Of a DNA stretch of 46,241 nucleotides, positions 1 through 46,241 are shown piece after piece. The stretch covers positions 1 to 46,241 of the forward strand of contig JABDDQ010000011.1 of assembly GCA_013287545.1 (NCBI GenBank). Direction: 5' to 3'. Within the stretch, counting starts at the first letter, position 1; every line of letters begins with the position of its first letter. The notes under the pieces are model-generated. The model worked only from the letters and a program-made list of their open reading frames with translations, had not been told where the DNA came from and made no database searches. Origin of the DNA: Bacteroidota bacterium. Lineage in GTDB: Bacteria > Bacteroidota > Bacteroidia > B-17B0 > Aurantibacillaceae. Both the position numbers and the translations under genes were made by a program.

Positions 1-78
1 GTTACATCTCGTTTTGCAATTCTTCTCGAAAATCGGAAAATAAAATTTAGTATCTTTAAATAATATAATGGACAAAAA

Positions 79-702
79 ATGAATGATACTTGGACTAACA
101 GATGGAATGACAGATATAGTAAAGAAGAGTTTGCTTATGGCGTAGCGCCTAACAACTATTTAAAAGAACAGTTAGAGAATTTAAATACTGGGACAATACT
201 TTTTCCGGCAGAAGGCGAGGGGCGCAATGCAGTTTTTGCAGCTAAACTTGGCTGGACGGTTTCAGCATTTGACATAAGTCCCCAAGGGAAAAACAAAGCA
301 TTATTACTTGCGGGAACTAATAAAGTAACAATTGACTATCAGGTTGGCGAATTACAGACTTTGAATTATAACCCCGAACAATTTGATATTATTGCACTGA
401 TTTATGCGCACTTTCCGGCAAATATTAAATCAGTATATCACAAGGCACTTGACAAATATTTACGAAGGGGTGGCTTAGTTATTTTCGAGGCGTTTAGTAA
501 AAAACATATTGAATATAATTCTAAGAACGAAAAAGTAGGCGGGCCAAAAGAAGTTGACATGTTATTTTCAATAGATGAAATAAAATCTGATTTCGATAAT
601 TATGAAATTATAGAATTAGTAGAAAAGGAAATCGAATTGAATGAAGGATTGTTTCATAACGGTATAGGTTCAGTAATAAGATTCGTTGGACGAAAAAAAT
701 AG
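79..702 (+). CDS. Class I SAM-dependent methyltransferase (TehB/thiopurine-like)
   Basis: A 207-residue soluble protein that probably moves a methyl group from S-adenosylmethionine to a small molecule. The SAM-binding motif I is a variant of the usual glycine loop, [14 protein letters not shown] at about residues 42-55, followed by the acidic end of beta-2 in SAFDIS. The N-terminus ([10 protein letters not shown], then [11 protein letters not shown]) is typical of the small TehB/TPMT-like group, and length fits. The substrate cannot be read from sequence. It stands alone; a TATCTTTA element at 51-58 could be part of its promoter. A GCTAACA-containing segment follows just after the stop at 709. 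Family call is firm; substrate is unknown. Confidence 0.85.
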
Positions 703-808
703 ACTATTGCTAACATGGGTTTATACACCTGCATCCTGATTATACAAACACAACTGGCGCTCGACCACTAAGCTGTAGAATATTAACGGTAATTTTAAGA
801 CGATAAAC

Positions 809-1065
809 ATGACTTGGAAAACATACGCACTAATTATACTCATATCGGCATTGATAAGCTGTGGTGACATCAGTAAAAACATTGAAGAGAGGGTAGCAAT
901 GGTGTAAAAGATTCTAAAGTAGAAATTGAAAAGGAAGTTACTTTAAAAAGTATTAAACTAAGTTATTTAGTTGAGATTGAAAAACAGGCACAAGAAATCT
1001 ACGAAAGAAAATTAGTCAAACAAACAATTGAGTTTATTGAAAAGGGTTTAATCTTCATTAAATGA
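809..1065 (+). pseudogene. Small lipoprotein gene with a frameshift
   Basis: The ATG at 809 opens a 32-codon frame whose start has a lipoprotein signal: basic MTWK, a hydrophobic stretch and a lipobox ending LISALISC. It stops at 907. From about 890 another frame stays open to the stop at 1063-1065 and gives a plausible charged, helical continuation (KVEIEKEVTLKS ... IEFIEKGLIFIK). Joining the two would give a roughly 85-residue lipoprotein, so one base seems gained or lost near 885-895. It could be a true pseudogene, a sequencing error, or a short real lipoprotein with unrelated downstream sequence. No family recognised. Confidence 0.5.
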
Positions 1066-1204
1066 TGAATAAAATTATTTTATTTATAATAGCCTATTAT
1101 CAATTGCTCAAAGGAGTTTACATTATTCTTTTTTAACACCGATTTTTACATTATTTCTCCTAATATTATTAGCTTTGGTTAGACTAGTCATTTAAAAAAA
1201 AAAC

Positions 1205-3508
1205 ATGAAAAATATTACTTACCTGCTTTTTATTTTTGCTTTAAGTATTACTGAATTATATGCTAAGCCTGTTATTATTACACTTGCAAAAGAAGTTGCC
1301 GTAAATTTTTACAATAAAAATTCTAACATAAAAGTAAAGGACATAACACTTGCTTATACATCTTCATCTAAAATAGGTGCTCCATTATACTTTGCGTTTA
1401 ATATAAATAACAATGATGGTTTTGTAATAGTAAGTGGCGATGATGCTATAAAACCCATTATTGGTTATTCAACCGAAAACAATTTTGTTAGACCAAAAGC
1501 AAATACTACAATAGCCTATTGGTTAAATGATTTTTCAAATGCAATAGAAACCAAACGAAGTAAGAGTTTTATTGCAGATGATGCAATTGTTAAAGAATGG
1601 GCAAGATATTTGGCTATTACAAATCAAGATAGAACCTATAATATTGTAAGTAGTGTTACCGATACTGTTGCCCCTCTTGTACAAACAACTTGGGATCAAT
1701 CTCCTAATTACAATAGTTTATGCCCGGGTGGCTCAGTAACGGGTTGTGTGGCAACAGCCATGGCTCAAATCATGAAATTTTGGAATTATCCAAGTCAGGG
1801 TGCCGATTCTAGTTCGTATTGCGATTGTGTAGCAAGTGGTTATCAAAATGATTATAGTACATTATCTGCTAATTATAGTGCAACTACTTATAACTGGGCT
1901 AATATGCCTTTAGCTTATTCAAATAGTGATGTGGCTCTACTTATGTATCATTGTGGTGTAAGTGTTGATATGGATTATTCTCCGAGTGAAAGTAATGCTT
2001 ATGTACTCACAGCTGATAAACCCGTTTGTTCACAATCTGCTTATATTAATTATTTTAAGTATAATCCCTATACTTTGCAAGGTATAAAAAGAGCAAATTA
2101 TACAGATACACAATGGATACAAGTATTGAAAAATGAACTGCTAAACGGGAGACCTATTCAGTATTTGGCACAGGACCCTGCTAATGGTGGGCATAGTTGG
2201 GTTGTAGATGGTTTTGATATAAATAACAATTTTAATATGAATTGGGGTTGGGGTGGCTACGATAATGGATATTATAACCTTGATAATTTAGACCCAAGCA
2301 GCGATAATTTCTCTTCATATCATGAAGCCCTTATTGGTATTGTGCCTATGTCAATAACCGCCAATGCAGCCGGCATTATCTCTATTTCTGAGCCAATTAC
2401 AGGTTGTAATGATACTATCATCAACCCAGTAATTAAACTACAAAATTATGGCAGTAGTACATTAAGTTCATCTATAATCAATTATCAAATAGATAACGGC
2501 ACTATCCAAACATATACCTGGAATGGTTCGCTAACGAGTGGCCAAACTGCTAATGTAAATCTACCAAGTCTTATTATCTCTTCAGCCGGAAATCATACAT
2601 TTGTTTGTTCTAGTATTAGTGCAAATAATACAACAAACGCAAATTTTGCAAACAGCCAATCAAGCATTAACTTTTATATTGTTTTTGGTACAAACACACC
2701 TCTTGCAGAAAGTTTTGAAACAACTACTTCGCTTCCAAATTCAATATGGAATATATCACATACATCAACAGGAGTAGATTTTACTATTACCTCTAATGCA
2801 GCAGCAACGGGTACTAAATCAGTAATGATAGATAACATAAATAATATAGCCGGAAACAATAGCCTTTTACAAACCTCTTCCTCTTATGATATGACAACTT
2901 TTACAACACCCTCATTAACATTTAAAGCTGCCTATCAACAAAAAACTATTACAAATGCCGATAAATTACAAATCTATACTTCTACTGATTGCGGTACCAG
3001 TTGGGTTTCAAGAAGGGCAATTACAAGTACTACTTTAGCTTCCCTTGCCGGAGGAACAGGAACAAGCCCTTATACACCAACACCATCTAAATTTACTACT
3101 TATACAGTTAATATAAACGGTGTAGCAAACAATCATAATGTTATGTTTCGTTGGGAGTTTTATGCCGACCCTAATGGACCTGGCAATAATTTGTATATAG
3201 ATGATATAAATATTATTAGCTCCGTGACTGGAATACAGAATATAGAAGAGCTTGTTAATTTAAATATATATCCTAATCCATCATCAGGTAAAGTAAATAT
3301 AGATTTTAATTTATCAGAAAAACATAATATTGCCATACAAGTAAGTGATATACTTGGCAGAGTTGTTGAAAATTTCGATACTAAATCTTACGAAGCAGGA
3401 GAAACAGTCTTAGTTTTTGGTTCTGCCAATTTATATCAGACAGGTGTTTATCTAATTAATTTAAATATTGACGGGCAACACATTGTTAAAAAAATAATTA
3501 TTCAATAA
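1205..3508 (+). CDS. T9SS-secreted C10 (streptopain-like) cysteine protease
   Basis: A 767-residue secreted protease. Order of parts: signal peptide (1-20, ending LYA); a Spi-type inhibitory propeptide (about 21-150, with the phrase GFVIVSGDD); a papain-fold C10 catalytic domain (about 155-375); beta-sandwich regions, one resembling a MAM or adhesin jelly roll (about 500-680); and a type A T9SS sorting domain (about 685-767, starting NLNIYPNPSSGK). Catalytic Cys181 is in VTGCVATAMAQ and His330 in GGHSWVVDGFD, followed by the NMNWGWGGY segment typical of the family. All key residues are present, so it should be active once the propeptide is removed. The T9SS domain predicts export across the outer membrane. 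It precedes the NHL gene by 11 bases, a probable operon. Confidence 0.93.
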   Translation: MKNITYLLFIFALSITELYAKPVIITLAKEVAVNFYNKNSNIKVKDITLAYTSSSKIGAPLYFAFNINNNDGFVIVSGDDAIKPIIGYSTENNFVRPKANTTIAYWLNDFSNAIETKRSKSFIADDAIVKEWARYLAITNQDRTYNIVSSVTDTVAPLVQTTWDQSPNYNSLCPGGSVTGCVATAMAQIMKFWNYPSQGADSSSYCDCVASGYQNDYSTLSANYSATTYNWANMPLAYSNSDVALLMYHCGVSVDMDYSPSESNAYVLTADKPVCSQSAYINYFKYNPYTLQGIKRANYTDTQWIQVLKNELLNGRPIQYLAQDPANGGHSWVVDGFDINNNFNMNWGWGGYDNGYYNLDNLDPSSDNFSSYHEALIGIVPMSITANAAGIISISEPITGCNDTIINPVIKLQNYGSSTLSSSIINYQIDNGTIQTYTWNGSLTSGQTANVNLPSLIISSAGNHTFVCSSISANNTTNANFANSQSSINFYIVFGTNTPLAESFETTTSLPNSIWNISHTSTGVDFTITSNAAATGTKSVMIDNINNIAGNNSLLQTSSSYDMTTFTTPSLTFKAAYQQKTITNADKLQIYTSTDCGTSWVSRRAITSTTLASLAGGTGTSPYTPTPSKFTTYTVNINGVANNHNVMFRWEFYADPNGPGNNLYIDDINIISSVTGIQNIEELVNLNIYPNPSSGKVNIDFNLSEKHNIAIQVSDILGRVVENFDTKSYEAGETVLVFGSANLYQTGVYLINLNIDGQHIVKKIIIQ

Positions 3509-3519
3509 AAACAGAACGC

Positions 3520-4827
3520 ATGAAAAAATTTTTACTTCTTGTTTTACTCTTAAGTACTACATATATAAACGGTCAAATAGTAAGCACTTTAGCAGGCTCT
3601 ACTACACATGGGTCTGCCGACGGAATAGGTTCTGCTGCAGGTTTTTGGAATCCTAGTGGAGTAACTGCTGATACAATTGGTAATTTATATGTAACTGATG
3701 GTCTTAATAATGAAATAAGAAAAATTATAATTTCTACAGGGCAGGTTACAACCATGGCTGGTTCTACCGCAAGTGGCTCTGCTGATGGAATAGGTGCTTT
3801 AGCTCGTTTTAATCAACCATTAGGAATCACATACGATGGTGCAGGCAACTTGTATGTGGCTGATCCTATTAATAATGAGATACGAAAAATAATTATTTCT
3901 ACAGGGCAGGTTACAACCATAGCCGGTTCTACCACAAGTGGTTCTGCAAATGGAACAGACACAGCAGCAAAATTTAATCTTCCAAGTGGAGTAGCTTGTG
4001 ATGGCAATGGTAATTTATTTGTAGCTGATCATAATAATAATATGATTCGGAAAATTGTAATTTCTACAGGTGTAGTTTCAACGTTGGCAGGTTCTACAAC
4101 TCAAGGTTTTGCTAATGGAATAGGAACGGCAGCAAAATTTTATTTCCCTATTGGGCTAGTGTGCGATGGCAATGGTAATCTATTTGTAACTGACAATTAT
4201 AATTATATGATTAGGAAAATTATAATTTCAAGTGGATTAGTTAGTACTTTGGCTGGATATACCACACAGAGTACGCCAATTGATGGGACAGGTACAGCTG
4301 CAGGTTTTGGAGACCCTAATGGAATAATCTATGATGGAAATGGTAATTTATTTGTAACAGAAGCTTCATTTAACAAAATAAGAAAAATAGTTATTTCTAG
4401 TGCAGTAGTCACTACCATAGCAGGTACAGGTACCCATGGTTCTACAGATGGAATAGGTACTGCAGCGAGTTTTAATGCCCCTAAAGGAATAACATGCGAT
4501 AAAAATGGAAATTTATATATAGCTGATGGTATAAATGATGAAATACGTATGATAACTAATACCCCCATGGGCATTGAAAAAGTAAAGGATATTACAAATG
4601 AGATAGTAGTTTATCCTAACCCCGCACAAAACAATCTTATTATAGAAACAAACTCTTCTGAAAAACAATCTCTGCAAATATTTGACGTAAACGGAAATCT
4701 TATTTTGAGCCAATCTATAAATGATAAAACAAATGTCGATGCAAGCAGTTTAAATACCGGTGTTTATAATATAAGCATTATTGGAAGTGAAGGGGTTACA
4801 AATAAGCGCTTAGTTATCATTAGGTAA
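3520..4827 (+). CDS. T9SS-secreted NHL-repeat beta-propeller protein
   Basis: A 435-residue secreted protein. A signal peptide (1-18, ending INGQ) is followed by six near-identical units of about 55 residues. Each contains AGS/T, a DGIGxAAxF turn, a GNLYVTD or GNLFVAD strand and an EIRKIIIS strand, which is the NHL pattern and predicts a six-bladed propeller. A type A T9SS domain closes the protein (about 365-435, from VVYPNPAQNN to KRLVIIR). Such propellers usually bind other proteins or glycans; no catalytic residues are visible. It lies 11 bases after the C10 protease and probably shares its transcript. Confidence 0.9.
   Translation: MKKFLLLVLLLSTTYINGQIVSTLAGSTTHGSADGIGSAAGFWNPSGVTADTIGNLYVTDGLNNEIRKIIISTGQVTTMAGSTASGSADGIGALARFNQPLGITYDGAGNLYVADPINNEIRKIIISTGQVTTIAGSTTSGSANGTDTAAKFNLPSGVACDGNGNLFVADHNNNMIRKIVISTGVVSTLAGSTTQGFANGIGTAAKFYFPIGLVCDGNGNLFVTDNYNYMIRKIIISSGLVSTLAGYTTQSTPIDGTGTAAGFGDPNGIIYDGNGNLFVTEASFNKIRKIVISSAVVTTIAGTGTHGSTDGIGTAASFNAPKGITCDKNGNLYIADGINDEIRMITNTPMGIEKVKDITNEIVVYPNPAQNNLIIETNSSEKQSLQIFDVNGNLILSQSINDKTNVDASSLNTGVYNISIIGSEGVTNKRLVIIR
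3592..4545 (+). repeat. Six tandem ~165-bp coding repeats (NHL blades)
   Basis: The NHL gene is built from tandem units beginning at the Ala-Gly codons near 3592, 3757, 3922, 4087, 4252 and 4423. Spacing is 165 bases, the fifth unit being about 6 bases longer. Stretches such as the TTTCTACAGGGCAGGTTACA region recur exactly in units 1 and 2. Such recent identity suggests expansion by slippage or unequal recombination, so blade number may vary between strains. Confidence 0.8.
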
Positions 4828-5014
4828 TGTTAGTCGTGTTCAAGCTTCCTGCAATCTTTTCAAAACAGTAAATATTGTAAATTAAGTACTTACCAACTTC
4901 ATAGTTGTATACATGCTCTTTATCTGATAAACCTTTTGTTTTCATTTTTAAATGAGGTTTTAGCGCTCTTGATAATTTAATAGTTGAGTGCAATCCAGAT
5001 AATAAGTAAGTATC

Positions 5015-5896
5015 TCATTTAAAATTATGTGCCTTTTTTGCTAATGCCCAATTCTTCTTTAAAATTGGCTTTTCATAGGTGGTTTCACCATTTGAAGGTT
5101 CGCCGGAAAAGTGGCAGAATTTTTCGGCGTAATCTACCTTTTCAAATTTTTTCCAACTCTGAAGCGCTTGATCTGTCATTGGAATCTTAATATTGAATGG
5201 TATTGGTTTTCCAGTTCTTATACAATAACCAGTATGAGTTTGTTTTTCTTCTGATTTTTGGCTTACTTTTTTCTTCTCGTAGTTTGTCTTTTGATTAACT
5301 TCTTCATATTTATTTTTCTCTTCAAAAAAACTTGATAGCATATCCAATTCAACTATAGAGCCACTATATTTGTTCGTGAGGCCCATATATTTTTTGTCAA
5401 ACTTTGGCTTATTGTAAAATAGAAGCTCTGATTGGTCAATCACTCTTTTAAAATAATTATAGGCCTGGTTGTCAAGGCTATCTTCTCCTGCAACATTATT
5501 TATTAATTTATGTGCCAAGTTACTCTTAGTCATTATTCCTGCTTCTATATTATTATCCTGAGAATAACTATAAAGGTTCATTGAAGTTAGAATAGCGGCA
5601 CTTTCATTTGCGTAATATTTGGCATGAAGCCTTTTTTCGTACCGTATTTGGATATTGGGAAATTCCTTGAAAAAAATAAAATCTTCCTGCTTCATACTCT
5701 TGGTCAAGTCTTCAGAGTTTTTGCCAAACACAATTATAATTTCAAGTTTATGATTGTCTTTTTTGGTTTTTAAAGTGGAAGCATAACGATCATGCAATTG
5801 AATGTATGGAGAAATCAAAATAATTTGCTTTTCCGCCTGCTCAAATATTTTTTCTAATTCAGCATTAAGTTCGTTTCCTGTAAAAAATTTAGCCAC
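5015..5896 (-). CDS. Phospholipase D-like (single HKD) protein with C-terminal Cys motif
   Basis: A 293-residue protein of the PLD superfamily. The N-terminal half has one variant HKD motif: His91, Lys93, Glu98 in place of the usual Asp, and Ser105/Asn107 in TSMN. Single-motif members usually dimerise to make one active site, as in Nuc-type nucleases. The C-terminal half has a charged linker (about 195-220) and a conserved tail with GYCIRTGKPIPFN and EKFCHFSGE, whose cysteines and histidine suggest a small zinc-binding module. This architecture occurs in many bacteria as an uncharacterised PLD family protein. Nucleic acid is the likeliest substrate, but that is inference. The neighbouring HEPN-like gene hints at a defence role. 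Confidence 0.78.
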   Translation of the reverse strand: MAKFFTGNELNAELEKIFEQAEKQIILISPYIQLHDRYASTLKTKKDNHKLEIIIVFGKNSEDLTKSMKQEDFIFFKEFPNIQIRYEKRLHAKYYANESAAILTSMNLYSYSQDNNIEAGIMTKSNLAHKLINNVAGEDSLDNQAYNYFKRVIDQSELLFYNKPKFDKKYMGLTNKYSGSIVELDMLSSFFEEKNKYEEVNQKTNYEKKKVSQKSEEKQTHTGYCIRTGKPIPFNIKIPMTDQALQSWKKFEKVDYAEKFCHFSGEPSNGETTYEKPILKKNWALAKKAHNFK

Positions 5897-6029
5897 GTTG
5901 ATTTTATTTAATGGTTCAAAGGTAATATTATTGGCTATTACCTAAATTACTTTATGTACTATCGGTTTTATCTCGCGGTACATGTAAGAAATTTCCTGTT
6001 TTTGTATTTTTTTAGAAAGTTAAATGCCT

Positions 6030-6037
6030 TACGTTTG
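6030..6037 (+). promoter_or_regulatory. Possible Bacteroidota -7 promoter element
   Basis: TACGTTTG fits the TAnnTTTG -7 consensus of Bacteroidota. A TTTG at 6001-6004 could be the -33 element, though the spacing is long. It would drive the 6115 gene with a leader of about 70 bases that includes a GCTAACA motif. Confidence 0.35.
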
Positions 6038-6114
6038 CTATTGTGGTATAATCAGTATGCCAAACGCTAACAATAATAATCGAAACATTCAAATAACATT
6101 TTCACGCAGACAAA

Positions 6115-6699
6115 ATGAAAACTATATCAAAAGAAAACAAAAGTGTAAGGGACTTTATTCAAGTTGTTTTAATTAACAATATAGGAAGTTTAGTAGAAAC
6201 AGGAAATCATTATTTAGGTTTCGGTGTTCAAACTCAAGCTATTGAATTAATAGGAGCTATAATAGAAGACAAGGCGGTTGAAAATCTTCAGACAAGCAAT
6301 CCTAATAGTGAATTTGATACTCAAAGAAAATCGAGAAGAAGATTTCATAATGCTATCAAACTCTTTTCAAATCCAAACTACTTGAATTATTGTCCTGAAC
6401 TAAGAACTGATGTAAATTATAATGTAGATTTTGATTTATATGAAAATTTGAGATGTGGTTATGCTCATCAAATGAGACCACTTAGCAAAATTTCTGTAAC
6501 TACCGAACCAGAATCTGTTCAAGACGGAACTCAACATTTAGTTATAGACCCATTATCTAATAGACTAATTATAGTTAGCGAAATCTTATATAGGGACTTA
6601 AAAGAAGTTTGCGAAACGGTAATTACAATGATAGATAACGGGCAGATTAACCATACTAAGCCTTATGGAAATTTTTTAGGTCTAATAAGTTATTCTTAA
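6115..6699 (+). CDS. HEPN-like protein, function unknown
   Basis: A 194-residue, mainly helical protein without signal peptide or membrane segment. The segment NLRCGYAHQMRP (about residues 121-132) contains R-x4-H, the catalytic signature of HEPN ribonucleases, at the C-terminal end of a helical region, as expected for that fold. HEPN proteins act in toxin-antitoxin and anti-phage systems as RNases or as partners of nucleotidyltransferases. No adjacent antitoxin is evident, so activity here is inference. It lies between two GCTAACA-containing intergenic segments and next to the PLD-like gene. HEPN assignment rests on one motif and predicted helicity. Confidence 0.5.
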   Translation: MKTISKENKSVRDFIQVVLINNIGSLVETGNHYLGFGVQTQAIELIGAIIEDKAVENLQTSNPNSEFDTQRKSRRRFHNAIKLFSNPNYLNYCPELRTDVNYNVDFDLYENLRCGYAHQMRPLSKISVTTEPESVQDGTQHLVIDPLSNRLIIVSEILYRDLKEVCETVITMIDNGQINHTKPYGNFLGLISYS

Positions 6700-6824
6700 A
6701 TAAAGAGCTGCCGCTAACAACAGTTTGTTCGGCAATCGGGCGACGATGGAAAACAAAAGTGTTATCTTTAAACAACTTTAGTTCAGAAGATCACATACAA
6801 TAGTAAAAGGATAAATAACACAAT

Positions 6825-7241
6825 ATGAAAAAAGAATATTATGACACTTACGAAATGCTATATTCCGAGTATGTTTATGAAAATGATTTCAGACGTAGAC
6901 GACCATTCCTTTATGACGAATATTATATCATTAGGACTATCAGGAAATCAATTGATAATGCCGACAAAAGCAATTCACTTCGCCCAGATGCAAAATATTT
7001 TTTGATAGTTAATTTTCATCACTTAATTGTTAGACCATTATTTGAACAAAGACCGTACAAAGATCGTCAAATAGAAAAAGAGTTCACGGAACTGGAAGGC
7101 GATATACAGGATGACATTGCTACAATTGTTTCCGAAACAAAGAAAGAAGCGGAAGGGGAAATTAGTGGGCATCAAATAATGCGGACAATTGATAAGGTGT
7201 GGAAGAATTTAAAAACAACAAGACTTGAACTTTGGGGATGA
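6825..7241 (+). CDS. Unknown soluble protein, first gene of a coupled pair
   Basis: A 138-residue acidic and tyrosine-rich protein with no recognised family. The N-terminal 40 residues are dense in Tyr, Glu and Arg (YEMLYSEYVYENDFRRRRPF); a central IVNFHHLIVRPLF segment looks like the hydrophobic core. The C-terminal half is charged and helical. Its stop codon overlaps the start of the next gene as ATGA (7238-7241), which implies translational coupling and a joint function with the membrane protein downstream. A GCTAACA segment lies upstream at 6713. Confidence 0.6.
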   Translation: MKKEYYDTYEMLYSEYVYENDFRRRRPFLYDEYYIIRTIRKSIDNADKSNSLRPDAKYFLIVNFHHLIVRPLFEQRPYKDRQIEKEFTELEGDIQDDIATIVSETKKEAEGEISGHQIMRTIDKVWKNLKTTRLELWG

Positions 7242-7744
7242 GCAACGGAGAAGATAAAAATACGACTATTAGCACTCAAGTTATTTCTGCATCATTGACA
7301 ATGATAACAGTACTTGGGGCATTTGCTGTTTTCATAATAGAAAAAAGAGAAATTGGCTTTTGGTATTATCTGACAGCTGGATTTGCTTTTTTTTGTTTTG
7401 TAAGCAGTATTTTTTTAGGGGGAAAAGGACTAAGTGGAAAGGGAGCAAACAAAATCCCTAATCCATATTTTAATTGGCAAGCAATTACTGCATTAGTTGG
7501 CATCATTCTATTTTGTGTAAGCGTGTTTCTTGGCAAAGAAAAACCTGACGATTTAGAAAAGAAAGTTAGCGAACAGGAAAAAATTATCATTGAGTTAAAG
7601 ACGAAGGACGATTTTAGAGCAAAAGAAATAATACGACTTGGTGACGACCTAAACAAGCTCATAAAGCAAATTGATGAAATGAAAAAAACTACTATACCTA
7701 ACAGCACCTTGCCAAAAACTGGGCAGGCGAAGGTAAACAAATAG
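7238..7744 (+). CDS. Membrane protein with coiled coil, second gene of a coupled pair
   Basis: Starts at the ATG at 7238 that overlaps the upstream TGA, giving 168 residues. Three hydrophobic helices are visible (about 13-33, 37-57 and 78-96), followed by a cytosolic-looking coiled coil with heptads from DDLEKKVSEQEKII to IKQIDEMKK (about 100-150) and a short tail. The family is not recognised. A soluble partner coupled to a small multi-helix membrane protein is a layout seen in membrane-acting defence or toxin modules, but nothing here proves that. It ends 38 bases before the integrase stop on the opposite strand. Confidence 0.65.
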   Translation: MSNGEDKNTTISTQVISASLTMITVLGAFAVFIIEKREIGFWYYLTAGFAFFCFVSSIFLGGKGLSGKGANKIPNPYFNWQAITALVGIILFCVSVFLGKEKPDDLEKKVSEQEKIIIELKTKDDFRAKEIIRLGDDLNKLIKQIDEMKKTTIPNSTLPKTGQAKVNK

Positions 7745-7758
7745 TAGTGCTTCTATTC

Positions 7759-7780
7759 AACCTTTGTTCATATGAACAAA
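7759..7780. other. Palindrome next to the integrase; candidate attachment site
   Basis: TTTGTTCATATGAACAAA (7763-7780) is a perfect 18-bp palindrome ending two bases from the integrase stop. The overlapping 16-mer AACCTTTGTTCATATG (7759-7774) recurs exactly at 44180-44195. Tyrosine-recombinase genes often lie directly beside their att site, so this is a candidate attL. There is no U-run to make it a terminator. Confidence 0.4.
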
Positions 7781-7782
7781 AG

Positions 7783-9069
7783 TTACCCTTTAGTTTTGTG
7801 CTTTTTCTTTTTACTATTCTCATCATCCATCCCATCATTCAAGCGTTGAGCTGTTTGAGAAATATGTGCCTTGGTAACCTGCGCGTAAACTTCAGTTGTT
7901 TTGATAGAAGAATGCCCCAGCCATTTACTGACCGTTTTAATGTCCACATTTTTTTCCATTGTTATGGTTGTCGCGAATGTGTGTCTGGCCACGTGATAGG
8001 TTAGTGTCTTCTGTATTCCGGCTAATTTTCCAATCTCTTTTAAATATAGGTTTAGTTTTTGGTTGCTTATCCTTGGCAATATGTGTCCTGTTTTTATCCT
8101 GTTTTCTTCGTACTTATTATAAATATATTCTGCCGGTTTTAGTAACGGAATATGAAGTGCTTCCTTTGTTTTAAGCTGGTCAATGGTAATCCATAAATTG
8201 CCATCGCCTCCCCTGACAACGGCATTAGCCTTAAGCGACATAGAATCTGAAAAACGCAATCCGGTGTAAACAGAAAAGAAAAACATGTCCCTCACACGCA
8301 TAAGAGATAAGTTATTGCCAAGCGCATGATTTTTGATGATGGCCAGTTCTTCTTCCGTAAGAAATACTTTCTTGCCCCTGATTGCCTTTATCATAAAACC
8401 CTGAAACGGATTTTTAATAATGATCTCTTTGCGTATCGCGTTATTGATAACTACCTTCAGTTTAGTCAGATACTTATTTGCCGTATTCCTGTTCATAGGA
8501 CGTTTAAGAACCGGGTGCTCCCAACTAAGCAGCCAGTTCTCAAAGCGGTCTATCATGTTCCTGGAAACATTTTCCAATTGAATATCCTTTATTCTTATTC
8601 CCTTGAAAAAACTCTCCAGGTGAGATTTTAAGGCATAATAATGCGCAATGGTTGGCAAGGTGTAAACTTGTGGTTTCGATTTGGCCTCCTCGATGAATTC
8701 ATCTAAAAAAACCAACAAGCTATATTGTTTCTTCTGTAAAGGCTTTCCCCGGTAACCGTCCTTCATCATCGAAGCCATCACATGAACCTTTTGCCTTTCC
8801 AGTTCGTAATATACTTCCTGCAATTTGCCCTCCGCTTCGGATAGTTTAAAATTCAGGTAGTGCAATTGCTTTGATGTTCCCTTGAAACAGCCAAGCGATT
8901 CATCCCAATCAGCCGGATCAACAGTTATGTCCATACTGAAGTCTGTCTTTGTTCTGTTGACAATAACCCGGCAGTATACAGAAAGCTGATTTTCAATATC
9001 AGCTTTTGTTTTAATCAAAAAGAACTTTACTGTATACGGCAGTTTTGCTTCCAAGTTTTTTACATTCAT
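7783..9069 (-). CDS. Tyrosine recombinase / integrase (Bacteroidota type)
   Basis: A full-length 428-residue integrase. Order: N-terminal arm-binding domain (about 10-100, with SMDITVDPADWD), SAM-like core-binding domain (about 115-215) and catalytic domain (about 235-400). Catalytic residues are intact: Arg272 in TGLRFSD, His359 and Arg362 in HVARHTF, His386 in LGHSS and Tyr395 in TTEVYAQV, with Lys302 the likely beta-hairpin lysine. The lysine-rich tail (KKKKHK) is an added basic extension. It should cut and join DNA at attachment sites. The excisionase-like gene lies 3 bases upstream on the same strand, as in mobile-element integration modules. Confidence 0.93.
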   Translation of the reverse strand: MNVKNLEAKLPYTVKFFLIKTKADIENQLSVYCRVIVNRTKTDFSMDITVDPADWDESLGCFKGTSKQLHYLNFKLSEAEGKLQEVYYELERQKVHVMASMMKDGYRGKPLQKKQYSLLVFLDEFIEEAKSKPQVYTLPTIAHYYALKSHLESFFKGIRIKDIQLENVSRNMIDRFENWLLSWEHPVLKRPMNRNTANKYLTKLKVVINNAIRKEIIIKNPFQGFMIKAIRGKKVFLTEEELAIIKNHALGNNLSLMRVRDMFFFSVYTGLRFSDSMSLKANAVVRGGDGNLWITIDQLKTKEALHIPLLKPAEYIYNKYEENRIKTGHILPRISNQKLNLYLKEIGKLAGIQKTLTYHVARHTFATTITMEKNVDIKTVSKWLGHSSIKTTEVYAQVTKAHISQTAQRLNDGMDDENSKKKKHKTKG

Positions 9070-9072
9070 ATC

Positions 9073-9363
9073 TTATCGGTTTTTTTCGTTCGTGTTCAAT
9101 AGTTTCTTAAAATCACTCAAGCGATAAAAAACATCTTTGCCGCAAATGGTAGAAGATGAAATTTTATTTTCCTTTCTGAGTTCATATAACTTTGTTCTGC
9201 CAAGACCGGTCAGCTTCATAATGGTATCTTGATCCACCCAATCATCGCCGATGGTGTTTTTTTCAGTAACCCTTATGCTGAGCTGCCGGTTTATGGCATT
9301 CAAAAGAGATTCAATGGATTCCATTTTGCATTGTATTTTCATTAATTCTATTTCTTGATTCAT
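9073..9363 (-). CDS. Excisionase-like helix-turn-helix protein
   Basis: A 96-residue DNA-binding protein with a coiled N-terminal segment (about 1-45) and a MerR/Xis-type winged helix: DWVDQDTIMKLTGLGRTKLYELRKENKI ending in a wing with VFYRLSDFKKLL, where an Arg-Leu-x-Asp motif is typical. This family accompanies Bacteroidota integrases and either directs excision or represses mobile-element genes. It sits 3 bases from the integrase start, so both are probably cotranscribed. Confidence 0.82.
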   Translation of the reverse strand: MNQEIELMKIQCKMESIESLLNAINRQLSIRVTEKNTIGDDWVDQDTIMKLTGLGRTKLYELRKENKISSSTICGKDVFYRLSDFKKLLNTNEKNR

Positions 9364-9419
9364 ACGAGTTTATATGTTTTAATGGTTAGAAATTAATTTA
9401 GAACACGACTATGATACTC

Positions 9420-10355
9420 CTATGCAGCATGCGATTGAGTGCCATTGAGATATGCATCCTTGATTGCTCTTGTAAGACTCTCCATAAACTGAACAGGCAC
9501 AGCGTTGCCTATTATCTTGTGAATATCGTGCGCACTAATTCCTTCAAAAGAAAACCAATCCGGTAATCCTGCAATGGTTCTTAACTCTTCAGTTGTCGCG
9601 CTTCTTAAAGTGCCCTTGTCCATTATCTGAAAACATTCACCGGCCGTAACGGTCATCAAATAAGAATCCGGCAGCTTAACCAGTTTTTTGGATTGGCCAG
9701 CGTATATACCGTCAATGTCCGGCAACACATAGCTGATCTTTCTTTTCAACGCACCGGCTATATCCGGTTCGGGGTATGGAGGTTTTATATTGATGTCTTT
9801 TCGGACACCAATATAAATGACTCGCTCCCTTGCTTGATTCGCCCCAAAGAATAATGCGTTTAGCTTTTTGCAATCCACATTATAATCCTTCAGCACAGTT
9901 TGAAAGCGATATTTAACTTCATTGAAGATTGGTGTCATTGGCGGCATGGTCATACCAGGAACATTCTCCATCAAAAAGAACTTAGGTTTTACTTTTGCTA
10001 TAAGCTCCTGGCTGTGTAAGAACAATGCATTTCTAATATCAAAGGGATTCTTTTTACCTGCAATGGAAAATCCTTGACAAGGCGCAGTCGCTGTCATAAG
10101 AAATAACTCACCTGCTTTTAATCCGGTACGCTCTAATATTTCTTCTGCTGTAAGAGCAAAAATATCCGTGTTTAAAAACTCGACTTGTTTTTCGTCTTTG
10201 AAGTTTTGTTCAAATACTTCCTGCGCTACTTTCCAGTTGTCAATTGCTAACACACCTTTGATACCTGCGTTATGCTGTCCTAAGGAGCCTACTCCGCCGC
10301 CGCAAAATAAGTCTACTGAATTTAAAATTTCTGATTTACTGTTTATCTTTTTCAT
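9420..10355 (-). CDS. DNA (cytosine-5) methyltransferase, orphan
   Basis: Chosen start is the ATG at 10355 (311 residues), because the longer frame to 10475 would overlap the upstream gene by about 98 bases. Motifs in order: I, DLFCGGGVGSLG; IV, TAPCQGFS with catalytic Cys93; VI, MENVPGM with Glu130; VIII, GANQARERVIYIG; X, IGNAVPVQF. Motif IV has TATAPC rather than the common GGPPC; otherwise the enzyme looks complete, with a short target-recognition region (about 185-265). No adjacent restriction endonuclease is recognisable, so it is probably a solitary modification enzyme protecting or regulating the element. Confidence 0.9.
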   Translation of the reverse strand: MKKINSKSEILNSVDLFCGGGVGSLGQHNAGIKGVLAIDNWKVAQEVFEQNFKDEKQVEFLNTDIFALTAEEILERTGLKAGELFLMTATAPCQGFSIAGKKNPFDIRNALFLHSQELIAKVKPKFFLMENVPGMTMPPMTPIFNEVKYRFQTVLKDYNVDCKKLNALFFGANQARERVIYIGVRKDINIKPPYPEPDIAGALKRKISYVLPDIDGIYAGQSKKLVKLPDSYLMTVTAGECFQIMDKGTLRSATTEELRTIAGLPDWFSFEGISAHDIHKIIGNAVPVQFMESLTRAIKDAYLNGTQSHAA

Positions 10356-10377
10356 GTTTATTTGGTTTAAGGGGTTT

Positions 10378-10890
10378 TTAAAATTTGATTTCGTTATTAC
10401 TTGTTTGATCTTTGTAAGCGAGTTGATTCGCTTTGGTGAATACAATCCTTCCTGTAGGTTGACGGCATTTTTCACAGCAAACCGGATTCAAAGAGATTTC
10501 CTCAATTGGTTTATAGTTCAGTTCATTTCCGTTTTCATCCTTGACAGCAGCCATCAAAGCAGTAAGTGGAATGGCACCGTTATCCGCATAACAGAGAAGA
10601 TTTTTCTTGCCGAGCGTTTCAACCCGGTAAATAGTTGAACCGTCTACACCGGTTATTTTCTCCATGCGTTCGCGCAGGTTTAGCTTTTCAACTTCTGCCT
10701 GATCTTCCGTCATAACAGGTCGTTGCCCTTGCTTAGTTCCCCAAAACTTTCTGAGAATTGAAACCTCTTTGAAAATTTCAGAGTAGCTTTTGTTGCGGAT
10801 CGTATTTGTGAACACACGAAATGCCGGTGCATCCTCTTCGTGGAAAGAGCAATGTTCGCTTACCAACTTGCATTTTATAAATTTTATCAT
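10378..10890 (-). CDS. Unknown protein with a Cys-rich pair
   Basis: A 170-residue protein with no recognised family. No signal or membrane segments. The N-terminal region resembles a compact domain (FHEEDAPAFRVFTNTIRN), followed by a charged helix (about 62-80), a beta-rich segment (TIYRVETLGKKNLLCYADNGAIPL) and CCEKCRQPTGRIVF near 137-150, which could bind a metal. It ends 22 bases before the methyltransferase start on the same strand, so it is likely in the same operon and may serve the modification function. Confidence 0.6.
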   Translation of the reverse strand: MIKFIKCKLVSEHCSFHEEDAPAFRVFTNTIRNKSYSEIFKEVSILRKFWGTKQGQRPVMTEDQAEVEKLNLRERMEKITGVDGSTIYRVETLGKKNLLCYADNGAIPLTALMAAVKDENGNELNYKPIEEISLNPVCCEKCRQPTGRIVFTKANQLAYKDQTSNNEIKF

Positions 10891-10969
10891 TTAGAAGTAT
10901 TTAATTCCGTATATGAGAAATTTTCAGAAAAAGTTTCTGCATAAAACAACAAATAGATAATCGTTATAG

Positions 10970-11012
10970 ACTCCCTGCAATTCTAAGCCCTTGATCTTCC
11001 AAGGGCTTTTTC
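10970..11012 (+). terminator. Intergenic module 1: conserved box plus hairpin terminator
   Basis: ACTCCCTGCAATTCTAA (10970-10986) runs into a perfect 9-bp stem AAGCCCTTG / CAAGGGCTT (10985-10993 and 11000-11008) followed by a T-rich tail. The same box with one base changed precedes another terminator at 11521. No plus-strand gene ends just upstream, so it may act as an attenuator for the 11060 gene rather than an ordinary terminator. Confidence 0.6.
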
Positions 11013-11059
11013 TTTTACTGATTGTTTCTTTTTTGGATAAGCTCAAATACCCTATATAA

Positions 11060-11518
11060 ATGTATGGCAATAAAAAAAAGCAAACAATCAGCATGACACA
11101 GCAACTTAAAGAACTCGTTTACGAAAGAGAAATTGAAAAATTAAGGGAAATTACCGACTATTATAAATACAGGATAGCGGCGGAACTGAAAATAATAAAG
11201 GAACTGAATGCAGAAGATATTATTCTTTCCTTAGAAAGAGTGGTTTCCACCGCCAAAAAACTTAGTGTTTCGCTTGAGGTAGGGCAGGAGCATGTAAAGA
11301 GCTCTTTCGTATGTTATCTATTGGGGATTTCAAAAACCAATCCTGTTGAAGCCGGATTAAGATTTGAATTGCCGGCAGACCTGAGAGAAATAAGTATTGA
11401 ACACTCGCCCGAAGACATGTATGCCATGCGGGAAGAATTTTCAGAAGAGGACAAAAAGCTGTTTTTCGATATTTCAGTAAAGTATGCGTACAGAGACCAA
11501 CTAACAGAAAACCGTTAG
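11060..11518 (+). CDS. Small protein resembling a DnaE2-type polymerase palm segment, catalytic Asp lost
   Basis: A 152-residue protein; an internal ATG at 11093 is an alternative start. Residues about 40-125 read like the part of bacterial replicative or error-prone DNA polymerase III alpha (DnaE/DnaE2) that carries the first catalytic aspartates: AAELKIIKELNAEDIIL, then VVSTAKKLSVSLEVGQ, then SSFVCYLLGISKTNPVEAGLRFE, then an ISIEH segment. Family members usually have GRGSAxxSxVCYxLGIxxxDPxxxGLLFERFL and then PDIDxDIEH. Here the Asp-x-Asp is replaced by Glu and Ser, so no polymerase activity is expected. It may be a decayed fragment or a repurposed small domain. Recognised by eye; an HMM comparison would decide. 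Confidence 0.5.
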   Translation: MYGNKKKQTISMTQQLKELVYEREIEKLREITDYYKYRIAAELKIIKELNAEDIILSLERVVSTAKKLSVSLEVGQEHVKSSFVCYLLGISKTNPVEAGLRFELPADLREISIEHSPEDMYAMREEFSEEDKKLFFDISVKYAYRDQLTENR

Positions 11519-11520
11519 AA

Positions 11521-11570
11521 ACTCCCTGTAATTCTAATAATCCTAAGCTCTTGGAAACCAGGAGCTTTTG
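11521..11570 (+). terminator. Intergenic module 2: conserved box plus hairpin terminator
   Basis: ACTCCCTGTAATTCTAA (11521-11537) nearly repeats the box at 10970. It leads to a 10-bp stem AAGCTCTTGG / CCAGGAGCTT (11545-11554, 11558-11567; one G-T pair) and a short T run. The stem sequence differs from module 1, so structure rather than sequence is kept. It ends the 11060 gene. Confidence 0.65.
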
Positions 11571-11666
11571 CATTTACTCCTTATTTTACGGATAAATACA
11601 GGTGTTTTCTCCGCAGCCGTGTCGCCGGGATCTGCTATCTCTGCTTATAACTAAAACTTAAAACCC

Positions 11667-12335
11667 ATGAAAACAGAGAAAGCAAGAGAAGTAATCATTC
11701 AGGCACTGAAAGAAAAAACAACTGTAACGGCCCATGAAATAAACACAGCCAGTAAAGGAAGCATCATTTTTGTGCAGATATATGCTGTGATGAACGCGTT
11801 CATTAAAGATGGCGCCGTTCAAATGAATGAAAGCGAAGGCAAGAAGCATTACACATTAGTTGATGCAGAAAAACTGAAAGACAATGTTGAGCCTGCGCCG
11901 GTTACAAAAACAGAACAACCGAAAGAAATTCCTGAAAACGAAGAGAAAGAAAAGAAAGAAGAAAAAGCAGAGAAAGTAACCAAACCCAAAAAGAAAGCCG
12001 GCAGGGATATGACCACCTATCAGTTCAACGGTAATACGTACAACAAAGGAAGACTGGCGCATGCGGTAATAACTCAATACGCCAAAGAGAAAAAGCCGAG
12101 CCTGAAAACTGCCTTGGAACTATTTAAAGATGAAATCGTGCCTCCTTATGGATTGATAAAAGAAATCAAGGAAGCGCGTAAACTCAGTAAGCCATACCAG
12201 CGCTTCTTTATCAAACCGGAGGAAGAAATCAAACTTCGTGATTGTGCCATCGGAGTTTCTAATCAATGGACACCGGATAGAATAGAAGCGTTAATAACGA
12301 TTGCCAGAAAACAGCTTGGTTACAAGATCAAGTAA
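11667..12335 (+). CDS. Unknown two-domain protein: winged-helix-like N-terminus and a conserved C-terminal domain
   Basis: A 222-residue protein. The first 65 residues resemble a small winged helix (AREVIIQALKEKTTVTAHEINTAS ... KHYTLVD). A Lys/Glu/Pro-rich linker follows (about 70-115). The C-terminal domain (about 116-222) starts YQFNGNTYNKGRLAHAVI and contains FFIKPEEEIKLRDCAIGVSN, then QW and a final helix. I recognise this as a widespread bacterial domain of unknown function with the pattern F-x-K-P-E-E ... QW, seen beside nucleases and modification genes; that association is from memory. Nearby genes in the element are the methyltransferase and RadC-like protein. Confidence 0.6.
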   Translation: MKTEKAREVIIQALKEKTTVTAHEINTASKGSIIFVQIYAVMNAFIKDGAVQMNESEGKKHYTLVDAEKLKDNVEPAPVTKTEQPKEIPENEEKEKKEEKAEKVTKPKKKAGRDMTTYQFNGNTYNKGRLAHAVITQYAKEKKPSLKTALELFKDEIVPPYGLIKEIKEARKLSKPYQRFFIKPEEEIKLRDCAIGVSNQWTPDRIEALITIARKQLGYKIK

Positions 12336-12360
12336 TTAGCTGTTTTTTGCTATGGTAGAG

Positions 12361-12390
12361 AAAGGAGCTCGTTGCTGGCTCCTTTTTCTT
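12361..12390 (+). terminator. Rho-independent terminator
   Basis: Stem AAAGGAGC / GCTCCTTT (12361-12368, 12378-12385) with a 9-base loop and a T-rich tail, 25 bases after the stop of the 222-residue gene. Confidence 0.8.
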
Positions 12391-12591
12391 TTTGCAAAAA
12401 TTTAGCTAAAATAACGGATGGTTATATTGCCATAAGTTGTCCCGGTGTGAACCATTCGCTCTTTTTAAGATAAAAAGTTCGCGATTCTCCACCCGGAGAA
12501 ATGCGGAGTATGGACTAAAAAGGGCTCTTTTTTCAGTGCGAGATTATTTTTTAATATCCACTTTTATAAATAAACACAAAAATTTGCTGCT
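12391..12591. other. Gene-free stretch with a short hairpin
   Basis: About 200 bases without a supported ORF between the terminator and the radC-like stop. TTCTCC / GGAGAA (12485-12490, 12495-12500) forms a 6-bp stem with loop ACCC, and CTTTTT / AAAAAG flanks a short spacer near 12452-12468. Function unknown; no known origin motif seen. Confidence 0.35.
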
Positions 12592-13014
12592 TTAAATCAC
12601 CCCTTCATTAGCAAAACTATAAAAACCATCTTCGGTAAATATGATATGATCCATTAAACGAATATCAATAATCTCTCCTGCATTCTTTACCCTTCTTGTA
12701 AGCCTTATGTCAGCCTCACTTGGATTTAAGTTGCCAGAAGGATGGTTATGAGCCAAGATGATACCACCACCGACTGCTTGGTGAATGGCCATTCTGAAAA
12801 TCTCTCTTGGTTCAGCTACTGTTCCAATCAGAGAACCAATACTTACCTGGTCAATATAACGGATAGTATTTCTTCTGGTGAGACCAATTGCATAAAGATG
12901 CTCTTTATCTTTTTCAAATGGTTCAAGCGCGTTGTATATTTCTTTTAAAATATCATATACAATATCCGCCTTGGTAATTTTCATGTTCTTGTATTTTGAG
13001 TGATCTACTAACAT
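12592..13014 (-). CDS. RadC/JAB-domain (MPN+) protein
   Basis: A 140-residue protein consisting of the RadC-type JAB metalloprotease-like domain without the N-terminal helix-hairpin-helix of chromosomal RadC. The metal-binding motif is intact: His89, His91, Ser93 and Asp102 in AHNHPSGNLNPSEAD, followed by DHIIF and FYSFANEG. An upstream Glu in AEPREIF may complete the site. The ATG at 12984 (residue 11) is an equally good start. Short RadC-like genes are frequent in Bacteroidota mobile elements; their biochemical role remains unsettled despite the name. Confidence 0.88.
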   Translation of the reverse strand: MLVDHSKYKNMKITKADIVYDILKEIYNALEPFEKDKEHLYAIGLTRRNTIRYIDQVSIGSLIGTVAEPREIFRMAIHQAVGGGIILAHNHPSGNLNPSEADIRLTRRVKNAGEIIDIRLMDHIIFTEDGFYSFANEGVI

Positions 13015-13087
13015 ATCGTGTTTAAACGAATGTAGCAGAACCTGTTTTCAGGAAAACAATAATTTGAAGAAATAAACATGTTATATG

Positions 13088-13110
13088 TTGAAATAGAATT
13101 AATATTTCAA
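13088..13110. promoter_or_regulatory. Inverted repeat upstream of the T9SS type B gene
   Basis: TTGAAATA / TATTTCAA, a perfect 8-bp inverted repeat with a 7-base spacer, lies about 40 bases before the ATG at 13150 in the divergent interval between the radC-like gene and the surface-protein gene. A TATCTTTA element follows at 13132. It could be an operator; no regulator is assigned. Confidence 0.4.
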
Positions 13111-13149
13111 TATTCATTTAATTGATTTTTCTATCTTTAAAACCTAATA

Positions 13150-15678
13150 ATGCCTTACACTATTTTAAAAAAATATTTTGTTTTGCTTTCTTTTTTGCTG
13201 AGTTTAAATTTAGCAAAAGCACAACTTGGCAAAGAATCTTGGAATTGGGCTTTTGGATGCACTTGTAATCTTAGTTTCAACTTTGGAAATCCTGTCATAT
13301 CAATGGTGGATTCAATGTGTGCACGCGAAGGGTGTGCTTCAATAAGCGACATACTTACAGGACAATTACTTTTTTTTTCTGATGGAAGCAACGTTTGGGA
13401 CAAAAATAGCCATCGAATGCCAAATGGTTATGGGATGCTCGGAGGTTATGGAACGTCAACACAAGCTGCTTTAATTGTGCCTAAACCTGGAAGTAAGAAT
13501 ATTTATTATCTTATTAGTTGCGATCAAGGAGGCTATTATGGAGGTACCCCTCCTTATCCCAATCAAGGTGTTCATTATTCCATAATAGATATGTCTTTAA
13601 ACAATGGTTTAGGTGATGTAGTTTCAGGTTCAAAAAACATATTACTCACCCCTCCTCCAACTACAGAAAAATTAGTTGGAGTAAAGCATTGCAATGGTGA
13701 AGATTATTGGATAATTACTCACTCTTTTAATTCGAATGCCTTTAATAGTTATTTGGTAACTTCATCTGGCATTATTGCTACCCCTGTAGTTTCTAATGTT
13801 GGTACTACCCAAAATAATGTTAGTGGCAATTTTTTTGAAACAGCAGGTTACTTAAAAGCATCTCCTAATGGTAAAAAATTAGCTTGCGCTGTTTATGGCA
13901 TGCAATTCTTAGAATTATTTGATTTTGATAATTCGAATGGCATCATAACTAGTCCTATAAAAATTACGGATAAACCAAAAAGCTTTTATCCATATGGCGT
14001 TTCTTTTTCTCCTGATAACTCAAAATTATTTATATCAGCAGATGATTCAATTTTTACCTATGCTTGTTCAAGTAATTTATATGAATATAATTTAAAAAAT
14101 TGGGATTCCATTAGTATTGTGAGTTCAAAAATTCACATATCATTTAATGAATCTGGTGCTACTCCTTCGGGAGCCTTACAATTAGCCACCAATAATAAAT
14201 TATATTTTTCCGGTGATACTTATATATCCCTTTCCGTTATAAATAATCCTAACGATACGGGAGCAAATTGTAATTATCAACTTGACGCCGCCCCAACCTT
14301 TCCTTATGGCGGTATTGATGTAGGGTTACCCAATTTTATTGATGCAAATAATTTATATACCTCTCAATTATATAAGACTGAGTTATGTGATTTTCCTAGT
14401 TATACAATTAATGCTCCTTTAGGCAGCAATTATCAATGGTTAAATGGAGATACTACCAAAAACATCTCTATTAGTACATTTGGTAATTATTGGGTCTCAT
14501 ACTTAAACGCAAAAGGTTGTAAGGAGGTTGACACTTTTAATATAATAAAAATCCCCCCTCCTCTTATTAGCATAATTAAAGATACTTCTGTCTGTAGCAA
14601 TGCCTTATTATTTCCTATAATTATTAATGCTACTGATACAAATACATTTACTTATTTATGGAGTGATGGGTTTGCATTCCCCATTCACACTATTTCAAAC
14701 CCCGGTACATATTGGATTGATTACACGCTTAACAATTTTTGTACAACTAGAGATAGTTTCAATTATTTTATAGACAGTATCCCTTCTATTAACTTAGGCA
14801 AAGATACTGGAATTTGTAGCCCCTCTTATACTTTGTTTGCAAATAGTAATGAAACTTATTTATGGAATACGGGAGCAATAAGTCCATATATTAATGCTAA
14901 CACTTCAGGAAATTATTGGGTTATAGTTACAAGTCCCGAAGGTTGCAAAAATGTAGACACTATAAATATTACTTTTTATACACCTCCATCAATAAACATT
15001 TTAAAAGATAGTTTCGAGTGTGGGAATACTTTTGTACCACTCACAGTAAATGCAACTTATGCTAATACAAATAGCTATTTATGGAATAATGGATTTACTT
15101 CCCCAGTGCAAATCATTAATAATCCAGGTCATTATTGGGTAAGTTATTCTTTTAATCATGGTTGCATTTCAAAAGATAGTTTTGATCTTGCTATATATCC
15201 ATATCCGGATATTGATTTAGGTCATGACACTACATTTTGTTTAGGAGATTTACCATTAAATGTATTTAATCCCAATTACGCTTATATATGGAGTAATGGA
15301 GAAACCACATCAAATATTACTGTAACCCATGCTGGAATATACTGGGTTCTTGTTAATAATCATGGATGCTTATATACAGATACACTCATTGTTAGTCCAG
15401 AATACAAACTCCTTGACTTTGTCATGCCCAATATAGTCACCCCAAACAATGATAATATTAACGATTATATTGATTTTAGTATATTTCAATTCTCATCCCT
15501 ACAATTCAATGTATTTAATCGTTGGGGTCATAAAGTTTTTGAAAGCACCGACCCAACCTGTATTTGGAAACCAACGGAAGAAGATGGTGTTTATTATTAT
15601 ATTACTCAATACCTGATCAATTGTGGAACAGACACACAGAGCAAAAATTTAAAAGGTTTTATTACTATAATTAGATAA
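13150..15678 (+). CDS. T9SS type B (gliding-motility CTD) surface protein
   Basis: An 842-residue secreted protein. A signal peptide (1-25, ending NLAKA) precedes an N-terminal propeller-like region (about 26-400) with the LFFSDGSNVWDKNSHRMPNG and SPDNSKLF phrases common to large Bacteroidota surface proteins. Four Ig-like or PKD-like modules of about 85 residues follow (about 405-755), each with a YLWSDG or YIWSNG strand and a GxYWV strand. The C-terminal type B (CHU_C) domain (about 757-842) begins PNIVTPNNDNINDY and includes FNVFNRWGHKVFES and DGVYYY. It is exported by T9SS and held at the surface; adhesion is likely but not shown. Base composition is AT-rich, like the first T9SS pair. Confidence 0.88.
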   Translation: MPYTILKKYFVLLSFLLSLNLAKAQLGKESWNWAFGCTCNLSFNFGNPVISMVDSMCAREGCASISDILTGQLLFFSDGSNVWDKNSHRMPNGYGMLGGYGTSTQAALIVPKPGSKNIYYLISCDQGGYYGGTPPYPNQGVHYSIIDMSLNNGLGDVVSGSKNILLTPPPTTEKLVGVKHCNGEDYWIITHSFNSNAFNSYLVTSSGIIATPVVSNVGTTQNNVSGNFFETAGYLKASPNGKKLACAVYGMQFLELFDFDNSNGIITSPIKITDKPKSFYPYGVSFSPDNSKLFISADDSIFTYACSSNLYEYNLKNWDSISIVSSKIHISFNESGATPSGALQLATNNKLYFSGDTYISLSVINNPNDTGANCNYQLDAAPTFPYGGIDVGLPNFIDANNLYTSQLYKTELCDFPSYTINAPLGSNYQWLNGDTTKNISISTFGNYWVSYLNAKGCKEVDTFNIIKIPPPLISIIKDTSVCSNALLFPIIINATDTNTFTYLWSDGFAFPIHTISNPGTYWIDYTLNNFCTTRDSFNYFIDSIPSINLGKDTGICSPSYTLFANSNETYLWNTGAISPYINANTSGNYWVIVTSPEGCKNVDTINITFYTPPSINILKDSFECGNTFVPLTVNATYANTNSYLWNNGFTSPVQIINNPGHYWVSYSFNHGCISKDSFDLAIYPYPDIDLGHDTTFCLGDLPLNVFNPNYAYIWSNGETTSNITVTHAGIYWVLVNNHGCLYTDTLIVSPEYKLLDFVMPNIVTPNNDNINDYIDFSIFQFSSLQFNVFNRWGHKVFESTDPTCIWKPTEEDGVYYYITQYLINCGTDTQSKNLKGFITIIR

Positions 15679-15681
15679 TAC

Positions 15682-16137
15682 TTATTGAATCTTCATTACT
15701 TTATACACTCTTACATCATTACCCATAGTAACTCGCAAAAAATAATTGCCATTATTAAAGCTAGCCATGTTGATTTCATTTTGTGATTGAAGGTTTTTTT
15801 GAAAATATAAAGTCTTTCCGCTCATATCTGTTACAATCACTTCTGTTATTTCTCCATCTTTCAAATTACTTAAAGTAAGATTTACTTTATCTTGGGTTGG
15901 GTTGGGAAAAACATTAAGTCCATGTTCTAACGATATCGATTGTGCGGTATCAACTGGAGTAGCAGCAGTTCTTTGGTTAGGAGGCGCACAATTATTGCAT
16001 GGGGTTACGTATAGCTTTCTTTTTACACTATTTCCATTTTTATCATAACTATATTGTAATGTTTGTGCTTTAGTAGAAACAGTAAATATCACTATAGATA
16101 TAACCATTAATATACCATATCTTTTAATTGTTTTCAT
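15682..16137 (-). CDS. Small T9SS type A cargo protein
   Basis: A 151-residue secreted protein: signal peptide (1-24, ending STKA), a short region with YSYDKNGNSVKRKL, a Pro/Thr spacer with three cysteines and a type A sorting domain (about 75-151, starting LNVFPNPTQDK, ending VYKVMKIQ). The YSYDKNGN phrase resembles YD/RHS repeats, linking it to the RHS gene upstream on the same strand. Its start overlaps the lipoprotein gene by 14 bases, indicating one operon. It is too short to hold an enzyme domain. Confidence 0.8.
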   Translation of the reverse strand: MKTIKRYGILMVISIVIFTVSTKAQTLQYSYDKNGNSVKRKLYVTPCNNCAPPNQRTAATPVDTAQSISLEHGLNVFPNPTQDKVNLTLSNLKDGEITEVIVTDMSGKTLYFQKNLQSQNEINMASFNNGNYFLRVTMGNDVRVYKVMKIQ

Positions 16138-16945
16138 TTTTATTGTTTTTGGATTTCAAAGAAATTTTAAAAAAGTGCATAATTTTTTTTGAATAAAAAT
16201 TAAATGTATTAAATGAAGTATAATTAGTGTATGGGTTAAGATTAAAAGAATTGTAAAGTCGATTATAATACAATATTTTTTTGCTTTTCTTGTTAAAAAT
16301 AAATACCCGGATTCTTATAAAATTATTGCGATTTGCATAATAATTTACTCCCCTGTAATATCTTTCTTTAATGCTGCTTAAAATATAATATTGCCCATTA
16401 TATTTAGATAATACCTCATATAGTTTTTCAGACATAGTGTACTCTTTAACACTGATACTATCAAGTAAATTTTCCATTATTTTGACTTCTTTTTCTAAAG
16501 TTTCATAATCGTTACTTGTAATGAGTGGCAAATAATGGGGTTTAAAATACGTTAATTTATAAGATAAGTAATTATGGATAAATGTGTACCAATCTAACTC
16601 ATAAAGGTGTTCAATATCAAAATTCTCTGATAGCCAAAAAGTTGGTATAGAATCGTTCAACATTTGAGGTTTAGAATAATAATTCTCATTATTAACTCTT
16701 TTTACGTCTATAATCGGTTTAATAATTACAAAAGTATCTAGGTTAGAGTAAAGTCTATGATTAAAGTCCTTTGAAGAAAATTCAGTAAATGTTGAATCCC
16801 AGTTTAACTGCCTTTTGTCTAATATAACCTTTGTTATTGTTTGCCTATTATCAATTAAATCATGATCTAATACTGTACATGAAGATATTAATACAGTACT
16901 AAGTATGACTAATATGTACAATGATTTTAAATTTATAGATTTCAT
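16124..16945 (-). CDS. Lipoprotein of unknown function downstream of the RHS gene
   Basis: A 273-residue protein with a lipoprotein signal (MKSINLKSLYILVILSTV, lipobox LISSC at about residues 19-23). The mature part is rich in Tyr, Asn and Leu and has no recognised domain. It begins 16 bases after the RHS stop and overlaps the next gene by 14 bases. Position directly after a polymorphic RHS C-terminus is where immunity proteins are usually encoded; a periplasmic or surface lipoprotein could be an immunity or anchoring partner. That is inference from position only. Confidence 0.65.
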   Translation of the reverse strand: MKSINLKSLYILVILSTVLISSCTVLDHDLIDNRQTITKVILDKRQLNWDSTFTEFSSKDFNHRLYSNLDTFVIIKPIIDVKRVNNENYYSKPQMLNDSIPTFWLSENFDIEHLYELDWYTFIHNYLSYKLTYFKPHYLPLITSNDYETLEKEVKIMENLLDSISVKEYTMSEKLYEVLSKYNGQYYILSSIKERYYRGVNYYANRNNFIRIRVFIFNKKSKKILYYNRLYNSFNLNPYTNYTSFNTFNFYSKKIMHFFKISLKSKNNKNENN

Positions 16946-16961
16946 TTCATTCTAAGTAATA

Positions 16962-19900
16962 TTATCTAAAAATAAAAAAATAAAACTGTAAAGCGTCTAT
17001 ACTTGAATCTATGGCATCATCGGTACCAAAGGAGTAGTTATCGCCAGTAAATCCAAACGCCGATGGAATAGGTACTAAAAATGAGTTAGAAAAATCTTGA
17101 GTACTAGAATACGTTTGGGTTTTAAATAATCCTCCTATTATATTTCCTCCATAATTGGCAATTCCATTTATAGCAACAGACCTTAAATAATTTCGAGAGG
17201 CAAGACCAGGTATTGTATAAATATTTAAACCATCTTCACCCACTTCAGTATTTTTAATTCCAACCTTATCATCATCAAGAACAGATTTTAGTGTATTTGT
17301 TGTTATACTTGTTGCAAGTTGTGCAATGCTGAAGTTTTTACTAAAATTAAATTTATTTTTACCATAGTCCTGTAAAACCCCTAAAGTTGTTCTTGAAACA
17401 AATTTTAAAGCACTACCGTCTTCAGTAAACACTTTTGAAAAAGACTTCCACGGACCGCTACCTAATTTACCTGTGCTTGATCTGATTGGGTCGTCCTCAA
17501 AAGCACTTTCGGCAAATTCATCCGTAGCAATTTCACCTTCTAAAGCACTTGTGGCTCCGGAAACACCAGCTTGAACCCATTCTTCCGTACTACTACTCTT
17601 GTTAAGAACATTGGTTCCGCCGGGTCCGCCGGGTCCAATGCCTCCCAAAGCATCTACACCTATTGTTAGAGCCGCTCCTACTGCTGCTCCAGCGTATGGA
17701 TTGCCTGATAAAACTCCTACAAGTGCACCAGTTCCTCCTGCAGCAAAATATTCAAGTCCAGCCTCAGTTGAAGACTTTGCGTGCATAATATGATCCCAAT
17801 TTTGAGCCACATCAGCAATTCCACCAACTACAAATGCAAATATTGCTAAAAATGCTTCTGGATCTTCTCCGGAAGGGTCTATGCTTTTTAAAGGGTTGTT
17901 ATTACAATAAGAATACTTATTATACGCTTGTGCATCGCCATCATCACTTAAATGATCATCGACACTTTTCATACGACCAGTTAAGGGTTCATACAAACGT
18001 CCATTCATATTAACTAAATCAAACTGAGGCAAATTTTCATGTCCGGTAAAACCTCGTATTAACCAATTTGGTGTATTATTCGGAAAAGGGTTGTTTTCAT
18101 TATATTGTGCCCATGTATCTGGGTCTCTTGGTTGTCCCCAAGCATCAAAGCTTTGACGAGCATACACCGCTCCTTGATCATCTGTTAAAGTAAGTATTGA
18201 ACCTAAGTGGTCGGTATATACATAATACATTTTTCCATTATCATTAGGAGACTTTACAAACATTGCACAGAGACCATCGCCACCTGTTATATAATTAATT
18301 TCAGTCGTAGCATTACTATTTGCTACAATTTGTTTTTCATAATTTAAAGAGTAATATGTAGTAGTACTTCCATTGGCAGTAGTAAGATTGGTTTCTCTTC
18401 TTTGTTGCTCCGGTCCATATATAAGACTTAATTGGTTTAAAGGTAAACTAGAATTAATATCTGTTTCTAAAATGTTATACGGCTTTTTAAATGAGTTATA
18501 ATCTATGGTTTGTGTATTCAGACTTATTGAGCCGTTTGGATTACTTACAGTTAAAACCTGGTTTTGTTGTGGAGAATTATAAGTATATGTTCCTACATCT
18601 GGTTTTACTGTAATATTACCATTTGTAGCATATTGCATAGTCATAACAGCATTGCTTGGATCAGTGATAGTCCATAACCTGTTCAAATTATCATAAGTAA
18701 AGGATTCATTTAATATATTTCCTGAGTTAAAGGCATCTTTTCTGTTTTTAAGGTTACCATTTGTCTGATCAAAGGTAAACCCAAGGTTTTGTATTGTTGT
18801 TGAACCTTTATTGGCAATAAATGTAAGAGGATAACCGTAATTATCATAAGTTTTTGTTGTTGAAACACCATTTCCTAAGGTAAATTGAGTATATAGCCCC
18901 ATAGGATTTACTTTATTCGATTGCCAAATAAGGTTGCCATTATCAGCCCTATTGACACTATTTAGGTATCCATTAGAAGTATAAGAACGAGTTATTGCAA
19001 AATTACCTGGATACGTAATTTTTGAAATGTTATTGTATTGATCATATTCATAAGCAGTGGAAAGCCCACCATTGGTACTTTCCGTTATTTGCGTTACACG
19101 GTTTAACGCATCATATGAATAATCAGTAGTTATAGAATTATTGGGGCCGCTCCTTGTTTGTAGCTGATTTATACCGTTGCCGGTACCGACATAAGAATAG
19201 GAATAATTATCAGTACCATTTGTCTTTTTAATTAATCGATCTAATACGTCATATGTATATGTATATTGATTGCCTTGAAAATCTGTTTGAGTATACAACA
19301 AGTCGTAAGCACTATATTCATAGGTCGTAGTTCCGGAATTTGGTTCAAAAATTGATTGTTGTCTACCATACTCATCATAAGTAATTGTCGCAAGAATGTT
19401 TGAGCTTCCTAAAGTTACTTGAGTTGGCTGATGCTGTGCATTATATGCATAATTCATTATAATACCATTATTATCAATAGCCGCACTTTTTAATCCAGAA
19501 GCATCAAACACCTCTTTATATGAATTACCATCTGGAGGAGTAATTGTTACTGTTGCATCATTATTGGTAGTACTATAAGCGTAAACATATCCTGTATTAT
19601 AAGAAGTACTATAATCTGTTTTTTCTGTATTTTTAATTTGTCCAAACTCATCGTAGGTAAAAATATTAAATATAGGTTTAGGATTTCCCATTTCATAGTA
19701 GCTTGTAGATAAGGCTACATGACCTTGGGTGTCAAATGTGGTAAAGCTATAAAAAGGATTTTGAAGCCCATCTGTTTTAGTTCTAACGTTTCGCCCAAGT
19801 ATATCATAGTATTTCACGGTTGTTGGCACACCTGGTTTTGTTGACGTTATCTTAAAAGGGATAGTAGGAATAGGAATTTGGCTTGGATCACCAACTACTT

Positions 19901-20180
19901 CACCTTGAGCAACCCAATCATAACTATAATTAGTTGTAATATTATCTGGAGTAGAACAACTAAGTTCTCGTCCAAAAGCATCATAAGTATGTTTTACAGT
20001 AAGTCCATCATAACCCATTATCGTTAGAGGCTTCCCCCATAGAGAACTATAAGTTGTTTGAATGTTTTGAGAATTCGGATTAGTAACTGTTGTAGGAAAC
20101 CTTTTATAATTATCATATAAATAGGAATACTTTTTTTGTGGAAGAGATGCGGGATCATGGGTGCGCTGCGAGCGCATCAC
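16962..20180 (-). CDS. RHS/YD-repeat protein, 5'-truncated, with polymorphic C-terminus
   Basis: An open frame of 1072 codons. Residues about 15-640 are YD repeats (YSYDALNRVTQI, YTYDVLDRLIKK and similar) that form a beta-cage; the RHS core follows, with DHLGSILTL, MNGRLYEPLTGRMKSVDD and YNKYSYCNNNPLKSIDPSG near 690-770. After DPSG about 300 residues form a variable region: an Ala/Gly-rich hydrophobic stretch (about 775-860) and a distinct end that I cannot assign to a toxin family. The normal secreted N-terminus is missing. The frame opens with GTG at 20180 inside foreign sequence, and RHS-like sequence begins about 20155. It is therefore probably a truncated, perhaps silent, gene. Confidence 0.82.
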   Translation of the reverse strand: MMRSQRTHDPASLPQKKYSYLYDNYKRFPTTVTNPNSQNIQTTYSSLWGKPLTIMGYDGLTVKHTYDAFGRELSCSTPDNITTNYSYDWVAQGEVVGDPSQIPIPTIPFKITSTKPGVPTTVKYYDILGRNVRTKTDGLQNPFYSFTTFDTQGHVALSTSYYEMGNPKPIFNIFTYDEFGQIKNTEKTDYSTSYNTGYVYAYSTTNNDATVTITPPDGNSYKEVFDASGLKSAAIDNNGIIMNYAYNAQHQPTQVTLGSSNILATITYDEYGRQQSIFEPNSGTTTYEYSAYDLLYTQTDFQGNQYTYTYDVLDRLIKKTNGTDNYSYSYVGTGNGINQLQTRSGPNNSITTDYSYDALNRVTQITESTNGGLSTAYEYDQYNNISKITYPGNFAITRSYTSNGYLNSVNRADNGNLIWQSNKVNPMGLYTQFTLGNGVSTTKTYDNYGYPLTFIANKGSTTIQNLGFTFDQTNGNLKNRKDAFNSGNILNESFTYDNLNRLWTITDPSNAVMTMQYATNGNITVKPDVGTYTYNSPQQNQVLTVSNPNGSISLNTQTIDYNSFKKPYNILETDINSSLPLNQLSLIYGPEQQRRETNLTTANGSTTTYYSLNYEKQIVANSNATTEINYITGGDGLCAMFVKSPNDNGKMYYVYTDHLGSILTLTDDQGAVYARQSFDAWGQPRDPDTWAQYNENNPFPNNTPNWLIRGFTGHENLPQFDLVNMNGRLYEPLTGRMKSVDDHLSDDGDAQAYNKYSYCNNNPLKSIDPSGEDPEAFLAIFAFVVGGIADVAQNWDHIMHAKSSTEAGLEYFAAGGTGALVGVLSGNPYAGAAVGAALTIGVDALGGIGPGGPGGTNVLNKSSSTEEWVQAGVSGATSALEGEIATDEFAESAFEDDPIRSSTGKLGSGPWKSFSKVFTEDGSALKFVSRTTLGVLQDYGKNKFNFSKNFSIAQLATSITTNTLKSVLDDDKVGIKNTEVGEDGLNIYTIPGLASRNYLRSVAINGIANYGGNIIGGLFKTQTYSSTQDFSNSFLVPIPSAFGFTGDNYSFGTDDAIDSSIDALQFYFFIFR

Positions 20181-20250
20181 ATTGCTTGGCGTACTTCACT
20201 TCCTGCTTATAACGCTGCTCTATTTTGTGTTTGATTACCGTCGAGAACAT
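20158..20250 (-). pseudogene. 5' fragment of a small gene joined to the RHS gene
   Basis: From the ATG at 20250 a frame encodes MFSTVIKHKIEQRYKQEV and about 13 more residues, then stops about where RHS sequence begins. It resembles the N-terminus of small Bacteroidota proteins that begin MFSTxIKxxIExRYGQ; I recall these only loosely. The abrupt change from this to YD-repeat coding marks a rearrangement junction. TGCGCT / AGCGCA (20162-20167, 20171-20176) is an inverted repeat close to the join. Confidence 0.45.
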
Positions 20251-20377
20251 GGTGTTTTAAAAACCAATGATAGCCGATTCCCGCGAAAGGAAAGCGATTT
20301 GAACGCAAAAGAAAATATGAATAGAAAGTTTGATAAGTAAAATTTGGTAAATGTGTCAAATATGAATTTTACTCAAA

Positions 20378-20605
20378 CTATTGTTCTTCCATGTCAATTA
20401 TCTTACGTAGTTGCTTCTTGTTCAGTGCAAGTTCAGATAGAAATTCTTTAAGCACATAAATACTCTCTGCCTTCTCGGAGATTAGCTCCGTTTCAGCAAC
20501 CGATATGATTATATCGGTAAGCGAGCTTTGTAACTGCAACAAGTACCCGGCTGAATCATCCGTTTCTACTTCTATAAATAATTTTTCTTTTGTTAGGTGT
20601 ATCAT
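20378..20605 (-). CDS. Small unknown protein
   Basis: A 75-residue acidic, mainly helical protein (SSLTDIIISVAETELISEKAES ... LALNKKQLRKII). No family is recognised and no signal or membrane segment is present. It lies 40 bases after the 188-residue ORF on the same strand, within remnants of a mobile element, and may share its transcript. A clean start and plausible composition support it as a real gene. Confidence 0.5.
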   Translation of the reverse strand: MIHLTKEKLFIEVETDDSAGYLLQLQSSLTDIIISVAETELISEKAESIYVLKEFLSELALNKKQLRKIIDMEEQ

Positions 20606-20645
20606 ATTAATTAGAAATAATTTGCATGAAGTGAATTATTAATTA

Positions 20646-21212
20646 TCAGTTAGAAGTATATTTCTCGTATACCAAAGCCGTTGTTTTTTCCAACGCCCTT
20701 AACTGAAAAAGAGCATCGATGTTTTTAAAATGGCCCATGAGAAGCTCCTGTCTCAGACGGGGACTGCTAAAGTATAAGGAGCATGGATTGCACAGTAGTA
20801 GCCCACATACAGACATTGGTACATCCAGGGCCAAGAAAATATCATCATATTGATCCTCGTCTCTGCATCGAATAACTAAATCACCATAAGACGTACTGAT
20901 CGCAATCATGCCATTACTAAACTCCAGCTCAAAGCTCTTCGCATCCAAATGAAAATCAAGTATGCGCCTTAGCACCATTTCAGTAGGTAGCCATTCCGAA
21001 ATGATCTTTAGCGATGGCGATGTTTTTCTTTTAGTAATAAGTAACGTCTTACCTGTAAGCAAATCAGAACCGTGAAAGCTTTTAAACCTTGCAAAGCCAT
21101 TTCGGCCGTCAAGCTTCAGTAGGCGCGTAAGGTTAACTTCATCAGTATAAAACTCTTTTAATGATTCAGTTGTATTCAAATAGTACAATGGCATAGAGGC
21201 GAGTATAACCAA
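20646..21212 (-). CDS. Unknown protein with uncertain 5' end
   Basis: About 188 residues from a TTG at 21212; an ATG at 21194 is an alternative start. The same frame continues open upstream to about 21281 without an ATG, encoding a sensible HINFSLNELKFLNPDLVILAS. The true start may therefore be non-ATG, or the 5' end may have been lost. Composition is mixed alpha/beta with a Cys pair in CGLLLCNPC. No family is recognised. It belongs to the degraded mobile region at 20.2-22.4 kb. Confidence 0.5.
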   Translation of the reverse strand: MVILASMPLYYLNTTESLKEFYTDEVNLTRLLKLDGRNGFARFKSFHGSDLLTGKTLLITKRKTSPSLKIISEWLPTEMVLRRILDFHLDAKSFELEFSNGMIAISTSYGDLVIRCRDEDQYDDIFLALDVPMSVCGLLLCNPCSLYFSSPRLRQELLMGHFKNIDALFQLRALEKTTALVYEKYTSN

Positions 21213-21392
21213 ATCCGGATTAAGGAACTTTAGTTCATTTAGACTAAAGTTGATATGGAAATGATTTACATCCTTAGTGCTTCAGTAAACTCAATTTGCT
21301 TATACTCAAGATAATCTAAGATTACAGATAAGTCAACTTGGATCCGCTGATTACAAATTCTTTATGGCAAGCAACTCGGTGCTGAAGAAGAA

Positions 21393-21487
21393 AGGTGGTA
21401 CGAGCAACGCGAGTAACCACCTGCGAGACGGCATAGGCGGAACGCCGGCTGTCGATGCTTTAAAGACGGATGCAGCGATAAGCATCC
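21393..21487. other. Cluster of three hairpins in a GC-rich patch
   Basis: AGGTGGT / ACCACCT (21393-21399, 21416-21422), GGCG / CGCC with a GAA triloop (21436-21446), and GGATGC / GCATCC (21468-21473, 21482-21487) follow one another in a patch richer in G and C than its surroundings. There is no T-run, so they are not plain terminators. This could be a structured RNA or an origin-like site. Confidence 0.4.
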
Positions 21488-21578
21488 AGCAAACGAAGTG
21501 AGCGATGCAGGGTGCTTAATATAATAAGGAGGCTAACAACTGATTGGAAACCAAGCCAAAGAGAGAGAAAATGATATT

Positions 21579-21654
21579 CCTGGGATACTGTTTAGTCATT
21601 TAAGTGTATCCCTGGGATACTATTTAATTGAGTTTGAAAGAATAAATAGTATCC
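21579..21654. promoter_or_regulatory. Palindromic operator array before the winged-helix gene
   Basis: CCTGGGATACTGTTTA (21579-21594) and CCTGGGATACTATTTA (21611-21626) are near-identical direct repeats 32 bases apart. The second lies in a perfect 7-1-7 palindrome GTATCCC-T-GGGATAC (21606-21620). A reversed half, TAAATAGTATCC, is at 21643-21654. They end 17 bases before the ATG at 21672, a natural place for autoregulation or for iteron-type binding. Confidence 0.6.
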
Positions 21655-21671
21655 TATAAACACTATTTAAA

Positions 21672-22046
21672 ATGAAAAGATTTCATACCTGGTACTCACC
21701 TAACAACATCATAAAGACCATAGGTACACTTGGTGCAGACATATATGAGCGAGAAATACTTCGGGTAATTTTTATTAGTTACATGAAACAATACAGTAAA
21801 GCCAACAAGCTGCATAAAATATGTATCGAGTTAAGCTACGCCGACTTTGAAGGTGTAATGGGGCGCAAAAAATATTTTGAGTCCATCAAAGCACTGAAAG
21901 AAAGAGAAGTTATTTTATATGACTCGACCAAAGGAAGAAAAGGCCATCAGCAGGTATACATCATCACTCCAAAAATTGTCGAAGAAATAAAGGCAAAGAA
22001 ATTCAGCTTAAAAGAATTATTAGAAGGAGATGAAATATGGTTATGA
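21672..22046 (+). CDS. Winged-helix-like DNA-binding protein
   Basis: A 124-residue basic protein. Residues about 20-95 read as a winged helix: helices in LGADIYEREILRVIFISYMKQ, a recognition segment SYADFEGVMGRKKYFESIKALKER, then a wing VILYDSTKGRKGHQQVYIITP. It resembles small replication- or copy-control proteins of mobile elements but I cannot name a family. The palindromes at 21579-21654 are its probable binding sites. Its stop overlaps the end of the integrase remnant on the other strand by 6 bases. Confidence 0.6.
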   Translation: MKRFHTWYSPNNIIKTIGTLGADIYEREILRVIFISYMKQYSKANKLHKICIELSYADFEGVMGRKKYFESIKALKEREVILYDSTKGRKGHQQVYIITPKIVEEIKAKKFSLKELLEGDEIWL

Positions 22047-22448
22047 TCCTTCCTCCAATTTACGATTCAACTCTTTGTTGGCGTCGATCAACCTTGCCGT
22101 AGAAACCTTAGCGTATACCTCTGTTGATTTAATACTTGAGTGCCCCAACATTTTAGATACTGTTTTTATTTCAAGGCCTTGTCCCAATGTGATAGTTGTT
22201 GCAAAGGTATGGCGCGCCACATGATGAGTGAGAACCTTTTTTATACCGGCTGCTTTGGCAATCTCTTTTAATATTTTATTCAACTTAGGATTTGAGTATC
22301 TCGGCAATACATAACCTGTTCTTTTCCTTTGTGCTTCATATTTCTCATAAATAGTTTCTGCTTGCTTTAGCATAGGCACCTCAAGAGGATCATCTGTTTT
22401 TATCTGTGTCAGTTTTATCCATTTTATCCCAATTTTATCCTCCTTTTT
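22041..22448 (-). pseudogene. C-terminal remnant of a second tyrosine recombinase
   Basis: The frame is open from about 22448 and ends at 22041 (the first possible start is GTG at 22379). It matches the last third of the intact integrase at 7783: KWIKLTQIKTDDPLEVPML, then NPKLNKILKEIAKAAGI, then HHVARHTFATTI, LGHSSIKSTEVYAKV. It keeps the His-x-x-Arg, second His and nucleophile Tyr but lacks the first catalytic Arg, the core-binding and the arm-binding domains, so it cannot be active. Sequence differs enough to be an independent element, not a copy of the first. Homology ends abruptly near 22440 in a run of three TTTTATCC repeats. Confidence 0.85.
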
Positions 22449-22655
22449 TTAGTTAATAATTTTATTTTTTAATCCTATAAACAAGTCATATGCCAATAGC
22501 GCTAACTGAAATTTTGACAATATTTTTTTATCTGTAAACTGATTTTTTTTCAGTCCAAACTATAATTTTGACAGAATTTTATACTGTTGGCATGATTGGA
22601 ATATAATTTGATTTCAGGGTTTCAGTTCACTAAATGTTTAATTAAAATAAAAAAT

Positions 22656-22661
22656 AGGAGG
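22656..22661 (+). promoter_or_regulatory. Strong Shine-Dalgarno site for hsp20
   Basis: AGGAGG lies 9 bases before the ATG at 22671. Such a consensus site is unusual in this AT-rich window and fixes the start codon over the in-frame codon at 22596. Confidence 0.75.
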
Positions 22662-22670
22662 AACCAAACA

Positions 22671-23129
22671 ATGAACATCGTAAAATGGAAAAGACCATTA
22701 GAAAATGGTCAAGCAAACCGTCCTGTAATGTATAACTCACCACTTTCAGGACTATTCGAAAACTTTTTCGGAGATGATTTTATAACTAATGAGTACGCTC
22801 AATTCGTACCCTCAGTAAATCTTTCGGAAGATGAAAAGCACTACCACGTAGAGCTATCCGCGCCGGGTTTTGAAAAAGGTGATTTCAAAATTGAACTTAA
22901 CGAAAGAATCCTTACTGTTTCAGGTAAACATCAGACCGAAAAAGAATCAAAGGAAAAAACCTTTTCACGTAAAGAGTTTAACTACGGCTCTTTTATACGC
23001 AGTTTTTCTTTACCTGAAGAAATCGATGAGGCGGCAATTGATGCCAAATATCAAAATGGTATTTTAAATGTAACCTTACCGAAAAAGGAAGAAAGTAAGA
23101 GAATGACTAAAGAAATTAAAATTTCTTAG
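22671..23129 (+). CDS. Small heat shock protein, Hsp20/alpha-crystallin family
   Basis: A 152-residue ATP-independent holdase chaperone. The N-terminal arm (1-40, with PLSGLFENFFGDDF) is followed by the alpha-crystallin domain (about 43-140): VPSVNLSEDEKHYHVELSAPGF, DFKIELNERILTVSG, and YGSFIRSFSLPEEID, YQNGILNVTLPK. A C-terminal IKI motif (EIKIS) fits the I-x-I anchor used in oligomer assembly. The ATG at 22671 is chosen for its AGGAGG site. It begins a short transcript with the small membrane protein, ending at the terminator at 23442. Confidence 0.95.
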   Translation: MNIVKWKRPLENGQANRPVMYNSPLSGLFENFFGDDFITNEYAQFVPSVNLSEDEKHYHVELSAPGFEKGDFKIELNERILTVSGKHQTEKESKEKTFSRKEFNYGSFIRSFSLPEEIDEAAIDAKYQNGILNVTLPKKEESKRMTKEIKIS

Positions 23130-23177
23130 TACGTTTTGGTAACTAAAATTAGTGTCAAACCATTAAAAATTAAAATC

Positions 23178-23417
23178 ATGACTCCGCTTATTTTAAGTTC
23201 GTTTACTATACCCGCAGTCACAGTTTTTGTTTTAATAGCTTTGCTTATTCAGGAAAGGGATTATCTTTTTCCAAGAAAAACAAACACTAATATGGAAGTA
23301 AATACGAACATGGAACAACAACAAAACCAAGCAACTAATCGCCGTGAAAGGCTTATGCAAGGAAAAAGATACCCTGACGATTTCTTAGATTTGTCAGGAG
23401 GAACTTTGGGCATATAA
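23178..23417 (+). CDS. Small single-pass membrane protein
   Basis: A 79-residue protein from the ATG at 23178; the frame could be extended upstream only to a TTG. One hydrophobic helix (about 3-25, LILSSFTIPAVTVFVLIALLI) is followed by a polar, Asn/Gln-rich tail ending in RYPDDFLDLSGGTLGI. No family is recognised. It follows hsp20 by 48 bases and precedes a strong terminator, so it is probably stress-induced with hsp20. Confidence 0.6.
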   Translation: MTPLILSSFTIPAVTVFVLIALLIQERDYLFPRKTNTNMEVNTNMEQQQNQATNRRERLMQGKRYPDDFLDLSGGTLGI

Positions 23418-23441
23418 AGATTGCGAGGTTGGTTAAGTAGC

Positions 23442-23474
23442 AAAAAGGGGATACGCAAGTATTCCCTTTTTTTT
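23442..23474 (+). terminator. Rho-independent terminator of the hsp20 unit
   Basis: AAAAGGGGATAC / GTATTCCCTTTT (one G-T pair), loop GCAA, continuing into a T run. It lies 25 bases after the stop of the small membrane protein gene. Confidence 0.88.
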
Positions 23475-23492
23475 ATAAGTTTCACAATATAG

Positions 23493-23633
23493 TGTGGAAA
23501 AATAGGGTTAAGCAATATTCTTAATACCCGCAGTTTTGATTTTGATAAAGCCTCGGAAGGTTCGGGTTGGAAAAAGGAATTGAAAACAACTCATAAATCA
23601 GAAACAGAAGAATACGGAATTTCATCTGAATAA
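23493..23633 (+). pseudogene. Remnant of a CobW/ZigA-type metallochaperone GTPase
   Basis: An open frame without a start encodes ILNTRSFDFDKAS, GSGWKKELKT and TEEYGISSE, then stops. This matches the region before the CobW C-terminal domain of ZigA/YciC-like zinc GTPases, which typically read LFDFxxAxxxPGWLKEL ... TEEYGISSFVY. The GTPase domain and the C-terminal domain are both absent, so only about 45 codons survive. It occupies the otherwise empty 23418-23767 interval. Confidence 0.65.
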
Positions 23634-23752
23634 GTAAAGAAAAATATAAGAAGGCATCACGCTATAAAAAATCATGCCAGCAGAAAAGTAATTGATAATT
23701 AAGGTTTTAATAAAAAAATGAGAATGCTTATAAATTGAGCCTGTTGATTTTT

Positions 23753-23760
23753 TACTTTTG
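23753..23760 (+). promoter_or_regulatory. Bacteroidota -7 promoter element
   Basis: TACTTTTG matches TAnnTTTG only 7 bases before the ATG at 23768, so the transcript would be leaderless or nearly so. A TTG at 23735-23737 is a possible -33. Confidence 0.5.
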
Positions 23761-23767
23761 TAAATGA

Positions 23768-24160
23768 ATGGATACGATTGTAGACAAACTTGAACTGCCT
23801 TATGTAAGTATAATCTATGAAGAACCAATTGTTTATTATACTTATAAAGAAGGAGTAGAATTGGGATTTCCTGAAATTCGTGAATTGATTGCCTGTGCCG
23901 AAAAATTAAGCGGACATAAGCCTTACGTAACTTTTGCTGATGCTCGGGCAAAAATGAATATAACCAATGAAGGAAAACGTGTTGTATCAGATCTAAAGAA
24001 CATGCCTCTTTTTAGGGGGACTGCTGCATTAGTGGATAATAACATATATAAATACGCGGCAAACCTTCTTAGTTATTTTAATAATCCTAAATACCCTTTT
24101 CAAGCGTTTACTTCGAAAGACGAGGCTGTTAACTGGCTGTTAACGTTACCCCTTGATTAG
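23768..24160 (+). CDS. STAS/SpoIIAA-like protein
   Basis: A 130-residue single-domain protein. It has the layout of small STAS/SEC14-like proteins of Bacteroidota: an N-terminal strand pair (YVSIIYEEPIVYYTYKEG), a helix with IRELIACAEKLSGHKPYVTFADAR, then MNITNEGKRVVSD, a TAALVDNNIYK strand-helix, and a final FTSKDEAVNWLLTL helix. Such proteins may respond to small hydrophobic ligands or act in signalling; no serine for phosphorylation is obvious. It is likely monocistronic and precedes an AraC gene by 66 bases. Confidence 0.68.
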   Translation: MDTIVDKLELPYVSIIYEEPIVYYTYKEGVELGFPEIRELIACAEKLSGHKPYVTFADARAKMNITNEGKRVVSDLKNMPLFRGTAALVDNNIYKYAANLLSYFNNPKYPFQAFTSKDEAVNWLLTLPLD

Positions 24161-24226
24161 ATAAAAGTCGAAAATACCTGTAATCATATATTCCTATGAA
24201 TATTGTAATTTAGCTTAACAATATTC

Positions 24227-24970
24227 ATGCAACCTTTTAAAATCATAGAAGTAGAGAACAATACTGATAAAGCCATTGGTACAGTTATCCTGCCTGATAA
24301 TTCATTGGTAATGAGTATTCAGTTTGGAACATCGGTGTATGAAATCGTTGACGGTAAAAAAGTAATTCTTCCTCAAATAGCTTTATGTGGGCAACTTACC
24401 CAGAAAAAAGAATATGTACGCGAAGCCGGCAGCAAAACAGTATTGATAAAATTTCAGCCCTGGGCAGCCGGATGGTTCTTAAACGACCTGCACGCGCTTA
24501 CAGATAAGAATATCAATTGCGTTGATTTTTTAAAAAACGCCGAACAATTTTCTTTCGACATCAATCAAAAAATAAATGTAGAAGCTCTGTTAAGCAAATT
24601 CTTCAACCAGAAAGTAATTGATAAATCTATCCTGCAATCTTTTTCTATCATCAACGAAACAAACGGACAAATTAAAGTAGACGATTTAGCCTATAAGGTA
24701 AACAATAGCAAACGCAATTTTGAACGCAAGTTTAAAGATGCTACCGGACTTACACCCAAAGAATTTATGCAGAATACCCGTTTCAAGCATTCTGTAAACC
24801 AATTAAAATCTTCTGATGATTTATCGGGTATTACTTACGATTGCGGCTATTACGACCAATCACATTTCATTCATCACTTTAAGGAAGTTACGGGCGTTAG
24901 CCCCGAGAATTATTCCAAGCACATCGAACCGATAGAAAATTGGTCGCAGGCTACCAAGTTGTATAAATAG
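24227..24970 (+). CDS. AraC-family transcriptional regulator
   Basis: A 247-residue regulator. The N-terminal ligand domain (about 1-140) is of the type with LPDNSLVMSIQFG and VLIKFQPWAAGWFL, common in Bacteroidota AraC proteins. The C-terminal tandem HTH (about 150-240) has KVDDLAYKVNNSKRNFERKFKDATGLTPKEF and ITYDCGYYDQSHFIHHFKEVTGVSP. It lies 59 bases before an exported hydrolase gene on the same strand, its likely target. Confidence 0.9.
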   Translation: MQPFKIIEVENNTDKAIGTVILPDNSLVMSIQFGTSVYEIVDGKKVILPQIALCGQLTQKKEYVREAGSKTVLIKFQPWAAGWFLNDLHALTDKNINCVDFLKNAEQFSFDINQKINVEALLSKFFNQKVIDKSILQSFSIINETNGQIKVDDLAYKVNNSKRNFERKFKDATGLTPKEFMQNTRFKHSVNQLKSSDDLSGITYDCGYYDQSHFIHHFKEVTGVSPENYSKHIEPIENWSQATKLYK

Positions 24971-25029
24971 TTGTCGCATTTTTACAATCAGGTCAGTTTT
25001 ACCATGCGGACCTTTGTAAAAAAAATAAA

Positions 25030-25896
25030 ATGAAAACAAAAATCGCAACAGCACTTGCAGTATCTGGGCTCATGTTTGGTACAATTAAAGCTCAAACATT
25101 TAATACACAGGAAATTTCCATTCATTATGAAGTATACGGAAATCCGACTAACCCTCCTGTTCTCCTAATATCCGGTTTAGGCGGCGTAGGCGCAAGTTGG
25201 GGTCCTCAAATAAAAAAATTCGCAGAAAAGTATTATGTAATACTGCCTGACCAACGTGGCACAGGGCAAACTACCCATGCCAAAGATGGTTACACAACAC
25301 AGCAGCTTGCCGCCGATATGGCTTCACTTGTTGAACATCTTGCCTTAGGGCCAGTACACGTTGTTGGTTCGTCAACAGGCGGTGCCATTGCGCAGTACAT
25401 GGCTTTAAACCATCCAAATACAGTTCGCTCGCTTACCATTTCTTCTTCTTTTGCTCGCTTCGATGCATTTGTAAAACGTGAGTTTGAAATAAGGCGCAAA
25501 ATGGTTGCCGAATGGGATAAGCATACCGTACTCTCGGCAAATGCGCTCTTTCTTTTTTCATCTACATATACCCGCGAGCATCCGGAAAAGGTAGCCGCAT
25601 GGATAGAAAAAGCCTCGGCACATCCTGACAAACCTGAAGATAAAGAAATCAGTTTAAAGCGTATCGATATGGTAGCAGCACATGACGCATTTTCGAGACT
25701 TGGCGAAATTAAAAAGCCTACACTTGTTATTTGCGGAGACCATAATTTGTGTACCACGCTGGCTCTTTCAGAAGAAATTGCTAATGCTATAACCAATTCC
25801 AAATTAGCTATTATAAAAGATGCAGGTGAGTTAATAGAGCTTGAAAGAGAAGAAGAGTATTTTGATATAGTTAGTACTTTTATCGATTCCAAATAA
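25030..25896 (+). CDS. Exported alpha/beta-hydrolase with a His-to-Glu change
   Basis: A 288-residue protein with a signal peptide (1-21, ending TIKA) and a complete alpha/beta-hydrolase fold. The oxyanion segment is SGLGGVGASWG; the nucleophile elbow is GSSTG with Ser115; the acid is probably Asp237 in ICGDHN. Where the family normally has DAGH, this protein reads DAGELIELE, so the catalytic His is replaced by Glu267. His238 is near but not in the standard place. The enzyme may be inactive or may use another base. It is exported to the periplasm, and the next gene starts after 4 bases, indicating an operon. Confidence 0.85.
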   Translation: MKTKIATALAVSGLMFGTIKAQTFNTQEISIHYEVYGNPTNPPVLLISGLGGVGASWGPQIKKFAEKYYVILPDQRGTGQTTHAKDGYTTQQLAADMASLVEHLALGPVHVVGSSTGGAIAQYMALNHPNTVRSLTISSSFARFDAFVKREFEIRRKMVAEWDKHTVLSANALFLFSSTYTREHPEKVAAWIEKASAHPDKPEDKEISLKRIDMVAAHDAFSRLGEIKKPTLVICGDHNLCTTLALSEEIANAITNSKLAIIKDAGELIELEREEEYFDIVSTFIDSK

Positions 25897-25900
25897 CTAT

Positions 25901-26377
25901 ATGGAAACATGGCATGATTTTTTTGTGGCGGTGGCGGGAGCCGCCGCTGCTTTAACAGGTTTAATATTTGTAGGTGTATCGCTTAGCCTGAGCAAGATAA
26001 TTAATACAAAGCTCCCCGACAGGGCTTCGGAAGCTTTGATCCTTTTAATGGCAGTGCTCATTGTTTCCTGCTTATGCCTGGCACCACAATCATCAACCTT
26101 GTTAGGAACAGAGATTTTAGTGCTGGGAACTCTTGCTTGGTTTATTCTACTTAGGTTAGACTTATCTATTTTGCATGCTACGGATAAAGAATACAAACGT
26201 CATTACATGCGTATGATTTTACTTACCCAGTTAGCTACCTTATCATACGTTATCTCCGGTATTGTTACTTTAGTTTGCGGGGAAGAAGGCGCTTATTGGC
26301 TTATCCCTGCTGTAGTACTCTCATTTGGAAAAGCGGTGTTGGATGCTTGGGTAATATTAGTGGAGATACATCGGTAA
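25901..26377 (+). CDS. Four-helix integral membrane protein
   Basis: A 158-residue protein with four hydrophobic helices: about 7-30 (AVAGAAAALTGLIFVGVSLSL), 45-62, 68-85 and 103-150 (two closely spaced). It looks like an uncharacterised inner-membrane protein family that begins WHDFFVAVAGAAAALTGLIFVG. No transport or catalytic motif is visible. It begins 4 bases after the hydrolase stop and is surely cotranscribed with it. Confidence 0.75.
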   Translation: METWHDFFVAVAGAAAALTGLIFVGVSLSLSKIINTKLPDRASEALILLMAVLIVSCLCLAPQSSTLLGTEILVLGTLAWFILLRLDLSILHATDKEYKRHYMRMILLTQLATLSYVISGIVTLVCGEEGAYWLIPAVVLSFGKAVLDAWVILVEIHR

Positions 26378-26596
26378 ACTCTGACTCTTTCAAGACTGTA
26401 TAATTTTTCCTTGAAGAAGATATGCAGAAGCTATCAGAACAGCTTAGTTAAATGAAAATAAAGTAACTCAATAAGCTGTTTAACTTCTGTTCAAATGAAC
26501 TAATGTTGTGCTTAACATATTCAAGAATAAAATAAATAAAAGCCCTTTAGAGTTTAGATCTTAGTTCAATTAACTTTTTTTATTTGAACCTCCCAA
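26378..26596. other. AT-rich interval without a gene
   Basis: Together with the operator array after it this makes a 295-base gap. No ORF is supported. TTCTGTTCAAATGAAC at 26485-26500 is a near match to the palindrome at 7763, perhaps by chance. Confidence 0.4.
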
Positions 26597-26657
26597 CAAA
26601 GTAACTTTGGACTTTGTAGCAAAGTTGTTTAAAGGTTTTGTGCAGAACTTTGTAGCA
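26597..26657 (+). promoter_or_regulatory. ACTTTG/CAAAGT operator-promoter array of the SDR gene
   Basis: CAAAGT-A-ACTTTG (26597-26609) is a perfect palindrome containing TAACTTTG, a Bacteroidota -7 match. It abuts ACTTTG-TAG-CAAAGT (26611-26625), another inverted repeat. ACTTTGTAGCA occurs twice as a direct repeat (26611-26621, 26647-26657). The array ends 15 bases before the SDR ATG and is probably where its regulator binds. Confidence 0.55.
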
Positions 26658-26672
26658 TAAATTTTAAAGACA

Positions 26673-27605
26673 ATGGAAAACAAAAAAGCATATGTAATAA
26701 CCGGACCAACTTCGGGCATTGGTTATGAAACAGCGTTAGAACTTGCCAAACACGGTACAGTTATATTAGTAGGGCGTAGCAAAGAGAAACTACAACAGGT
26801 AGAGAAAACAATACAACAAGCAGGGCAAAATGCAGTATCGATAGTGTGCGATATTTCAGATATGACAAGTGTGAAACATGCAGCACAAAAAATTATCGAT
26901 CTTAAACTTCCCTTGGCAGGCTTATTGAACAATGCGGGCATTATGCCCCAAAAGGCAACAAAGAGTGCTCAGGGATGGGACATGACCTTTGCTACAAATC
27001 ACCTTGGCACATTTGCATTAACAGAAGCTCTGGCTCCGTATCTTTCTGAAAGCGCAAACGTAGTAAATATCGCTTCTGCTATCGAAGACCCTGAACGTAA
27101 ACCTGCTAAAATTATGGGCATGAAAGGGGGCCAATACATCTCTGCAGAAGCAAGTGCAAGAGGTGAGTGGAAAAAAGGAGGAACCAAATTAGCGGGTATA
27201 GATGCTTACGCCACTTCAAAACAATGTGTTCTTGCTTCTACTTTGGCTTTTTCAAGAGAAAATGAAAGATTGCGTTTTATTGCCGTAGAACCGGGAATAA
27301 CTGCCGGCACTGGTCTTGGTGCTGGTGATACACCTGCATTTCTTCGTGCAATTTTTGGCTTCATTTTCAGATACATGCCCCCTTTTTCCAAATACAGTAG
27401 TACTCCTAAAAAGTCGGCAATAGTCATCACTAAAATTTTGACTGATACATCAAATAAAACAGGTATTTATTTTGATGAGAAAGGTCAACCAATGAGAGGT
27501 TCAGAACTTGCCCACGATATAAAATTTCAAGACCGTGTTGTTTCAGAAACCCACGCTTTGTTGGCAAAGTATAAAATTAAATTAGTAGCTGCAAATGAAA
27601 GATAA
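26673..27605 (+). CDS. Short-chain dehydrogenase/reductase (SDR)
   Basis: A 310-residue cytosolic NAD(P)-dependent oxidoreductase. The Rossmann motif is TGPTSGIG at about residues 8-15, with VGRS after beta-2, suggesting NADPH through the Arg. NNAG appears at about 87-90 and the catalytic Tyr/Lys in YATSK at about 180-184, with a Ser in NIASAIEDP. It resembles WW-domain-oxidoreductase or retinol-dehydrogenase-like SDRs. The substrate is unknown. The AraC gene downstream overlaps it by 11 bases, so regulator and enzyme form one transcript. Confidence 0.9.
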   Translation: MENKKAYVITGPTSGIGYETALELAKHGTVILVGRSKEKLQQVEKTIQQAGQNAVSIVCDISDMTSVKHAAQKIIDLKLPLAGLLNNAGIMPQKATKSAQGWDMTFATNHLGTFALTEALAPYLSESANVVNIASAIEDPERKPAKIMGMKGGQYISAEASARGEWKKGGTKLAGIDAYATSKQCVLASTLAFSRENERLRFIAVEPGITAGTGLGAGDTPAFLRAIFGFIFRYMPPFSKYSSTPKKSAIVITKILTDTSNKTGIYFDEKGQPMRGSELAHDIKFQDRVVSETHALLAKYKIKLVAANER

Positions 27606-28377
27606 CACAGAGCATATGCATTATGTAGGGAAAGAGATTTCACCTGAACAGTTTATTCCTGAACATACATTGGCCTATGTTATAAAAGGTATCATGAATG
27701 TTTATGATGGCAATAAGTTAATATCCTTACATGCCGGCGATTGTTATATTGCACGAAAGAATAGATTAGCTCGCTACAACAAAGAAAAAGTGAATAATGA
27801 ACTGGAGAAAGTATTTGTGTTTTTTGATGAAGCTTTCTTAAAAAGATTTCAGGAAAGACACAAGCCCGCTATTACAAAATTCAAATCTAACGAAACACTT
27901 GCGCAGGTAAAGAAAAGTGATTTGCTTCCTAACTACATCCAATCCTTACTACCCTACTATAACCATGGAAAAATAAAAGAGGCTTTTGCCGATGTAAAAC
28001 GTGAAGAGTTGTTGATTATCTTACTACAAAAACAACCTGAGCTGGCAGGCTTGCTTTTTGATTACGGCATTCCTCAAAAAATAAACATAGAAGAGTTTAT
28101 GAACTGTAATTTCAAGTTCAATGTAAGTATCGAACGCTTTGCATACCTTACCGGGCGTAGCATCTCCTCTTTTAAACGCGATTTCAAAACAACATTTAAT
28201 GAAACGCCTAATCATTGGCTAATGCAAAAGCGTTTGCAGGAGGCTCACTTTCTAATTGAGAAGAAAAAGAAAAAATCATCTGAAATTTATCTTGAATTAG
28301 GCTTCGAAGATTTATCTCATTTTTCCTTTGCCTTTAAAAAGCAGTTTGGCTATGCACCCTCTGATTTGAAGAAGTAA
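27595..28377 (+). CDS. AraC-family transcriptional regulator (ExsA-like layout)
   Basis: A 260-residue regulator. An N-terminal cupin-like sensor (about 10-85, with AYVIKGIMNVYDGNKLISLHAGDC) is followed by a helical linker and a tandem HTH (about 165-258: NVSIERFAYLTGRSISSFKRDF and SEIYLELGFEDLSHFSFAFKKQFGYAPSDLKK). The family pairs with redox genes in Bacteroidota. Its start lies within the SDR 3' end (11-base overlap), indicating coupled translation and probable autoregulation through the ACTTTG array. Confidence 0.9.
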   Translation: MKDNTEHMHYVGKEISPEQFIPEHTLAYVIKGIMNVYDGNKLISLHAGDCYIARKNRLARYNKEKVNNELEKVFVFFDEAFLKRFQERHKPAITKFKSNETLAQVKKSDLLPNYIQSLLPYYNHGKIKEAFADVKREELLIILLQKQPELAGLLFDYGIPQKINIEEFMNCNFKFNVSIERFAYLTGRSISSFKRDFKTTFNETPNHWLMQKRLQEAHFLIEKKKKKSSEIYLELGFEDLSHFSFAFKKQFGYAPSDLKK

Positions 28378-28536
28378 CAACCTATTACTTTTTACGTGTA
28401 AAGATTTTTCAAAGCGCATCATTCACTTTTATGCACTTGTCAATAAAACCTCGTTTCGATTACAACAATTCTCAATTAGGCTACATTTAATAACCATCTT
28501 CGTTCGAACTTTGTCATGAATTTAAAACACAAAAAC

Positions 28537-29511
28537 ATGAAAAGAGAATTAGGAAAAAATGGCCCAATGATCTCAGCTATAGGTTTAGGATGTATGGGGA
28601 TGTCTGGTGCATACGGACAAAGTGATGAAAAAGAATCCATCGCTACAATTGAAAGAGCCCTTGAACTTGGGCATGATTTTTTAGATACTGCTGATTTCTA
28701 TCTTTCGGGACATAACGAAATGCTTATTGGGCAAGCTATTAAAGGTAAAAGAGATAAAGCCTTTCTCTCTGTTAAAACCGGAATGATGGCTTCTCCAATG
28801 GGTTATGGAGCTGTAAATGGCCACCCCGATTATATTCGCCATGCTGTAATGCACAGCTTACAACGCCTCAAAACGGATTACATTGATTTGTATACCATTG
28901 CAAGAATAGATCCAAATGTACCTGTCGAAGAAACGGTTGGCGCATTAGCCGAACTGGTTGCTAAAGGTGTCGTTAAATATATTGGTCTCTCTGAAGCATC
29001 TGTTCAAAGTATTCGTAAAGCTGCCTCTACTCATGCCATTACCGCTCTTCAGATTGAATATTCTCTTTGGACGCGTGATATTGAAGCAGAAGTCCTGCCA
29101 ACAGTTCGTGAATTAGGCATTGGCATTGTAGCATACTCTCCATTAAGCAGAGGCTTCCTGAGCGGAGAACTTAAAAAACCCGAAGACATTAAAGACAACC
29201 GTGCTCACATGCCACGTTTTCAGGGCGATAATTTTTATAGGAATCTTGAGCTGGTAGAAAAAATAAAAACGTTAGCTGTACAAAAAAAATGTAGCCCTTC
29301 TCAATTGGCGATTGCTTGGGTATTGGCACAGGGCGAAGATATTATTACAATACCGGGCACGAAGCGTATAAAATATCTTGAAGAAAATTTTGCTTCAGAA
29401 AAGGTAAAACTCACTCAAGAAGATTTACAAAGCATTAATGCCATTATGCCTTTTGGAATTGCGTCAGGAACTCGTTATCCTGAAAAGTTTATGGGTATTC
29501 TGAACAAGTAG
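28537..29511 (+). CDS. Aldo/keto reductase with a substituted catalytic His
   Basis: 324 residues from the ATG at 28537; the frame also has an ATG at 28516, but that leaves almost no room for a leader. The TIM-barrel reductase reads LGKNGPMISAIGLGCMGMS, FLDTADFY (Asp and Tyr of the tetrad), SVKTG (Lys), then DLYTIARIDPNVP. Canonical relatives such as the one at 40264 have [10 protein letters not shown], so the tetrad His is Ala here. A subgroup with PARIDP in this place exists, so this may be a known variant. NADPH-binding IPGTKRIKYLEEN is intact. Confidence 0.87.
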   Translation: MKRELGKNGPMISAIGLGCMGMSGAYGQSDEKESIATIERALELGHDFLDTADFYLSGHNEMLIGQAIKGKRDKAFLSVKTGMMASPMGYGAVNGHPDYIRHAVMHSLQRLKTDYIDLYTIARIDPNVPVEETVGALAELVAKGVVKYIGLSEASVQSIRKAASTHAITALQIEYSLWTRDIEAEVLPTVRELGIGIVAYSPLSRGFLSGELKKPEDIKDNRAHMPRFQGDNFYRNLELVEKIKTLAVQKKCSPSQLAIAWVLAQGEDIITIPGTKRIKYLEENFASEKVKLTQEDLQSINAIMPFGIASGTRYPEKFMGILNK

Positions 29512-29550
29512 CCAATTTCTTGTTAAGAATAAAATGAATAAATTTATTGA

Positions 29551-30468
29551 ATGAAAAAGGAAGAAAATATTCCGCATAAGTTTGAATCCCTATCTGAAAT
29601 GCATCGGTTGCTGGGGCTTCCAAAGCCTTTGCATCCTTTGATTAGTTTGGTAGAAAACAAAGACAATAAAATAGATGTAACTAAACTACCCACATCTTTC
29701 GTCCATTGCTTCTATAAAATTTCGCTTAAAACTAATTTAACTGGCAAAATAAAATACGGTCAGGGTTACTATGATTTCGAGGAAGGAGGATTGTTGTTTA
29801 AGGCCCCTAATCAGGTGAGCGCAAATGCTGAAATCAGCCAGGATCATTCAGGATTTACAGTACTATTTCATCCCGATTTTTTAGCCGGCTATCCATTAGC
29901 AAAAAAAATAAAGAAATATGGTTTCTTTTCATATTCGGTAAATGAAGCATTGCATCTTTCAGACAAAGAAAAGACAACCATCATTTCTGTATTTAAAAAT
30001 ATGGAAGAAGAGTTAAACCGCACCATAGATGATTTTAGTCAGGATGTTGTTATTTCTCAAATAGAGTTATTATTGAATTACAGTAATCGCTTCTACAAAC
30101 GCCAGTTCATTACAAGAAAAGCCATCAATAATGATTTGCTGTCAAAGATGGAAGAGATTTTGGATGATTATTTTAATAACGAAAAATCAATAAAAGAAGG
30201 GATACCCACCGTACATTTTTTGGCAGATAAACTAAATCTAACTCCGAGTTATTTAAGCGATATGCTACGTTCCTTAACAGGCCAAAACACTCAGCATCAT
30301 ATACACAATAAACTAATTGAAAAAGCTAAAGAAAGATTATCTACTACTAATCTAACCGTTGCAGAAATTGCGTACGAATTGGGTTTCGAGCATTCACAAA
30401 GCTTTTCCAAATTATTTAAAAGCAAAACAAATCAAAGTCCTATAGAGTTTAGAAGTTCTTTCAATTAA
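29551..30468 (+). CDS. AraC-family transcriptional regulator
   Basis: A 305-residue regulator with an N-terminal sensor (about 40-150, including IKYGQGYYDFEEGGLLFKAPNQ and FHPDFLAGYPLAKKI) and a C-terminal tandem HTH (about 210-303: TVHFLADKLNLTPSYLSDMLRSLTGQ and VAEIAYELGFEHSQSFSKLFKSKTNQSPIEFR). It begins 39 bases after the aldo/keto reductase and probably controls it. It is clearly paralogous to the regulator at 41389, which also stands near an aldo/keto reductase; both share FFSYSxNEALHLS and RFYxRQFITR. Confidence 0.92.
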   Translation: MKKEENIPHKFESLSEMHRLLGLPKPLHPLISLVENKDNKIDVTKLPTSFVHCFYKISLKTNLTGKIKYGQGYYDFEEGGLLFKAPNQVSANAEISQDHSGFTVLFHPDFLAGYPLAKKIKKYGFFSYSVNEALHLSDKEKTTIISVFKNMEEELNRTIDDFSQDVVISQIELLLNYSNRFYKRQFITRKAINNDLLSKMEEILDDYFNNEKSIKEGIPTVHFLADKLNLTPSYLSDMLRSLTGQNTQHHIHNKLIEKAKERLSTTNLTVAEIAYELGFEHSQSFSKLFKSKTNQSPIEFRSSFN

Positions 30469-30521
30469 AAACTCGATTGCTAGCGAAAAAGCCTTAAGAG
30501 CAAGCGACAAATACAAAAACA

Positions 30522-30529
30522 TATCTTTG
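30522..30529 (+). promoter_or_regulatory. Bacteroidota -7 element for the 30540 regulator
   Basis: TATCTTTG matches TAnnTTTG with its last base 11 bases before the ATG at 30540, leaving a leader of only a few bases. Confidence 0.5.
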
Positions 30530-30539
30530 TATTAAGGTG

Positions 30540-31412
30540 ATGCCTAAAAAGAATAATCACATACCTGTAAATTCAATGGCCGACAATTTCAGCCGGGGTA
30601 TTTCTATTGATAAAATCAACATTAAAAAATCTGATTTTAAAACAGCACAGCAATACGAAGAATCAAAACAATCACATCGGGATGAAGGACACACTTTTCA
30701 CATACTTAAAAAAGGGAGTGTTGTTATTGAAATTGATTTTCAAAAGTATAAAATCAAAGCCCCGGCTGTTGTTTATATGCACCCAAATCAAGTGCATCGT
30801 ATTTTAGATTTTAAAGATATTACTGTTTGCTCTCTTGCAATCACAAATGAAAATCTAAATCCTGAATATCTTACATTTTTAGAAGACATTGTACCTGCAA
30901 AGCCATTAGCTCTGACAAAAAATACTTTCACAAATATTTTTGAAACCTTTTCACTGTGTTTAAATTTTTCCAAGCAAAAAGAAAACAAATTATACCACTC
31001 GCTTTTAAAAGAAAGTTGCAATACTTTAGTAGCATTAATTACTTCAACCTTTTTAAATCAACATAAATCTTCCAGTAAGCTTTCAAGAGCCGAGTTAATT
31101 TCTAAATCATTTAAACAATTATTAGAAAAAAATTATCGTACTATTAAACGACCTTCTGAGTACGCAAAACAGTTAAACATTTCTACTCATTATTTAAATG
31201 AAAGCATTAAAAGCACAACAGGTTTATCTGTTTCGCAACACATTCAAGCCAGAATTATATTAGAGGCTAAACGTTTGCTTCATCATACTCATAAATCGGT
31301 TAAAGAAATAGCTTTTGAATTGGGCTATGAGGACTATCCTTATTTTTCAAGGGTTTTTACCAAGGCTACAGGTATGTCTGCATTGACTTTCCGAAACAAA
31401 AGGCACGATTAG
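30540..31412 (+). CDS. AraC-family transcriptional regulator with cupin sensor
   Basis: 290 residues from the ATG at 30540 (a GTG sits in frame just before it). The N-terminal cupin has HTFHILKKGSVVIEIDFQKYKIKAPAVVYMHPNQVHRI, and the C-terminal tandem HTH (about 185-288) has RPSEYAKQLNISTHYLNESIKSTTGLS and VKEIAFELGYEDYPYFSRVFTKATGMSALTFR. It is followed after 80 bases by the FAD monooxygenase on the same strand, the likely target. The -7 element at 30522 supports a separate transcript from the preceding AraC gene. Confidence 0.92.
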   Translation: MPKKNNHIPVNSMADNFSRGISIDKINIKKSDFKTAQQYEESKQSHRDEGHTFHILKKGSVVIEIDFQKYKIKAPAVVYMHPNQVHRILDFKDITVCSLAITNENLNPEYLTFLEDIVPAKPLALTKNTFTNIFETFSLCLNFSKQKENKLYHSLLKESCNTLVALITSTFLNQHKSSSKLSRAELISKSFKQLLEKNYRTIKRPSEYAKQLNISTHYLNESIKSTTGLSVSQHIQARIILEAKRLLHHTHKSVKEIAFELGYEDYPYFSRVFTKATGMSALTFRNKRHD

Positions 31413-31492
31413 TCCAATACTTGCCCCCATTCGTTATTTACTGTTGCTCAATTACTTCCCAATTTTGCCTCGTAAAATTAAATGAGTAAAAA

Positions 31493-32596
31493 ATGGAACA
31501 AGATAAAAAGGTACTTGTATCGGGTGCAAGTTTTGCAGGATTAACAACTGCATATTGGATGAATAAAATGGGTTACAAAGTAACCGTTGTAGAAATTGGA
31601 AACCACCTCAAAATGGGCGGTACGCCTGTAGATATTAAAGACAGTACAATTGACATTGTAAAACGAATGGGGCTTTTTGAACAAATTAAAGCCAATAGAG
31701 TGGGCCCTGAAAAGTGGGAATTCAAAAATTCCAATGATGTTACGGAACATATGGTGGCACTGGAAAAATTACCGGATAATGAGTTTGAAATAGAAAGAGA
31801 CTTGTTACTCAATATGCTTTTTGATCTTATAAAAAATGATGTACAATTTGTCTTCAACAACAGTATTGTAGCATTAAACGAAACAAAAGACAATATTGAA
31901 GTTACTTTTAAAAACGGCTCACAACAGGTTTATGATTTAGTATTTGGTTGCGATGGCATACATTCTTCCGTGCGAAGAATTTGGTTTGGAAACGAAGCTG
32001 AATACGTTCGTTTTTTAGGACAGTATTTTGCCATTGCTATTACAAATAAGTTACTGGTTGAACAAGGTGCCTATCAGCTTTATGCAGAGCCTAATAAAGG
32101 TATTGCTCTTTATGCATACAATAATAAAACCGATATCATTTTTACCTTCCGACCAAAGGAAAAAATTGATTACGATTTTCGAAACCAGGAACAACATAAA
32201 AAAATAATTTCAGAGCAATTTGAAAGTACAAGTTGGCGAAGTGAAGAACTATTAAATGAACTACTGCACGCTAAATCTTTTTACTTCGATAAATTTTGTC
32301 AGGTAAAAATGCCGCTGTGGACAAAAGGTCGTGTAGCTTTGGTAGGCGACGCAGCTTATTGTGCTTCGCCAGCGGCAGGTATGGGAGGTTCATTAGCCAT
32401 AATAGGTGCAACCGCGTTAGCAGACGCTTTTGAAAAACACAACGGAAATTTTGAATTGGCTTTTGAAGAATACAATAAAGGCTTACGACCTTTCATAGAA
32501 GAAATACAAGCAGGCGCAGTGCAAATGTTAGAGAAGCTCCTTCCGCGTACCGAAGAAGAAGTAAAGTGGAGAAATAAGCATGGATTCGAGTTTTAA
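31493..32596 (+). CDS. FAD-dependent monooxygenase (class A flavoprotein)
   Basis: A 367-residue enzyme of the PHBH/TetX-like group. The dinucleotide fold begins VLVSGASFAGLTTAYWMNKMGYKVTVVE, the DG motif is CDGIHSSVRR (about 152-161), and the second FAD motif is GRVALVGDAAYCASPAAGMGGS (about 281-302). These are the expected landmarks for NAD(P)H- and O2-dependent hydroxylation of an aromatic or polyketide-like compound. Relatives include antibiotic-modifying enzymes, but no substrate can be assigned. It follows an AraC regulator. Confidence 0.9.
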   Translation: MEQDKKVLVSGASFAGLTTAYWMNKMGYKVTVVEIGNHLKMGGTPVDIKDSTIDIVKRMGLFEQIKANRVGPEKWEFKNSNDVTEHMVALEKLPDNEFEIERDLLLNMLFDLIKNDVQFVFNNSIVALNETKDNIEVTFKNGSQQVYDLVFGCDGIHSSVRRIWFGNEAEYVRFLGQYFAIAITNKLLVEQGAYQLYAEPNKGIALYAYNNKTDIIFTFRPKEKIDYDFRNQEQHKKIISEQFESTSWRSEELLNELLHAKSFYFDKFCQVKMPLWTKGRVALVGDAAYCASPAAGMGGSLAIIGATALADAFEKHNGNFELAFEEYNKGLRPFIEEIQAGAVQMLEKLLPRTEEEVKWRNKHGFEF

Positions 32597-32680
32597 TGAA
32601 ATGATAACAAGAACTATGATAAAAGAAACTTCAATTAATTATCTTTACATCTTTAATGATAACCTTTTAAATTAAAGATA

Positions 32681-33166
32681 ATGAATAACACAAATAACAC
32701 TTTGAAGAAAATTGCGCTTGATGGATGGAATACTCAAATAACAAGGGCAAACAAATTGATAGACGGCTTAACGGACGAACAACTTTTGCATGAAGTGGCG
32801 CCAAGCAGGAATAGCGGCTTGTATTTACTCGGCCATCTAACGGCTGTACACGATGCTATGTTGCCGTTGATGGATTTATGTGAAAAGCTACATCCTGAAA
32901 TGGAAGAAGTATTTATTAAAAATCCTGATAAATCCTCCCTTCAAAAACCAAGTGCAAAACAGGTAAGAGAAAACTGGCATCAAGTAAATACACATCTTAC
33001 TCAAAAGATGGAGGCGTTAAGCGGAGAACAGTTGCTGGACAAACACAACTCTGTTTCTGCCGAGGATTTTGAGAAAGAGCCTCACCGTAATAAGCTAAAT
33101 ATTATCATAGGCAGAACCGGTCACCTGGCATACCACTTGGGGCAAATGGCTTTCTTAAAGAAGTAG
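32681..33166 (+). CDS. DinB-family protein
   Basis: A 161-residue four-helix-bundle protein. Candidate metal ligands are His in LYLLGHLTAVHD (about 49-56) and in TGHLAYHLGQMAFLKK at the C-terminus, the positions where DinB/YfiT proteins bind divalent metal. Members act as metal-dependent thiol transferases or remain uncharacterised. It stands alone between the monooxygenase and a minus-strand AraC gene. Confidence 0.82.
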   Translation: MNNTNNTLKKIALDGWNTQITRANKLIDGLTDEQLLHEVAPSRNSGLYLLGHLTAVHDAMLPLMDLCEKLHPEMEEVFIKNPDKSSLQKPSAKQVRENWHQVNTHLTQKMEALSGEQLLDKHNSVSAEDFEKEPHRNKLNIIIGRTGHLAYHLGQMAFLKK

Positions 33167-33190
33167 TTAACCTGCAAAAGTATTTCTGTT

Positions 33191-34102
33191 TTAAGAAAGA
33201 ATTTTCCTTCGATAGTTTGCAGGAGTTTCCCCTACTTTTGATTTGAAAAGTCTATTAAATGCTGCTTCAGATTGATAGCCAACCTTACTTGCTATCTCAC
33301 TGATATTTTCTTTGCTTGTCGATAAAATTTCTTTCGATTTTAAAATGCGCCAGTTGGTCAAATAACTTAATGGAGTTTCGCCTACTAATCTTTTAAATTC
33401 TCTGCAATACAACGAGCGGGACATACCAGCGGCAACAGCTAATTGATGTAATGTCCAGTCTTTTTCAGGAGATTGATGTATAGATTTTAAAGAATTACTA
33501 ATTCTGTTATCCTTTAATGCCATAAGAAAACCCGCTTTTATATCTACCTGTTCTATATAAGCACGAATAATTAATACAAAAAGAATATCAACCAAGCGTC
33601 CTAAAATTAATTTACTTCCTATTTTTTCAGCACTTATCTCTTCATTCATTAATACTGCGGCCTGCTCCAGCCACAAGTTTAATTCTTGAGTGGTATTTAT
33701 ATGTATCACTTTAGGCAGCGACTTAATAAAAGGATGTTGTACAGACGGAGTAAACTCAAAATGCCCACCCATTAATATAGTCTCTTCATCTTTCCCTTGA
33801 AATAAAGGCTTTCCACTGTGAAAAGCTTTGCCGAATTGCGAAGCCGGCACACAAGTAGTATTCGATTTGCCTGAAATAAGATGTTTAGAACCATGAGGGA
33901 TACAAACAAAATCGCCCACATTCATTTTTATAACCTTCTCACCAGGTACCCTCAAATAACAAGTGCCTTTTAAAAGCCTCCAAAACTGTGAGCGTGAATC
34001 TTGCTCTATTTCTATACCCCAAGATGATACAGAAAATTGCAGTTTTGGATAAACAACTGTTTTCAATTTGGCACTCTCTAAAACACCACTTAATGCATCC
34101 AT
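33191..34102 (-). CDS. AraC-family transcriptional regulator with cupin sensor
   Basis: A 303-residue regulator. The N-terminal cupin (about 15-130) contains SQFWRLLKGTCYLRVPGEKVIKMNVGDFVCIPHG and a QHPFIKSLPKVIHI strand, a sensor type associated with enzymes acting on small organic compounds. The tandem HTH (about 205-300) has LHQLAVAAGMSRSLYCREFKRLVGETPLSYL and ISEIASKVGYQSEAAFNRLFKSKVGETPANYRR. It is divergent from the NTF2-like gene at 34206, and the SDR lies beyond, the classic arrangement for regulating a divergent target. Confidence 0.92.
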   Translation of the reverse strand: MDALSGVLESAKLKTVVYPKLQFSVSSWGIEIEQDSRSQFWRLLKGTCYLRVPGEKVIKMNVGDFVCIPHGSKHLISGKSNTTCVPASQFGKAFHSGKPLFQGKDEETILMGGHFEFTPSVQHPFIKSLPKVIHINTTQELNLWLEQAAVLMNEEISAEKIGSKLILGRLVDILFVLIIRAYIEQVDIKAGFLMALKDNRISNSLKSIHQSPEKDWTLHQLAVAAGMSRSLYCREFKRLVGETPLSYLTNWRILKSKEILSTSKENISEIASKVGYQSEAAFNRLFKSKVGETPANYRRKILS

Positions 34103-34169
34103 AGCTTAAATATATACGATTGAGCAAATATATTGGACTTATTGATACCGATAACGCAAGTGAAGCAAT

Positions 34170-34177
34170 TATTTTTG
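34170..34177 (+). promoter_or_regulatory. Bacteroidota -7 element for the NTF2-like gene
   Basis: TATTTTTG matches TAnnTTTG in the divergent 103-base interval between the AraC gene and the NTF2-like gene, 28 bases before the latter. Confidence 0.45.
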
Positions 34178-34205
34178 TAGCAGTATAATTATAATACATA
34201 CAAAT

Positions 34206-34571
34206 ATGAAAACACAAGATGTAGCCAACCTATATTATGAGTTGATGCAAAAAAACAAAAGAGAACAAATATATGGTGAGCTTTATTCAAAAGACATAGT
34301 ATGTAGAGAGCCCGAACATGCTATTGCTATGAATATTCCTACCATTACGAAAGGGTTAGATGCTGTAAAAGCTAAAAGCCAAGCACGAGCTGAAATAATA
34401 GAGCAAGTTCATAACGAGCATTGCAGTAAGCCTGTAGTAGGCGGTAATTTTTTTAGTGTGGCGTTGGGTAGAGACTTGACGTTGAAGGGAAAACCCCGTA
34501 TGAGTGTAGAAGAAATTGCTGTTTTCGAAGTAAAAGAAGGTAAGATAATTTCAGAGCAATTCTTTTATTAA
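34206..34571 (+). CDS. NTF2/SnoaL-like protein
   Basis: A 121-residue cone-shaped-fold protein. It starts with a helix (TQDVANLYYELMQKNKREQIYGELYSKDIVC), has PTITKGLDAVKAKSQARAEI in the position of the usual LxGxDAI motif, and ends with MSVEEIAVFEVKEGKIISEQFFY, the closing strands of SnoaL-like proteins. Function ranges from cyclase and isomerase to small-molecule binding. The SDR starts 97 bases later on the same strand and may be co-regulated by the divergent AraC gene. Confidence 0.78.
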   Translation: MKTQDVANLYYELMQKNKREQIYGELYSKDIVCREPEHAIAMNIPTITKGLDAVKAKSQARAEIIEQVHNEHCSKPVVGGNFFSVALGRDLTLKGKPRMSVEEIAVFEVKEGKIISEQFFY

Positions 34572-34668
34572 TACAATTAGCATTTCATATCTCTTTGTCA
34601 AACAATCTAAGTTTGAACTAAACAAATAATCTTGCGTCAATATTAATTTAATCAAAAGCATATAAAAA

Positions 34669-35604
34669 ATGAACGAAAGCATATTAATAACCGGAGCAAA
34701 TACCGGACTCGGGCAAGAGGCTGCCAGACAGTTGGCATTGAAAAAAGAAACAAAAAAAGTAATTCTCTTTTGCAGAAATCAAGCGAAAGCCGAGGTAGCA
34801 AAAAAAGAACTTGAGGAGAAAACGGGAAAAAAGATTTTTGAAATTATTATTGGAGATGTTTCAGATGTAAATTCTGTAAGAAAAGCAGTAGAAAAAATAA
34901 AGGAACCTATTGATGCCGTAATTTTAAATGCAGGTGGAATGGTTGGAAAAACAGCTGCAAAAATTACACCTTCCGGTATGAATGAATTAGCTGCTACCAA
35001 TATTTTAGGCCATGTAGTTTTAGTGGAAGAATTAATAAAGCACGATAAGTTAAAAAAAGCAGTACTATTTGTAAGTGCTGAAGCTGTACCGGGAGTGAAG
35101 TCGCTTGGAATGAAACCGGTTGCAATGAAGACTTCTTCCGTAGATGAGTTTGCTGCTGTTCTTGACGGATCATATTTTGGTAATAAGTTTGATGTAACAC
35201 AAGCGTACGGCTACGTTAAATATGTTGGAACTATGTGGGCGTTATCTATGGCAAGAAAACATCCTGACATCAAATTTATTGTTGTGAGTCCGGGCAACAC
35301 AACCGGAACTAATGCGCCTGACAGTTTACCTGCGCCAATGAGATTTATGTTGAAGAATTTTATGATGCCTATTGTATTTCCGTTGATGGGAGAAATGGTG
35401 CATAAGATTGAAGTAGGTGTAAAACGCTTTGTAGATGGCATTTCAGATGAGCGATATAAAAGCGGTGTTTTTTATGCAAGTAAAGAAGGTAAGTTATCAG
35501 GAGATATGGTTGACCAGAGCACTTTTTTTACTGCTTTGAAAAATACTACATTTCAAGATAACGCCGATAAAGCAATTCACCGTTTTATAAAACTTAATGC
35601 GTAA
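34669..35604 (+). CDS. Short-chain dehydrogenase/reductase (SDR)
   Basis: A 311-residue enzyme. The cofactor motif is TGANTGLG (about 7-14) with FCRN after beta-2, an NADPH-type feature. NAG occurs in VILNAGGMVG, and YGYVK (about 184-188) gives the catalytic Tyr and Lys; the Ser in LFVSAEAVP completes the triad. It is similar in type to the SDR at 26673 but not a close copy. The substrate is unknown. A long hairpin region follows the stop. Confidence 0.88.
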   Translation: MNESILITGANTGLGQEAARQLALKKETKKVILFCRNQAKAEVAKKELEEKTGKKIFEIIIGDVSDVNSVRKAVEKIKEPIDAVILNAGGMVGKTAAKITPSGMNELAATNILGHVVLVEELIKHDKLKKAVLFVSAEAVPGVKSLGMKPVAMKTSSVDEFAAVLDGSYFGNKFDVTQAYGYVKYVGTMWALSMARKHPDIKFIVVSPGNTTGTNAPDSLPAPMRFMLKNFMMPIVFPLMGEMVHKIEVGVKRFVDGISDERYKSGVFYASKEGKLSGDMVDQSTFFTALKNTTFQDNADKAIHRFIKLNA

Positions 35605-35636
35605 AACAATCTATGGCCTCGGGCAGAAATGCTGTG

Positions 35637-35667
35637 CATCAATTAAAGTTCTAGGTTTTAATTGATG
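35637..35667 (+). terminator. Long hairpin between the SDR and the DUF2911 gene
   Basis: CATCAATTAAA / TTTAATTGATG is a perfect 11-bp stem with a 9-base loop. GTGG / CCAC and two CTCGGG copies surround it, and a CTCCTTTTA tail follows at 35692. It may act as a terminator or a small structured leader for the 35724 gene. Confidence 0.5.
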
Positions 35668-35723
35668 AATGTGGCTAAAACCACTCGGGGCCTCCTTTTA
35701 AAACCAAAATAAATTATTACCAC

Positions 35724-36197
35724 ATGAAAACAATACTGGCATCAATTCTTTTATTATTTATAGTACAGCATAAAACATTAGCGCAAGAAATAGCAAGCCC
35801 TAAAATGACTGCGGAAGGAAAGAATATAAAAATTACTTATGGTCAGCCCTCTAAATGCGGAAGAGTAGTATTTGGAGATTTAGTGCCGTATGGTGAAGTA
35901 TGGATAACAGGGACAAACGAAGCAACCGAGATTACTTTTTCTAAAAACGTTATGATTGATAAAAATGAAATTAAAGCGGGTACTTATACCCTTTGTACTA
36001 TTCCTCTAAAAGACAAGTGGCTTATTATTTTAAATTCAAAATTAAATCGAGGAGATGAAGTGGTAACAGAAGTAGCCGTCAGAAAAAGTAATATGCAAGA
36101 AAAATTAATTTTTTCATTTAAAGATAATACGACGGGTACTATTCTAACCATTGCCTGGGATGATGTAGAAGTTGAACTACCTATTACATATAAGTAA
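35724..36197 (+). CDS. DUF2911-family exported protein
   Basis: A 157-residue protein with a signal peptide (1-20, ending KTLAQ). The body matches the DUF2911 family common in Bacteroidota: ITYGQPSKCGRVVFGDLVPYGEVWITGTNEATEI, then IKAGTYTLCTIPLKDKWLIILN, and a C-terminal strand ITYK. It is a periplasmic beta-rich protein of unknown function. Confidence 0.85.
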   Translation: MKTILASILLLFIVQHKTLAQEIASPKMTAEGKNIKITYGQPSKCGRVVFGDLVPYGEVWITGTNEATEITFSKNVMIDKNEIKAGTYTLCTIPLKDKWLIILNSKLNRGDEVVTEVAVRKSNMQEKLIFSFKDNTTGTILTIAWDDVEVELPITYK

Positions 36198-36320
36198 TTA
36201 AATATAGTGCTCCATACCACTCAAAGCCCACTTTTTAGGTGTCAGGGGTTATAGTTGTTTATTACCTATGTAACGGCTTAAACAACATTAGTTTATTTAA
36301 ACAAAGGTTCACGAAATCTA

Positions 36321-36782
36321 TTATTCCTCCTTGTTCTTATCAATAAGGCTAACCATATTTTTATTGAATGAAGAAAGTTTGCTATCTAATGCGGCAAAAA
36401 AATCTAAATCAGCATCTTCTACTTCAACGATTGCTTTTTGTAAAACTGTTCTACCGTTGTTTGTCAGCCGAATTGTTTTTGCTCTTGTGTCTGTTTCGTG
36501 CCCTTGACGGGTTATAAACCCTTTTTCTTCTAATGTTCGTAATACTTTTGATACCATCATTCGGTCGGCATTACTTTGATTGGCAATATCAACCTGTGTT
36601 ACCTTACTATTGGTTTTTGATAGCCAGCCTAATGCTGCCAATAACACAAATTGCGTATGTGTTAAATCCAACGGATCTAAAACACGTTTTAGTTTGCGTT
36701 GCCAAAGCATAGTTACTTGACCAAGTAAATAACCGGGGCTATCGTTCGGAGCTTTAAAATGAAATCCAATTTCTTTAGGCAT
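36321..36782 (-). CDS. MarR-family transcriptional regulator
   Basis: A 153-residue winged-helix repressor. Helices LLGQVTMLWQRKLKRVLDPLDLTHTQFVLLAALGWL lead to the recognition region TQVDIANQSNADRMMVSKVLRTLEEKGFITRQ and the wing ETDTRAKTIRLTNNGRTVLQKA. It is the last gene of a VOC-EVE-MarR operon, overlapping the EVE gene by 8 bases. The inverted repeat around the operon's -7 element (37595-37629) is its likely operator, giving autoregulation, perhaps relieved by a phenolic or electrophilic ligand. Confidence 0.92.
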   Translation of the reverse strand: MPKEIGFHFKAPNDSPGYLLGQVTMLWQRKLKRVLDPLDLTHTQFVLLAALGWLSKTNSKVTQVDIANQSNADRMMVSKVLRTLEEKGFITRQGHETDTRAKTIRLTNNGRTVLQKAIVEVEDADLDFFAALDSKLSSFNKNMVSLIDKNKEE

Positions 36783-37212
36783 AATGATGCTGAAGCATTT
36801 GTGATGAGATTAGTTCAAAATCGTGTTTGTTGATTTCCAAAACTCCAAAACGAAATGGGTAACCCCAACTTTTTTTATTTGGAATGAATTGTAAATCATT
36901 TATCAAAGGTAAAATAGAAATGTCTTTATGAATGAAAAATTCGATCTTGCTTCTAAACGGACAAAAGTCTGCTGTCATTTGAAATGGATAAACTTCTTCG
37001 TCCTTTATTTTTCCGATCGCTGTAAACTCTTGGCACTTATCAAGCTTGCCCATTGTTTGCTTACTGGAATAGTAAATTATAAAATCGTCCTTTCGCATTC
37101 TTTTTAATGGAGCAGCCTTTCCATGGCAAGCTTGAGCAAATTCTCCAGTAATTCCTCTTTGTACATGGTCCTTTGAAGCCACGATCACCCAATATTTTGT
37201 TTCTCGTTCCAT
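36775..37212 (-). CDS. EVE-domain protein
   Basis: 145 residues from the ATG at 37212. The PUA-like EVE fold is recognisable: YWVIVASKDHVQRGITGEFAQACHGKAAPLKRMRKDDFIIYY, then CQEFTAIGKIKDEEVYPF and the C-terminal SWGYPFRFGVLEINKHDFELI. EVE domains bind modified bases or small ligands and often travel with restriction or stress genes. Here the domain stands alone between a VOC protein and MarR; a role in sensing or detoxification is inferred from the operon only. Confidence 0.85.
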   Translation of the reverse strand: MERETKYWVIVASKDHVQRGITGEFAQACHGKAAPLKRMRKDDFIIYYSSKQTMGKLDKCQEFTAIGKIKDEEVYPFQMTADFCPFRSKIEFFIHKDISILPLINDLQFIPNKKSWGYPFRFGVLEINKHDFELISSQMLQHHYA

Positions 37213-37221
37213 AACCAATGG

Positions 37222-37581
37222 TTATTTTGCTTCTAAAAAGGTAAGCTTATAACCGTCAAGATCTTTCACGTGGAATGCTTTACCGAAAGGTGTTTCAATA
37301 ATCGGCCCCGTAGTAGTTACTCCATTCCCAATGAATTTTTCTTTCAGCCCGTCTACGTTTTCAGTTACAGCAAACCAAACCGCCACACCCAACCCTAATT
37401 CTTTTCCTTCAATTGGCTCAAGTGGTGTACGGATAGCAAAACTACCCTGCCCTTGATTATATTTAAAGATGCAGGCTTGTGGGTTAGTGTTGTCAATTTC
37501 AAACCCAAGTTTTTTTGTGTAGAAATCTTTCGATGCTTCTAAATTTATCACTTGTAGTGATACAAACGTTAGTTGTTTCAT
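37222..37581 (-). CDS. VOC-family (glyoxalase/dioxygenase-fold) protein
   Basis: A 119-residue protein with two beta-alpha-beta-beta-beta units: VSLQVINLEASKDFYTKKLGFEI and AVWFAVTENVDGLKEKFIGNGV, ending AFHVKDLDGYKLTFLEAK. Proteins of this size can be glyoxalases, resistance proteins that bind drugs, or dioxygenases. The metal ligands are not the clear glyoxalase I set. It is the first gene of the operon with EVE and MarR genes. Confidence 0.85.
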   Translation of the reverse strand: MKQLTFVSLQVINLEASKDFYTKKLGFEIDNTNPQACIFKYNQGQGSFAIRTPLEPIEGKELGLGVAVWFAVTENVDGLKEKFIGNGVTTTGPIIETPFGKAFHVKDLDGYKLTFLEAK

Positions 37582-37594
37582 TTTATAAAAATTA

Positions 37595-37629
37595 ATTGTT
37601 GTCGCAAATATAGTATGTATGACAACAAT
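37595..37629 (-). promoter_or_regulatory. Operator-promoter of the VOC-EVE-MarR operon
   Basis: ATTGTTGTC (37595-37603) and GACAACAAT (37621-37629) are a perfect 9-bp inverted repeat. Between the arms, on the minus strand, lies TATATTTG (37605-37612), a perfect TAnnTTTG -7 element, 23 bases before the VOC ATG. A bound dimer would cover the promoter; MarR encoded in the operon is the natural candidate. Confidence 0.65.
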
Positions 37630-37687
37630 ATCAAAATAAATTGTTTTACCTCAAACAAAATTCTACTATCCTACACAACAATCTACC

Positions 37688-38059
37688 TTATGAAGCAAAT
37701 TTTGCTCTTGATTTTTTTATGGTATCAATGTTTGCTTTGGCCCATTTTGCCAAACCATTAATATGAGGTAAAAGAGTTTTACCCAGTTTGGTGATTTCAT
37801 ATTCTACTCTTGGTGGAACCTCGGGGTAAATGGTGCGTTTAACCAATCCGTCGGCTTCAAGCGTACGTAGGGTTACAGTAAGCATCTTCTGAGATACATC
37901 CCCAATTAATTTATTCAGTTCATTGAAGCGTAGCTTTTCATTTTCACCTAAGGTCCCTATAACAAGTATCGACCATTTGTCTCCGATTCTATCCAAAACT
38001 GTTCTTACAGGACAATTTTCCATGTCCTCAGTAATTTTTTTTAAATTATTTTTCTCCAT
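37688..38059 (-). CDS. HxlR-family transcriptional regulator
   Basis: A 123-residue winged-helix regulator. The family opening is present: ENCPVRTVLDRIGDKWSILVIGTLGENEKLRFNELNKLIGDVSQKMLTVTLRTLEADGLVKR, then YPEVPPRVEYEITKLGKTL. The conserved cysteine in ENCPV is a likely sensor of oxidants or electrophiles. It is divergent from the NmrA-like reductase at 38211, with an inverted-repeat operator between them. Confidence 0.92.
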   Translation of the reverse strand: MEKNNLKKITEDMENCPVRTVLDRIGDKWSILVIGTLGENEKLRFNELNKLIGDVSQKMLTVTLRTLEADGLVKRTIYPEVPPRVEYEITKLGKTLLPHINGLAKWAKANIDTIKKSRAKFAS

Positions 38060-38156
38060 AACTCATTGATAATAAACGATACTAACTTTCAAGTAACCAT
38101 GGCACTAAAAAGTACCTTCTTGTTTTTCATTACAAACTAATAGAACTTTACGCACC

Positions 38157-38177
38157 AAAAGTACATTAGTTACTTTT
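38157..38177. promoter_or_regulatory. HxlR operator in the divergent promoter
   Basis: AAAAGTA-CATTAGT-TACTTTT is a perfect 7-7-7 inverted repeat, 33 bases before the reductase ATG. TACTTTTA overlaps its right arm and resembles the -7 element. Another AAAAAGTACC lies at 38107. HxlR-type regulators commonly bind sites of this GTAC-like kind. Confidence 0.55.
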
Positions 38178-38210
38178 AGTAAGCAACATTAATCTTAAAA
38201 AACAAAAACC

Positions 38211-39098
38211 ATGAACAAAATTTTAGTAACAGGAGCAAGCGGACATTTAGGCGAAGCAGTCGCTAATTTTCTTTTAAAGAAAACAAGTGTAAATAATATT
38301 GCCGTCTTAGTAAGAGATAGCGAAAGCGATAAGGCAAAAACATTTAAAGCAAAAGGTATCGAAGTGCGTAAAGGCGATTATAATGATTACAACTCATTAG
38401 TAAACGCATTTAAAGGCATTGATAAATTATATTTCGTGTCGGGTAACGATATTGTAAATAGAAATAAACAGCAAGAAAATGTTGTGAAAGCGTCAAAAGA
38501 AGCCGGTGTAAAACATGTGCTTTACACAAGTATTCCAAGAAAAAAGGACTCTAATTTATCGCCTATAGCCTTGGTAGCTGAATCGCATATTAAGACGGAA
38601 AATTGGTTGAAAGAATCCGGGCTAACATATACTTTATTGAAACATAATATCTACATGGATATGCTTCCTATATTTTTAGGAGAGAAATTATTAGAAACCG
38701 GCGTTGCTTATTTCCCGGCTGGTGATGGCAAAGTAGGGTTTGCTTTGCGCAATGATATGGCTGAAGCAGCAGCAGCGATACTTACCAGCGAAGGACATGA
38801 AAATAAAAGCTACGATATAACAAATAATAGAGCTGTTTCTTTTTTAGAGATAGCAGCTGCTATTTCAAAAGCATCTGGTAAAACAATAAATTACGTATCT
38901 CCTGCCCAAGAAGAATTTATTAAAACACTTTCTTCTGCCGGAGTTCCAATGGAATATGTAGGAATGTTTGCCGGATTTGGAGAAGTTTTTAAACAAGGAG
39001 AATTAGATCAAACAAATAATTTACTTGAAACTTTAATTGATAGAAAACCAACAAGCGTTACTGAATTTTTAACGCAGGTATATTCTAATAAAAATTAG
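38211..39098 (+). CDS. NmrA/QOR2-like NAD(P)H-dependent reductase
   Basis: A 295-residue atypical SDR. The cofactor motif is TGASGHLG (about 7-14), followed by VLVRDSESDKAKTFKAKGIEVRKGDYND, as in QOR2-type quinone reductases. YTSIPRKKDSNLSPIALVAESHIKTENWLKESGLTYTLL matches the same family, and the usual Tyr-x3-Lys is absent, which is normal for it. Pairing with an HxlR regulator, as in known quinone/electrophile-response systems, supports reduction of quinones or similar electrophiles. Confidence 0.87.
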   Translation: MNKILVTGASGHLGEAVANFLLKKTSVNNIAVLVRDSESDKAKTFKAKGIEVRKGDYNDYNSLVNAFKGIDKLYFVSGNDIVNRNKQQENVVKASKEAGVKHVLYTSIPRKKDSNLSPIALVAESHIKTENWLKESGLTYTLLKHNIYMDMLPIFLGEKLLETGVAYFPAGDGKVGFALRNDMAEAAAAILTSEGHENKSYDITNNRAVSFLEIAAAISKASGKTINYVSPAQEEFIKTLSSAGVPMEYVGMFAGFGEVFKQGELDQTNNLLETLIDRKPTSVTEFLTQVYSNKN

Positions 39099-39128
39099 AG
39101 TTGCTTTGTCAATTATCTTACTTATAGC

Positions 39129-39168
39129 TTAACAGAAAGAGTGTTCTATGGAACACTCTTTCTGTTAA
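39129..39168. terminator. Bidirectional terminator between convergent genes
   Basis: AACAGAAAGAGTGTTC / GAACACTCTTTCTGTT (extended by TT/AA to 18 bp, no mismatch) with loop TATG, placed between the reductase (+) and the alcohol dehydrogenase (-). It can serve both strands. Confidence 0.9.
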
Positions 39169-39178
39169 ATTCTATTAT

Positions 39179-40252
39179 CTATCCTTTAAGAGAAGCCATA
39201 TCAATTACAAAGCGGTAGCGTACATCACTCTTCAACATGCGCTCGTATGCCTTGTTTATATCCTGCATTTTAATTAGTTCTATTTCTGATACAATATTAT
39301 GTTTGCCGCAAAAATCAAGCATTTCCTGTGTTTCAGCAATACCGCCAATAACAGAACCGGCAACAGACTTTCTTCCCAATATCATAGGTACAGTATTTAA
39401 AATTGGTTCAAGTCCACCCAAATAACCAACCAAAACTAAAGTGCCACTTATATTTAACGTAGTAACGTAAGGGTTTACATCGTGCACATACGGAACTGTA
39501 TCAATAATCAAATCAAATTTTCCTTTTACGGAAACCATTTCATTTTCATCAGTTGAAATAATAACAGCATCTGCCCCTAAATCTAACGCATCTTTTTCTT
39601 TAGACTTTGTTCTTGAAAATAATGTAACATGTGCGCCTAAACCTTTTGCCAATTTTATAGCCATGTGCCCTAAACCGCCCAAACCTACAACAGCTACTTT
39701 ACTTCCTTTACCAACTTTCCAGTGTTTCAAAGGAGACCAAGTTGTTATACCTGCGCAAAGCAAAGGTGCGGTTGCTTCCAAGTTAAGATTGGCAGGTACT
39801 TTTAAAACAAAGTGTTCATCAACAATTACTTTTTCTGAATAGCCGCCAAACGTATGTGTGTTAAGATGTTTGTCTTTGCCGTTGTATGTTCCAGTAAAGC
39901 CGTTTAGACAATATTGTTCCAAATCTTTTTTACAACTATCACAAGTTCTGCAAGAATCTACCAGGCAGCCTACTGCCGCTAAATCTCCGGCTTTAAACTT
40001 TTTTACTGCGCTACCAACTTTAGTTACACGTCCCACGATTTCATGACCGGGCACTGCAGGATAAATGCTTCCTCCCCAATCGTTACGAGCAGTGTGCAAA
40101 TCGGAGTGGCAAACACCGCAATACAAAATATCTATTTCTACATCCGTTGCAGTAACCTCTCTACGTTGAATGATCATCTGAGTTAAATCGACATCTGCAG
40201 CCGCTGCTCCAAATGCTTTTACATTTGTTGTATTCATATTTTTTATGTTCAT
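39179..40252 (-). CDS. Zinc-dependent NAD(P)-alcohol dehydrogenase (YahK/CAD type)
   Basis: A 357-residue medium-chain dehydrogenase; the ATG at 40237 is an alternative start. Catalytic zinc ligands are Cys45 in GVCHSD, His70/Glu71 in PGHE, and a cysteine in LLCAGITTW. The structural zinc site is Cys101, Cys104, Cys107 and Cys115. The cofactor motif is VAVVGLGGLGHMAIKLAKGLG, with SRTKSK favouring NADPH. It should reduce aldehydes. The aldo/keto reductase lies 11 bases upstream on the same strand, so both form an aldehyde-handling operon. Confidence 0.93.
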   Translation of the reverse strand: MNIKNMNTTNVKAFGAAAADVDLTQMIIQRREVTATDVEIDILYCGVCHSDLHTARNDWGGSIYPAVPGHEIVGRVTKVGSAVKKFKAGDLAAVGCLVDSCRTCDSCKKDLEQYCLNGFTGTYNGKDKHLNTHTFGGYSEKVIVDEHFVLKVPANLNLEATAPLLCAGITTWSPLKHWKVGKGSKVAVVGLGGLGHMAIKLAKGLGAHVTLFSRTKSKEKDALDLGADAVIISTDENEMVSVKGKFDLIIDTVPYVHDVNPYVTTLNISGTLVLVGYLGGLEPILNTVPMILGRKSVAGSVIGGIAETQEMLDFCGKHNIVSEIELIKMQDINKAYERMLKSDVRYRFVIDMASLKG

Positions 40253-40263
40253 ATTTTTTTAAA

Positions 40264-41274
<1,011 letters not shown>

Positions 41275-41362
41275 CTAAAGTTAAAACTCCACCACACTTA
41301 TACAGGTTACTGCTTTAATTACCATTATTACTGATTGCTATGAAAAGACGGAAAAAGCGTAG

Positions 41363-41370
41363 TAAATTTG
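41363..41370 (+). promoter_or_regulatory. Bacteroidota -7 element for the 41389 regulator
   Basis: TAAATTTG matches TAnnTTTG, 18 bases before the ATG at 41389. It also shows that the TTG at 41368 is not the start. Confidence 0.5.
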
Positions 41371-41388
41371 GCCTATAAATCAGTAGCG

Positions 41389-42285
41389 ATGGAAAAAGCA
41401 AAACAAATTAAAACCGTTGGAGAATACACTGAACTGAGAGGTGGAGAAATCTTGCATCCGCTAATTAATGTTTTAGATTATCAAAAATTAAGAATGTTAG
41501 AGCCTGGAACATATAACTTTGGGTTTTATAGTATTTTTTTAAAAGAGACAAAATGTGGCGACTTACGATATGGTAAAGGAACATATGATTACCAGGAAGA
41601 GAGCTTAATATTTGTTGCTCCCGGACAAATTTTAACTCTTGAAAACTATTTGCCAGATGTAAAACCTAAAGGAAAGGTTCTTGTTTTTCATCCGGATTTC
41701 ATAAGAGGCACTGCATTAGGAAACATGATGAATGAATATTCTTTTTTCTCTTATTCATCTAACGAGGCTTTACACCTTTCAGAGAAAGAGAGTAACATGG
41801 TGTTAACTATTTTTGATACAATGGCCATGGAACTGCAACAAAACATGGATAAGCATAGTAAAACGTTGGTTATTTCACACCTGCAATTGCTGTTAAATTA
41901 TTCTACCCGATTTTATGACCGACAATTTATTACTCGGGAACATATTAATAAAGGGGTTTTAGAAAAGTTTGAGTCGTTGCTTAACGGATATTTTAAATCA
42001 GAAAAACCTCAAAGTATGGGATTGCCTTCTGTTGCTTATTGTGCAGATGAGTTGCATTTGTCTGCCAATTACTTTGGAGATCTGATCAAAAAAGAAGCTG
42101 GTGTATCGCCTCAAGAATATATACAAACTAAAGTGATTGATGTGGCCAAAGAAAACATATTTGATATAGAAAAATCTATTAGTGAAGTAGCCTACGAGCT
42201 TGGGTTTAAATATCCGCAGCATTTTACAAGGTTATTCAAACAAAAAGTTGGCGTATCGCCTGTTGAATATAGAAGATTGAATTAA
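41389..42285 (+). CDS. AraC-family transcriptional regulator
   Basis: 298 residues from the ATG at 41389. The sensor domain contains DLRYGKGTYDYQEESLIFVAPGQ, VFHPDFIRGTALGNMM and FFSYSSNEALHLSEKE, and the tandem HTH (about 195-297) has SVAYCADELHLSANYFGDLIKKEAGVSPQEY and ISEVAYELGFKYPQHFTRLFKQKVGVSPVEYRR. It is divergent from the aldo/keto reductase-alcohol dehydrogenase operon and probably controls it. It is the closest paralogue in the window of the 29551 regulator. Confidence 0.92.
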   Translation: MEKAKQIKTVGEYTELRGGEILHPLINVLDYQKLRMLEPGTYNFGFYSIFLKETKCGDLRYGKGTYDYQEESLIFVAPGQILTLENYLPDVKPKGKVLVFHPDFIRGTALGNMMNEYSFFSYSSNEALHLSEKESNMVLTIFDTMAMELQQNMDKHSKTLVISHLQLLLNYSTRFYDRQFITREHINKGVLEKFESLLNGYFKSEKPQSMGLPSVAYCADELHLSANYFGDLIKKEAGVSPQEYIQTKVIDVAKENIFDIEKSISEVAYELGFKYPQHFTRLFKQKVGVSPVEYRRLN

Positions 42286-42340
42286 ATCATTTTTTGTACG
42301 TAGCTTTTGATTATAAATTCGACATTTAAAAATAGATAAT

Positions 42341-42997
42341 ATGAAAAGAGCAATTATAGCAGGGGCAAGTGGTTTAATAGGAAGTCACCTTCTGCAAATT
42401 ATATTAAATGAAAATGGATATGACGAAGTTTTAATATTAGTTAGAAAAGAATTACCCTTTCAACATAAGAAACTAAAACAATTAGTAGTTGATTACGCAA
42501 ACTTAAAAGACTATGCTGAACAATTGAAAGGCGACGCTATTTTTTGTTGTTTAGGAACAACAAGGAAAAATACACCGGATGAAACCGAATACCGAAAAAT
42601 TGATCACGATTATCCTTTACAGCTTGCCCAAATAGCAAAACAGAATAATACTGCTCAATACCACTTAGTATCTGCTGCAAGCGCGAATACATCATCTAAA
42701 GTTTTTTATTCAAGACTGAAAGGTGAAACAGAGGATGATATAACTAAAGTTGGATTATCAAGTTTGCATATGTACCGTCCCATGCTTTTAACCGGTAACA
42801 GAAAAGAAACTCGTTTAGGTGAAGGAATTGCTACAGCTATATTTAAAATATTAGACCCGATATTGATAGGAAGCTTAAAAAAATATAGAAGTATTGCAGG
42901 TGAAACGGTTGCTAAAACGATGTATAAGCAATCACTTAAAAATGAGAGTGGAGTTTTTATTTATCGCTCTGATAAAATACAAGAACTTGCTAGATAA
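42341..42997 (+). CDS. NAD(P)-binding oxidoreductase (HTATIP2/TIP30-like)
   Basis: A 218-residue atypical SDR. The cofactor motif is AGASGLIGSHLLQ; CCLGTTRKNTPDETEYRKIDHDYPLQLAQIAKQ and the LVSAASANTSSKVFYSRLKGETEDDI segment with Ser and Tyr-x3-Lys (YSRLK) are typical of the HTATIP2-like family, as is YRPMLLTGNRKETRLGE. The substrate is unknown. It begins 55 bases after the AraC gene on the same strand. Confidence 0.87.
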   Translation: MKRAIIAGASGLIGSHLLQIILNENGYDEVLILVRKELPFQHKKLKQLVVDYANLKDYAEQLKGDAIFCCLGTTRKNTPDETEYRKIDHDYPLQLAQIAKQNNTAQYHLVSAASANTSSKVFYSRLKGETEDDITKVGLSSLHMYRPMLLTGNRKETRLGEGIATAIFKILDPILIGSLKKYRSIAGETVAKTMYKQSLKNESGVFIYRSDKIQELAR

Positions 42998-43077
42998 AAT
43001 TTCAGATAAATTAACCTTGTAGAAAAAATATTACAGATAAATTTGATGAAAAATATTAAACCTAATTAAATAAATCT

Positions 43078-43839
43078 ATGAAACAATTTTTTATCATTTG
43101 TCTTTTATTCTTGGGAATAACTGCATTTGCTCAACGTCCAACTGTAGACGAATTAAAAACAAGTAAAGGCTCTCTAAAAATTCAACCCGTATTACATGGC
43201 TCATTAGTTTTAACCTGGGACAATAAAACTATTTATGTTGATCCATATGGTGGAGCAAAAGCTTTTAAAGGTTTAGCGTCTCCCGATTTGATCCTTATTA
43301 CAGATATACATCCAGATCATCTCGACACAGCTACATTAAATTCAATAGAAACTGGTAAAGCGAAGTTTATTGTTCCACAAGCTGTTGCTAATATGTTACC
43401 TGAAAAATATAAAAGCAAAGCTGTTGTTTTGAATAATGGTCAGAATATAACAGAGAAAGGGATTTTAATTTCTGCTATACCTATGTATAATTTACCTGAA
43501 GAGCCAGATTCAAAACATACAAAAGGCCGAGGTAATGGATATGTTTTAAACCTTGGTGGTAAAATGATTTATATCTCTGGTGATACAGAAGATATACCTG
43601 AAATGCGCAGTTTAAAAAATATTGATGTTGCTTTTGTTTGCATGAACTTGCCTTATACGATGGACATTAATCAAGCGGCAAGTGCTGTACTTGAGTTTAA
43701 ACCAGTTATTGTTTACCCCTATCATTATCGAGGCAAAGAAGGTTTAAGCGATACAGAAGCTTTTAAAAAATTGGTAAATGAAAGCAACAAAACAATTGAT
43801 GTGAGACTTAGGAACTGGTACCCTGATTACTCAAAGTAG
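43078..43839 (+). CDS. Exported MBL-fold metal-dependent hydrolase (UlaG-like)
   Basis: A 253-residue protein with a signal peptide (1-18, ending ITAFA). The metallo-beta-lactamase fold is of the UlaG-like type: VLHGSLVLTWDNKTIYVDPYGG, then LILITDIHPDHLD with the HxxDH core, IYISGDTEDIPEM with the bridging Asp, and IVYPYHYRG with the last His. These give a complete binuclear metal site. It should hydrolyse a phosphodiester or lactone-like substrate in the periplasm; which one is unknown. Confidence 0.88.
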   Translation: MKQFFIICLLFLGITAFAQRPTVDELKTSKGSLKIQPVLHGSLVLTWDNKTIYVDPYGGAKAFKGLASPDLILITDIHPDHLDTATLNSIETGKAKFIVPQAVANMLPEKYKSKAVVLNNGQNITEKGILISAIPMYNLPEEPDSKHTKGRGNGYVLNLGGKMIYISGDTEDIPEMRSLKNIDVAFVCMNLPYTMDINQAASAVLEFKPVIVYPYHYRGKEGLSDTEAFKKLVNESNKTIDVRLRNWYPDYSK

Positions 43840-43967
43840 AGTGTTTTTTTGACAATTGCCTACGAAATGCCTACGGAGAATGTAAAGAAAGCTTATAACT
43901 AACTGATATCAAAAGCATTGTAAAAAGAGTGCCGCATACCGTCCGGACCGCAAAACACTAAGGAAAG

Positions 43968-44000
43968 AAGGCATGAATCTCAACGATTTATGCCTTTTTG
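43968..44000 (+). terminator. Rho-independent terminator
   Basis: AAGGCATGAATC / GATTTATGCCTT (one G-T pair), 5-base loop, followed by TTTG. It lies 129 bases after the MBL gene. Confidence 0.75.
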
Positions 44001-44062
44001 CTTTAAAATCAAGCACTTAGCAAATTCACTTGGGTTCACAAGAAACCATTTCTGCTCATAAA

Positions 44063-44105
44063 TGTTTCAGTATTTGTTTCAGTCTGCAAAACCCAATGTT
44101 TCAGT
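44063..44105 (+). repeat. Three short direct repeats TGTTTCAGT
   Basis: TGTTTCAGT occurs at 44063-44071, 44075-44083 and 44097-44105, spaced 12 and 22 bases apart. They could be binding sites for a recombinase or regulator near the presumed island border, or chance in AT-rich DNA. Confidence 0.4.
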
Positions 44106-44179
44106 CTATCTAAATTTTATAATCAATAATTAGAACCCGAAAACACTTCAGTTTGACAGTTTTTATTGTCTAAAGAAGG

Positions 44180-44195
44180 AACCTTTGTTCATATG
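44180..44195. other. Candidate right attachment site (16-bp repeat)
   Basis: AACCTTTGTTCATATG is identical to 7759-7774 beside the integrase. CheR-like coding sequence begins just after it, at about 44205, without a start codon. Confidence 0.4.
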
Positions 44196-46241
44196 TAGGA
44201 GAGTTAATGTAGATTTTGGCCTTTATAAACTGGCAACTATTAAAAGGCGCATTAACCACCGAATGCTTCAATGTGGAATTAAAACGATTAAGGAATACAA
44301 CAAATACCTATCAAAGAAAAATAAAGAGACTGAACTATTATATAAAGATTTGTTGATTAACATCACTAATTTTTTCAGAGACCCGGAGACTTTCCGGTAT
44401 TTGAAAACTACTTTTTTACCCACGCTTCTAAAAAGTAAAACCCAAAACGAAACACTCAGAATATGGGTGCCGGCTTGTTCAACAGGCGAAGAAGCATATA
44501 CCATTGCTATGCTGATAGCCGAATTACAGGCTAATAAAGTAAAGAAAATTCCGGTTCAAATTTTTGCTACCGACCTGAGCGATCAGGCAATTAAGGATGC
44601 AAGAATAGGAGAGTATTCAGAAAAAGATTTAACTACAGTTGGTAAACGTCGGGCAGAACGTTTTTTTACAAAAACCGGTAGTCATTACAGGGTGGTGAAA
44701 GAGTTGCGTGACATGTGCGTGTTTGCCCCTCATAATATTTTACACGACCCACCCTTTTCTCGTATTGATTTTGTTAGTTGCCGAAATCTTCTTATTTATT
44801 TTGATACAGAGGCGCAGAAAAAAGTATTGGCTACAATCAATTTCGCATTAAACGAAGGCGGCTGCTTATTGTTGGGTAAATCTGAAACAGTAGGAACAGC
44901 CTCCCAGTTCTTTAATCAGGTTAGCGGTACATTTAAACTTTATTGCCGTAAAAAAAGTACCGGAGTGCGTAAAATCCCTGAAATTTCTCCAAGACTTTAT
45001 GGAAAACCAGTTATTGGAAAAAGTAGTAAACCGCTTTCTGAAAAAAAAATAATCGTAAGTTCCTCTGAACTTGACCGTAGCATCGACGCTACACTCTTGT
45101 CGCTATACATGCCTGCCTGTGTTATTATTAATAAAAGCATGGAGATTATAAATTTAGGGGCTTAACATCTTTATATCTCTCGCATCCACCAGGTAATGCA
45201 AGTCTGAATATTTTAAAAATGACCCGCCCGGAATTTACTTTTGAGCTTCGTAATGCTATATATGAAGTTATAAAAACAAATAATCCTGTATTTAAATCGG
45301 GCATTCAACTAAATGTGGACGAAAAGAAAGAACCTTTACAAATCATGTCTCTTGAAGTACGCCCTCTCACTATTGAATGGGGTGAGCCTCTCTATCTGAT
45401 AGTCTTTACTATGCAGGAAAGAGAACAATTTAGCGGGCAAAATTCAACTGCAAAAAATTCACTCCAAAAAGATAATCGAGTTAAAAAACAAATAGAGGAA
45501 TTACATAAAGCAAGTGCAGAAATGATTGCTGTAATTGAATCGCAAGACAGGGCTTATGAAGATTTACAAGCTGCTAACGAAGAAATAATTTCCGCCAGTG
45601 AAGAATTTCAAACGTTGAACGAAGAGCTTGAAACCTCTAAAGAAGAAATTGAAGCAACTAATGAAGAACTGCTTACCACCAATCAGGAATTACAAATGCG
45701 TAATGAGCAATTGGCGGAATCTTACAATTTTTCAGAAGCAGTTGCCGAAACGATGCACGAACCTATGCTCATTCTTGATAAACATCTTCGCATAAAATCT
45801 GCTAACAAAGCCTTTTATAAAAAATTTCATTTAATGCAAGTAGGAACTGAAGGAATTCCTTTGTATGAACTGTCAAACCATCAATGGGATATACCAAACC
45901 TGCGTCAGCTTTTAGATAATATTATTCAGAAGAATACACATTTTTATGAGCATGAAATAACATATACTTTTCCTGAAACAGGTAAAAAAACCATGTTACT
46001 GAACGCCCGCCCTATCACACAAAAAACGCAAAATGAGCAACTCATTCTATTAACGTTTACAGACACTACATTGATTATTAAAAACCGTAAGTCGGATAAT
46101 AAAGAATTAGAAAATATAATCAATGAAAGGACAAAGGCTTTAGAAGAAAGTTACAAAACAGTTAATGAAAAAAACTTATTTCTTGAGAAAGCCAACAAGG
46201 ATTTGGAAACATTCACCTTTGTATCAAGTCACGATTTACAG
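44185..46241 (+). pseudogene. CheR-PAS-histidine kinase gene, 5'-truncated and frameshifted, partial at window end
   Basis: The first frame (to the stop at 45163-45165) encodes a CheR methyltransferase: FGLYKLATIKRRINHRM, ITNFFRDPETF, the SAM motif IWVPACSTGEEAYTIAM, ATDLSDQAI, and FVSCRNLLIYFD. No ATG precedes it; the frame is open only from 44134, and the CheB domain expected in hybrid proteins is missing. At about 45150 the frame must shift: ATA-AAT-TTA reads on to a stop, whereas one extra A would give IIKFRGLTSLYLSHPPGNAS and an open frame to the window end. That part has a long coiled coil (LQAANEEIISASEEFQTLNEEL), a PAS domain and the start of the HisKA H-box (TFVSSHDLQ). Confidence 0.82.

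What the first reader, a model, noticed from the sequence alone, without database searches (positions are those of the whole stretch)
11060..11518. Mini-protein resembling the DnaE2 palm with catalytic aspartates replaced
The 152-residue protein follows the order of a DnaE/DnaE2 segment (EL-x-IIKEL, AKKLSV, S-x-VCYLLGI-x-x-x-NP, GLRFE, IEH) but has Glu and Ser where the Asp-x-Asp should be, and nothing of the fingers, PHP or OB domains. It has clean gene borders with a terminator of its own. A stand-alone, catalytically dead polymerase segment kept in a mobile element would be unusual; it could decoy or modulate a polymerase or clamp.
Basis: partly seen in the sequence, partly recalled or inferred. 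Interest (0 to 1): 0.62.

Follow-up and report, generated by a model that had tools for sequence, protein, structure and literature searches.

The report
Dead mini-fragment of replicative DNA polymerase
A mobile element in a Bacteroidota genome carries a small gene for one piece of the bacterial replicative DNA polymerase with its active site gone; relatives of the same short length, always next to the same neighbour gene, suggest that it has been kept on purpose rather than being a random leftover, perhaps for conflict with phages or other elements.

Summary
ORF 11060-11518 (probable start 11093, 141 aa) matches Pfam PF07733 (DnaE palm) at E=3.6e-10 and its model fits only Pol III alpha/PolC structures. 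The DxD aspartates and the GRGS loop are gone, as are PHP, thumb, fingers and OB. It is not a one-off truncation. The same genome has a second 152-aa copy (85%), and a second MAG (JAEUTR010000377) a 127-aa one (32-37%). All three sit directly before the same gene Y; two have gene X upstream. Beside the second copy lies a stand-alone, also degenerate DnaE FINGERS protein (PF17657, 2.1e-5; DnaE models to 2e-10), whose 3' relic survives in the window (~10837-10954). A third MAG has a 429-aa palm+fingers mini-DnaE with catalytic Asp retained, a plausible ancestral form. The DnaE-like part is under purifying selection (dN/dS 0.17; p=0.003). X and Y share an upstream element found only there; Y matches the candidate-defence profile PDC-S57. 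Best reading: a rare, repurposed, catalytically dead DnaE derivative in an integrative element, acting through protein contacts (replisome mimic/bait working with Y). Its target is unproven; partial decay is the main rival.

The parts
11060..11518 (+). 152-aa ORF as reported: stand-alone, catalytically dead first palm segment of DnaE (start more likely 11093, 141 aa)
   Evidence: PF07733 E=3.6e-10; NCBIfam DnaE models to 1.7e-10; only Pol III alpha/PolC chains match the model with probability 1.00; dN/dS 0.167 for residues 12-104, fewer aa changes than neutral, p=0.0027
10837..10954 (+). 3' relic of a stand-alone DnaE-fingers gene (RAMFAYQLAFYKFYHLEVFNSVYEKFSEKVSA*); its 5' part is gone and the 170-aa ORF lies antisense over part of it
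   Evidence: tblastn 53.6% identity to residues 202-229 of the intact fingers protein of the second copy, ends in a stop
10985..11008 (+). Terminator-like hairpin after the fingers relic; its flank resembles the 3' end of the palm gene
   Evidence: z=-3.5; blastn 10945-11018 against L031 6253-6181, 78%, E=1e-9
11545..11567 (+). Terminator-like hairpin after the palm gene, also present in both other loci
11604..11650 (+). Conserved element upstream of gene Y (TCG..GG.ATCTnCTATACTCG type), also upstream of X in the other loci; diverged in the window
   Evidence: alignment; exact/near-exact only twice in the own genome, upstream of X and Y in the second copy
11667..12335 (+). Gene Y, 222 aa: possible winged-helix N-terminus plus a C-terminal domain of candidate-defence family PDC-S57; follows the palm gene in all three loci
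   Evidence: 91% and 65% identical copies; PADLOC PDC-S57 E=7e-7
12592..13014 (-). RadC-like JAB protein, shared with the second copy
   Evidence: PF04002 5.3e-34; DNA homology spans 11015-13072, 86%
10378..10890 (-). 170-aa ORF distantly like the ParB-like protein next to a cytosine methylase in the second element
   Evidence: BLASTP E=2e-11
9420..10475 (-). C-5 cytosine DNA methylase, 38% identical to the one in the second element
   Evidence: PF00145 6.8e-47
9073..9363 (-). Small HTH/excisionase-like protein
   Evidence: HTH_17 1.6e-4, below cut-off
7783..9069 (-). Tyrosine recombinase of the integrative element
   Evidence: PF00589 1e-21, PF13102, PF17293

Best explanation
The gene encodes a repurposed, non-catalytic descendant of a C-family polymerase. 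Probable history: a compact PHP-less, thumb-less palm+fingers mini-DnaE (like the 429-aa protein of another MAG) was duplicated in tandem together with its terminator; the upstream copy kept start + fingers, the downstream copy kept start + first palm segment; both lost the active site. The palm piece then stayed in integrative elements next to Y (and often X). Probable action: it still folds like the outer, helical part of the Pol III alpha palm and works by protein contact, as a replisome mimic or bait that links Y (possible DNA-binding, candidate-defence protein) to a replication or phage factor. Shown: homology, loss of active-site residues, conserved short length, conserved neighbours, selection. 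Inferred: duplication route, mimic/bait mode, defence role, partner.
For: DnaE homology; active-site and GS-loop loss while the fold core is kept (fingers: 13 of 14 invariant hydrophobic positions stay hydrophobic but only 4 of 13 invariant polar ones are kept); three short homologues in two MAGs placed in different genera while nearly all other matches are full-length DnaE; palm-Y order in 3/3 loci and X upstream in 2/3; stand-alone fingers gene; palm and fingers N-termini alike (MTQQLKELVYEREIEK / MIEQLKRAVLEKEISK, p about 0.01) and shared terminator flank; purifying selection in the DnaE part; X and Y share an upstream element; Y is PDC-S57-like and its relatives sit beside type I R-M genes, X relatives beside HNH/M.Eco57I-like genes.
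Against: Only three loci in two incomplete MAGs; absent from other sampled genomes and from the phage, plasmid and viral collections at the sensitivity used. The tail (105-152) is weakly constrained (dN/dS 0.64) and the palm evolves faster than Y (32-37% against 65% between the two MAGs). Fingers is absent in one locus and broken in the window, X is absent from the window, so a full four-gene unit is not always needed. No direct evidence for any partner or for defence activity. The model was built on an alignment that included DnaE rows, so fold agreement is partly built in.
Confidence: 0.5

Rival explanations
1. Slow decay: pieces of a once functional element-borne mini-DnaE that persist for a while as open frames without a function of their own.
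For: Fingers lost or broken in two of three loci and X missing in the window; weak constraint in the tail; faster evolution than the neighbour Y; rarity.
Against: Intact palm frame in two genera at saturated synonymous divergence, conserved block SS[FY]VCYxLGxSKTNP shared by all three, fewer replacements than neutral in the DnaE part (p=0.0027), own conserved terminator and fixed place before Y.
Confidence: 0.22
2. Replication accessory of the element: the palm (and fingers) protein works with the element's own family-A/TV-Pol-like protein or with host Pol III to help copy the excised element.
For: The second element and the JAEUTR element both carry a 45% identical protein with DISNSQ / RxxxK / HDS motifs read by eye as TV-Pol-like, next to a related integrase; TV-Pols are known from mobile elements (PMC2579912).
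Against: No profile hit supports the TV-Pol reading; that gene was not seen beside the window copy; X and Y relatives without DnaE pieces sit beside R-M or nuclease genes rather than replication genes.
Confidence: 0.15
3. Palm and fingers proteins reassemble into an active split polymerase.
For: Both parts are encoded side by side in one locus; split DnaE-type PHROG families appear to exist in phages, judged from profile lengths.
Against: DxD, GS loop, third Asp segment, RPGP and the RRAMGKK-type residues are all gone; fingers is absent or broken in two of three loci.
Confidence: 0.03

Closest known systems
DnaE / Pol III alpha (C-family), PF07733 palm segment
   Same: Same fold segment; significant profile match and structural match
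   Different: Full-length members have over 1000 aa with PHP, thumb, fingers, OB and DxD; here about 100 aligned residues and no active site
429-aa mini-DnaE in MAG G447 (L044:669-1958)
   Same: Starts at the same point (QLKKLVYKG), shares the K-x-N-P variant of the palm motif, lacks PHP, thumb and OB
   Different: Palm and fingers in one chain, GRG and PDIDID kept; no X or Y beside it; contig start, element context unclear
ImuB-type inactive polymerases of the DnaE2 mutasome (described in PMC12926913, PMC3919608)
   Same: A catalytically dead polymerase homologue kept for protein contacts
   Different: ImuB is Y-family, nearly full length, with dnaE2/imuA partners; here C-family and a small fragment. 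Nothing shows mutasome membership
PHROG families with only the N-terminal part of DnaE (phrog_13169, phrog_7513, phrog_11127)
   Same: Profiles that end near the same palm point, suggesting phage polymerases split in the palm
   Different: Keep upstream sequence; genome context not examined here
PADLOC PDC-S57 (candidate phage defence)
   Same: C-terminal domain of the partner gene Y
   Different: Candidate family only; not known to involve a DnaE fragment

Membership tests
DnaE / Pol III alpha (C-family polymerase) | Sequence homology to the palm (PF07733) | tested here: met
   E=3.6e-10, above the curated cut-off
DnaE / Pol III alpha (C-family polymerase) | Catalytic Asp-x-Asp and GS/GRGS loop | tested here: not met
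   His/Pro (His/Leu in copy 2) in the DxD columns; VGQEHVKSS for GRGSAAGS
DnaE / Pol III alpha (C-family polymerase) | PHP, thumb, second palm segment, fingers, C-terminal domains in one chain | tested here: not met
   152-aa ORF; only PF07733 2-91 is covered
DnaE2 (error-prone) subgroup | Closer to DnaE2 than DnaE1 by profile | tested here: not met
   Error-prone model 1e-6 against 1.7e-10 for DnaE models; a tree with the split and mini forms was unresolved owing to long branches
Stand-alone dead DnaE-palm family (proposed here) | Short length, no active site, placed before Y in an integrative element | tested here: met
   Three loci: window, L031, L043/L074; integrase context
PDC-S57 candidate defence (gene Y) | Profile match over the C-terminal domain | tested here: met
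   E=7e-7, profile 104-242/245
PDC-S57 candidate defence (gene Y) | Anti-phage activity | not testable with these tools
   Needs phage challenge
TV-Pol (element polymerase in the related elements) | Superfamily-A core with two Asp and RxxxK motif | tested here: inconclusive
   Motifs read by eye in the 477/537-aa proteins; no profile hit

The most novel reading that the evidence does not exclude
A new conflict (defence-like) module of integrative elements in which a polymerase core has been taken apart: separate, catalytically dead Pol III alpha palm and fingers proteins serve as replisome mimics (bait or sensor) beside X and the PDC-S57-like protein Y under a shared control element.
Probability: 0.25. 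Interest if true: 0.8.

Novelty: new variant of a known kind. Interest (0 to 1): 0.55.

Why it matters
The C-family survey PMC3919608 removed fragments without an intact active site, and PMC12926913 discarded strongly diverged or truncated sequences before building trees, so dead C-family fragments would have been missed there. If the palm piece is really kept for contacts alone, it is a C-family counterpart of dead Y-family proteins such as ImuB and points to the surface of Pol III alpha that mobile elements or phages exploit. The 429-aa mini-DnaE is in itself a candidate for a very small C-family polymerase core.

Tried and rejected
Two genome-contig scans: the first used poor N-terminal patterns and found none, the second found only the JAEUTR contig. 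Five viral-contig scans with palm, mini-DnaE, X and Y found none; their short exact patterns are weak evidence of absence. Plasmid and phage tblastn gave only DnaE polymerases or nothing. G433:C299 hit (142-aa frame) turned out to be a YbeY-like protein, rejected as chance. Tree of split and mini forms: long branches, placement unresolved. X fold search: no credible PDB match. The sigma-70 promoter scan found no promoter on the + strand. Searching the shared X/Y element in the window gave nothing at 3 mismatches because the window copy has diverged. Active split polymerase rejected on residues.

Full report
Check of the observation. The ORF 11060-11518 (+) is real and ends in TAG followed by a terminator-like hairpin. 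It matches the Pfam DnaE palm family PF07733 over residues 15-103 at E=3.6e-10, well above the curated cut-off, and several NCBIfam DnaE models. AlphaFold on an alignment of 17 rows gives mean pLDDT 77; the 16 PDB matches with probability 1.00 are all Pol III alpha or PolC. The alignment contained DnaE rows, so this agreement is partly built in, and no Foldseek E-value is below 0.001. The catalytic DxD columns hold His and Pro (His and Leu in the second copy), and the GRGSAAGS loop is VGQEHVKSS. The true start is probably Met12 (11093).

The protein is not an isolated truncation. The same genome (an incomplete MAG, 57%) has a second 152-aa copy, 85% identical, on contig C26, and also a normal DnaE running to the end of contig C50. 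A MAG of another genus (JAEUTR010000377, 'Bacteroidia bacterium') has a 127-aa form, 32-37% identical. All three share the block SS[FY]VCYxLGxSKTNP. In 87 genomes of the family and 395 drawn from the phylum, nearly all other matches at the cut-offs used are full-length DnaE; the exceptions are contig-end fragments, the 429-aa mini-DnaE of MAG G447 and one chance YbeY-like match.

Neighbours. Order in the second copy: X (205 aa) - fingers (232 aa) - palm - Y (225 aa), with RadC convergent to Y. In JAEUTR: X - palm - Y. In the window: fingers relic - palm - Y - RadC. The 232-aa protein is a stand-alone DnaE fingers domain: PF17657 E=2.1e-5, above its cut-off, DnaE models to 2e-10 across residues 574-774 of the model. 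It keeps 13 of 14 invariant hydrophobic positions as hydrophobic but only 4 of 13 invariant polar ones, so like the palm it keeps the fold and has lost the site. Its 3' end survives in the window at about 10837-10954. Palm and fingers start alike, and the relic's terminator flank resembles the palm's 3' end; together this suggests a tandem duplication of a palm+fingers gene followed by complementary loss. A plausible ancestral form exists: MAG G447 encodes a 429-aa palm+fingers protein with PDIDID kept, no PHP, thumb or OB. The tree could not place these forms.

Selection. Between the two copies in this genome, dN/dS is 0.30 overall, 0.17 in residues 12-104 and 0.64 in the tail. Random placement of the same substitutions gives more replacements than seen (15.4 against 9, p=0.0027 for the DnaE part; 28.4 against 22, p=0.015 from Met12 to the end; an earlier looser version over the whole ORF gave p=0.06). 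Y and RadC are tighter (0.054). Synonymous divergence is lower in palm (0.23) than in Y (0.78) and RadC (0.63); a recombination patch is one possible reason. Between genera, synonymous sites are saturated yet the frame is open.

Setting. The window gene lies in a stretch with a tyrosine recombinase, a small HTH protein and a cytosine methylase. The second copy and JAEUTR lie in related elements with 424/425-aa integrases, 116-aa partners and 477/537-aa proteins that are 45% identical. X and Y have a similar upstream element that, as a pattern with up to one mismatch, occurs only twice in this genome, before X and before Y; the pattern was derived from these sites. Y matches the candidate-defence profile PDC-S57. 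Y relatives without DnaE pieces lie near type I R-M genes; X relatives lie near an HNH and an M.Eco57I-like gene or other genes.

Reading. The evidence favours a rare DnaE derivative kept without catalysis in integrative elements, with Y as its most constant partner. The mechanism of protein mimicry or bait towards a replication partner, and a role in conflict, are inferences. Partial decay is the chief rival because fingers and X are not always kept and only three loci are known.

Literature. [quoted passage not shown] No paper found in the searches made describes a stand-alone dead DnaE palm.

Noticed in passing
L044:669-1958 (G447:C1): 429-aa mini-DnaE with palm and fingers, catalytic PDIDID kept, PHP, thumb and OB absent: possibly a very small C-family polymerase core.
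   Followed up: partly
L094:1488-2921 and L074:3979-5592: Element proteins of 477/537 aa, 45% identical, with motifs that look like a TV-Pol (family A) polymerase by eye but no profile hit.
   Followed up: partly
L031:7492-8109, L043:842-1456, L091:6040-6690, L101, L103, L104: Gene X, an orphan family of about 205-223 aa with no known fold, with scattered relatives across the class, in at least one genome next to restriction-type genes.
   Followed up: partly
window 10985-11008 and 11519-11575: Related terminator modules repeated after the fingers relic and after the palm gene.
   Followed up: partly
window 11093-11515 against L031: Synonymous divergence between the two copies is about a third of that in the flanking Y and RadC genes; recombination patch or extra constraint, unexplained.
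   Followed up: no
window 1205-3508: Secreted C10-family cysteine peptidase with its I69 inhibitor propeptide and a T9SS sorting tail.
   Followed up: no
window 9420-10890 and L031 12083-13864: Cytosine methylase paired with a ParB-like/zinc-ribbon small protein, in both of the related elements of this genome.
   Followed up: partly
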